A stretch of 43,237 nt of DNA from an uncultured bacterium (GTDB taxonomy: Bacteria; Desulfobacterota; GWC2-55-46). This document shows positions 1-43,237 of this stretch, piece after piece. The first letter of the stretch is position 1, and each line of letters begins with the position of its first letter. Under the pieces are notes generated by a model, which was given only the letters and a program-made list of their open reading frames with translations, searched no databases and had not been told where the DNA came from. The translations under genes were made by a program, and so were the position numbers. The stretch covers positions 1 through 43,237 of the forward strand of contig CAJPGC010000008.1 of the NCBI GenBank assembly GCA_905339405.1, given 5' to 3'.

Positions 1-178
1 TAAAAGGCGCACCTTGAGGAGAAGAGACATTTTTGCAGGTGGCAGTCCAGAGAGGCGGTTCAGGCTTCCGGCTTCGGGTGATGCTCACGCATAACCCGGT
101 CGGCTTGCACACCCCGCTTCGGAAGGACCCCTCGCGGAAGCGACTTGAAGCTCATCTCCATCAGATGCGCCTTTATCT
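1..178 (-). ncRNA. Candidate 6S-like structured RNA
   Basis: The transcript predicted from the strong promoter just upstream would begin near 178 and run leftward. Its two ends pair: bases 166-174 with 3-11 form nine pairs, followed inward by a nearly perfect helix of 151-159 with 18-26 with one U-U mismatch. The interior holds GC-rich arms and an apical hairpin with a GUGA tetraloop near 75-100. A rod of about 178 nt with a closed terminal stem and a promoter immediately outside it is the architecture of 6S RNA, which binds sigma-70 RNA polymerase. I have not matched the conserved central bubble with certainty. It could be another structured RNA or a leader whose gene lies outside the window. 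Confidence 0.45.
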
Positions 179-185
179 AATGCTA

Positions 186-214
186 ATAATACTCCCATTG
201 GAAAATTATGTCAA
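186..214 (-). promoter_or_regulatory. Sigma-70 promoter for the candidate RNA
   Basis: On the minus strand a perfect -35 box TTGACA (209-214) is followed after 17 bases by TATTAT (186-191). Transcription would start near 178, at the outer edge of the predicted terminal helix. This is the closest match to consensus in the window. Confidence 0.7.
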
Positions 215-282
215 CGCCGAACGAATTCTGGATTTCCATGATAACAAAACGCGCGAAGACCTCTTGCGGATGCGAGACTTCT

Positions 283-1143
283 CTAGGGCCTTGTCTTCCA
301 ACGCCTGTGAACCCAGAACCACTGTTCAGGGTGGCTGCGTATCGCCTTTTCTACCACGGCCGTGTACGCGGCCGTGTTTGCAAGACCGTCCTTGTCCTTG
401 TTTCCGGTGTTGACGAACTCTAGCTCTTCGCCGACCTCGACTGTATGCCTCGTGCCGTCCCTGACGATGAAGACCGGCAGGACCGCCGCGCCCGTCTTTC
501 CGGCCAGAAGAGCGGGCCCCTTGTTCGTTGCCGCCGATACGCCGAAGAAATCGACGAAGTACCCTTCTTCCCTCACCGTGTTCTGGTCTGCCAGTATCAT
601 CGCCACGGCGTTCGAGTTAAGCCTCCTTACGAGCGGGAGCATCGCCTTGACCTTGTATACTATGTTAATCCCAGACCTCGTCCTCACCCACCTGACGAAC
701 TGCTCGAAAAAAGGAGAGTCGAGCTTCCTTACGACGAGCTCGAGCGAGTAGCCCTTGTGGCCGAGCGCCGCGTGCAGCAGCTCCCAGTTCCCATAATGTG
801 CCGTAAGGAGAATGACTCCTTTGCCCCTCTTCAAGGCCTTCTCAATCCTGTCGAGCCCCTTGAACTCGACGAAGCTGTCGATAGCGTCCCTGTCGAGCCA
901 TGCCATCCTGTTGAACTCGAAGAACATCACCCCGAGGTTCCGGAAGACCCTCGCAGCAAGACGCTCGCGCTCGAGCCGGGTCAAATTGCCTCCGAACGCC
1001 CGCTCTATGTTCTCGAGTGCGGTCCTCCTGTGCCTCTTCAATATACGGCTTGCTACGGAGCCCAGAAGTCCCCCGAGAAAAAAGGCTGCAAAGCGCGGGA
1101 TATGCCCCAGGACAAACGAAAGTGCCTTGAGAAAAAAGAGCAT
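283..1143 (-). CDS. lpxL: LpxL-type Kdo2-lipid A lauroyl acyltransferase
   Basis: Lipid A late acyltransferase of the LpxL/LpxM (LABLAT) family, an inner-membrane enzyme that transfers an acyl chain to a Kdo-bearing lipid A precursor. The protein of about 286 residues has the expected size. It has an N-terminal hydrophobic anchor, the catalytic HYGNWE motif near residue 117, a central ADQN segment and the family-typical C-terminus with WFWVHRRW. The ATG at 1141-1143 overlaps the lpxK stop as TGATG; a GTG one codon upstream is an alternative. It is the last gene of the lipid A cluster. Whether it acts like LpxL or LpxM cannot be told from sequence alone. A weak hairpin lies just past the stop (about 243-274). 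Confidence 0.9.
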   Translation of the reverse strand: MLFFLKALSFVLGHIPRFAAFFLGGLLGSVASRILKRHRRTALENIERAFGGNLTRLERERLAARVFRNLGVMFFEFNRMAWLDRDAIDSFVEFKGLDRIEKALKRGKGVILLTAHYGNWELLHAALGHKGYSLELVVRKLDSPFFEQFVRWVRTRSGINIVYKVKAMLPLVRRLNSNAVAMILADQNTVREEGYFVDFFGVSAATNKGPALLAGKTGAAVLPVFIVRDGTRHTVEVGEELEFVNTGNKDKDGLANTAAYTAVVEKAIRSHPEQWFWVHRRWKTRP

Positions 1144-2207
1144 CACCAGACCCCCCGGAGAATGGGCGAGAGGTAATTGTCGAACTGGCCTGGCTCCAGG
1201 ACCGCGTCTATCCGCAAAGCGTAGACCTTTACGCCGCTCAAGGCGTCCTTGAGCTTCACGCCGTCTTTTTCAGTTGTCAGCACCAGTCCAGCCTCAGCGC
1301 CGGCTTTCTCAATTGCGCTCAACTCTTTTTCTTCATACGCGTGGTGGTCGGGGAAGACGAGCGGCCTTGCGAGCTTGACGCCGAGGCCTGAAAGAGTGTC
1401 GAGAAAAGAGGCCGGGTTGGCTATGCCGCACACAGGGACGGCCTTTTTTCCTGCGAACGCCGAGACTTCAAATTCTTCGCCAGTTTCTATGTCGTAGAAG
1501 GCCGAAGCCCTGTAAGTGAATGAGATGCATGGGACAGAGTACTTCTGTAGGGCCTCCCATTCCCTGCCCTTCGGCGGGCCGCCCTTGACGAGCGCGAAGT
1601 CGGCCCTCCGGAGCGCTGATACAGGCTCGCGGAGGATCCCCCTGGGAAGCAGGTATCCCGCGCCGAAACCCTCCGCCGAATCGATTAAAGCTATGTTCAC
1701 GTCGCGCTTGAGCCTTATGTGCTGGAACGCGTCGTCGAGTATGATGACGTCAGGGGAAAAACGCTCGATTATGAACTCCCCTCCCTTTACCCTGTCGGCG
1801 CACGTCACTACTGGCAATCCCTTGAGCCTCGTTGCCATGAGGTACGGCTCGTCCCCGGCCTCCGCCGGGCTGAGGAGCACTTCCTTCCCGTCCGAGACTA
1901 TTGCTACACCCCTGGCGCTGCCCTTGTAGCCCCGGCTCAGGACTGCGGCCTTCTTTCCATTCTTCCGGAAGAACTCGGCGAGGAATATCGTAACGGGCGT
2001 CTTGCCGGTGCCTCCCACCGTGATGTTGCCGACCGATATCACCTTCCGGCTGAGCCTGTACGACGGCAGGACGTTAAGACCGTAAAGGAGCGCCCTCGTC
2101 CTTACCGCGAAGCCGTAGACTACCGAAAGCGGGTACAGGAGCGCGTCTGCCAGAAGCCCGGCATCTTTTTTCCTTATGGAATCGTCTACCCACGAACGGA
2201 CAGTCAC
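1143..2207 (-). CDS. lpxK: Tetraacyldisaccharide 4'-kinase LpxK
   Basis: Phosphorylates the 4' position of the tetraacyl disaccharide to give lipid IVA, at the inner face of the cytoplasmic membrane. The 354-residue protein has the usual length, an N-terminal membrane-associated helix, the P-loop GGTGKT at residues 65-70 and the family motif LDDAFQH at 157-163. A FPDHHAY motif follows in the C-terminal half. The start is GTG at 2205-2207, two bases after the waaA stop, with AGGAG overlapping the end of waaA as ribosome-binding site. It overlaps lpxL at its own stop, so the two are probably translationally coupled. Confidence 0.95.
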   Translation of the reverse strand: MTVRSWVDDSIRKKDAGLLADALLYPLSVVYGFAVRTRALLYGLNVLPSYRLSRKVISVGNITVGGTGKTPVTIFLAEFFRKNGKKAAVLSRGYKGSARGVAIVSDGKEVLLSPAEAGDEPYLMATRLKGLPVVTCADRVKGGEFIIERFSPDVIILDDAFQHIRLKRDVNIALIDSAEGFGAGYLLPRGILREPVSALRRADFALVKGGPPKGREWEALQKYSVPCISFTYRASAFYDIETGEEFEVSAFAGKKAVPVCGIANPASFLDTLSGLGVKLARPLVFPDHHAYEEKELSAIEKAGAEAGLVLTTEKDGVKLKDALSGVKVYALRIDAVLEPGQFDNYLSPILRGVW

Positions 2208-2208
2208 G

Positions 2209-3492
2209 TCAGCTCCTCAGGAGCCGCTCTAAAGCTGCCGCGGTCCTCTCGGCGGCCCCGCGGTTCTCCTCTACGACCTTCTTCGCGTTCGCCCCGGTCC
2301 TTTTCATGTGAAGCTCGTTGTCCAGAAGCGGCCTCAACGCTTCGGCGAGCCCCTTGTCCGCGGCCGCCCTTATGCCTCCGCCTTCCTTCTCGAGGAGCTC
2401 GGCCATGCCGAGGTAGGTCGTCAGGTGTTCCCCGTAGACGACCGGCTTGCCAAAGTACGCGGGCTCAAGGAGGTTGTGCCCGCCTATGCCAGACACGAGC
2501 GAGCCGCCGACGATGGCGATGTCGGAAAAGGAATATACGGTCATGAGCTCGCCGATGGAATCGAGGAGCACGACTTCCGCTCGCCCTCCCTTTGAGCGGC
2601 GGGCGAAGTCGACGCCCGACTTTCTGAGCAACCCCTCCACCTCGGAGAACCTCTCCGGATGGCGCGGGGCGATGACAAGCTTCAAGCCGTCGAACTCGGC
2701 GGAAAGCGCCTTGAAAGCTTCGAGGACAATTTCCTCTTCTCCGGAATGGGTAGATCCTGCCGTGATGACTTTCGTGCCCGCGCCGACCCCGATAGCCTCC
2801 TTGAGCTTGGCGACGAACTGGCCGTCCATTAAAGAAGGTGCGAGGTCGAACTTTATGTTTCCGGAGACCTGGGCCCTTTCGGGCTTGACTCCTGCGGCCA
2901 ACGCTTTTTTAAGGTCGTCATCGGTGCGCGCAAGGAAAAGCGAGACCCTCGAGAATACGTCCCTGAAAAGGAAGGAAAGCCGGGCGTATCTCCTTGCGGA
3001 CCTGTCGGACATCGTCCCGTTGACAATGGCAATAGGAGCGCCCATGTCGTACATCGCCCTGAACGCGTTCGGCCATATCTCTTTTTCAACGACGATGAAC
3101 ATGGACGGCCTGACCATGCGGCAGACGCGCCTTACGGCCCAGGGCAGATCGAGCGGGAAATAGATGAGGGCGTCTATGAGCCCCTTGCCTTCTTTCGCGG
3201 CCGTCCTGTTGCCTGTCGCGGTCACGGTCGAGAAGACTATCTTCGCGTCCGGCCTCCTCCTCTTGAGGAGCCTCAGCACCGGGAGGACAGCCTTTGTCTC
3301 GCCCACTGAAACGGCGTGGACCCAGACGACGCGGCCGCCCTTCAAGTTCTTGAGCTTGGACGCGTCAACGAAACCGAACCTCTCGGGTATGCCTTCCCGG
3401 TATTTTTTGAGCGTAAGCATCTTCAGGACGAAATACGGTACGAGGAGGACGGCCGAGAGGTGAAGGATGATATTGTAGAGGAAATATGCCAT
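2209..3492 (-). CDS. waaA: Kdo transferase WaaA (KdtA)
   Basis: Transfers Kdo from CMP-Kdo to lipid IVA; a GT-B glycosyltransferase anchored by an N-terminal hydrophobic helix. Visible motifs include HAVSVGE (the glutamate is the conserved catalytic base position in the family), VEKEIWPN, the GTMSDRSARRY segment and a C-terminal GGHNLLEPA nucleotide-sugar site. I chose the ATG at 3490-3492 because homologues begin with the LYN hydrophobic helix, giving 427 residues. A TTG at 3546 has a better ribosome-binding site (GAGGAG, 7 bases upstream) but would add 18 unusual residues inside the restored upstream gene. It sits between the DUF374 gene and lpxK. Confidence 0.93.
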   Translation of the reverse strand: MAYFLYNIILHLSAVLLVPYFVLKMLTLKKYREGIPERFGFVDASKLKNLKGGRVVWVHAVSVGETKAVLPVLRLLKRRRPDAKIVFSTVTATGNRTAAKEGKGLIDALIYFPLDLPWAVRRVCRMVRPSMFIVVEKEIWPNAFRAMYDMGAPIAIVNGTMSDRSARRYARLSFLFRDVFSRVSLFLARTDDDLKKALAAGVKPERAQVSGNIKFDLAPSLMDGQFVAKLKEAIGVGAGTKVITAGSTHSGEEEIVLEAFKALSAEFDGLKLVIAPRHPERFSEVEGLLRKSGVDFARRSKGGRAEVVLLDSIGELMTVYSFSDIAIVGGSLVSGIGGHNLLEPAYFGKPVVYGEHLTTYLGMAELLEKEGGGIRAAADKGLAEALRPLLDNELHMKRTGANAKKVVEENRGAAERTAAALERLLRS

Positions 3493-3505
3493 CAGGGATG
3501 TGACG

Positions 3506-4164
3506 CTATCTTTTGAAGTGGGAGTCCGCGGCAGCGGTGATGTCAACGAGAGTCTCCTCGAGCCTCGCCCTGGCGGCTTCCAGCTCGCCGGGCCCGGCGT
3601 CAGTGGATACGGTTACAGGCTCGCCGCAGATAAAGACCCCCCTGGAAAAAGGGTACGGCAGCAAAAAGGAGTCCCAGCTCTTGAAAGTTTTTTTTTTGAG
3701 GCTCCGAAGGTAAGCGGCACTATCGGGAGGCCTGTGGCCTTCGCCATCTGCACCGCGCCCATCTGCGCCTTTTGAGCGGGCCCCTTGGGCCCGTCCGGGG
3801 TTATCGCGATGTCGCGTCCTGCCCTCGCGGCCCTCATGAGCCCTTTTATCCCGGCGAACCAGCCCCTCGTAGTCGAGCCCCGTACCGAGTCCATGCCGAA
3901 GCCCTCGACGGTCTTGGCGATGAGCTCGCCGTCCTTGCTCTGGCTGACGAGTATCGAGATGCCCCTGCCGGTATAAAAATACGGCATCATGAGGAGCCTG
4001 CCGTGCCAGAAGACGAATATGACCTGTCGGCCCTCGTCCCCCGCCTTCCTGTACTCGCCGCAGTTGACGAACTCAAGGCGCATCGTAAGCCGAAGCCCCC
4101 TGATAATTGCCCTCGCGAGCAACGGCGCCGCTACAACGGCTATCCTGTCGAGTGTTTTTCCCAT
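3506..4164 (-). CDS. DUF374 lysophospholipid acyltransferase-like protein, frameshifted
   Basis: Member of the DUF374 family of acyltransferase-like proteins often found in lipid A clusters; its exact substrate is not established. The N-terminal part shows FWHGRLLMMPY, VSQSKDGE, RGSTTRGW and ITPDGPKGP, all typical. As written, the frame ends at 3613 after a run of ten A residues (minus strand, 3688-3697). Shifting one frame there restores the expected tail (TFKSWDSFLLPYPFSRG, then a glycine-proline turn and a helix) and a stop at 3506-3508, 13 bases before waaA. One extra A would give the canonical SKKKTFKSWD. This may be a sequencing or assembly error, a real mutation or slippage. The start is ATG 4164; TTG 4176 is possible. 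Confidence 0.8.
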
Positions 4165-4207
4165 TAGCGACAACAAACAATATCATGGAAGGCCTTGCTA
4201 TTCAACA

Positions 4208-5983
4208 TCAGGCCTTTTTAAACTGTATCGAATAGAGGCGCGAGTACTCGCCGCCGGCCCCGAGGAGCTCATCGTGCCTGCCAGTCTCTTTTATCGTGCC
4301 TTCAGAAAGCACTATTATCCTGTCGGCGTTCCTTATGGTGGAGAGCCTGTGGGCGATGACGAACGTCGTCCTGCCCTTCATGAGGTTCGCGAGCGCCTTT
4401 TGCACCTCGAACTCCGACTCGGAATCGAGCGCGGAGGTCGCTTCGTCGAGTATGAGGATGGGCGCGTTCTTAAGGAGCGCCCTCGCAATCGAAAGCCTCT
4501 GCCTCTCGCCGCCGGAGAGCTTGACGCCGCTTTCGCCAATGACCGTGTCATAGCCCTGCGGCAGCCTCATTATGAAATCATGCGCGTTTGCCGCCTTCGC
4601 GGCCTCGATGAGCTTCGCGTCGTCCCGGCCATGGGCCTCCGGGCTGCCATAAGCTATGTTGGCAGCTACAGTGTCGTTGAAGAGCGTCACCTGCTGGGAC
4701 ACTATCGCCATCGCGCCCCTTAAAGAGGCGAGCGGTATCTCTTTAATGTCGCGGCCGTCTATGAGTATTGTCCCGGCCGTGGCCTCGTAGAACCTCGGGA
4801 TGAGGTTCACGAACGTGGACTTGCCAGCCCCCGAACTCCCGACTATCGCGGCTATCTCGCCTTTTCTCACATTGAGGTCAATACCCTTCAGTACCCAGTT
4901 CTCGCCGTACCTGAAGGAGACGCCCCTGAACTCTATCGACTCGCTGACGCTTTCCATGGGATGCGCGCCGGTATCAGGCTCTCCGGGCATGTCCATTATC
5001 TCGAATACCCTCTGCGCGGCAGCTATGCCCTGCTGTATGTTGAGGTTCACGCCGTTCAAGGCCTTTATCGGCTGGTAGAACATCAGCACTGAGGCGAAAA
5101 AGGAGATGAACGACTCGGGCTGGAGCGTGCCCTGGTGTATCCTGTAGGCCGCGTACCAGATCGTCGCGGCGAAGGCGACCGCGCCGAGGGTCTCCATGAG
5201 AGGGGAGGAGATGGAGCGCACCTTGATGGACTTCACCTGGCTCCTCATGTAGTTCTCGTTCTCCTTCTGGAACCTGCCGCCCTCGTAGCCTTCCGTACCG
5301 AAGGCCTTCACGACGCGCACTCCGGAGAGGGCCTCGTGCAGCAGCGCCGTCATCGCGCCTATGGTTATCTGGTTCTGCCTGGAGACTTTCTTCATCTTCT
5401 GGCCGAGCTTGCTCATGGGGTAGACCGAAAGGGGCAGGGCCACCGAGGCGGCAAGGGCGAGCTTCCAGTCCAGGCTCACCACGATGGCGCCGAGGACGAT
5501 TATCGTAAGGCTCTGCTTCAAGACCTGCGCTATGGCCTCGGCCGTCGAGGTCTGGATGAGGTTGACGTCGTGCGTTATCCTCGAGGACAGGTTGCCGGTC
5601 GAAGTGGAGCTGAAGTATGAGACCGGGAGGCGGAGCATATGGTTGTAGAGGGCGTTCCTCAGGTCCCTTACGATGCCCTGTCCGACGAATCCCATGAAAT
5701 AGGTCTGGCCGTAGGAGCTCAGCCCCTTCAGGACGGCCACCGCCATGAGAACGAACGGGACCGCGAGCACCATCTTGTCTTTGGGTATGGTAAGGAGATG
5801 GAACGGCAGGATATTTATGTCAGTGCCGCCTTCTCCTGCTGCGAAGAGGAACTTCATGACCGGGCCTATGAGGTAAGCGAACGCGCCGTTGGCGAGCGCG
5901 AAGCCCACCATGCTCAGGAAGGCCATCGCGAAATGCCCCTTGTAAGCGGGAAGGAGCCTCAATATGCGGATATACGTGTTCAA
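4208..5983 (-). CDS. msbA: Lipid A export ABC transporter MsbA
   Basis: Half-size ABC exporter that flips the lipid A core across the inner membrane as a homodimer. Residues 1-320 form a type I exporter transmembrane domain with about six helices. The nucleotide-binding domain follows: Walker A GSSGAGKST at 382-390, signature LSGGE at 489-493, Walker B ILILDE at 509-514 and the switch histidine in FVIAHRLST. At 591 residues the length is normal for MsbA. Its start overlaps the lpxB stop by four bases (ATGA), and the DUF374 acyltransferase follows. Position inside the lipid A cluster supports MsbA over a generic drug exporter. Confidence 0.93.
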   Translation of the reverse strand: MNTYIRILRLLPAYKGHFAMAFLSMVGFALANGAFAYLIGPVMKFLFAAGEGGTDINILPFHLLTIPKDKMVLAVPFVLMAVAVLKGLSSYGQTYFMGFVGQGIVRDLRNALYNHMLRLPVSYFSSTSTGNLSSRITHDVNLIQTSTAEAIAQVLKQSLTIIVLGAIVVSLDWKLALAASVALPLSVYPMSKLGQKMKKVSRQNQITIGAMTALLHEALSGVRVVKAFGTEGYEGGRFQKENENYMRSQVKSIKVRSISSPLMETLGAVAFAATIWYAAYRIHQGTLQPESFISFFASVLMFYQPIKALNGVNLNIQQGIAAAQRVFEIMDMPGEPDTGAHPMESVSESIEFRGVSFRYGENWVLKGIDLNVRKGEIAAIVGSSGAGKSTFVNLIPRFYEATAGTILIDGRDIKEIPLASLRGAMAIVSQQVTLFNDTVAANIAYGSPEAHGRDDAKLIEAAKAANAHDFIMRLPQGYDTVIGESGVKLSGGERQRLSIARALLKNAPILILDEATSALDSESEFEVQKALANLMKGRTTFVIAHRLSTIRNADRIIVLSEGTIKETGRHDELLGAGGEYSRLYSIQFKKA

Positions 5984-7173
5984 GTCCTGCGCACCATGTC
6001 GGGCGAAGTATTGTAGTCCAGGAAATGGAGGTTGGTTATGGTGTTGTATACGGCCTTCGCGACCCTGTCGGTCGCCCCTCCCCTGCCGAGGTTCCTTTTT
6101 ATCTCGTCATAGCCTTCGAGGATGGCCTCTCTTTTTTTGCCCTCGAGCATCGAGAGGACCTCGTCAGCCATCTTCTGCGGAGTCGCCTCGCCCTGTATGA
6201 GCTCGGGGACTACCTCCTTTTCGGCAACTATGTTCGGCAGCCCCGCGTGCGGCAGCTTCACGAGGGATTTCGCTATTGCGTACGATATCGGCGACATGCG
6301 GTACACGATGACCTGCGGCGTGCCGATAAGTGCGGTCTCGAGGGTTGCCGTCCCCGAGGCCACTATCGCGGCGTCCGAGGCGCGTAGGGCCGTGTACATC
6401 GCCCCCCTTACAACATCGATGCGCGCGCCCGATTGTTTGAGGTACTTCTTAAGGAGACCGTCATTTATGCTGCCCGCCGCCGGAAGCAGGAAACGCGCAC
6501 CCTTGAGCTTGCGCGTTATGAGACCGGCCGCGTTTACCATCGGGCCGAGAAGCCTTTTCACCTCGCCTGTCCTGCTGCCCGGCAGGAGCGCTATCGCGGT
6601 CTCGCCGGGGCTTATCGACATGGCCGCCCTCGCCTCTTCCCTCGTAAGGCCGCACCTTACAGTGTCGGCGAGAGGATGGCCCACGTACTCGACGTCGACC
6701 CCGGCCTGCCTGTAAAGGGTGACTTCGAAGGGGAAGACGACGAGCATTTTGTCTACGACGCGCGCGATTTTGCCGAGCCTGCCCTTTCTCCAAGCCCAGA
6801 CCTGCGGGCTTATGTAATAGATGACAGGTATGTTGAGGCGCTTGGCCTCTTTGGCGAGCCTGAGGTTGAAATCCGGGAAGTCGATGAGCACGACGGCGTC
6901 GAAGTGGTCGCCGCGCAGGTCGCCTTTAAGCGACCTCATCGACTTCAATATCTTGAGGAGCTTGCCCAGCACCTCGACGATGCCGACGACCGAGACCTCG
7001 CGGGAGTCGAGGCCGAAAAGCCCCTCGTCCTTCATGCGCGTGCCACCCATGCCCGAGAAGTACAGGCCGGGTATCATCTTCTTCAAAGACCTCATCAGGG
7101 CCGCGCCGTGCATATCTCCCGACTCTTCGCCGCTGACTATGAAAATGCTTTTTCCGTTTGAATGGGGGTTCAT
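5980..7173 (-). CDS. lpxB: Lipid-A-disaccharide synthase LpxB
   Basis: Condenses UDP-2,3-diacylglucosamine with lipid X to form the lipid A disaccharide; a GT-B fold (GT19) peripheral membrane enzyme. Seen in the 397 residues: the N-terminal VSGEESGD motif, ISPQVWAWRKGR in the middle, VVFPFE followed by YVGHPLAD, and LLPGSRTGEV before the nucleotide-sugar-binding half. ATG at 7171-7173 has only a weak GGA/AAGG element upstream. The last four bases overlap msbA. The oxidoreductase gene lies 118 bp upstream, with a strong inverted repeat in the gap. Confidence 0.95.
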   Translation of the reverse strand: MNPHSNGKSIFIVSGEESGDMHGAALMRSLKKMIPGLYFSGMGGTRMKDEGLFGLDSREVSVVGIVEVLGKLLKILKSMRSLKGDLRGDHFDAVVLIDFPDFNLRLAKEAKRLNIPVIYYISPQVWAWRKGRLGKIARVVDKMLVVFPFEVTLYRQAGVDVEYVGHPLADTVRCGLTREEARAAMSISPGETAIALLPGSRTGEVKRLLGPMVNAAGLITRKLKGARFLLPAAGSINDGLLKKYLKQSGARIDVVRGAMYTALRASDAAIVASGTATLETALIGTPQVIVYRMSPISYAIAKSLVKLPHAGLPNIVAEKEVVPELIQGEATPQKMADEVLSMLEGKKREAILEGYDEIKRNLGRGGATDRVAKAVYNTITNLHFLDYNTSPDMVRRT

Positions 7174-7207
7174 GCCTTAATATCCGACCGTGTCACTTAT
7201 GAAATGA

Positions 7208-7233
7208 ACTACCCCGCTGAGGCGCGGGGTAGT
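7208..7233. terminator. Perfect 10-bp inverted repeat between gfo/idh and lpxB
   Basis: Arms ACTACCCCGC (7208-7217) and GCGGGGTAGT (7224-7233) enclose a six-base loop. On the plus strand a T-rich stretch follows after a few bases; on the minus strand, the direction of the genes, the downstream sequence TCATTTC is only weakly T-rich. It could attenuate transcription into lpxB, protect mRNA, or be a small dispersed repeat. Confidence 0.45.
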
Positions 7234-7291
7234 CATATTTTTAAAAAAATTCAGTTAAGCTCTCAAAAGCCCATCTCATTTCAATACCGCA

Positions 7292-8251
7292 TCAAATGGC
7301 CTGGGGCCTACCGGCCCTTACGGCTTCCTGTATGCGCTCGGCGAGCTCCAAGGCGCGAAGCCCGTCAGAGCCCGACACGACCGGGGGCCGTCCCGTTGCT
7401 ATGCAATCGAGGAAGCTCCCGAGCTCTTCGAAGATGGCGTCCTTTTTCTCGACGGTAATAGCCTCGTCGGCCTGAACGGCGGTTGCGCCCGGCGCGCCCG
7501 GAACCGTATTGGTCACTGTTAGCCCCTGCGCCCCGTAATCGATGGAGATGATCGAGCCCTGCTGGTATACGTTTATCTTCCTGGCGCGCTCCTTCGAGAC
7601 TCGCGAAGCAGTAAGGGAAGCTACGCACCCGTTCCTGAAGCTCACGCGGGCGTTCGCGAAGTCGGCCTTGCCCGGAGAGACTACCGGCATGCCCGTAGCC
7701 TCGACGCTGTCCGGTTCGGAGCCAGCCATCGAGAGCACGAGGTCGAGGTCGTGTATCATGAGGTCGAGTATGACGTCCACGTCGGTAGACCTGTTCGGGA
7801 AGGGCGAGAGCCTGAACGCTTCGATGAATACCGGGTCTTTTATCCTGTTGCCGAGGGCGATCATCGCGCCGTTGAACCTCTCGAGGTGGCCGACCTGGAG
7901 AACGGCCCCCGTCCTTTTCGCCTCCGCAACGAGAGAGCGGGCCTCATCGGTGGTCGTGGTGATGGGCTTTTCCATCATCACGTGGACTCCCTTGGAGAGG
8001 AACTCCATGCCGAGCCTGTAGTGGTGCTCGGTCGGGGTCACTATGCTCACCGCCTCGACCCTGCCGAAAAGCTCGTTTACGTCATGGAAGGCTTTCGTGC
8101 CGAACTCGGCGGCGACTTCAGCCGCCCGAGCGGGGTTGGCGTCGAATACGCCGACGAACTCCGCCCCCTCCAGCAGCGCGTACTTCTGCGCGTGCAGCCT
8201 CCCCAGATAACCTACGCCGACGACCGCGGCCTTAATCTTCTTCCTGGACAT
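7292..8251 (-). CDS. Gfo/Idh/MocA family NAD(P)-dependent oxidoreductase
   Basis: Rossmann-fold sugar dehydrogenase of the Gfo/Idh/MocA family, 319 residues. The N-terminus carries GVGYLG for NAD(P) binding and the middle shows the family EKPITTT segment, with the lysine of EKP in its usual active-site position. It is embedded between lpxA (20-bp overlap) and lpxB. In some bacteria a related enzyme, GnnA, oxidises UDP-GlcNAc at C3 before GnnB transaminates it, giving an amide-linked lipid A backbone. No GnnB-like aminotransferase is in this window, so that role is only a possibility. The start ATG at 8249-8251 is preceded by AAGGG. Confidence 0.88.
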   Translation of the reverse strand: MSRKKIKAAVVGVGYLGRLHAQKYALLEGAEFVGVFDANPARAAEVAAEFGTKAFHDVNELFGRVEAVSIVTPTEHHYRLGMEFLSKGVHVMMEKPITTTTDEARSLVAEAKRTGAVLQVGHLERFNGAMIALGNRIKDPVFIEAFRLSPFPNRSTDVDVILDLMIHDLDLVLSMAGSEPDSVEATGMPVVSPGKADFANARVSFRNGCVASLTASRVSKERARKINVYQQGSIISIDYGAQGLTVTNTVPGAPGATAVQADEAITVEKKDAIFEELGSFLDCIATGRPPVVSGSDGLRALELAERIQEAVRAGRPQAI

Positions 8252-9074
8252 CGCCCTTCCTCTTGGTCCTTTCTTTCGCTATGCCTCTTTTCGAGGATGT
8301 TATGAAGTCGGCGAACCGCCTGGCGTGTTTCGAGCCCGGCATCTCCTGCCTGAGCCTTTCCGCCGCCGCGGCCGTCGAAAGGGACGACCTGAAAACTATC
8401 CTGTACGACTTCTTTATCTCGTCTATCTCTTCCCTCGTGAAGCCCTGCCTTCTTATGCCCACGGCGTTGAGCCTGTACACGGTCGCCCTGTTGCCCACGG
8501 CCATGACGTACGGCGGTATGTCCTTGCTGACGGCGGACGCGCCGCCTATTATGCAGTACGCCCCTATGCGGACGTGCTGGTGCACGGCTACGAGGCCGCC
8601 CACTATGGCGTTGTTGTCTATCGTGACGTGGCCGCCCAGCGTGGCGGTGTTCGCCATTATGAGGTTGTCTCCCAGGCGGCAGTCATGGGCGATGTGGACG
8701 TAGTTCATGAAAAGGTTGTTGCTGCCGCACTCGGTCTTGAGCCTGTCCTTCGTGGTGGCCCTGTGTATGGTGACGAATTCCCTTATGACGTTGTTGTCGC
8801 CTATTATCGTCTCAGTCTTCTCGCCCTTGTAGCCCAGGTCCTGGGGTGGCGCGCCGATGGAGACGAACTGGAATATCAGGTTGTCCTTGCCTATGGTGGT
8901 CCACTTGTCGATGACGACGTGCGACGATATCTTCGAGTTGGCGCCTATGCGCACGCCCTCCCCGATGACGGTGAAAGGGCCTATCTCGACGCCTGCGTCA
9001 AGCTCGGCTGTTGGATGGACGCTGGCCGTGGGGTCGATCCTGACTTCCTTGAGCCTGGTTGCGGACTTGCTCAT
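8232..9074 (-). CDS. lpxA: UDP-GlcNAc acyltransferase LpxA
   Basis: First enzyme of lipid A synthesis; transfers a 3-hydroxyacyl chain from ACP to UDP-GlcNAc as a cytoplasmic trimer. Residues 15-195 are left-handed beta-helix hexapeptide repeats. HIAHDC near 127-132 contains the catalytic histidine (H130, equivalent to E. coli H125). The C-terminal helices include the GIRRQGFT segment typical of LpxA. The acyl-chain-length region reads GGASAV, with the glycine that in E. coli permits a C14 chain. Length is 280, slightly longer than E. coli because of a charged tail that overlaps the following gene. It lies downstream of fabZ. Confidence 0.96.
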   Translation of the reverse strand: MSKSATRLKEVRIDPTASVHPTAELDAGVEIGPFTVIGEGVRIGANSKISSHVVIDKWTTIGKDNLIFQFVSIGAPPQDLGYKGEKTETIIGDNNVIREFVTIHRATTKDRLKTECGSNNLFMNYVHIAHDCRLGDNLIMANTATLGGHVTIDNNAIVGGLVAVHQHVRIGAYCIIGGASAVSKDIPPYVMAVGNRATVYRLNAVGIRRQGFTREEIDEIKKSYRIVFRSSLSTAAAAERLRQEMPGSKHARRFADFITSSKRGIAKERTKRKGDVQEED

Positions 9075-9099
9075 AATAAAAAGCCACCTTTCCCTTTTG

Positions 9100-9573
9100 T
9101 TATTTTTCCACTATTGTCGCCATGAGGTCGGCCTCGGCCGCGAGCTGCCCGTCGACGAAGGCTTCGCCCTTGAATACCCATATGACGCCGCGGCACTTGG
9201 TCACTGTGAGAACGAACTCGACCGTGTCCCCGGGGACGACCGGCTTCCTGAACCTGGCGTTGTCAATGCCCATGAAGTAGACGGCCTTGTTCGCAACCCC
9301 GGCCGACTTGAACGCGAGCACTCCTCCCACCTGCGCCATCGCCTCTATTATGAGGACGCCGGGCATTATCGGATGTCCCGGGAAGTGGCCCGTGAAAAAC
9401 GGCTCGTTTATGGTTACGTTCTTACGTCCCCTGGCGGATTTGCCGGGGTCGAGCTCGAGTATCCTGTCGATGAGAAGGAAGGGGTACCTGTGCGGGAGAA
9501 TGTTCATTATCTCCGTTATCTCGATGGCGGCGCCCGATGCCTTCTGTTGAGGCTCAGCTTTTATCGTGCTCAT
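9100..9573 (-). CDS. fabZ: (3R)-hydroxyacyl-ACP dehydratase FabZ
   Basis: Hot-dog fold dehydratase of fatty acid elongation, competing with LpxA and LpxD for 3-hydroxyacyl-ACP; co-location with them is common. The 157 residues include [12 protein letters not shown] at 26-37, HFPGHP at 63-68 with the catalytic histidine at 63, and the catalytic glutamate of IEAMAQ at 77. The ATG directly follows the lpxD stop codon, and AGGAGG sits five bases before it inside the lpxD end, so translation is coupled. Confidence 0.96.
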
Positions 9574-10623
9574 TTAACCCTCCTGTCCCTTTTGGCCCGT
9601 CGGGCCTTCCTCGAGCTCCTTGAGCCTTCTCTCAAGCTCGGATATCTTTTTTTTCAGCTCCGGCAGCTTCGCAACAAGCGCCTGCGCCCGGAGCCATTCG
9701 CCGTGCGGCATCGCCGGTATGCCGGAGAAAACGGCGCGCGAAGGAAGATCGCCTACTATCCCGGACTTCGCGCCGACTCCGACCTCGTCTCCTATGGTGA
9801 TGTGCCCGGCCACGCCGACCTGTCCGCCTATCTGGACCCTGCTGCCTATTTTAGTTGAACCGGCTATGCCGGCCTGCGCGACTATTATCGTGTCCTCTCC
9901 GATCTTCACATTATGTGCTATCTGGACGAGGTTGTCTATCTTGGTGCCCCTGCCTATGACCGTCTCTCCGAGCGCCGCCCTGTCGACCGTGACGCAGGCC
10001 CCGAGCTCGACGTCGTCCTCTATCCTGACGATCCCCTTCTGGGGCACTTTAACGTACGCCGCCCTGTCCCTGACGTAGCCGAAGCCGTCGCTGCCGACGA
10101 CCGAGTTGCAATGTATTATGACGTTGTCGCCGATGACGCAGCCTTCCCTGACAACGACCCCCTGGTACAGGAGGCAGCCCCTTCCTACCTTCGCGCCCCT
10201 GCCGACGAAAACGCCGGGGTAGAGCGCCGTGCCGTCCCCGATAGATGCGCCCTCTTCGACGACGGCAAAACTCTGTATCGAAACGTCCTTGCCAATTGCC
10301 GCGCCGGGGTGGACTTCAGCCCTGGGGCTTATGCCGGGCACGGGGACCTGCCGCGGGCTCAGTGCCTCTAGGGCCTTCACGAACGCGAGCTGGGGGTTTT
10401 TGGACAGCAGGAGATTTTCGACGCCCTCTATCTCCGAGTCCGCGATAATGGCCGAGGCCTTCGAAACCTTCGCCGCGGCAAAGTACTTCTTCCCGGCCGC
10501 GAAAGCGATATCCCCTGCCCCCGCCTCCTCGAGCGAGGCGAAGCCAGTGATGAGCTCCTTGCCGTCTCCTTTGACGCTTGCGCCCGTGAGGGACGCCAGC
10601 TCTTCGAGTGTCTTCCCTGTCAT
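9574..10623 (-). CDS. lpxD: UDP-3-O-acylglucosamine N-acyltransferase LpxD
   Basis: Adds the N-linked 3-hydroxyacyl chain to UDP-3-O-acyl-glucosamine. The 349 residues comprise an N-terminal uridine-binding domain (1-100), a hexapeptide beta-helix (100-310) and a C-terminal charged helix. The catalytic histidine lies in QIAHNVKIG (H237). The second half contains QIGGQVGVAGH, also typical. The gene begins three bases after the skp stop and abuts fabZ without a gap. Confidence 0.96.
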   Translation of the reverse strand: MTGKTLEELASLTGASVKGDGKELITGFASLEEAGAGDIAFAAGKKYFAAAKVSKASAIIADSEIEGVENLLLSKNPQLAFVKALEALSPRQVPVPGISPRAEVHPGAAIGKDVSIQSFAVVEEGASIGDGTALYPGVFVGRGAKVGRGCLLYQGVVVREGCVIGDNVIIHCNSVVGSDGFGYVRDRAAYVKVPQKGIVRIEDDVELGACVTVDRAALGETVIGRGTKIDNLVQIAHNVKIGEDTIIVAQAGIAGSTKIGSRVQIGGQVGVAGHITIGDEVGVGAKSGIVGDLPSRAVFSGIPAMPHGEWLRAQALVAKLPELKKKISELERRLKELEEGPTGQKGQEG

Positions 10624-10626
10624 GGC

Positions 10627-11157
10627 TTACTTCTTCTTTTTCCTGGCGTCGTAGGCCTTTATTACCTCGTCGGTGAGGTCAAGCTCCTTGGGCGCGTAAA
10701 GGAGGCCGCCTACGGACTTCTCGAAAACGAAGGTCAGACCCTTTTTCTTGGCTATCTCCTCGACAACGTCGCGGAGCTCCTTTATTATCCTGGCTTCGGT
10801 ATCCTGCTTTTTCTTGTTCAGGTCTTCGCCGTACTCCATGAACTTCTTCTGGAACTCTGCTGTCCTGGCCTTGAAGTCCTTTTCCTTGGCGTCCCTTGTC
10901 TCCTTGTTCCAGACGCCCGCCTTCTTGTCGAGCTCGTCCTTCATCTTCTTGAGCTCTTCCTGCTTCTTGTTGAGCTCGCTCTCGAGCCCCTCGGCCTCGA
11001 CCTTCAGGTCGTCCTTGGCCTTTACTCCGGCCTGGCACTCGTTCAGGGCCTTCTGGAGGTTGGCGTAGCCTATCTTGATCTCAGCGGCGCCGGCCGGGGC
11101 CGCCGCCACGAGGAACCATGCGAATACCGCGAGCAAAACCACTCTCAATGATCTCAT
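10627..11157 (-). CDS. skp: Periplasmic chaperone Skp/OmpH
   Basis: Jellyfish-shaped trimeric chaperone that carries unfolded outer-membrane proteins to the Bam complex. I start at the second ATG (11155-11157) because GGAG lies six bases before it; the earlier ATG at 11163 touches the same GGAG. That gives 176 residues with a clean signal peptide ending in PAGAA, then IGYANLQKAL, a long lysine/glutamate-rich coiled coil (about 45-140), and a C-terminal YAPKELDLTDEVIKAY segment. It directly follows bamA, the usual neighbour. Confidence 0.92.
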   Translation of the reverse strand: MRSLRVVLLAVFAWFLVAAAPAGAAEIKIGYANLQKALNECQAGVKAKDDLKVEAEGLESELNKKQEELKKMKDELDKKAGVWNKETRDAKEKDFKARTAEFQKKFMEYGEDLNKKKQDTEARIIKELRDVVEEIAKKKGLTFVFEKSVGGLLYAPKELDLTDEVIKAYDARKKKK

Positions 11158-11232
11158 CTTCATCTCCTTTTTTGATCGTATGTTCCGTCCACGCGCCAGT
11201 GGCTTGCGGCGCTCTTTCAAAACCTGCTTGAC

Positions 11233-13908
11233 TTAAAATACCGAGCCGATGGCGAAGTCCCATTGAGACGAACTCTCGCCGGTGCGCGGGTCGAGGTTGA
11301 ACCCGAGCTCTAATCTCAAGGGCCCGAGCGGCGAGAACCAGCGGATGCCTGTGCCCGCAGACGTGCGCACGTCGGAGAAATCTATCCTGCCCTTGTAGGC
11401 GTTTCCAGCGTCGAAGAATACCAGTCCTCTTATGTTCTGCTCTGGAATGAGCGGGAAGAGGTACTCGATATTCGCAGCGAACATCGTATTTCCGCCGATG
11501 AGGTCGCCGGTGTCGGCATCCTTCGGCCCTACTGTCCTCGTCTCGAAACCCCTTATGGAATTTATGCCGCCGAGGAAGTATCTTTCGTATATGGGGGCCT
11601 GCCTGCCTTCATACCCCTGGACGTAGCCCGCTGTCCCGTGCACCGAAAGGACGGTGTCCCAGGGCAGCGGGAAGAACTTCACCGCCTCGCCTTCGTATTT
11701 GACGAAGTAGCTCGTCCCGCCGAGCGGGCCGCCCGCTAATTCCGTGAAAGCGCTCATCACGGAACCCTCGGAGGGGAAGAAGGCGTCGTTCCTCGTGTCC
11801 CTTCTTATCTGGACTCTTACGCTGCTTTCTGTGCTCGTGCCGGCCTGCTCCCTTATGAACAGGGAAGCGGCCGGGTCCACGTTCGATATATCGACGTCCT
11901 CGAGCTTGTAGGTGATGTTGCCCCTCGTGTACCTCTTCGTTATGGGGAAGCCGAACCGGAGGTCAAAACCCTTTTTCTTTATGTCGAAGTCCGGGTACTC
12001 TTTTTCGGTGTTGTACAGGTCAAAACCGGCCGATATGGGCTTGTCGAAAAGCCAGGGCTCCGTGACGCCGAGGACGTACCTGGAACTCGACGCGCTCACC
12101 GTGCCGGAAAGGTCGAGCTTCAAACCGGTGCCCATGAAGTTCGACTGCGCTACGGAAGCCGTACCTATGAGCTTGTCAACCGAGCTGTAGCCGAAGCCCA
12201 GCGAGATGGAACCGGTGGGCCTCTCCTTCACGCTCACGTTGAGCTTTATCTTGTCGGGGGCGCTGCCGCGCCCCTCGGATATCCTAACGTCCTCAAAGTA
12301 GCCGAGCCTGCGGAGGTTGTCACGCGACCTCTTGAGCTCGGTAGCGGAGTACAGGTCGCCTTCGCCGACCCCAACTTCCCTCCTTATGACCTTGTCCCTC
12401 GTCCTCACGTTACCCACGAGGTCGATCCTCTCGATGTACACGGGCTCGTTCTTCTTCACGTCGACCGTTATGTCGATCGTCTTGTCGGCGTTATTAACCT
12501 TCGTAAGGGGCCTGACCTCGGCATAGGCGTAGCCCTTGTCGCCGTAGGCCGTGGATATCGCGTCTATCCCCTTTGAAAGGGTGCTGCGCGAGAAGACTTC
12601 GCCCCCCTTGAGCTTCAGCTTGTCGAGGAGCTCTTCCTTGCCGTCGAGGATGTCCCCGCTCATGTCGAGCTTCCCTGTCCTGTACTGCTCCCCTTCGGAC
12701 AGGGATATCGTTATGTGGAACCAGCGCCTGTCCTCGCTGAGGAGCACCCTCGAGTCAAGGATGTCCGCGTTGATGTAGCCGTTGTCGAAGTAATGGCTCA
12801 TGAGGATGGCAAGGTCGTTCTGGAAGACGAACTCGCTGAACTTGCCGGACTTCGTCACGAAGCTGAATATGCCCGCCTCCTCGGTGGTCATGAGGCCGGT
12901 GAGCAGCTTGCCGGAGAACGCCTCGTTCCCGATTATCGTTATCCTCCTTACCCGCACCTCCGGGCCTTCTTCTATTTTGAAGACCACGGTGGCTTCCACC
13001 CCGTCGGTTTCGATGGCCGGATTGACCTTGGCGAGGTAGAAGCCCTCGTCCTCGTACATGGCCTTGAGCTTCTCGGCGTTGGCGGCCAGGAGGACCCTGT
13101 CCAGGACGGTGTTGGTCTTCATCGTGACCGTCTCTTCGAGCCTCTCTATCTTTACCTCGCTGTTGCCCCTGTACTCTATCTTCCTTATGAACGGCATCTC
13201 CCTTACCTTGAAGGTAAGGACCTTCCCGGAGGCGGTGTCCGACAGGTCGGCGGCCACGTCGTCGAAATAACCCGAGGCGTAGATGCTCCTGACGTCTTCC
13301 CTCACCGTGTCCGCCGAGAAGGGCTCGCCTTTTCTGCTCGCGACCCTCTTAAGGATGGCCTCGGCGTCAACGCGCCTGTTCCCCGTGACGGTAATGGCGT
13401 CTATCGTGCCGGACTTCGCGCCGGGCCTGGCCTGTATCGACTCCCTCATCTTTTCGACTGCCGCGGCCGACTTCCCGTTGAGCCTGGAGAGGAGGTCGGC
13501 GACCGAAAGGGAGCTTTCGTGGAAAAAGGCCTTTATGGAACCGTCCTTGAGGTCCAGGAGCCTCCAGTCGACGGTCGTAGCGGCCCCGAGCCTTGTTATG
13601 GAGCCCAGGACGGCGAAGTCTGCCTTGACCCTTTTGGAAAGCTCGAGGGCGGTTTTCTCGTCGAACTTCCTGACGCCTTCCTTGAGCACGAGCTCCCTTA
13701 TTTCGGCGACCCCGGCGACCTCGGCCCCCTTCTCCTCGAGGGAAGCCGCGATCGACTCGGTTATGTTCCTCCTCAGGGCGGTCATCTCCCCTTCGGCGTG
13801 CACCTCGAAAGGAAGCACGAGGGCCTTCAACGGCTCCGCGAAAGAGGCGGCTGGCAGCAAGGCTATCGCGAGAAAAACAAGACAAAGACGAAGAAGTCGC
13901 AAGAACAT
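11233..13908 (-). CDS. bamA: Outer-membrane protein assembly factor BamA with extra N-terminal domain
   Basis: Core of the Bam complex, inserting beta-barrel proteins into the outer membrane. The signal peptide ends near PAASFAEP. Residues about 26-165 form a domain not found in standard BamA; its pattern (LPFEV, paired helices, ADFAVLGSI, VDWRLLDLKDGS) resembles the TolB N-terminal domain. Five POTRA repeats follow (about 170-560), then the 16-stranded barrel with SIRGF of the lid loop and a terminal aromatic signature ending in SVF. Total is 891 residues versus about 800 in E. coli. I chose the ATG at 13908; TTG 13917 is possible. A terminator hairpin lies immediately upstream. Confidence 0.94.
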   Translation of the reverse strand: MFLRLLRLCLVFLAIALLPAASFAEPLKALVLPFEVHAEGEMTALRRNITESIAASLEEKGAEVAGVAEIRELVLKEGVRKFDEKTALELSKRVKADFAVLGSITRLGAATTVDWRLLDLKDGSIKAFFHESSLSVADLLSRLNGKSAAAVEKMRESIQARPGAKSGTIDAITVTGNRRVDAEAILKRVASRKGEPFSADTVREDVRSIYASGYFDDVAADLSDTASGKVLTFKVREMPFIRKIEYRGNSEVKIERLEETVTMKTNTVLDRVLLAANAEKLKAMYEDEGFYLAKVNPAIETDGVEATVVFKIEEGPEVRVRRITIIGNEAFSGKLLTGLMTTEEAGIFSFVTKSGKFSEFVFQNDLAILMSHYFDNGYINADILDSRVLLSEDRRWFHITISLSEGEQYRTGKLDMSGDILDGKEELLDKLKLKGGEVFSRSTLSKGIDAISTAYGDKGYAYAEVRPLTKVNNADKTIDITVDVKKNEPVYIERIDLVGNVRTRDKVIRREVGVGEGDLYSATELKRSRDNLRRLGYFEDVRISEGRGSAPDKIKLNVSVKERPTGSISLGFGYSSVDKLIGTASVAQSNFMGTGLKLDLSGTVSASSSRYVLGVTEPWLFDKPISAGFDLYNTEKEYPDFDIKKKGFDLRFGFPITKRYTRGNITYKLEDVDISNVDPAASLFIREQAGTSTESSVRVQIRRDTRNDAFFPSEGSVMSAFTELAGGPLGGTSYFVKYEGEAVKFFPLPWDTVLSVHGTAGYVQGYEGRQAPIYERYFLGGINSIRGFETRTVGPKDADTGDLIGGNTMFAANIEYLFPLIPEQNIRGLVFFDAGNAYKGRIDFSDVRTSAGTGIRWFSPLGPLRLELGFNLDPRTGESSSQWDFAIGSVF

Positions 13909-13915
13909 ACCTTTC

Positions 13916-13944
13916 AAAAAAAACGGCCCGCGTTGAACGCGGCC
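13916..13944 (-). terminator. Rho-independent terminator between lolD and bamA
   Basis: A GC-rich stem (13938-13944 with 13925-13932, seven pairs plus one bulged base, loop of five) is followed on the minus strand by eight T residues (13923-13916). It lies just past the lolD stop and ends eight bases before the bamA ATG. Confidence 0.75.
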
Positions 13945-13951
13945 CTGTTTT

Positions 13952-14629
13952 CTATTCCTCTATTATGTCGCCGTCAACCATGCGGAGGCGCCTCGTAAGG
14001 CGCGCCGCAAGCCTCTCGTTGTGCGTCACTATTATCATGGTCATCCCCCTGGACCTGTTCTGCTCCAGGAGGATGTCGAAGACCTCTTCCCCGGTCCTGC
14101 TGTCGAGGTTGCCCGTCGGCTCGTCAGCGAGTATGACCGAAGGCGAGCGCATTAGAGCCCTCACTATGGCCGTCCTCTGCTGCTCTCCGCCCGAGAGCTC
14201 GCCGGGCTTGTGGTTGAGCCTGTCTTTAAGCCCTACTTCCGTCAGGAGCGCGCCGGCCCTCTTTGAGGCCTCGTCAAACCCTGCCCCGCCGATGAGCGCG
14301 GGCAGCACGACGTTCTCAAGGGCAGTGAACTCGGGCAGAAGATGGTGGAACTGAAAGACGAACCCGATGGTGCTGTTCCTGAAAGCCGCCAGCTTCCTGT
14401 CGTCGTGCTTGAAGACCGGCTTGCCATCATAGTAGACCTCGCCCGAAGTCGGCCTGTCGAGCCCGCCCAGGAGGTTCAGAAAAGTCGACTTGCCGACGCC
14501 GGACGCTCCGACGATGGCTACCGTCTCTCCCCTGTTTATGGTCAGGCCGATGCCCTTCAGGACCTCGACTTTTTTCATCGAGTCCCCGTAGGTCTTCTTC
14601 AGCCCTTCTGTCCTTATGAGCTCCGTCAT
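13952..14629 (-). CDS. lolD: Lipoprotein-releasing ABC transporter ATPase LolD
   Basis: ATPase of the LolCDE complex that extracts outer-membrane lipoproteins from the inner membrane. The 225 residues show Walker [10 protein letters not shown] (41-49), [16 protein letters not shown] after the Q-loop, signature LSGGEQQR (145-152) and ADEPTGNLD as Walker B. The LLPEF/ALENV segment is typical of LolD rather than of MacB. Its ATG directly follows the stop of the cyclic-nucleotide-binding gene (TAAATG). A terminator follows. Confidence 0.92.
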
Positions 14630-15796
14630 TTATATTATCAACACGCCCTTGCGCGCGCGCATGGCGTCTATTACCCTTTCCCTTATGACCTTCTCGAGGG
14701 ACTGTTTTATCTCCGGGTACTTGAAGGCCAGATCCCTTATGACCGGCCTGCCGATCTCCACCAGCTCCACGAGGCCGCTGGCTGCGGTCACGGTTGCCAC
14801 CCTCGGCCTGCTCGTGGCAAGGGCGACCTCGCCGAAGAAGTCCCCGGGCCCGAGCCTTGCAACCTCGTTCCTGCCGCCGTCAGTCCCCTTGACCCAGACA
14901 ACGACTTCACCGGCCTTGATGATGTACATGGTCTGGCCGACGTCGCCTTCTTTCACTATGTCTTCGCCCATCGGCCAGGCAGACCTCGTGACCCTGGCGA
15001 GCACGTCTTTCCTGTCTTCCGCCGTAAGCGGCCTGAAAAGCTCGGTCATAGCAATGAGCGTATCGACGACCCGCTCCTTGTAGAAATCGAAGAGCACCGC
15101 TTCAACGCGGGCGTAACGCGATATTATCTCCGTGAGGTCCGCCTTCGTAAGCTCAAGGACGGTGGCCTTTGTAACCGCCCTTACGTCCATCGTCCTCCTG
15201 GAGCCGAGAAAGAAACCGAACTCGCCGAAGACAGAACCCTCCGGGAGCCTCGCGAGAGTGACCTTGGAAGAGTCCTTGGCGCTGCCTATTACCTCGACCT
15301 CGCCTTCTGCGATGAGGAATATCGAATCCCCGGGGTCGCCTTCCCTGAAGATATAAGCCCCGGGTACGCATTCGACCGACCGTACTTTTTTCAGGACCTC
15401 CAGGAACTCGTCCTCGGCAAGCCCGGAGAAAAGCGGCGTCCTGGGCACTTCGGGCCTTGCGGCAGGCCCCTGTCCCCCGTGAAGTTTCGCCAGGGACGCC
15501 TGCACTTCCTTTTGATCAGGGTCGAGCGCGAGTATCATCTTGCATACCGCCACGGCCTTCAAGGTGAAGCCGAGGCTGAGAAAGCTTTCTGCGCCCTTCT
15601 TATAAAAAGATATGACCGAGTCCTTCGCGCCGAGCTTTCCGGCTATGTCCCCCATCCTCATGTATATCCTGGGGTCCTTCCTGCCGTACTCCTCGAGCTT
15701 CTCGTATGTTGCCAGGGCCTCCCTAAACTTCCCCTTCGAGTAAAGCGACTCAGCCCTGTCCCTGGCGGCCGCGATCATCGCCGCGTCAAGGCTCAT
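14630..15796 (-). CDS. Protein with TPR-like region and two cyclic-nucleotide-binding domains
   Basis: Function unknown. Residues about 5-100 are helical and TPR-like (AESLYSKGKFREALATYEKL, then paired helices). Two cNMP-binding (CAP_ED) beta-roll domains follow, starting at PLFSGLAEDEFL and at LFRPLTAEDRKD. Their phosphate-binding cassettes read FGEFGFF...SRR and FGEVALATSRPR; the second keeps the glutamate and arginine expected for nucleotide binding. There is no DNA-binding helix-turn-helix, so it is not a CRP-type regulator. I chose the ATG at 15794-15796, which overlaps the lolC stop as ATGA (388 residues). Its place between the lol permease and lolD suggests a link to lipoprotein sorting, which is inference. 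Confidence 0.85.
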   Translation of the reverse strand: MSLDAAMIAAARDRAESLYSKGKFREALATYEKLEEYGRKDPRIYMRMGDIAGKLGAKDSVISFYKKGAESFLSLGFTLKAVAVCKMILALDPDQKEVQASLAKLHGGQGPAARPEVPRTPLFSGLAEDEFLEVLKKVRSVECVPGAYIFREGDPGDSIFLIAEGEVEVIGSAKDSSKVTLARLPEGSVFGEFGFFLGSRRTMDVRAVTKATVLELTKADLTEIISRYARVEAVLFDFYKERVVDTLIAMTELFRPLTAEDRKDVLARVTRSAWPMGEDIVKEGDVGQTMYIIKAGEVVVWVKGTDGGRNEVARLGPGDFFGEVALATSRPRVATVTAASGLVELVEIGRPVIRDLAFKYPEIKQSLEKVIRERVIDAMRARKGVLII

Positions 15797-17052
15797 TCGT
15801 ACCTGAGCCCCTCTACGGGGTCGAACCTTGAAGCCTGCCACGACGGGTAGAGCGTTGCCAGAAAGCTTATGCCTATCGATATCAACGCTATCGCCGCGAC
15901 AAAGGCGGGCTCAACCTTCGAGGGGAACTTGTCTATGTAGTAGATGGAAGGCGGCAGCACCTTGAACTGGAAGACCGTCTCGATGAACTGCACTATCGCC
16001 TCGAGGTTCAGCGCGGCGACGACCCCAAGTGTAGTCCCCAGAAGAGTGCCTATGACGCCTATGACGATGCCCTCTATCATGAAGATGCGCATTATGCCCC
16101 CGCTGGTAGCCCCCAGGCTCTTCAAAATAGCTATGTCCTTGCCCTTTTCCATGACGACCATGATGAGCGTGCTTATTATGTTGAGGGCAGCAACCATTAT
16201 TATGAGCGCGAGGATGATGAACATCGCCGCCTTCTCCAGCTTCAGGGCCGAGAACAGGTTCCTGTTCATCTCCATCCAGGTCCTCGTCCAGTAGGGCCCC
16301 TTTATCTCCATCATTATGTCGTTCGCTATCTTCTCGGCCTCGTAGATGTCGGTTATCTTGACCTCCACGCCTGTGACAGCGTCCCCCATCCTGAAGAACG
16401 CCTGGGCGTTCTCTATGGAGATGAACGCCATGGAAGAGTCGTACTCGTACATCCCGAGCTCGAATATGCCGGCCACCTTGAAGGCCGCCATTCTCGGGAC
16501 CGGCCCGGCCGGGGTCATGGTGCCCATCGGGGAGATGACGTTCACAGTATCGCCAAGAGAGACGCCGATGTTCCTGGCGAGCTCGCGGCCGATTATTATC
16601 CCGGCGGACTCCGTCCCGGCGCTCAGCGGCGGCCGGAGGCCCTCTATGGAGCCTTCCTTTATCTTGTCCGGCAGTACCGTCACTGTGCCGGTGGTCTCGA
16701 GGTCAAGGCCCCTTATGACGGAGCCGACGACCCCGCCGGAAGCCGATATCATTGCCTGGTTGTAGGTGAACGGCGTGGCCCCGACGACGCCAGGCACCTC
16801 GAGGACGCGCTCCGAGACTTCCTTGTAGCCCCTCATCTGCCCGCCCAATTCAGTGACGACGACGTTCGCGTTTATGCCGAGTATCTTCTCCCTCAGGTTC
16901 TCCTCGAAGCCCGTCATTACCGAGAGCACGATGATGAGGGCGGTCACGCCTACGGTTATCCCCAGTATGGAGATGAAGGTTATGACCGATATGAAGGTCT
17001 GCTTCCTCTTGGCCTTGAGGTAGCGGAGCCCTATGAAGAGTTCGTATGCCAT
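15793..17052 (-). CDS. lolC: Lipoprotein-releasing ABC transporter permease (LolC/LolE family)
   Basis: Inner-membrane subunit of the Lol exporter. The 419 residues start with the family signature FIGLRYLKAKRK followed by TM1, have a large periplasmic MacB-PCD-like domain (about 45-250) and three more membrane helices in the C-terminal FtsX domain (about 270-405). It ends with RFDPVEGLRYE, typical of LolC/E. Only one permease gene is present beside lolD, so the complex may use a homodimer or a second gene elsewhere. AGGGAA precedes the ATG. Confidence 0.9.
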   Translation of the reverse strand: MAYELFIGLRYLKAKRKQTFISVITFISILGITVGVTALIIVLSVMTGFEENLREKILGINANVVVTELGGQMRGYKEVSERVLEVPGVVGATPFTYNQAMISASGGVVGSVIRGLDLETTGTVTVLPDKIKEGSIEGLRPPLSAGTESAGIIIGRELARNIGVSLGDTVNVISPMGTMTPAGPVPRMAAFKVAGIFELGMYEYDSSMAFISIENAQAFFRMGDAVTGVEVKITDIYEAEKIANDIMMEIKGPYWTRTWMEMNRNLFSALKLEKAAMFIILALIIMVAALNIISTLIMVVMEKGKDIAILKSLGATSGGIMRIFMIEGIVIGVIGTLLGTTLGVVAALNLEAIVQFIETVFQFKVLPPSIYYIDKFPSKVEPAFVAAIALISIGISFLATLYPSWQASRFDPVEGLRYE

Positions 17053-17191
17053 TTATTCCCTGGGATTACGCGAGCCGTCCCCGGCGTATATCATAACCGC
17101 CGCGGATTAAAAAATCTGTAGGCCGGGATTAAAAAGAGCGCCGCGCCTTTGAGTGAATTCCGGTATATCCTGGGGTTTTCACGGGAAAACC

Positions 17192-18670
<1,479 letters not shown>

Positions 18671-18722
18671 CTTAATATCCTCTGAGTAGATTGTGGCCCC
18701 GCACGCTCAATAAAGGGGCTTA

Positions 18723-18783
18723 CCTGTCTCTTCAACAGGCCTTTTTGCGCTTGAAACCTTTGAAAACGCTTATAGTTTCAAGC
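18723..18783 (-). promoter_or_regulatory. Structured leader upstream of lysS
   Basis: The 246-bp gap between ald and lysS holds two inverted repeats. CCTGT/ACAGG (18723-18727, 18735-18739) is flanked by further complementary bases. A perfect 9-bp repeat, GCTTGAAAC (18749-18757) with GTTTCAAGC (18775-18783), lies next to it. A TTGACT box with an 18-base spacing to TAACTT lies further upstream on the minus strand. I see no lysine riboswitch core. Role unknown; possibly a leader of lysS. Confidence 0.35.
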
Positions 18784-18916
18784 CTTCGACCTGAAAAGAT
18801 TAATGTATAAAGTTATCCCATTTGAGGTCTGGGAGTCAAGGGAAAAGGGTGTATTTACAGGGGGTTGAACAAGGGCTCAGGGCCGCGTGGCACCAGGAAG
18901 GCTAAGGCGGGCAGCT

Positions 18917-20035
18917 TTAGGAGACGGTCGCGCCCTCTATCGGCTCGAAAGGCCTGCCGAGCGCCTCCGCCACCGACCTGTGGACGACCCTGCCGTCAAC
19001 GAGGTTTAGCCCTTGCTTCAAGGGGCCTCCAGAGGAAAGAGCGCCCTTGAGGCCAGAGGCCGCGTATTGAAGAACGAACGGAAGAGTCGCGTTCGTAAGC
19101 GCGAAGGTCGAAGTCCTGGGGACGGCCCCTGGCATGTTCGCGACGCCGTAGTGTATGACGCCGTCGACCTCGTAGACCGGCTCGGAGTGCGTCGTCGGCC
19201 TTATCGTCTCGATGCAGCCGCCCTGGTCGACGGAAACGTCGACGATGACGGCCCCTTTTTTCATCGTCTTTATCATCTCCCTGGTCACGAGCCTCGGGGT
19301 CCTCGCGCCGGGTATGTGGACCGCGCCTACGAAGAGGTCGGCATCTTTGATGCTCTCCGCCAAATTGAACTGGTTCGAATAGAGGGTCTGCACCCTGGAG
19401 CCGTATATGTCGTCGAGGTGGCGGAGCCGCTCCGCCCTGGTGTCGAGCACCGTGACGCGGCCTCCGAGCCCGACGGCTATCTTTACCGCGTTCACCCCGA
19501 CGATGCCTGCCCCGGCTATTACTACATGGCCTGATTCCACCCCCGGCACGCCGCCAAGGAGAACGCCCCTGCCGCCGTAGGCCTTCATGAGGTAATGCGC
19601 GCCGGACTGGACACTGAGCCTTCCGGCCACCTCGCTCATTGGCGCGAGGATGGGGAGGCTGCCGTTGTCGCATTCGACAGTCTCGTAGGCTATCGCGGTA
19701 GTCCTGTTTTTAATGAGTTCGGCCGCGAGGGTAAGGTCTGCTGCAAGATGGAAGAAGGTGAAGATGGAAAGATCCTTGCGGAGGAATTTATATTCGCCCG
19801 GCCTCGGCTCCTTTACCTTGACGATAAGGGAAGCCCTGCTCCAGAGCTCTTCGGCAGAGGCGAGGACCTCGGCTCCGGCAGCGCGGTAGTCTTCGTCAGC
19901 TATCGCGCTCGCCTCTCCCGCGCCCTTTTCGACAAGGACGCTGTGGCCGGATTTCACGAGCGCCGCCACTCCTGCGGGCACAAGCCCGACCCGGAACTCG
20001 TTGTCTTTTATCTCGCGGGGTACACCGACGACCAT
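18917..20035 (-). CDS. ald: Alanine dehydrogenase
   Basis: NAD-dependent oxidative deamination of L-alanine to pyruvate and ammonia. The 372 residues match the family length. The N-terminus has [18 protein letters not shown] with the substrate-binding arginine, followed by VKVKEP. The dinucleotide-binding site is GAGIVG in the middle, followed by [14 protein letters not shown]-like [10 protein letters not shown] is near the C-terminus. An 80-bp gap separates it from the deacetylase gene upstream. Preceded by AAAGG about ten bases before ATG. Confidence 0.94.
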
Positions 20036-20115
20036 CGACAGATAACCTTTTTAATTCAGTAAGTTACAAGATGCACAAATAACAGGCTATCAGTTTTGAG
20101 TTTCCTCGTCAAGCC

Positions 20116-21285
20116 TTACGCCTGCTCTTGCTTCACGCCGCTCAAAAGCGGCAGTACGGTCTTTTTGATGTAGGAGACGTCGGCCTCGAGGCTCGCGGTC
20201 TCCTCGGAGCGGAGTATGTACGGGGCTATTGGTATGTCGCGCAGGAATGCATTCCTGAAGATATCTCCGTTTTTCCTTATGAAGTCTTCCGGGATGACGT
20301 TCGGGGCGGTGACGTCGTTCATCAGCGCCCAGGCCAGAGTCCATGCCCTGGCAACGTTGCTCAAGTCATAGCCGCCCCCGCCTAAAGCCACCCAGGGTAT
20401 CTCCATGGCGCGCAGGCGCTCTATGACCTTCTCGAAGCTGTTTGTCGTAAGGCTCAGGTGAGTTATGGGGTCTGTCTCAAAGGAATCGACCCCGAGCTGC
20501 GTGACGAGTATGTCAGGCTGGAACTCCTCAATGGCAGGCTGCACGACCTCGTCGAAGACCTTGAGGAAGACCGCGTCACCCGTAGAGGGCGGCAGGGGCA
20601 TATTGACCGCGAACCCCTTGCCCGAGTTTACGCCGATGTCGGTCACGAGCCCGGTGCCCGGGAAGAGCCACTGGCCGCTCTCATGGACCGAGAGGGTCAG
20701 GACCTTGTTCGTGTCGTAGAACGCGAACTCGACCCCGTCTCCGTGGTGGGCGTCGATGTCTACGTAGGCGACCCTTTTCCCGAGGCCCAGGAGATACTTT
20801 ATCGCTATGGCAGCGTCATTTATGTAACAGAACCCCGACGCCCTGTTGGGCATTGCGTGATGGAGCCCGCCCGAGATATTGAAAGCGACCTCAGCCCTGC
20901 CTTGGGCCACAAGCTCGGCCGCCTGCAAAGACGCCCCGGCGCAAAGCGCCGACCACTCATAGACCCCGTTGAAAACAGGGTTGTCCGCGTAGCCCAGGCC
21001 GTGCTGCGTGCCCCCCACAGGGATTATCCCGGTGTTCGCCTCTTTCAGGACCTTCAGGTACTCCGGCGTATGGAAAGAAAGCAGCTCCTCTTCGGTCGCG
21101 TTCCTTGCCTCGACAATCATTGACGAAGGCAATTTGTCGAGTCCCAGGGCCTCCATGAGCTCCGCCGTAAGGCGCAGCCTCACCGGCTTCATCGGGTGCT
21201 CTATCCCGTAATAAAAAGAGCCGAACCTTTCCGAATAGACAAAGGCGGCTTTGGCCTTCTTTTTCATCTTTCCGGGTCTATTCAT
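20116..21285 (-). CDS. Histone deacetylase family protein (AcuC-like)
   Basis: Zinc-dependent amidohydrolase of the arginase/deacetylase fold, class I HDAC/AcuC branch; 389 residues. The active-site tandem and metal ligands are visible in DIDAHHGDGVE, the charge-relay region in YINDAAIAI, the C-terminal metal aspartate in QLGVDSFETDP, and the glycine-rich loop in LGGGGYD. In bacteria such proteins deacetylate acetyl-CoA synthetase or small amides; the substrate here is unknown. The start overlaps the macB permease stop by eight bases with GAGG nine bases before it; a second ATG at 21267 is an alternative. Confidence 0.88.
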   Translation of the reverse strand: MNRPGKMKKKAKAAFVYSERFGSFYYGIEHPMKPVRLRLTAELMEALGLDKLPSSMIVEARNATEEELLSFHTPEYLKVLKEANTGIIPVGGTQHGLGYADNPVFNGVYEWSALCAGASLQAAELVAQGRAEVAFNISGGLHHAMPNRASGFCYINDAAIAIKYLLGLGKRVAYVDIDAHHGDGVEFAFYDTNKVLTLSVHESGQWLFPGTGLVTDIGVNSGKGFAVNMPLPPSTGDAVFLKVFDEVVQPAIEEFQPDILVTQLGVDSFETDPITHLSLTTNSFEKVIERLRAMEIPWVALGGGGYDLSNVARAWTLAWALMNDVTAPNVIPEDFIRKNGDIFRNAFLRDIPIAPYILRSEETASLEADVSYIKKTVLPLLSGVKQEQA

Positions 21286-22486
21286 ATCTGAGCGCCTCTA
21301 TCGGGTCCATGAGAGAAGCCTTCCTTGCCGGGTATATGCCGAATACCAGTCCCACGAGCGCGGAAAAACAAAAGCCTAGCGCGATAGACCAGAACGTGAT
21401 GACGGTATCCCACTCGCCGAAGCGTGAAATGAGAGAAGCTATGGCCACCCCTGAGGCTATGCCGATGAGCCCGCCGGAGACCGTTATGACGAGCGCCTCT
21501 ATGAGGAACTGCCTCAGGATGTCTTTTCTCCTCGCGCCCACGGCCATGCGTATGCCTATCTCCCTGGTCCTCTCGGTCACGGAGACGAGCATGATGTTCA
21601 TGACCCCTATGCCGCCGACGAGTAATGAAACGGCCGCTATGCCGGAAAGGAGCACGGTGAAGGTGCGTGTCGTCTCCTGCATGGCCATCATCATCTCCGT
21701 GAAGTCCCTTATGGTGAAATCAGACTCCGCTCCGGGGGCTATCCTGTGCCGGTCGCGCAGCACCCTTTCGATGCCCTCCTTGACCGAAGGGATGAGGGAC
21801 GCCTCCTCGACCTGTATGTTTATGTCGTTCACGTAGTCCTGGAAAAAGACCCTTCTCTGCGAGGTCGTCACAGGTATGAATATCTGGTCGTCAGGGTCCG
21901 AGAACGAGGTCTGCCCCTTCGTCTCCATGACCGCAATGACGGTAAAGGTCTGCCCCTCTATCTTCATCTCTTCGCCAACGGCCGGGCCTTCGCCGAAGAG
22001 CTCCTTCCTGACGGTGCTTCCTATGGCCGCGACCCTTCTTGCGAGCTTAATATCAGTCTGTTCGAAAAAACTGCCCTCCGCAACCTTAAAATTGTTTATT
22101 TCGATATATTCAGGGGTTGTGCCGGTAATGAGCGTCCCGGCGTTCCTGTTGGAGTACTTGACCTGGATGGAGCTGGCAACGACCGGGCTCAAAAACCTTA
22201 TGCCGGGCACCTCTTTTTTCAACGCCTCAGCGTCATCCAGCGTCAGGGTCTCGACCCGCCCGGTGCGCACGTGCCCCATCCTGGCCATGCCGGGCCTCAC
22301 GCGCAGCACGTTGGTGCCGAACCTGGACATCGATTCGATGACCTGCTGCTTCGCGCCCTCGCCGAGCGAAAGCATGGCGATTATCGCGCCCACGCCGATG
22401 ATGATGCCGAGCATGGTGAGCGAGGTCCTCATCTTGTTGGCGACGATGCCCCGGAAGGCTGTGCGGAGTATCTGGAAAAAGAGCAT
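21278..22486 (-). CDS. MacB-type ABC transporter permease
   Basis: Mechanotransmission-type ABC permease of the MacB/FtsX family. TM1 lies near residues 15-40 (MLGIIIGVGAIIAML), a periplasmic MacB_PCD domain follows, then three membrane helices in the FtsX domain (about 275-395) and the ending DPIEALRYE. Length 402. Its ATPase partner is encoded separately upstream, but an unrelated AT-rich gene separates the two. The ribosome-binding site before its ATG is now poor (AGG eleven bases away), unlike the strong GAGGAGG that follows the ATPase gene. Confidence 0.9.
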   Translation of the reverse strand: MLFFQILRTAFRGIVANKMRTSLTMLGIIIGVGAIIAMLSLGEGAKQQVIESMSRFGTNVLRVRPGMARMGHVRTGRVETLTLDDAEALKKEVPGIRFLSPVVASSIQVKYSNRNAGTLITGTTPEYIEINNFKVAEGSFFEQTDIKLARRVAAIGSTVRKELFGEGPAVGEEMKIEGQTFTVIAVMETKGQTSFSDPDDQIFIPVTTSQRRVFFQDYVNDINIQVEEASLIPSVKEGIERVLRDRHRIAPGAESDFTIRDFTEMMMAMQETTRTFTVLLSGIAAVSLLVGGIGVMNIMLVSVTERTREIGIRMAVGARRKDILRQFLIEALVITVSGGLIGIASGVAIASLISRFGEWDTVITFWSIALGFCFSALVGLVFGIYPARKASLMDPIEALRYE

Positions 22487-23240
22487 TGACTAAATACCTG
22501 AATATAATTTAAATTCTACGTTTCTTGGAAGAGATGTATCCGCATACCATAATTGGTCAACACTTGTGGGAATTCCTGCAGGATATGCATTTTTTATTGA
22601 CTCATACATAATGGAATCGTTCATTAATGCAAGGTCATTATTTTCAACCAAAAGCACTGTAGTAAAATTTTCTATTTTATATCTTTCAAGTTTTTTTGCT
22701 TTATCATCAAAAAGCGCTTTTATGCGAACAGGAAGAGTTTCATCGGATGGTACTGTTCTATAAATAAAAATACCCGGAGGTCTGTGGCTTGCTTTTGTAA
22801 TCTGTAAGGGAAATGGAACATCTGCAATTTTATCAATAGTGTGCTGTCCATCTGATAATGACGGCACCGTATCTAATATATAGTTCTTAATTGCCTTATG
22901 AATTTCTTTCCACCTTTGCCCTTTACTAACTGCGTCATGCGCTATAGTGATGGTAAGCCGAAAAAAAATCTTTTTTTCGAGCTCCTCCTTCAAACTGCCA
23001 ATTGCCTTCATAAACCAATCTGAGTTTCTGCGTTGTTCTCTAATTGTATCAATACTAGTGTGCTCTATAGCAAAACGGCCAGCAATTGCGTCAATTTCTC
23101 GCAAATTACGATTCCTATCCTCTGGCCATTCTTCAATATAAAGACTTGGGTAACCATTCCTTCTCAAAAAAACAATAAAAGCTTCGATTACATTCCTATC
23201 TGATTTTCCATGTATGGCTTCAATAACGATACTCAAGCAT
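22482..23240. mobile_element. Single-gene insertion bounded by 5-bp direct repeats
   Basis: The pentamer ATGCT (minus strand) occurs at 23236-23240, right after the ribosome-binding site behind the macB ATPase, and again at 22482-22486, where it is the start of the macB permease gene. The 749 bp between them are AT-rich and hold one gene. Removing the insert and one pentamer restores a normal operon junction with GAGGAGG directly upstream of the permease ATG. No transposase is encoded, so the mechanism of insertion is unknown. Confidence 0.5.
22490..23236 (-). CDS. Unrecognised AT-rich cargo protein, possibly nuclease-like
   Basis: I do not recognise a named family. The 248 residues are soluble with no signal peptide. 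An N-terminal pattern, IEEWPED then REIDAIAG and FAIEHTS (D49, E58, T60 after a hydrophobic strand), resembles the core strands of a PD-(D/E)xK nuclease, but with threonine where lysine is usual. The C-terminal part (FTTVLLVENNDLALMN, then VDQLWYADTS) looks like a conserved alpha/beta ending. It starts with TTG, five bases after GGAGG. Base composition is strongly AT-rich and ATT isoleucine codons are common, unlike the flanking genes. It sits between the ATPase and permease of a MacB transporter. Confidence 0.75.
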   Translation of the reverse strand: MSIVIEAIHGKSDRNVIEAFIVFLRRNGYPSLYIEEWPEDRNRNLREIDAIAGRFAIEHTSIDTIREQRRNSDWFMKAIGSLKEELEKKIFFRLTITIAHDAVSKGQRWKEIHKAIKNYILDTVPSLSDGQHTIDKIADVPFPLQITKASHRPPGIFIYRTVPSDETLPVRIKALFDDKAKKLERYKIENFTTVLLVENNDLALMNDSIMYESIKNAYPAGIPTSVDQLWYADTSLPRNVEFKLYSGI

Positions 23241-23245
23241 CCTCC

Positions 23246-23902
23246 TCACAGCACCACTTTCCCGTCCTTTATGTTTATGACCCTCTGCGAATACGCGGCG
23301 ACGTTCGGGTCGTGGGTCACGAGAATGAGGGTGGTGCCCTTCGCGTGGAGCCCGTCAAAGAGTGCCATTATCTCCTTGCCGGTGCGCGAATCCAGGTTTC
23401 CGGTAGGCTCGTCGCCAAGTATGATGGGAGGGTTCAAAACGATGGCCCTGGCGATGGCTACCCTCTGGCGCTCGCCGCCAGAGAGCTCGTTGGGCCTGTG
23501 CTTCATGCGCCGCTCCAAGCCGACCTCTTTCAGGGCCTCCTTCGCGAGAGCTTCTGAGCCGTCGATGCCAGCGTAGAAAAGAGGGAGCTCGACGTTTTCA
23601 ATCGCCGTGTGCCTTGCAAGGAGGTTGAATGACTGAAAGACGAAGCCGATGTTCCTGTTGCGCGCGGCGGCAAGGGAATCCTCGTCCATCGAATCGACCC
23701 TGACTCCGTTTAGCGAATAGCTACCCTCTGTGGGCCTGTCAAGGCAGCCGATGATGTTCATGAGGGACGACTTGCCGCTGCCTGAAGGGCCCATTATGGT
23801 GACGAACTCGCCCTTTTTGATGTCGAGGTCTACTGAAGAGAGCACCTCAACCGGGCCGCCCCCCATCGAATATCTCTTTGTAACGCCACGGAGCTCTATC
23901 AA
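23246..23902 (-). CDS. MacB-type ABC transporter ATPase
   Basis: ATPase of the MacB/LolD subfamily, 218 residues: Walker A GPSGSGKSS (38-46), FQSFNLLARHTAIENV after the Q-loop, LSGGERQR signature and GDEPTGNLD Walker B. Together with the downstream permease and upstream membrane-fusion and TolC-like genes it would form a tripartite efflux system driven by mechanotransmission. Its stop codon is followed at once by GAGGAGG, which now serves the inserted gene. Confidence 0.92.
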   Translation of the reverse strand: MIELRGVTKRYSMGGGPVEVLSSVDLDIKKGEFVTIMGPSGSGKSSLMNIIGCLDRPTEGSYSLNGVRVDSMDEDSLAAARNRNIGFVFQSFNLLARHTAIENVELPLFYAGIDGSEALAKEALKEVGLERRMKHRPNELSGGERQRVAIARAIVLNPPIILGDEPTGNLDSRTGKEIMALFDGLHAKGTTLILVTHDPNVAAYSQRVINIKDGKVVL

Positions 23903-23977
23903 TTCAAGCCCTTTCGGTTAAATCATTGCAAAGGTATCGATTCGCTCGGACTTAAATACCTGCATGCTTTTTAAAAG

Positions 23978-24254
23978 ACTTTACGCGCTGCCGCGCAAAG
24001 TTGTTCTTTTAAAATACCATGTGACGCGGCTGCCGCCGCTCTCTGTAACAGGGCTATCTCGCCCCATCCCTGGGGCTTGACCCTTCGGGCCTTCTCGCTC
24101 ACGCTCGAAGTTCAATTTTTGCTATCCTGCAAAAATTGTCTACGCGCTTATCTATCCGTACCCACCCGCGAACCTCGCCCCTGAGGTCGCTTCGCTCCCA
24201 ACTTCCCCGGCTCGGTTCGCCACTTCCTCCTTGAGGCGCGCTCCGCCCTGTTAC
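23978..24254 (-). repeat. Dispersed repeat family R1, copy A
   Basis: The 417-bp gap between macA and the macB ATPase has no gene. Most of it is a repeat whose reverse complement matches 42635-42826: shared blocks include GGAGCGCGCCT, GGGAGCGAAGCGACCT, AGAGCGGCGGCAGCCGCG and GCGCGGCAGCGCG, in the same order. This copy is longer, with extra sequence containing a 9-bp inverted repeat (CAATTTTTG/CAAAAATTG, about 24113-24139). It separates macA from macB and is probably a non-autonomous mobile or structured-RNA repeat. Confidence 0.75.
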
Positions 24255-24319
24255 TGTGTCTGTGTTAAAAACACTATATTAAGCTCGTGATTGCAGATGG
24301 GACTTTATGGGCAGCCTGA

Positions 24320-25468
24320 TTAGAAGAACATTCCTCTTCGCCTTGGCTGACCGTTCCCGTTTGGCTTGGAGACGTCCGAGGTGACGACCTCGTCTCCATC
24401 CTTAACGCCGCTTCTTATCTCGGTCGAATCCCCGTCGGTTGCTCCCGTGTCTACCTCGACGAACTCGGGCTTCCCGGCCTTCAAGACGTACACGCCAGCC
24501 TTCGAGCCCTTCGACTTCACCGCCTCCCTGGGCACGAGGAGCGCATCCTTTCTTATCTCCGTAAGTATCTTCACGTCGGCTGTCATGCCCGGCATTAGGA
24601 GCGCTTTTTTCTCATCGACGACCTTTACAACCACATCGAATACCGTGACAGTCCTCTCTGTCCTGCCCTGCGGGGCGACCCTTTCCACGACTGCTTCGAA
24701 AGCCTTTTCGGGCAGCGCGTCGACAGTGACTCTGGCCTTCTGCCCCGGCCTTATCGCAGCTATGTCTACCTCGTCGACCCCGGCAGTAACGAATATCCTG
24801 TCGAGGTTCGCCATGCTGAATATCTGCGTGCCCTCCGAGGCCGACGATATTGTGGAGGATATCACCTGCCCCCTGTCCACGAATTTTTTCAATATCGTCC
24901 CGGTGAAAGGGGCCCTGATGGACGTGTCCGCAAGCCTCTCCCTGGCCTCTTTCAGGGCCTCGTTCGAATGCATCAGCTCGGCTTCGGCAATGCTCACCTC
25001 GGTTGAAGCCTTCTGAAAGGCTATATCTGCGTCTTCGAGCTCCTGCCTTGAGATTATCCCGTCCTCGAAGAGCTTATTCTGCCTGGCGAGCTTCACGTCG
25101 AAGTCCTTCAATGCTATCTTCGCCCTCTGGAGCCTTGCCCTGGCCCCAAGTAGAGCTGCCTCCGCCTGCTTCGTCCTGGCCTCCTCTGTCTCCGGGTCGA
25201 GCTTCACGACGACTTCGCCTTTTTTTATGAGGTCGCCGGCGTTATTCGTAAACTCTATTATCTCGCCCCCGGCCTTGCTCTTGACTATGACCTCTATCTC
25301 CGGGTTCACGGTGCCGTTCGCCATCGCCTCAAGCCGGAGCTCTCCTCTTGCGGCCTTTGCCGTCTTCATCGGCTCGGCGTCTATTGGCGCCTTGGCGCTA
25401 AAAAAATAATAAGCTCCGGCCGCAATAATTATTACGGCGATAGCCGCCATGAAAAACCGTTTCTTCAT
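24320..25468 (-). CDS. Efflux RND/MacA-type periplasmic adaptor subunit
   Basis: Membrane-fusion protein linking the inner-membrane transporter to an outer-membrane channel. An N-terminal membrane anchor (6-24) precedes the lipoyl half-motif (AGGEIIEF...GDLIKKGEVVVKLDP), a helical hairpin (about 95-185), the second lipoyl half (IRAPFTGTILKKFVDRGQ) and beta-barrel and membrane-proximal domains to the end. 382 residues is the usual MacA length. Its ATG overlaps the tolC-like stop by four bases. The tail is basic (PRRRG). Confidence 0.9.
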   Translation of the reverse strand: MKKRFFMAAIAVIIIAAGAYYFFSAKAPIDAEPMKTAKAARGELRLEAMANGTVNPEIEVIVKSKAGGEIIEFTNNAGDLIKKGEVVVKLDPETEEARTKQAEAALLGARARLQRAKIALKDFDVKLARQNKLFEDGIISRQELEDADIAFQKASTEVSIAEAELMHSNEALKEARERLADTSIRAPFTGTILKKFVDRGQVISSTISSASEGTQIFSMANLDRIFVTAGVDEVDIAAIRPGQKARVTVDALPEKAFEAVVERVAPQGRTERTVTVFDVVVKVVDEKKALLMPGMTADVKILTEIRKDALLVPREAVKSKGSKAGVYVLKAGKPEFVEVDTGATDGDSTEIRSGVKDGDEVVTSDVSKPNGNGQPRRRGMFF

Positions 25469-26961
25469 TCGACCTCTTCCAGATCCGTTATTCTGACGCC
25501 GAGCTCTTCCAGTAAAGTCCCCTTTTCCCTGTAGAAGGCCACGAGAGAAGTATTGTAGTCAGATACGGCGTCAAGCCTTTTAAGGCGGGCCAGCAGCAGG
25601 TCTTCCTGTATCCTCAATACGTTGAAGGTAGTGCTCCTCCCGGCCTCGAGCTTTCTCTCCTCGGCGTCCAGCGTCTCTTTGGCGAGCCTTACCGCCTCGT
25701 CAGCGGCCTCCAGCCGCCTCGAATCGGTTTCCAACTGGACGAGGCTGCCCTTTACCCTTAAAACTATCTCCTGCTCCAGCCTCTTTAGCCTCAATACCGC
25801 CTGCGTGGTCTGGAGCCTTGCGGTCTCAAGCTCGCCTTTGGCCGCCCTGTTGCCGAGCGGATAACTGAAGATGACCCCCACAGACCACTCGGGGTTCGAC
25901 TCTATCGCCTTGAACGAGCGCGTAAAAGAATCCCCGAGGCCGTTGAACCCGTAGCTCGCCTCGAGATCCACCTCGGGCCAGGCCTGATTTGCGGCGTACT
26001 TAAGGACTATCCTCTCCCTTTCGAGAAGCGTCCTGAGCTCCATGTAGTCCGGCCTCATCGAGAGGGCGGCAGAAACGGCCTCTGCGGCAGAGCCGTCTGC
26101 GGGCCTTAGCGCCCCGTCCCCGGTAGGCACCAGCTCGTCGTCGCTGATGGAGTAGGCGTCATCTGCTATTAGCTCCTTCATCCTTCTTTCGGAGTCCTGC
26201 ACGGCCTTCTGGGCGACAAGGAGGTCTTCCCTGCGGGAAGCCGCGGCGGATTCCGTCTGCACGAGCTCGAGCCTTGAAAGGGCGCCCGCTTCGAGCTTTT
26301 TCCTGTTGACGTCAAGGAGCGTTTCCGCAAGAGCGAGCGACTCGCGCCTCACGTCGAGCGCGCCCCTGGCCGACATTAACGCCCACCACGCGCCTGCGTA
26401 TTCGCTAAGTGCGTCGGTGAGGAACTGCCTGAACCTCAGCTCGGAAGCCGACCTGTCCCTCAACGCGACGTTCAAGGCCAGCCGCTCACCGTTGCCCAAG
26501 CCGCGCAGCAGCGGCTGGCGCACCGTGACGCCGGTAAAAGACTCGTACTCGAACTCGAAGCCGGAGAAGGTATCGGCCGTCCAGTCGTCCCTGACCTCGA
26601 ACCTGTACTCGGTCCCAAGCCCGGTCGTGCCGGAGACCCCTGCGTTGAAGCTGTACGATTCTGACTCGACCGAGCGCAGCCCTCCGGCGGCCACGCTCGA
26701 ACGGGCGGAAAGCGGCATGGAGGCGTCCCCCCGCCTGAACGAGCCGAAAAGCTCCGGGTCGAACGCGCCCTGGGCGCTCAAGACCCTGGCCGCCGCCACC
26801 CTGGGGTCGAGCCTTGAGGCCTTGACCTGGAGATTGTTTTCAAGGAGCATGCGCACGCCCTGCCTGAAGGGCAGCTCGACGCGCTGCCCTTCGGCCGCCG
26901 CCGCGGAGGAAGCCGTAAGAAAAAAGGAGAAAAGAAGGACCGATGTGCGAAGGTTCAACAT
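25465..26961 (-). CDS. TolC-family outer-membrane efflux protein
   Basis: Outer-membrane channel of a tripartite exporter. The 498 residues begin with a signal peptide (about 1-22, ending SSAAAAEG), followed by two repeats of long alpha-helical coiled coils with NVALRDR, SRLELVQTESAAASRREDLLVAQ and LKRLEQEIVLRVKGSLVQLE, as in the OEP family. It is the promoter-proximal gene of the tolC-macA-macB cluster and overlaps macA by four bases. Confidence 0.9.
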   Translation of the reverse strand: MLNLRTSVLLFSFFLTASSAAAAEGQRVELPFRQGVRMLLENNLQVKASRLDPRVAAARVLSAQGAFDPELFGSFRRGDASMPLSARSSVAAGGLRSVESESYSFNAGVSGTTGLGTEYRFEVRDDWTADTFSGFEFEYESFTGVTVRQPLLRGLGNGERLALNVALRDRSASELRFRQFLTDALSEYAGAWWALMSARGALDVRRESLALAETLLDVNRKKLEAGALSRLELVQTESAAASRREDLLVAQKAVQDSERRMKELIADDAYSISDDELVPTGDGALRPADGSAAEAVSAALSMRPDYMELRTLLERERIVLKYAANQAWPEVDLEASYGFNGLGDSFTRSFKAIESNPEWSVGVIFSYPLGNRAAKGELETARLQTTQAVLRLKRLEQEIVLRVKGSLVQLETDSRRLEAADEAVRLAKETLDAEERKLEAGRSTTFNVLRIQEDLLLARLKRLDAVSDYNTSLVAFYREKGTLLEELGVRITDLEEVE

Positions 26962-27019
26962 TCAGAAGTAAAACGGATGAGGGGCATGAAATGTTCCGCT
27001 GGATGGCCCCGCGGGCGGG

Positions 27020-27703
27020 TCATTTTTTGTTTTTTTTCTCCGCGTCCCTGGGAGTCTCCCTAAGGAGGACCTTCCTGGGCCTTATGCCAACGGAGTGGTC
27101 CTTCGGGGCCGCTATCTTCTTCAGGGCATCAAGCCTGCCCTGTTTTTCGAGCCTCTTGTAAATTCGCACCCACGCGCACTCGCACTCGGTGTTGACCTCG
27201 CACATTCCTTGGGCCACCCCGCCGCACGGGCCGTTCAGGAGCCCCTTCGGGCACTCCGTATGCGGGCATATGCCGCCTGTGGCATCGAGCACGCACTCGC
27301 CGCAAAGCGAGCAACCTTCGAAAAACCTGCCGACGCGCTCGACAGAGGCGAGGAAAAGAGAATCAAGGGCCGGAAGGACCGGCTGCGTCTCTTCGGCCGC
27401 GTCCGCAACCGTGCGAACGCCCGCGCCGCAGGCGAGCACCAGCACTGCCTCGGCTTCCTTGAGCTCAGGCTTGAGCCTGTAATCCTTGAGGATGAGCTGC
27501 CTGTAGCAGGTCTCCTCGGGGATGGACGAGCCGACAACCTTTATCCCGTTCTCCTCAAGGATCGCGGTCATCTCTTTTATCTCTTTTTCACCGCCGGTGG
27601 CGCACTGCTCGGCGCAAGAGTCGCAGCCGAAAAGGTAGACTGTCTTTTTGCCTTCGAGAGAGGCGAGTATGTCTTTTATGTCCTTCTTCTTAGTGATTAT
27701 CAT
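27020..27703 (-). CDS. Methylenetetrahydrofolate reductase C-terminal-domain protein (MetV-like)
   Basis: Cysteine-rich protein of the MTHFR_C type, 227 residues. N-terminal CDSCAEQC (27-34) and a second cluster CSLCGEC...CPHTECPKGLLNGPCGG...C near 130-175 are the hallmarks. In acetogens such a protein (MetV) partners MetF in reducing methylene-THF to methyl-THF; metal or cluster binding by these cysteines is expected. No MetF is in the window. folD lies 81 bp upstream on the same strand, supporting a one-carbon or Wood-Ljungdahl methyl-branch role. The C-terminus is basic. Confidence 0.85.
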   Translation of the reverse strand: MIITKKKDIKDILASLEGKKTVYLFGCDSCAEQCATGGEKEIKEMTAILEENGIKVVGSSIPEETCYRQLILKDYRLKPELKEAEAVLVLACGAGVRTVADAAEETQPVLPALDSLFLASVERVGRFFEGCSLCGECVLDATGGICPHTECPKGLLNGPCGGVAQGMCEVNTECECAWVRIYKRLEKQGRLDALKKIAAPKDHSVGIRPRKVLLRETPRDAEKKNKK

Positions 27704-27752
27704 GAGGGTTTCAGCAGACCGGTTGAGAGTTTAAGGACACAAGAGTATTTCA

Positions 27753-27780
27753 AAAAATTAGGTATTTTTTCCGAGGTCGA
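27753..27780. repeat. 28-bp dispersed repeat R4, copy 1
   Basis: This stretch, made of AAAAATTAGGTATTTTTT and CCGAGGTCGA, recurs at 43188-43215 with a single G-to-C change. It lies between folD and the metV-like gene, ending five bases past the folD stop. Confidence 0.7.
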
Positions 27781-27784
27781 CTTT

Positions 27785-28648
27785 TTACCTGGCCCGCGAG
27801 GCAGCTACAACGGTATTTTTAAGCAACATGGCGATCGTCATCGGGCCGACGCCCCCCGGCACCGGCGTTATGAAAGAGGCCCGCTCGGAAGCGCCTTCGA
27901 AATCGACGTCACCGACGAGCTTGCCTTCCATCGAGCGGTTCATTCCCACGTCAATTACGACCGCGCCCGGCTTGACCCACTCGCCCTTTATGAACTCGGC
28001 CCTGCCGATGGCGGCCACCAGTATATCTGCTTTTTTGACCCTCTCCACTAGGTCCGTGGTCTTGGAATGGCAGACCGTCACAGTCGCGTTCCTCTTGAGG
28101 AGCATCATTGCCATCGGCTTTCCGACGATGTTGCTCCTGCCGACGACAACGGCGTCCTTGCCCGAAAGGTCGACGCCCGTCGATTCGATGAGGCGCATGA
28201 CACCGTATGGCGTGCAGGGCTGGAGGACCGGGTTTCCTATCATCAGCCTGCCGACGTTGTACGGGTGGAAGCCGTCCACGTCCTTGAACGGGGATATCTC
28301 CTCGAGTATCTCCTCTTCGTTTATCTGCTTTGGAAGCGGTAGCTGGACGAGTATGCCGTGGACGTCCTTCGAGGCGTTGAGCTGCCTTATGAGGGCCAGA
28401 AGCTCTTCATGAGTGGTCGTATCCGGCAGCTTGTGCTGCACTGATTTTATGCCAACTTCCTCGCAGGCCTTTATCTTGTTCCTGACGTATACTATCGAGG
28501 CGGGGTTCTCGCCGACGAGCACGACCGTAAGGCCCGGTACTACCCCGGTCTTATCCTTCAATGCCTGTATCTCGCCCCTGAGTTCGGCCCTTACCTGGGC
28601 GGCTATTTCCTTGCCGTTTATTATCTTCGCGCTCTTCACGTTTTCCAT
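27785..28648 (-). CDS. folD: Methylenetetrahydrofolate dehydrogenase / cyclohydrolase FolD
   Basis: Bifunctional enzyme interconverting methylene-, methenyl- and formyl-THF. 287 residues, normal. Visible: SxxYVxxK ([10 protein letters not shown]) with the catalytic lysine, [30 protein letters not shown], the NAD(P) loop [14 protein letters not shown] and the C-terminal [15 protein letters not shown]. The ATG is preceded by GGAAAG. A good promoter lies just upstream. Downstream comes the metV-like gene of the same pathway. Confidence 0.97.
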
Positions 28649-28673
28649 GTACTTTCCAGTGGTTTTTCACAAA

Positions 28674-28702
28674 AGTATACTTTAACAGGGTAGAATATGC
28701 AA
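28674..28702 (-). promoter_or_regulatory. Promoter of folD
   Basis: Minus strand TTGCAT (28697-28702), a 17-base spacer and TATACT (28674-28679). Transcription would start near 28667, about 20 bases before the folD ATG. Confidence 0.6.
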
Positions 28703-28762
28703 AAGATTATTGCTTGCCTAGGCCGCTTCAAGCCCCCGTGGCCCGCCTGGCCTTACTTTCCC

Positions 28763-28791
28763 TTGACTTAAAAGGGCCCCGGTGCTTAATT
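28763..28791 (+). promoter_or_regulatory. Promoter of the small helical protein and kef genes
   Basis: Plus strand TTGACT (28763-28768), a 17-base spacer and TTAATT (28786-28791), 59 bases before the ATG at 28850. Confidence 0.45.
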
Positions 28792-28849
28792 AGGAGGGTA
28801 AACTCCGGAGTAAAGTTTTTTCTGGATGGAACATGGAAAGGAGGGGATA

Positions 28850-29167
28850 ATGGGGTTTTGGGACCACGTAAACCAGGAGCTCAAGAGGGCCGTCGAAGAG
28901 GGCTGGACCGCCGTAAAGGAGAGCGCCAAAATAGGCAAGCTCCGCCTTAACATCCACAACCTCCACAAGGACGCCGAAAGACACTTCAAGGACATCGGCG
29001 GCATCGTATATGAGCTTTCAATCGACCCCTCGGAGAACCCGCTCCACAAGCCAGAAGTCCAGAGGCACATCGGGGAGATAAAAAGGATAGAGACGCAGGC
29101 TGAGGCCCTGGAAAAGGAAATAGCCAAGCTCAAGCACAAAGAGGCCTCGAAAGAGACCGCAGATTAA
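28850..29167 (+). CDS. Small helical protein of unknown function
   Basis: Unrecognised protein of 105 residues. I start at the ATG at 28850 because AAGGAGG lies five bases before it; an ATG 24 bases upstream has no such site. It is charged and largely helical with an amphipathic N-terminus (FWDHVNQELKRAVEEGW), a middle GGIVYEL segment and a C-terminal coiled coil (IKRIETQAEALEKEIAKL). There is no membrane segment or cysteine. It precedes the antiporter by 87 bp on the same strand, perhaps in one transcript. Confidence 0.8.
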   Translation: MGFWDHVNQELKRAVEEGWTAVKESAKIGKLRLNIHNLHKDAERHFKDIGGIVYELSIDPSENPLHKPEVQRHIGEIKRIETQAEALEKEIAKLKHKEASKETAD

Positions 29168-29254
29168 GCTCCGCTTGCCACGGCCATCAAGCTCTTCATT
29201 TTACCCTTACAAGGAAAACCAGCTGTACGGCCTTGAGGCCTGTCCGGCGTTCCT

Positions 29255-31246
29255 ATGGAAAACATACCGCTCCTCCGAGACATAGTCATACTCATGGCCG
29301 TGTCCGTGCCCATCAGCATGCTGCTGACGCGCCTCGGCCTGCCCATCATCATCGGCTTTCTCCTCACCGGCGTCATAATCGGGCCATACGGCACCGGGCT
29401 CGTAACCGAGCTCCACAGGGTCGAAACGCTCGCGCAAATCGGCGTCGTTCTCCTTCTTTTCACCATCGGCCTGGAATTCTCCGTCTCAAGGCTCCTCAAC
29501 ATCAGGAAAGAAGGCATCCTGGGCGGCGGTTTCCAGGTCGGCCTGACCGTCCTCGTCGTACTCGGCATCTCGCTTCTCATGCACCAATCTTTTTCCGTGG
29601 CCATGCTCCTGGGCTTCGTCATATCCCTGTCATCGACCGCGATAGTCTTGAAGCTACTCGTGGACAGGGGGGAGGTCAACTCCCCCCACGGGAACCTCTC
29701 CGTCGGAGTACTCATCTTCCAGGACCTCGCGGTCGTCCTGATGGTCATGGTCATACAGTCTATCGGCGTAAACGGCGGCTCCTCTGCCCTGGATATAACG
29801 AAAAAACTCGCCCTCTCCTTCGCGGCCTTCGCCGTTATAGTCGTCGCGGTCGTCTGGCTCATCCCCAGGATATTCGACCAGGTCGTCAAGCTGAGGAACC
29901 GTGAGGTGTTCATCCTCACCATAGTGCTCGTCTGCCTGGGCACAGCATGGGTCACTTCCCTTTTCGGCCTCTCTCTGGCATTAGGGGCGTTCATAGCCGG
30001 GCTCGCGATATCCGAATCAGAGTACTCCAACCAGATAGTGGCCGAGGTCATACCCTTCAGGGACACCTTCTCGAGCCTGTTCTTCATGTCAATAGGCATG
30101 CTCCTGGATATAAGCTTTTTCATGGGCGAGATACCGAAGATAGCCCTGCTGGTGGCCGCCATAGTCGCCCTGAAGGCGCTCATCCTCGTCGGCGTGGGGC
30201 AGATATTGAAATACCCCCTGAGGCTCTCCCTCATAGTCGGGTTCAACCTCGCCCAGATAGGCGAGTTCTCGTTCATACTCATCAAGATGGGCGAGGACTA
30301 TCACCTTTTCAGCCAGGGGCTCTACCAGTCGCTCCTGGCCGCTTCGATAATAAGCATGGCCCTGACGCCCTTCATCTACCAGAGGTCTTCGAGGCTCGCC
30401 TATGACGTCGGCAAGCTCCTCGGCAGGGGCGGCTTGAGCGGCGGGCACAGGAAGACACAGCTTTCGAACCATGTCATAATCATCGGCTACGGGTTGAACG
30501 GCCGCAACCTCGCCAGGGTCTTGAAGGAGACCGGAATCCCCCACCTCATAACGGACACCAACATGGAAAGAGTAAAGGCGGCCAAAGCCGACGGCCACAG
30601 CGCGTTTTTCGGAGACGCGAGCCACCCGGAGGTCTTCAAGAGCATGGGCGTGGAAAAGGCGAAGATGGTCGTAACGGCCATCTCCGACCCCATCAGCACG
30701 AGAGTAATAGTCAAGAGCGCGAGGGAACTGAACTCCGCGCTGTCGATACTCGTGAGGACCCGCTACATAAGGGAGGTCGAAGAGCTCTACAGGCTCGGGG
30801 CCAACCAGGTCATACCCGAAGAGTTCGAGACGTCCGTCGAGATATTCGCGCGGGTGCTGCGCGATTACAGGGTGCCCTCGAACATCATCCAGAACCAGAT
30901 AGACCTCATAAGGCAGGAAGGCTACGCCATGCTTAGGAACCCGTCGATGATGGGAGACAAGCTCGCCAGGCTCTCCAGCATACTCGAAAAGACCGTCATG
31001 GACACTTACTACGTAGAGAGCGACTGCGCGGTGGCCGGAAAGACCATCAAGGAGCTGGACCTGAGGAAGCACTCCGGCGCGACGATAATAGCCATAGCGC
31101 GGGGCGGGCACGCGAAGACCAACCCGGAGCCCGACTACAGGATAGAGGCGGCGGACATACTCGTGCTCCTCGGCAGCCACGCCCAGCTGAACGAGGCCTT
31201 TAAGCGGCTGAAAGAGAGCTGCCCGGCAAGCGGTGCGCACGAGTAA
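29255..31246 (+). CDS. Kef-type monovalent cation:proton antiporter with RCK domains
   Basis: CPA2-family antiporter, 663 residues. About twelve membrane helices fill residues 1-390, including FTIGLEFS and the FIAGLAIS/SEYSNQ region. A cytoplasmic RCK_N (TrkA-N) domain starts near 405 with the nucleotide-binding loop VIIIGYGLNGRNLA and FFGDASHPEVF. An RCK_C (TrkA-C) domain fills about 570-655. Such proteins move potassium or sodium against protons under nucleotide or redox control; the ion here cannot be told. Isoleucine codons are mostly ATA or ATC. Start ATG has no strong ribosome-binding site. Confidence 0.92.
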   Translation: MENIPLLRDIVILMAVSVPISMLLTRLGLPIIIGFLLTGVIIGPYGTGLVTELHRVETLAQIGVVLLLFTIGLEFSVSRLLNIRKEGILGGGFQVGLTVLVVLGISLLMHQSFSVAMLLGFVISLSSTAIVLKLLVDRGEVNSPHGNLSVGVLIFQDLAVVLMVMVIQSIGVNGGSSALDITKKLALSFAAFAVIVVAVVWLIPRIFDQVVKLRNREVFILTIVLVCLGTAWVTSLFGLSLALGAFIAGLAISESEYSNQIVAEVIPFRDTFSSLFFMSIGMLLDISFFMGEIPKIALLVAAIVALKALILVGVGQILKYPLRLSLIVGFNLAQIGEFSFILIKMGEDYHLFSQGLYQSLLAASIISMALTPFIYQRSSRLAYDVGKLLGRGGLSGGHRKTQLSNHVIIIGYGLNGRNLARVLKETGIPHLITDTNMERVKAAKADGHSAFFGDASHPEVFKSMGVEKAKMVVTAISDPISTRVIVKSARELNSALSILVRTRYIREVEELYRLGANQVIPEEFETSVEIFARVLRDYRVPSNIIQNQIDLIRQEGYAMLRNPSMMGDKLARLSSILEKTVMDTYYVESDCAVAGKTIKELDLRKHSGATIIAIARGGHAKTNPEPDYRIEAADILVLLGSHAQLNEAFKRLKESCPASGAHE

Positions 31247-31272
31247 ATGTTGCTGCGAAACAATCCCTTTTT

Positions 31273-31357
31273 CATCCCCCTTTTCTAAAGGGGGACTGAG
31301 GGGGATTATCAGGCCACTGCTTTAATCTCCCCCGGCCCCTCTTTAGCAAAGAGGGGC
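31273..31357. repeat. Composite inverted repeat R2, copy 1
   Basis: Two palindromic units face each other: CCCCCTTTTCTAAAGGGGG followed by a G-rich tail and ATTA, a spacer of about 13 bases, then TTAAT with a C-rich tail and CCCCTCTTTAGCAAAGAGGGG. The halves are reverse complements of one another apart from small changes. A second copy in opposite orientation lies at 43025-43107. Likely a REP/BIME-like or MITE-like dispersed element. Confidence 0.7.
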
Positions 31358-31363
31358 GAGAGA

Positions 31364-31400
31364 AATAAAAAAAGCCCCCTCCATCTCTGGAGAGGGCTTT
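31364..31400 (-). terminator. Terminator of the zinc-ribbon gene
   Basis: A 12-base stem with one mismatch (31389-31400 with 31371-31382, loop of six) is followed on the minus strand by seven T residues. It lies 20 bp past the zinc-ribbon stop. It may also work on the plus strand behind the antiporter. Confidence 0.75.
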
Positions 31401-31419
31401 CTGTTTTCTGGAGCCTGTT

Positions 31420-31710
31420 TTACCTGTCGCCCGGGAGCTTGTAGCCCTTGCCGGCGAACTGGATATTCGCGGGGTCGTCGCACCTCGGCGGGGAGACGGC
31501 GTGGACTCCTCCGCACTTGGGGCACTTGCCCACGAAGGTCTTGAGGAGGAAAGGCTCTCCGCAACCCTGGCACTTGGCATTCAGGCCGCCGTCCGGGATG
31601 GGGGCGTTCCTCACCGCGCCGTCGTGCGCGTTATAAACAAACTCTACCAACTCGAGACCTTCTGAAAACGGGCCGCCACCGGCGGGCCCGCAGCTTCCGC
31701 AGCTACCCAT
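31420..31710 (-). CDS. Zinc-ribbon protein of unknown function
   Basis: 96-residue protein starting at the ATG 31708-31710, which follows a perfect AGGAGG at five bases; a start 30 bases upstream is in AT-rich leader sequence. The N-terminus is MGSCGSCG, then a possible zinc ribbon CQGCGEPF...GKCPKCG (two CxxC pairs) and a late cysteine. The order glycine-cysteine-rich head, VYNAHDGAVRNA segment, ribbon suggests a metal-binding protein. No function can be assigned. Confidence 0.8.
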   Translation of the reverse strand: MGSCGSCGPAGGGPFSEGLELVEFVYNAHDGAVRNAPIPDGGLNAKCQGCGEPFLLKTFVGKCPKCGGVHAVSPPRCDDPANIQFAGKGYKLPGDR

Positions 31711-31834
31711 GATACCTCCTGAAAAATTAAAATATAACAAAATTCAACTTCATGATACTAAAAAAATCGCTTTTGTTCAATATTTATCGAACCATATGGC
31801 ACAAAAAACCAAAAGCAAGAAACACCGATTTTCC

Positions 31835-31864
31835 TTGCCAGCACCCCGGTTCATTTTGTATATT
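31835..31864 (+). promoter_or_regulatory. Candidate promoter of the restriction island
   Basis: TTGCCA (31835-31840), an 18-base spacer and TATATT (31859-31864), 34 bases before the first gene of the island. Lies in AT-rich sequence, so chance matches are likely. Confidence 0.4.
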
Positions 31865-31898
31865 TTAGACTAAACATTCTCTGGGCGGGGAAGCCAAA

Positions 31899-32354
31899 GT
31901 GCGCGCTCTAATAGAGCAGATTAATGAGAAAAAATGGTGGCACTCGCCGCCCGAAGACCCCAATGCCTATAGAAAAAGAGGCATTTTCCTTTCTTCATCC
32001 TATCGGGAATGCGAGTTTTACGGCCGTCCATTGGATGAACCTGTTTGGGTGCATCTGTCAAATCCTCTGATCGATACCGAAGAAAATATAATCAAAATTA
32101 TTTTCGGCGCGGCCTCGCTCCAAATGGAGGTTTACAAAACTTTATTGAGTAATGCTGCTGAAATTTGTTTGGAGAAGAGATTCAATTTAGATAGAGAATT
32201 GTTCAAGGCTGCCAAAAAATCGGGCTATGATGCGATTGCTCTCGTAAGCGAAATTGGAATTAGAAAGATAAAAGAACAAAGCAGACTCCCGAGAAGTGTT
32301 GAGCTAAACATTTTCGATATAAAGAAATCAAGTTTGAGGGACAGAAATGCCTGA
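31899..32354 (+). CDS. Predicted ADP-ribosyltransferase-fold protein of the restriction island
   Basis: 151-residue protein with no close relative I can name. Its pattern fits the phage/PolyVal-type ADP-ribosyltransferase fold: WWHSPPE at the first strand (H15), GIFLSSSYRECEFYG (Y35, Y41) where these proteins have a FT-x-A-x-YG segment, VWVHLSNPL matching the V-x-L-x-NPL strand, GYDAIAL matching GYDG-x-I, and a final VELNIFDIKKS like E-x-VVFDP-x-QIKS (E135). H15, one of the tyrosines and E135 would be the catalytic triad. It starts with GTG at 31899 without a strong ribosome-binding site. It overlaps the methyltransferase gene by eight bases. Composition is AT-rich. Toxin or DNA/protein modifier roles are inference. 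Confidence 0.65.
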   Translation: MRALIEQINEKKWWHSPPEDPNAYRKRGIFLSSSYRECEFYGRPLDEPVWVHLSNPLIDTEENIIKIIFGAASLQMEVYKTLLSNAAEICLEKRFNLDRELFKAAKKSGYDAIALVSEIGIRKIKEQSRLPRSVELNIFDIKKSSLRDRNA

Positions 32355-33324
32355 TTGCAGGTTGGCTAAAAAAACCAAAAAAAAGAAAAAAGAAGTTTTG
32401 TATGTAGACCCAGAAAGCAATAGAGAGCTTTTCAATTTCGAAGAGACTGCCGAGTACGGAGAAAGACCTTATTCTGTTTTTTTCAATAATCCCGAACATT
32501 CTGTAAAGCTCCTCAAAGGAAACTGCATTGAGGTTTTAAACAGGGCGAGAGAGAACAGCGTTGACATGATTTTCGCTGATCCTCCGTATTTCCTTTCAAA
32601 CGGCGGTATTACCTGTCACGCAGGCAAAATGGTCTCTGTCAATAAAGGCAAGTGGGATGTCTCGAAAGGTGTTAAGGAAAACCATGAATTCAATCTTGAA
32701 TGGCTAAAAGCGTGTCAGCGCGTTCTAAAACCGAATGGAACTATATGGGTTTCAGGTACAACCCATATAATTTACTCCATTGGATTTGCCATGCAGGAAC
32801 TTGGCTTCAAAATACTGAATGATATTATCTGGTATAAAAGGAACGCAGCACCAAACCTTTCCTGCCGTTATTTTACCCACTCTACTGAAATTGTGCTCTG
32901 GGCAGCCAAAGATAAAAAGAGCAAACATTATTTCAACTACCCTCTTATGAAGGCCTTTAACAAAGGCAAACAGATGAGGAATCTCTGGCAACTTACCGAA
33001 AATGAAGAAGCACAGACAGTAGATAATGTCTGGACTATTTCATCACCGCCGCCAATTGAAAAACGGTTCGGCAAGCACCCTACGCAAAAACCACTTGAGC
33101 TTTTAAAGCGTATCGTTCTTGCCTCTACCAAGGAAAATGACCTTGTCCTTGATCCTTTTTGTGGCAGCTCGACTACTGGCATCACTTCTCTATTGCTGAA
33201 CAGGAAGTATGTAGGAATAGATTTGGAAGAAAGCTATCTTGAGCTTTCAAAAAAGAGAATTGGAGAAGCTCTGTCCAAGCCTCGTCTTTTTGATATTTCT
33301 AAAAACCTAAAAATGGTCGATTGA
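32347..33324 (+). CDS. Beta-class DNA adenine methyltransferase
   Basis: Site-specific DNA methyltransferase, 325 residues. Catalytic motif IV DPPY (78-81) precedes the target-recognition region, followed by HPTQKP (244-249) and the AdoMet motif DPFCGSSTTG (269-278); this order defines the beta class, and DPPY predicts N6-adenine methylation. The N-terminus has a lysine-rich stretch (9-15). The recognition sequence cannot be read from the protein; beta-class enzymes include GATC and GANTC methyltransferases. ATT isoleucine codons are common, unlike host genes. It overlaps the ART-fold gene by eight bases and is four bases from the endonuclease gene. Confidence 0.93.
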   Translation: MPDCRLAKKTKKKKKEVLYVDPESNRELFNFEETAEYGERPYSVFFNNPEHSVKLLKGNCIEVLNRARENSVDMIFADPPYFLSNGGITCHAGKMVSVNKGKWDVSKGVKENHEFNLEWLKACQRVLKPNGTIWVSGTTHIIYSIGFAMQELGFKILNDIIWYKRNAAPNLSCRYFTHSTEIVLWAAKDKKSKHYFNYPLMKAFNKGKQMRNLWQLTENEEAQTVDNVWTISSPPPIEKRFGKHPTQKPLELLKRIVLASTKENDLVLDPFCGSSTTGITSLLLNRKYVGIDLEESYLELSKKRIGEALSKPRLFDISKNLKMVD

Positions 33325-33328
33325 GCCA

Positions 33329-33943
33329 ATGGAACGGACAGAAGCTTTAAAAAAAATAGCTTTACTCATAGGAAAAGATTTAAGGAAATTAGCACATGAA
33401 CATAAAATAACCGTTTTCAGGGAGGGAAAAACAAATAAGGGTTGGGCGGGACACACTATTGAAAGATACTTGGGACTTCCCTTAAACTCCTCTCAATCTC
33501 CAAATTTTGGCTCTTGGGAATTAAAAACAATTTCTTTGAAGCACCTTAAAAACAAGGATCTATCTATTAAAGAAACAATGGCTATTACAATGATCGATCC
33601 TTATAATGTCGAAAGAACTAAATTCGAGGATAGTCATTTACTTACAAAATTGAAAAAAATCGTTATAGCTGCACGAATTTGGGAAGGAAAAGACGAAAAA
33701 AGCTCAATGCTACATTCAGTAAGAACTTTCGATTTGGATAATCCCGAAATTTACGAGCAAATAAAAGCTGATTATGACCTTGTAAGAGAAGCTATCATCA
33801 AAAAGGGATTTTCCTCCTTAACAGGCAGGATGGGCGTTTTTATACAGCCAAGAACAAAAGGTCCCGGTCATGGAAGCACTTCAAGAGCCTTTTACGCAAG
33901 AACATCTTTCTTAAAGAAAATTTTCCATATCCAACAACTTTGA
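33329..33943 (+). CDS. MutH/Sau3AI/MvaI-type restriction endonuclease
   Basis: 204-residue nuclease beside a methyltransferase, hence the likely restriction partner. NKGWAGHTIERYLG (36-49) resembles the MutH segment KGW-x-G-x-LLE-x-LG; NFGSWELKTI (59-68) gives the core E64-x-K66; RAFYARTSFLKKI near the C-terminus matches RGFYLR-x-SF of MutH and Sau3AI. The spacing before E-x-K is that of MvaI (D-x4-E-x-K), but the acidic residue is replaced by N59. That may weaken activity or the true aspartate may be elsewhere. E45 could serve as the helix glutamate. No ribosome-binding site is evident; translation is probably coupled to the methyltransferase. Confidence 0.8.
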   Translation: MERTEALKKIALLIGKDLRKLAHEHKITVFREGKTNKGWAGHTIERYLGLPLNSSQSPNFGSWELKTISLKHLKNKDLSIKETMAITMIDPYNVERTKFEDSHLLTKLKKIVIAARIWEGKDEKSSMLHSVRTFDLDNPEIYEQIKADYDLVREAIIKKGFSSLTGRMGVFIQPRTKGPGHGSTSRAFYARTSFLKKIFHIQQL

Positions 33944-34021
33944 TTTATTTTTTCGCTCCTCTACGACTCTCTTAAAAGCGCCTTCGTCTAACAAGGCAAT
34001 GTCTTTTTTTAAACTCCCTTT

Positions 34022-35176
34022 TTAAACCTTCTCATACGGGTCGAAGAGCTTCTTATATTCGTCGAGGGCGAACCTGTCGGTCATGCCCGCGATGTAATCG
34101 CAGATGGTGCGCTCCGCGCCGTACTTCTCCATCGAGAGCACCGTCTTGGGCGGCAGCAGCTTGGGTTCCCTTGCGTAGACGGAAAAAAGGTTCCTCAATA
34201 TCCTTCTTGCCTTGTCGGCCATCCTCACTACCCTGTGGTGGCTATAGAGGTTCTCCTTCAAAAAACCCTTGAGCGCCCTGTTCTTTAATTCCATCTCAGG
34301 GCTGAACCGGGCGATGTTGCCCTTCCTGGCCCTCACAGCCGGAAGGCTCTTTATGCCTTCGCTGTCTATGGTCGATAAAATCGTGTTCACCAGGTCCGTG
34401 ACCTGCGAGTTTATGATGCGGATTATGGTCTGGGATTTCAATACCCGGAAGTCTTCGCCCGGGAACTTCCCTTTTACTTCCTCGAAATGCCCCTTCCACA
34501 ATTCTACTTCGTCCATCTGTCCGGGCTCGAGCATCTCTGAGGAAAGCCCGTCGTCTATGTCGTGGTTGTTGTAGGCTATCTCGTCGGCGATGTCCACTAT
34601 CTGGGCCTCGAGACAAGAGGAGAGGCCCTTTTCATACTCCTGGTTCATGCCCGGCCTGTCGTGCTCGGAAGAGTGCTTAATTATCCCCTCCCTCACCTCG
34701 AAGGTAAGGTTCAAGCCGTTGAAGCCGGGGTACTTCCTCTCGAGCTCCTCCACTATGCGAAGGCTCTGGGAGTTGTGCTCGAACCCGCCGAAGCCGTCCA
34801 TCAGGTGGTTCAACGCGTCCTCACCGGTATGCCCGAAAGGCGGGTGCCCGAGGTCGTGCGCAAGGGCTATGGCCTCGGCGAGGTCTTCGTTAAGGCCGAG
34901 GGCCCTGGCTATGGTCCTGGAAATCTGGGCGACCTCTATCGTGTGGGTGAGCCTCGTCCTGTAATGGTCCCCCTCGTGGTAGACGAAGACCTGCGTTTTG
35001 TATTCGAGCCTGCGGAAGGCGTGGGAGTGTATTATCCTGTCCCTGTCCCTCTGGAAAGGCGTGCGGAAAGGGTGCTCGGGCTCCTTATGCCTTCTTCCCT
35101 TTGTCTCCGAGCTTTTCGCGGCAAAAGGCGCGAGCCGCTGGGCTTCCAGTTCAGAGAAGCTTGTAACATTAGTCAT
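34022..35176 (-). CDS. dgt: dGTP triphosphohydrolase-like HD protein (Dgt)
   Basis: Hydrolyses dNTPs to nucleoside and triphosphate; HD-domain metalloenzyme. I start at the ATG 35174-35176 (MTNVTSFSELE), giving 384 residues; an open frame continues 66 codons upstream but through the divergent slp gene. Motifs: FRTPFQRDRDRI, HAFRRLEYKTQVF, RLTHTIEVAQ, AHDLGHPPFGHTGE (the HD pair) and FEHN. The RKGN...RFSPEMELKN part and C-terminal region fit the shorter Dgt-like proteins. It is next to the restriction island, but its host-like composition says it is native. Confidence 0.92.
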   Translation of the reverse strand: MTNVTSFSELEAQRLAPFAAKSSETKGRRHKEPEHPFRTPFQRDRDRIIHSHAFRRLEYKTQVFVYHEGDHYRTRLTHTIEVAQISRTIARALGLNEDLAEAIALAHDLGHPPFGHTGEDALNHLMDGFGGFEHNSQSLRIVEELERKYPGFNGLNLTFEVREGIIKHSSEHDRPGMNQEYEKGLSSCLEAQIVDIADEIAYNNHDIDDGLSSEMLEPGQMDEVELWKGHFEEVKGKFPGEDFRVLKSQTIIRIINSQVTDLVNTILSTIDSEGIKSLPAVRARKGNIARFSPEMELKNRALKGFLKENLYSHHRVVRMADKARRILRNLFSVYAREPKLLPPKTVLSMEKYGAERTICDYIAGMTDRFALDEYKKLFDPYEKV

Positions 35177-35204
35177 TTGACAATTCCCCGGAAAGTAATA
35201 AAAT
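35177..35204 (+). promoter_or_regulatory. Promoter of slp
   Basis: TTGACA (35177-35182), a 16-base spacer and TAAAAT (35199-35204). Transcription would start about six or seven bases later, on or beside the A of the slp start codon at 35211. Confidence 0.6.
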
Positions 35205-35210
35205 CTGGAT

Positions 35211-35783
35211 ATGAGAAGACTCTTCCTGATATTCGCAGCGATGTTGATGATTTCGGGCTGCTCGGTCGTGCCCAAGAGCATCCTCAAAGAAGTAAACCGG
35301 GATATCAGCCTCGACCAGGTGCAGTCGAACCCGGCCCAGTACACGGGCCAGAAGGTGCTCTGGGGGGGCATCATCCTGAACTCTGAAAACCTTGAAAACT
35401 ATACGCAAATCGAGGTCCTGGAGACCGAACTCGCCTATGACGAGCGTCCCGAGGACGGCACCTCGAGGGGCAGATTTTTAATCCAGTCGCCCGGCTACCT
35501 CGACACCAACATCTATACCAAAAACAAGAGGATAACCATTGCCGGAACTGTAAAAGGCGTCGAGACGGGCAAAATCGGCAAGATGGACTACAGATACCCG
35601 GTCATCGAACCCATAGATATGCGCACCTTCGAGCAGATGACCGAGCGGGACTACGACTACCCGTACAGCCCGTATATGTACGGCCCGTACTACCCTTACA
35701 GCCCGTTCTACCCCTATGGGCCTTTCAGCCCTTACGGCCCGTACAGGCACCCGTTCTACCCCTACCCGTATCCGTTCCCCTGA
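35211..35783 (+). CDS. Slp-family outer-membrane lipoprotein with Tyr/Pro-rich tail
   Basis: 190-residue lipoprotein. The signal peptide ends in the lipobox LMISGC with C17 as lipidated residue. Residues 20-135 match the Slp family (QVQSNPAQYTGQKVLWGGII, RFLIQSPGYLDTNIY, ITIAGTVKG), whose function at the outer membrane is poorly known. Residues 147-190 are an unusual tail of tyrosine, proline, glycine and phenylalanine with repeated YGP, YSP and YPY units. Start at ATG 35211; the best upstream element is GGAAAG, 14 bases away. Divergent from dgt across 34 bp. Confidence 0.88.
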   Translation: MRRLFLIFAAMLMISGCSVVPKSILKEVNRDISLDQVQSNPAQYTGQKVLWGGIILNSENLENYTQIEVLETELAYDERPEDGTSRGRFLIQSPGYLDTNIYTKNKRITIAGTVKGVETGKIGKMDYRYPVIEPIDMRTFEQMTERDYDYPYSPYMYGPYYPYSPFYPYGPFSPYGPYRHPFYPYPYPFP

Positions 35784-35821
35784 GGGGGCCAGCTACATGG
35801 GCGATTGAAAGCATCTTAAAA

Positions 35822-35855
35822 GCCGTCAGCTTGAAAACTGACGGCTTTTATTATT
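35822..35855 (+). terminator. Terminator of slp
   Basis: Perfect 8-bp stem GCCGTCAG/CTGACGGC (35822-35829, 35838-35845) with an 8-base loop and a tail of TTTTATTATT, 38 bases after the slp stop. Confidence 0.85.
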
Positions 35856-35859
35856 ACAG

Positions 35860-35985
35860 AAAGGCTGCTCAAAAAGCTCCAGATGCAAGGCGTCGAGAAG
35901 CGAGGAATGAGGCGTACTCTTTTGTACGCCGCAATTACGAGCGACGAAGACAACGACGCAATGGTGTTTTTTCAGCAGCCTTTTT
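35860..35985. repeat. Dispersed element R3 with 16-bp terminal inverted repeats
   Basis: About 126 bp bounded by AAAGGCTGCTCAAAAA (35860-35875) and its near-perfect complement (35968-35983, one mismatch). Inside are CTCCAGATGCAAGGCG and a hairpin GGCGTAC/GTACGCC. I recall closely similar elements as repeats scattered in several deltaproteobacterial genomes. It encodes no transposase, fitting a MITE-like or structured repeat. Its right end touches the stop codon of the small gene at 35985. A 73-codon open frame across it is not credible. Confidence 0.7.
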
Positions 35986-36122
35986 TAGTCTTTGCTGCAG
36001 CCGTCTTTGACGCCTTTAAGGAAAGCCATATACTCGTCGTAATAATCGTCCATGAACTCGAAGACGTTCCTGTCCTCTGTCTCTATCCCTTTTTTTATCT
36101 TTAGGAACTCCTTGAAGGTCAT
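35985..36122 (-). CDS. 45-residue acidic protein coupled to queC
   Basis: Short gene with ATG at 36120-36122 and TAA at 35985-35987. The product starts MTFKEFLKIKKG and contains DRNVFEFMDDYYDEYMAF, ending in a GCSKD. It is helical, acidic and soluble. Its start codon overlaps the queC stop as ATGA, a common sign of translational coupling, and codon use matches the host. An AAGGAG inside the gene is not a start signal. No family is recognised. Its stop abuts the R3 element, so the 3' end may have been changed by insertion. Confidence 0.55.
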   Translation of the reverse strand: MTFKEFLKIKKGIETEDRNVFEFMDDYYDEYMAFLKGVKDGCSKD

Positions 36123-36814
36123 GGCCGCGTCTCCTGCTTTTTACTTGTAATACGATAGGTTATCGGGTCCTCGACCCCTGCTTCAGCAAAGCCCCTGAGC
36201 CTCAGAAGGCATGAGTCGCACTCCCCGCAGGCCTCATCCCCATCCCTGTAGCATGACCAGGTAAGGCTAAGCGGCGCGCCAAGTTCAAGGCCTTTTTTCA
36301 CTATATCAGATTTCCTCATTTTTATGAGCGGCGTCACTATGCTTATCCCGCTGCCCGGTTTCGTGCCCAGGCCCGCCGCCTTTTCGAAGGCGTCAAAGAA
36401 CTCCCGCCTGCAATCAGGATACCCTGAGCCGTCCTCCTCGACAGCGCCGATGTAGACCTGGGTTGCCCCCAGAACCTCGGCCCATGAGATTGCAATGGCG
36501 AGAAGGTGCGCGTTCCTGAAGGGCACGTAGGTCACTGGTATCTCCGCCTTACCGAGCTCTCCCCTGGGCACCTCGATGTTCCTGTCCGTCAGGGCCGACC
36601 CGCCGATGGCCCGAAGGTGGCTGATATCTACCGAAAGCCGCTCCTTTATTGCATAAAAGTCGGCGATATCATTGAAGGCCTTGAGCTCCCGGTCTTCGGT
36701 CCTCTGCCCGTAGTTCACATGAAGGAAGGCTGGCTGCCCTTTTTGGGCGGCTATGGCTGCTGCCACGCAGCTGTCCATGCCGCCGCTTACCAGTACTATA
36801 ACTTTTTGCGTCAT
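36119..36814 (-). CDS. queC: 7-cyano-7-deazaguanine synthase QueC
   Basis: ATP-dependent conversion of carboxy-deazaguanine to preQ0 in queuosine synthesis. The start at ATG 36812-36814 puts the PP-loop SGGMDS at residues 10-15, as in the family; 66 upstream codons stay open but run into the neighbouring gene region. Other motifs: HVNYGQRTEDRELKAF, VPFRNAHLLAIA, GAVEEDGSGYPDCR and the zinc site CYRDGDEACGECDSC. 231 residues is normal. No queD, queE or queF is in the window. It lies 31 bp after the APH-AAA fusion gene. Confidence 0.94.
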   Translation of the reverse strand: MTQKVIVLVSGGMDSCVAAAIAAQKGQPAFLHVNYGQRTEDRELKAFNDIADFYAIKERLSVDISHLRAIGGSALTDRNIEVPRGELGKAEIPVTYVPFRNAHLLAIAISWAEVLGATQVYIGAVEEDGSGYPDCRREFFDAFEKAAGLGTKPGSGISIVTPLIKMRKSDIVKKGLELGAPLSLTWSCYRDGDEACGECDSCLLRLRGFAEAGVEDPITYRITSKKQETRP

Positions 36815-36845
36815 GGGGAAATTAAAGCACAGAGGCCAGAAAGGC

Positions 36846-38402
36846 TCAATCAAAAACTTCCCGGTAGACTTTGAGGAGGTTGTCCTGAAGCGTGCTTTCA
36901 GCGGCAGCGACGATGTGAGGCCCGCCCACTTCCTCGAAGGAAGCTTTTTTCCCGATGTATATTCGCCAGTCAGCGTCAGAGACGTTGCCCGTCGCCCATC
37001 TTCTCTCTTCAAGCCTTGCCCTTACGGTCGAGTTCGACGCCGTACACTCGATTATTTTGACCATCGCCCCGGCCCTGTCGGCGGCGTCCATGACCTTCTT
37101 CATGTGCCTCCTCTTTGAGAAAGTAGCGTCGGCTATGACCGAGCGCCCTCTCCTTAAGAACTCTTCAGCCCTTTTCGCGAGCTCGGCGTACGTCCTCTCC
37201 GTGAAGTGCTCGGAATAGATACCCTCTCCGTAACTCTCGGGCCTGGCCTCGTCGGGCTTAAGCCCGGCAAGCTCTTTTCTCAGCGCGTCCGAGAGGAGGT
37301 GGACAAAGCCCGTGCGGCCGGCAACTTCAGCGGCAAGGGTCGACTTGCCGGTCCCCGGCAGGCCGCAGACGATCAAGAGCATTGGTTTAAGACGGCCTGA
37401 AGCGTAAAGGCCCGAGAGGTGGAAATGATAGAGCGCGGAAAGGAGCGCGTCGGAACGTTCTTTTTCGTCGACCTCCTCTTCAAAGGCCTTGAAGCCTTCG
37501 ACCTTCCCCCTGACGTAAGCGCGGTAGCACTTGTAAAAGTTAAGAAGGCGCGCTCCCTCGCGGTCGCCGGACTCCGCGAAGTACGCAAGGTCGAGGACTT
37601 CCGAGAGGTCCGCCCTGTTGTGGCAGTCGAGGTCCATCGAAAGGAACGCCTCGTCGGCAACGACGTCCGAGAACCTGAAACGCTCGTTGAACTCGATGCA
37701 GTCTATTATCTCTATGCCCTCTTCTTCCGCGAAGACGTGCGCCGAGTGGATGTCCCCGTGGCAGTCCCTGACGAACCCTTCCGAGACCCGTCTTTCAAAG
37801 AGCTCCGCGTTGGAGCCGATGAACGCGTTTGTATACTCCTTTATCTTGAGGAAGAGCCCGGCGCTCAGGGTCTTTCCGATGAAGGGCTCCGTCTGGCTGA
37901 AGTTCTCGCCGGTGTTCTTTTTTATGACGTCGAGCGAGCCGAACCCGCTTATGTGCCCGCCTGTGGCGGCGTTCTTATGGAACGCGGCGAGCACGTGAGA
38001 GACGCGGGTTAAGAGCCCCTCTGTGGCGCTCCCGGCAATTAACATATGCTCGAGGCACCGCTTCTCCGAAAGCCGCTTCATCTTGACCGCGTACTCGACC
38101 GGCTCGCCTTCCCCGCCCATCATATAAACGCCGTCCTTTTCGGTTATGCCGACGACCCCAAGATAGGCGCGTGGGGCAAGCCTCCTGTTGAGCCTTACCT
38201 CCTCTTCGCAGTAAAAGCGTCTTTTCTCAAGTGTGGTGAAGTCGAGGAAACCGAAGTTGACGGGCTTTTTTATCTTGTAGACGAATTCCGGGGTGAAGAG
38301 GAGATAAGATACGTGAGACTGCCTGAGCTCGATTTCTCCCGGGCCGGACGGATAGGAAGAAGGGCTGAGCAGGGCCTTTATATGTGCTGGCAGGCTGTGC
38401 AA
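36846..38402 (-). CDS. Aminoglycoside-phosphotransferase-like / AAA kinase fusion protein
   Basis: 518-residue two-domain protein of the COG2187-COG0645 type. The N-terminal kinase-like domain (about 20-330) has the catalytic loop DCHGDIHSAHV (213-223) and the metal-binding IIDCIEFN (D234). The C-terminal P-loop domain has Walker A GLPGTGKST (347-355) and resembles small-molecule kinases (AAA_33); ERRWATGNVSDA fits its lid. The substrate is unknown; these fusions are widespread and are not proven antibiotic-resistance enzymes. It lies 13 bp after hpt, likely in one transcript with queC. Confidence 0.88.
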   Translation of the reverse strand: MHSLPAHIKALLSPSSYPSGPGEIELRQSHVSYLLFTPEFVYKIKKPVNFGFLDFTTLEKRRFYCEEEVRLNRRLAPRAYLGVVGITEKDGVYMMGGEGEPVEYAVKMKRLSEKRCLEHMLIAGSATEGLLTRVSHVLAAFHKNAATGGHISGFGSLDVIKKNTGENFSQTEPFIGKTLSAGLFLKIKEYTNAFIGSNAELFERRVSEGFVRDCHGDIHSAHVFAEEEGIEIIDCIEFNERFRFSDVVADEAFLSMDLDCHNRADLSEVLDLAYFAESGDREGARLLNFYKCYRAYVRGKVEGFKAFEEEVDEKERSDALLSALYHFHLSGLYASGRLKPMLLIVCGLPGTGKSTLAAEVAGRTGFVHLLSDALRKELAGLKPDEARPESYGEGIYSEHFTERTYAELAKRAEEFLRRGRSVIADATFSKRRHMKKVMDAADRAGAMVKIIECTASNSTVRARLEERRWATGNVSDADWRIYIGKKASFEEVGGPHIVAAAESTLQDNLLKVYREVFD

Positions 38403-38415
38403 TGGGCCCCCTTCT

Positions 38416-38931
38416 TTAACCGTCTTCGAGGAGGTACAGGCCCGGCAGCCCCCTGTACTGCTCCTTGTAGTCCATGCCGTAGCCTACGACGAAGCCCTCG
38501 CCTATCTCCTCGCCGACGAAGTCGACTTTAAGCTCCGGCGCGCCGCCTTTTCTCTTGAGGAGAGTGCAGAGCCTTATCGATTTCGCGCCCCTTGTCCTGA
38601 AGTGCTCGAGGAGCACCCTGGCCGTGTGACCCCTGTCGATTATGTCTTCGACGATGACGACGTCGCGCCCCTTAAGCTCGGAGGTTATATCGCGGAGGAT
38701 AAGCACCTCGTTTGCCGGTATGTCGCGCATCCCGTAGCAGGCGGTCTGGATAAAATCGATTTCATGCGGCGCGTCGAACTTTCTCGAAAGGTCCGCCAGG
38801 AAGGCGAAAGAGCCCTTGAGCACGCCCACGAGCACCGGGTTTGAACCCTTCAGCGTCGAAGCCATCTCGCGTGCTACGCGCTCCACGATTTCATCGAGCC
38901 GCCCGGGCGTAAGATATGGCTTGAGTCCCAT
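38416..38931 (-). CDS. hpt: Hypoxanthine phosphoribosyltransferase
   Basis: Purine salvage enzyme making IMP or GMP from hypoxanthine or guanine and PRPP. I start at the ATG 38929-38931 (171 residues), since the promoter elements lie over the two earlier possible starts (38961, 38985). Motifs: VLVGVLKGSFAFLADL, DFIQTACYG, and the PRPP-binding VVIVEDIIDRGHTARVL; the usual T after EDIID is R here. The C-terminus has FVVGYGMDYKEQYRGLPGL, typical of bacterial Hpt. AAGG lies upstream of the ATG. Confidence 0.92.
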   Translation of the reverse strand: MGLKPYLTPGRLDEIVERVAREMASTLKGSNPVLVGVLKGSFAFLADLSRKFDAPHEIDFIQTACYGMRDIPANEVLILRDITSELKGRDVVIVEDIIDRGHTARVLLEHFRTRGAKSIRLCTLLKRKGGAPELKVDFVGEEIGEGFVVGYGMDYKEQYRGLPGLYLLEDG

Positions 38932-38956
38932 TTTTAAGAGGCCTTTTTTTTCATAA

Positions 38957-38985
38957 AGCATATAATCCCGCACCTTTCCTGTCAA
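38957..38985 (-). promoter_or_regulatory. Promoter of hpt
   Basis: Minus strand TTGACA (38980-38985), 17-base spacer, TATGCT (38957-38962). Start of transcription near 38950, about 19 bases before the chosen hpt ATG; this decides between the three possible starts. Confidence 0.65.
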
Positions 38986-39004
38986 GGGAGGAGTTTGTCT
39001 TGAA

Positions 39005-39032
39005 TTGACGGGTACGCTGTGCTAAATATATT
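39005..39032 (+). promoter_or_regulatory. Promoter of the zinc-ribbon/DUF3426 gene
   Basis: TTGACG (39005-39010), 16-base spacer, TATATT (39027-39032), divergent from the hpt promoter and 67 bases before the ATG at 39099. Confidence 0.55.
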
Positions 39033-39098
39033 TAAAATGCGTAACCTGCGCTGACAAACGCGGCGCAAGTGTAAACCTGAAGGAACGGGTTTTTATTC

Positions 39099-40520
39099 AT
39101 GATAATCCAGTGCGACAAGTGCGCGACGAAATTCCGGCTTGACGATTCGCGCATTACCCCTAACGGCGTAAAGGTGCGCTGCACCAAGTGCGACAACGTA
39201 TTCATCGTGACCCCTCCGCCTTCTCCAGAGGAAGTACAGGTCGAGGAGCTCTTCGGCATGGCCCCCGGCATGGAAGAAAGGGCAACGGCCGGCGCAGCGG
39301 AAGGCTTGCAGCCCAAGTCGCAGTCACCGAAACCCAAAGCCGACGACAGGCACCTTGCCTTTGATTTCGGCAGCGAAGAGACGAGGGAAGACATCTTCAA
39401 GACCGCCGAAAAAGACTTTTCTCAGGAAGATGGCGAACCTGAAGCAGGGCAGGGGTTTTCGACCGACAATAGCGGAGAAGGCAAGAAGTTCTCGCTCGAC
39501 GACCTCGATTTTTCCTTCAGCGAGGACCGCACTGACAAAAAAAAGGAAGAGGAAGACGGCTGGGGAACTTCTCCTGAAGACGAGGAAGACGACCCGTTTT
39601 CCGGCGCGTTCGACAAGCCTCTCTCCTCCGAAGAGGAAGATACTGAAGGAACTGACGCGGCCTTTGATGGCGCAGCTGAAAAATCAGTCGAAAAGGGCGA
39701 GCTCGATTTCAGTTTCGGCGACCTCACGGCTGATGACCCCAAACCTGACGCGGCCCCGCCCACCGATGAACTAGAGGACGAAGAAAGCGAGCCGGAGCCG
39801 GAGGCGCAAAATCCTCCTGTTGCGGAGAACGTCATACCGTTTTCCGCTGCCGCGGCATATTCGAAAGAAGGCAAAGCCCCGGCAGTAAAAACCGGAGGCG
39901 AACAGGAAGAAAAAGAAGAGGAAGAGGCTTTCAAGACTTTCCTCACGAGAGCGGAAAAAGAAGAGGTCGTCTCTTTCGGAGACCCTGACGAGAAGGAAGA
40001 AGATGAGGAGTATGAGGAAGAGGACTCCGGCCCCGCCCAAAGGTCACAGCCCAGGATGGGCCTCATCATTGCAGCCCTCGTCATCGTCCTCGGCGGCGGG
40101 CTCATATATTTCACCGGCGTCATAGACAGGCTCACGCACATCCTCATGCCTTCGGGCGCGGAGGTCAGTGTCGTGGAGATAGAGGCCATAAAGGGCTTCT
40201 ACGAAGAGAACAAGAACTTCGGCAAGCTCTTCGTCATCGACGCCCGCATCAAGAACATCACCGACTCCCCCCAGGAGATCAAGGCCGCCACCGGGGTCAT
40301 ATACAACGACAGCGGCGACAAGATTGCCGAAAAGTCCGTCTCTCCCGGCAGGCTGGTTTCAATAGAAGACGTCAGGAACCTCCAGAAAGAGGAGCTCGAG
40401 CGGGCGTTCAGGGACCCCTCCGGCGGAATAATACCGCCGAAGGGCAGCGTGCCTGTCATGGTCCTTTTCACCGAGACACCAGAGGGGCTTTCCGAATTCG
40501 GCCTCGACATCGTAAAGTAG
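39099..40520 (+). CDS. MJ0042 zinc-ribbon and DUF3426 membrane protein
   Basis: 473 residues in three parts. The N-terminus is an MJ0042-type zinc ribbon: IQCDKCATKFRLDD...VRCTKCDNVF with two CxxC pairs (5-8, 29-32). Residues about 55-310 are a long, very acidic low-complexity region with many D/E runs. One membrane helix (about 318-340, GLIIAALVIVLGGGLIYF) leads to a C-terminal DUF3426 domain (GKLFVIDARIKNITDSP...GIIPPKGSVPVMVLF) expected outside the cytoplasm. The family is common in Deltaproteobacteria; function unknown. The downstream helical protein begins 36 bp later and is probably co-transcribed. Confidence 0.87.
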   Translation: MIIQCDKCATKFRLDDSRITPNGVKVRCTKCDNVFIVTPPPSPEEVQVEELFGMAPGMEERATAGAAEGLQPKSQSPKPKADDRHLAFDFGSEETREDIFKTAEKDFSQEDGEPEAGQGFSTDNSGEGKKFSLDDLDFSFSEDRTDKKKEEEDGWGTSPEDEEDDPFSGAFDKPLSSEEEDTEGTDAAFDGAAEKSVEKGELDFSFGDLTADDPKPDAAPPTDELEDEESEPEPEAQNPPVAENVIPFSAAAAYSKEGKAPAVKTGGEQEEKEEEEAFKTFLTRAEKEEVVSFGDPDEKEEDEEYEEEDSGPAQRSQPRMGLIIAALVIVLGGGLIYFTGVIDRLTHILMPSGAEVSVVEIEAIKGFYEENKNFGKLFVIDARIKNITDSPQEIKAATGVIYNDSGDKIAEKSVSPGRLVSIEDVRNLQKEELERAFRDPSGGIIPPKGSVPVMVLFTETPEGLSEFGLDIVK

Positions 40521-40556
40521 AGGGCTCCCCTGCCCTCCTAAAAACCGGTCTTCCTG

Positions 40557-41315
40557 ATGGCCGACATAGAAGCTCTCGCGGAAAAGCTCTCAGGCGACAT
40601 CTCGGCCCTGCCCGAAGAGCGTATGAGGCTTGCCCTCCTTTGCAAAACCCTCTCGGAGCTTAACCCCGAAGAGAGCGCGCGCCTCCTTGACGCCGTCTAC
40701 TCGAAAGACCCCGAAGACAAACCAGCAACAATCGTGCGCTCGCTGATGGTCGACGACGAAGGAGTGCACGCCCTTCTGGGGGACGCCGCGTACAACTCCA
40801 TCTACCTGGCCGCCCTGAGGCTCAATCTCACACGAATATCGCGCCTTTTTACCGAGTTCGAGCCGCATAAGCAGGGCATCTCCGGCTACGAGGAAGAAGA
40901 GTTCATCAGGATGGAGCGTCTGTCGCTGGGCGAGAGGCGCTCGCTTTCAAAGAGCCAGCTCAAAAAGAACATCGACATGCTCCTTTCCGACCCTGACCCG
41001 GTCGTCATCTGCAACCTCCTCAACAACCCGCGCATAACCGAACGCGAAGTATTGAAGATAGCTTCCAAGCGCCCCAACTCGGGGCGCATATTGAAGCTCG
41101 TGGCCCTGCACCCGAAATGGTCGAAGAGGTACGAGGTCGCAAAGGCGGTAAGCCTCAACCCGTATGCCCCGCCGAGGATATCGATAGCGTTGGTGGAAAA
41201 GATGCTTTCCCAGGACCTTCTGGCCATATCGGAAGACAATACGATACACCCGGAAGTCAGGGAGACTGCGAAAGAAGCGCTTTCAAACAGGGGGAAAAAG
41301 GGGAAGGGGCGCTAA
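40557..41315 (+). CDS. Helical-repeat protein of unknown function
   Basis: 252 residues, soluble, nearly all helical, with no cysteines in obvious sites beyond single ones. The C-terminal half has HEAT-like repeated phrases: DPDPVVICNLLNNPRITE, IASKRPNSGRILKLVALHPKW, YEVAKAVSLNPYAPP, ending with IHPEVRETAKEALSNRG. Such patterns suggest protein binding. It follows the DUF3426 gene and converges on tatA with a five-base gap. No function can be assigned. Confidence 0.8.
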   Translation: MADIEALAEKLSGDISALPEERMRLALLCKTLSELNPEESARLLDAVYSKDPEDKPATIVRSLMVDDEGVHALLGDAAYNSIYLAALRLNLTRISRLFTEFEPHKQGISGYEEEEFIRMERLSLGERRSLSKSQLKKNIDMLLSDPDPVVICNLLNNPRITEREVLKIASKRPNSGRILKLVALHPKWSKRYEVAKAVSLNPYAPPRISIALVEKMLSQDLLAISEDNTIHPEVRETAKEALSNRGKKGKGR

Positions 41316-41320
41316 GAAGC

Positions 41321-41500
41321 TTATTTCCCGAGCTTCTCTTTGCCTTCTTTTGGAACGTCGGCCTCTTCGTTCGAGGCCTTTTTGAAGTTCTTTATGGCCT
41401 TGCCAAGACCAGAGCCTATCTCCGGGAGCTTTCCAGCCCCGAAAAGCACCATGATGATGACGAGTATTACTATAAGCTCTGTCGTGCCGAGCCCGAACAT
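41321..41500 (-). CDS. tatA: Twin-arginine translocase subunit TatA
   Basis: Short protein of 59 residues forming the pore-like part of the Tat pathway, which exports folded proteins. The N-terminus MFGLGTTEL has the conserved polar residue at position 8 (E8), followed by a membrane helix ([11 protein letters not shown]), FG at 20-21, [19 protein letters not shown] as amphipathic helix, and a short charged tail. ATG at 41498-41500, TAA at 41321-41323. No tatC or tatB is in the window. It is divergent from the TonB-like gene. Confidence 0.93.
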
Positions 41501-41572
41501 TGTATAACCCCGCGATAAAGTGTAGAATATCTTTAACTGTCTCTCATTAAATCTTGACAGAATTAAGAGTGC

Positions 41573-42487
41573 ATGTCAACGAAAACTTTCCCCGGCAACG
41601 AGCGGGCCGCATTCCCCATATTCCTTATACTTTCGCTACTTATGCACCTGGGCATATGGGGGGCGTTGCAGCTCCTGCCCTCGGGGGGACACTCCCGCCC
41701 GAAGGGTGAGAGGCCCCCTATCCTGGTAGACGTCGTGGACCTGCCGCCGCAGGCAAAGGAAACTCTCTCGCCTGTAAAAAAGCCTTCTACCCGCGCTGCC
41801 CAGAGAGACCAGAGCGTCAAAAAAGAGACCTGGCCCGCCCCCTCCCCGAGGGTCCTCATTCCTGTCCCAGCAAAGCCGTCTTTCCCTGCAAGGCCTGAGA
41901 GCAAAAGCGCTCAAAAAGAAGGGTCTGGAGACGTACAAAAGGAAGTCCTGAAAGAGGGCGTCGGCCCGGCTGAAGAGGCGGTGAAGGCTGAAGCAGGCCA
42001 GAAGGGGAGCGATAGCGCTCAAAAAGAAGTTCCAAAGTCCCAGCCCAGGATATTCGCGGAGCCCAAGAGGCCGAGCCTCTTCCCGACCGACGACCGCATA
42101 GCGGAGCTTTCGAGGAAGTACGAAACGGAAGCCCCGAAAGGCGAGGTCGGCAAGACGCTCTCTCTCAACACTTCTGAGCTCAAGTACCAAAAGTACCTCA
42201 TGGACATGAAGAGGAAGATAGAGTTCCAGTGGGAGTACCCAATGCTTGCCGCGAGGAACGGCTGGCAGGGGAGCCTCAAGATAAACTTCAAGATAAACCG
42301 GGACGGGTCTGTCTCGGACATAGCCCTTGAGAGGTCTTCAGGTTACCCGATGCTCGACGACGCGGCCATGACCGCCGTGCGCCTCGCGACCCCCTTCCCG
42401 CCCTTCCCCGAAAACTTCTCAATCGAGGACATAAGCATAAAGGGGCAGTTCACGTATCACCTGTTCGCGCCTCCGCAAGGGAGGTAA
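41573..42487 (+). CDS. TonB-family energy transducer
   Basis: 304 residues. An N-terminal membrane helix (about 14-36) carries SLLMHLG with the S-x3-H motif conserved in TonB. A periplasmic proline/lysine/glutamate-rich linker (about 40-200) includes a twice-repeated SAQKE-x-G/P phrase. The C-terminal TonB domain (about 205-300) shows W-x-YP ([16 protein letters not shown]), [19 protein letters not shown] and [10 protein letters not shown]. It would use ExbBD, not seen here, to energise outer-membrane receptors, or act in a TolA-like way. A terminator follows after about 90 bp. Confidence 0.9.
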
Positions 42488-42576
42488 GTCAATCCTGTCA
42501 TTCTGCGGCGAGAGATGGTGGGCGGTGCCCACCCTACATGACTAATCCTTCCCCTTCCAAATCCCCCTCTCCCCAG

Positions 42577-42607
42577 CCCTCTCCCACAAGGGGAGAGGGA
42601 GTTTTTA
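42577..42607 (+). terminator. Terminator of the TonB-like gene
   Basis: Perfect 9-bp stem CCCTCTCCC/GGGAGAGGG with loop ACAAG, then a T-rich tail (AGTTTTTATATTG). A similar hairpin without T tail recurs at 42929-42951, so this may be a dispersed repeat reused as terminator. Confidence 0.65.
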
Positions 42608-42634
42608 TATTGTTTTGTCTCTACCCAAGCGCCG

Positions 42635-42826
42635 TAACATGCGGAGCGCGCCTAAGGGAGGAAGGGCGAAACGCGACAGGGAAGCAAGGGAGCGAAGCGA
42701 CCTTAAGGGGAGCGTTTCGCGGGTTGGAGGGGTTGAAAGCGCGCGGAACATGTTACATAGAGCGGCGGCAGCCGCGTTACATGGATTTTGGTGAGAATAT
42801 TTTTGCGCGGCAGCGCGCAAAAGAGT
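42635..42826 (+). repeat. Dispersed repeat family R1, copy B
   Basis: About 190 bp related to the reverse complement of 23978-24254. It keeps the blocks GGAGCGCGCCT, GGGAGCGAAGCGACCT, AGAGCGGCGGCAGCCGCG and GCGCGGCAGCGCG, and lacks the extra middle segment of copy A. It is palindrome-rich, with GCGGCGGCAGCCGC-type stems near both ends. Confidence 0.75.
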
Positions 42827-43024
42827 AAATTAAATGAATGCCTTTTCGTTGGGCGGAACCCACCCTACTCGACCTAGACGCGCTCCGCATGTTACGGCCC
42901 ATGAGTTAAGGACAATACAAAATTTTCTCCCTCTCCCATTGCGGGAGAGGGAATTTAACTTCTGTCATTCTAAGGGAGTGAAACGACCGAAGAATCTCGT
43001 GCTATGCCGGAAGGGACTCAAAAG

Positions 43025-43107
43025 GTCCCCCTCTTTTCTAAGAGGGGACAGGGGAGATTATTTCAAGACTGGTAATCCCCCTCATTCCCCCTTTAGAAAA
43101 GGGGGAA
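43025..43107. repeat. Composite inverted repeat R2, copy 2
   Basis: Reverse-oriented partner of 31273-31357: a CCCCCTCTTTTCTAAGAGGGG unit with GGGGAGATTA tail, 12-base spacer, then TAATCCCCCTCA and CCCCCTTTAGAAAAGGGGG. The two halves are again inverted copies of one another. Confidence 0.7.
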
Positions 43108-43149
43108 GAAAAATCCAGATTGCTCCATCTCAATGATAAAAATATAAAA

Positions 43150-43170
43150 GCCCGCTTTCGCGGGCTTTTT
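43150..43170. terminator. Bidirectional terminator-like hairpin
   Basis: GCCCGC/GCGGGC stem (43150-43155, 43160-43165) with TTTC loop, five T residues on the plus side and an A-rich (T-rich on minus) flank on the other. Its gene may lie to the right of the window. Confidence 0.7.
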
Positions 43171-43187
43171 ATTGCGTCATGTCTCCT

Positions 43188-43215
43188 AAAAATTAGCTAT
43201 TTTTTCCGAGGTCGA
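43188..43215. repeat. 28-bp dispersed repeat R4, copy 2
   Basis: Matches 27753-27780 at 27 of 28 positions; the flanks differ, so the repeat unit is short or its edges have decayed. Confidence 0.7.
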
Positions 43216-43237
43216 GGAAGGGTGGAAGTAAAAAGCG

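Follow-up and report, generated by a model that had tools for sequence, protein, structure and literature searches.

Probable lateral acquisition of a small accessory gene at the variable ATPase-permease junction of a MacB-type operon

The window, that is, the whole 43,237-nucleotide stretch of DNA analysed here, contains the genes of a MacB-type transporter with one additional gene, hereafter the cargo gene, lying between the ATPase and the permease. The ATPase and permease were assigned by family search, and the upstream membrane-fusion subunit was named from reading its translation and not from a family search. This subunit probably belongs to the same operon. The features discussed below are as follows.

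21278..22486, minus strand: MacB-type permease (MacB_PCD and FtsX)
22482..22486, minus strand: right ATGCT copy, formed by the conserved start of the permease (ATG CTC)
22490..23236, minus strand: cargo gene, TTG start, 248 amino acids; predicted PD-(D/E)XK-like fold with invariant I48-D49...E58-H59-T60...Q68
23236..23240, minus strand: left ATGCT copy, which shares its last base with the cargo TTG and whose ATG is in another frame than the cargo gene
23241..23247, minus strand: GAGGAGG, ribosome-binding-site-like, overlapping the ATPase stop and 4 nt before the cargo TTG; GGAG is also present in the congener G003 (TGAGGAG)
23246..23902, minus strand: ABC transporter ATPase of the MacB/LolD type
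24020..24280, plus strand: one copy of the genus' dispersed intergenic repeat, with a related piece in the G003 ATPase-permease gap
24320..25468, minus strand: membrane-fusion (MacA-like) subunit, upstream

All three genes from ATPase to permease are read from the minus strand. The ATPase stop TGA (23246-23248) is followed by GGAGG (23241-23245) and ATGCT (23236-23240), the last base of which is shared with the cargo TTG (23234-23236). At the other end, the cargo stop TAG (22490-22492) is followed by TCA and then by the permease start ATGCT (22482-22486); 749 bp separate the two ATGCT copies. An integron gene cassette at a secondary site, which a single, promoterless-looking open reading frame might bring to mind, is close to negligible as an explanation and was rejected, since the cargo stop is only 3 nt (TCA) away from the permease ATG, which provides no room for an attC. 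The scan for promoters and terminators returned a single terminator-like site on the plus strand; promoter-like matches count for little where the DNA is AT-rich.

The composition of the cargo gene (GC 0.355, third-position GC 0.27) differs from that of the permease (0.574 and 0.78) and the ATPase (0.580 and 0.75). A GC change-point fit places the edges of the AT-rich stretch at 22469 (22460-22491 within 2 lnL units) and at exactly 23236. These edges nearly coincide with the ends of the open reading frame, and thus the foreign stretch is essentially the cargo gene itself. The initial annotation had described a TTG-started, AT-rich single gene at this place and had seen no transposase, and on both points it was right: searches of Pfam, NCBIfam, PADLOC and PHROGs returned no transposase, mobility gene or secure family for the cargo. 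No PADLOC profile matched it up to E 10, and phrog_3712 matched it weakly (E 0.006). The gene occurs once in its own genome. An assembly chimera could be suspected in a fragmented draft of 60 contigs, but the insert is clean, lies inside a 43-kb contig and has its edges at gene boundaries, which makes such an artefact highly improbable.

The permease is present in 36 of 59 relatives, and its gap to the ATPase was measured wherever the locus was usable. Gap lengths lie between -4 and 676 bp, and no relative with a measured gap has the cargo gene there. The gene is also missing from all three congeners. In G002 and G003, two of the congeners, the permease ATG comes 113 and 380 bp, respectively, after the ATPase stop, and the two spacers are not significantly similar. 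The dispersed repeat at 24055-24148 of the window is matched, with 82% identity, by positions 18-107 of the spacer in G003. The window's own genome contains 64 matches to this repeat region, whose copy in the window sits upstream of the ATPase, and G001-G003 have copies as well. The unlike spacers of G002 and G003, together with the dispersed repeat in the latter, indicate that the junction repeatedly takes up sequence in this genus. As a separate observation, the repeat is modular: one half (about 36-121 of the query) and the other (about 120-257) are found apart from each other.

The foreign origin of the cargo gene is well supported by its composition, by its absence at the same locus in relatives and by the scatter of its homologues, each a single gene, over unrelated loci. 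The gene thus combines the foreign composition and the absence at the same locus that characterize a horizontally acquired operon insert. Conversely, its intact reading frame, its strand (that of the flanking operon genes) and its tight spacing are what would be expected of an old operon member that the relatives have lost. The strongly foreign third-position GC and the lack of the gene in every measured gap of the relatives render this explanation extremely unlikely.

How the gene arrived is a different matter. The initial annotation had proposed insertion precisely at the permease start codon, bounded by ATGCT direct repeats. A foreign insert does lie between the ATPase and permease, and ATGCT does stand at both edges; the precision and the duplication read into them do not hold up. 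When two random 14-mers are drawn from this window, they have a 5-mer in common 10% of the time; for two 30-mers the figure is 48%. Furthermore, the right copy coincides with a conserved start of the permease, several orthologues of which begin ATGCTC. Therefore, the ATGCT repeat by itself is no evidence of a target duplication. The empty site predicted from a precise insertion, TGAGGAGG-ATGCTC, occurs in none of the relatives read, the congeners having the 113- and 380-bp gaps instead.

A non-autonomous transposable unit, moved by a transposase acting in trans and leaving ATGCT as a 5-bp target duplication where the permease starts, would account for the matching edges. It could also draw on the ends of the insert, which read inward TGAGTA (22487-22492) and TGACTA (23230-23235) and match as an inverted repeat in 5 of 6 bases. 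This end match is short, however, and was spotted after the fact; the 5-bp match is at chance level (P 0.10-0.48), one copy of it is the conserved start codon, and no relative read has a one-copy empty site. Nor does the unit recur, since the genome holds a single copy and the closest homologue is 56% identical. We therefore regard transposition of this kind as unlikely. A 10-bp match, TAAATACCTG, between 22491 and 23953 was treated as chance.

The initial annotation also held that the ancestral permease had used GAGGAGG, that the newcomer now uses it, and that the permease was left with a poor site. GGAGG directly abutting an ATG, with zero spacing, is too close for normal initiation. In the supposed ancestral arrangement GGAGG would touch the permease ATG, so that former use of this site by the permease is not borne out. 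The predicted anti-Shine-Dalgarno pairing of the permease (-3.8 kcal/mol) is within the range of its orthologues (-1.7 to -8.2); a weak permease site is thus usual and need not stem from the insertion. What survives is that the newcomer has a strong site, as the predicted pairing of the cargo (-12.2 kcal/mol) is the strongest of eleven window starts tested; the theft from the permease does not. G003 reads TGAGGAGCGGGG after its ATPase stop, yet its permease ATG is 380 bp off. Hence, the purine-rich stretch appears to be older than the cargo gene. Judged from these sequences, translation of the cargo probably relies on purine-rich sequence that already followed the ATPase stop before the gene arrived.

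Six homologues share I48-D49-A50-I51-A52-G53, A56-I57-E58-H59-T60, Q68 and other residues. The first ten residues of the window protein are not part of what the family conserves and are modelled with low confidence, which fits a start adopted in the upstream sequence. AlphaFold2 models of two members reached pLDDT values of 83 and 85. For the window protein, the best VIA match is SfsA (4dav; Z 6.7, rmsd 4.7, 137 aligned residues), and the next has a Z of 4.2. The second member matches CdiA-CT (4g6v; Z 7.6), SfsA (4dap; 7.2), PaqCI (6.8) and NucC (4.8), and at lower scores Vsr (4.1), NotI (3.5) and BamHI (3.4); acetyl-CoA carboxylase rows, with Z up to 6.6, are found amid these nuclease matches. 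All of these scores are below Z 8, the value taken as secure. Foldseek returned no match at E 0.001 for either model and no usable match against viral models.

The PD-(D/E)XK superfamily is recognised by an alpha-beta-beta-beta-alpha-beta core and a catalytic D ... (D/E)XK. In the cargo family, D49 and E58 are invariant on successive strands, T60 occupies the position of the canonical lysine of (D/E)XK, and Q68 opens the next helix. SfsA has been assigned to the PD-(D/E)XK superfamily with the motif ID-EVK, and replacement and migration of the lysine are known in this superfamily (PMC1189080). Considering the concentration of this superfamily among the matches of two models, the acidic residues on successive strands and the glutamine-opened helix, a PD-(D/E)XK-type fold is our best guess for the cargo protein. 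The likeness to SfsA (PF03749) extends from the best structural match to an ID half-motif followed by an E-x-x half-motif on the next strand. The differences are a Z of only 6.7, the lack of a significant sequence match and threonine in place of lysine; also, there is no evidence in the cargo protein of the N-terminal OB domain of SfsA. On these models, the cargo probably represents an undescribed protein family with a nuclease-like predicted fold.

Homologues of the cargo are rare. They were found in three of 63 genomes of the class, its own included, in its own and three others of 395 genomes of the phylum, and in one further draft, of Syntrophobacteraceae. They are 37-56% identical to the cargo, none exceeding 56%, and are lone genes at unrelated places; searches of plasmid, phage and viral-contig sequences yielded none. 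An apparent match in G315 was rejected as a chance match to an RpoN-like gene. One homologue lies downstream of an HNH gene (L002), one, with a split frame, downstream of a response regulator (L003), one near FRG and addiction-module genes (L005), one between RNase II and a DUF3047-like gene (L036), and three follow a DUF433-DUF5615 pair (L037; L038, with stops; L105). Two of the eight family copies are broken, and several are AT-richer than their flanks (e.g. L036, GC 0.376 vs 0.53-0.58).

At two of these loci, the place occupied by the homologue holds other genes in close relatives. Between RNase II and the DUF3047-like gene, G401 carries a cargo homologue, G451 a cold-shock-like gene, G445 a Phd/YefM-like antitoxin and G448 an antitoxin-toxin pair (the DUF3047, antitoxin and toxin names come from reading translations). 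The place after the DUF433-DUF5615 pair is taken by a cargo homologue in G364, G286 and G462 and by an unrelated membrane protein in G381. G462 and G381 share the pair and the downstream tRNA-Asn and tRNA-Gln, and their DNA similarity ends at the end of DUF5615 and restarts at a terminator-like sequence before tRNA-Asn. Downstream of the response regulator at the G026 locus, the spacer has unrelated content in four sister genomes. At this locus and in the RNase II-DUF3047 gap alike, the unrelated contents leave no empty site at which a duplication might be scored. Read from these comparisons, the family pattern is one of slots with changing small genes.

Further observations concern the same loci. 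The gap upstream of the DUF3047-like gene has a different small gene or genes in each sister genome (L089, L090, L091 and L094). L105 (G462; 1172-2875) and L106 (G381; 1169-2882) delimit a sharp-edged single-gene slot with swapped contents. In L103 (G364), TTCGTGGCTCCC, located after a terminator-like hairpin just downstream of the cargo homologue, resembles the tRNA-Asn edge of L105 and L106. No tRNA is predicted at this place in L103, and TTCGTGGCTCCC is possibly the remnant of an integration site.

A nuclease-like predicted fold, sporadic single genes tight against a neighbour's stop codon and the two broken copies could suggest a selfish gene resembling a homing endonuclease: encoding a PD-(D/E)XK nuclease, it would invade gaps between genes without breaking them and decay afterwards. 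However, the sites have no evident common target, in relatives they are allelic only where the DUF433-DUF5615 pair co-travels, and threonine replaces the catalytic lysine. Since unrelated genes fill the same slots, it is the slot and not the gene that is constant. We thus consider this explanation very unlikely. Little probability attaches to the related idea that a solo PD-(D/E)XK-like family is a minimal self-spreading unit, which would home into stop-start gaps and take the local ribosome-binding site without a transposase.

We favor, with a probability of about 0.72, the lateral acquisition of a single foreign accessory gene into a length-variable, insertion-tolerant junction between a MacB-type ATPase and its permease. 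The gene would have arrived laterally and settled in the hypervariable spacer, with both neighbours left intact. Its insertion would most likely have proceeded via illegitimate or repeat-assisted recombination rather than transposition with a 5-bp target duplication. Most likely, it is translated as the middle gene of the operon from the purine-rich sequence after the ATPase stop. From structure comparison and the neighbours of its homologues, the protein most likely acts on nucleic acid as part of an exchangeable repertoire of the defence or toxin-antitoxin kind. The cargo gene is therefore best read as a small accessory gene in ordinary turnover at a junction that is hypervariable.

Insertion of horizontally transferred genes into existing operons has been stated as known (PMC2259305, with reference to the work of Omelchenko et al., 2003, about mosaic operons). 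As in those cases, a single foreign gene lies here between host genes of one operon with its neighbours intact; what differs is that the junction is hypervariable in the genus and the cargo family undescribed. The neighbours are an ordinary ATPase and MacB_PCD-FtsX permease, as in other split MacB-type operons, except that a foreign gene separates them. In accessory-gene hotspots with turnover of toxin-antitoxin or defence genes, as in the slots of the homologues, sister genomes hold different small genes; unlike such hotspots, no integrase or defined island was seen here, and the slots are down to one gene. The remaining interest is in the undescribed family and the one-gene slots. The cargo case illustrates that a foreign gene can settle in an operon without breaking its neighbours, its translation probably relying on sequence that was there before. 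It also draws attention to a small, uncharacterised family of nuclease-like genes that recurs in exchangeable one-gene slots. For asking how single genes swap so precisely, the G462/G381 and RNase II-DUF3047 gaps are better suited than the macB junction.

Elsewhere in the window, positions 31600-33950 form a second AT-rich, foreign-looking block, which looks like a restriction-modification island and includes the following genes.

31899-32354: unknown gene, upstream of the methylase
32347-33324: N6/N4 DNA methylase
33329-33943: MutH / MvaI-BcnI-like endonuclease, after the methylase
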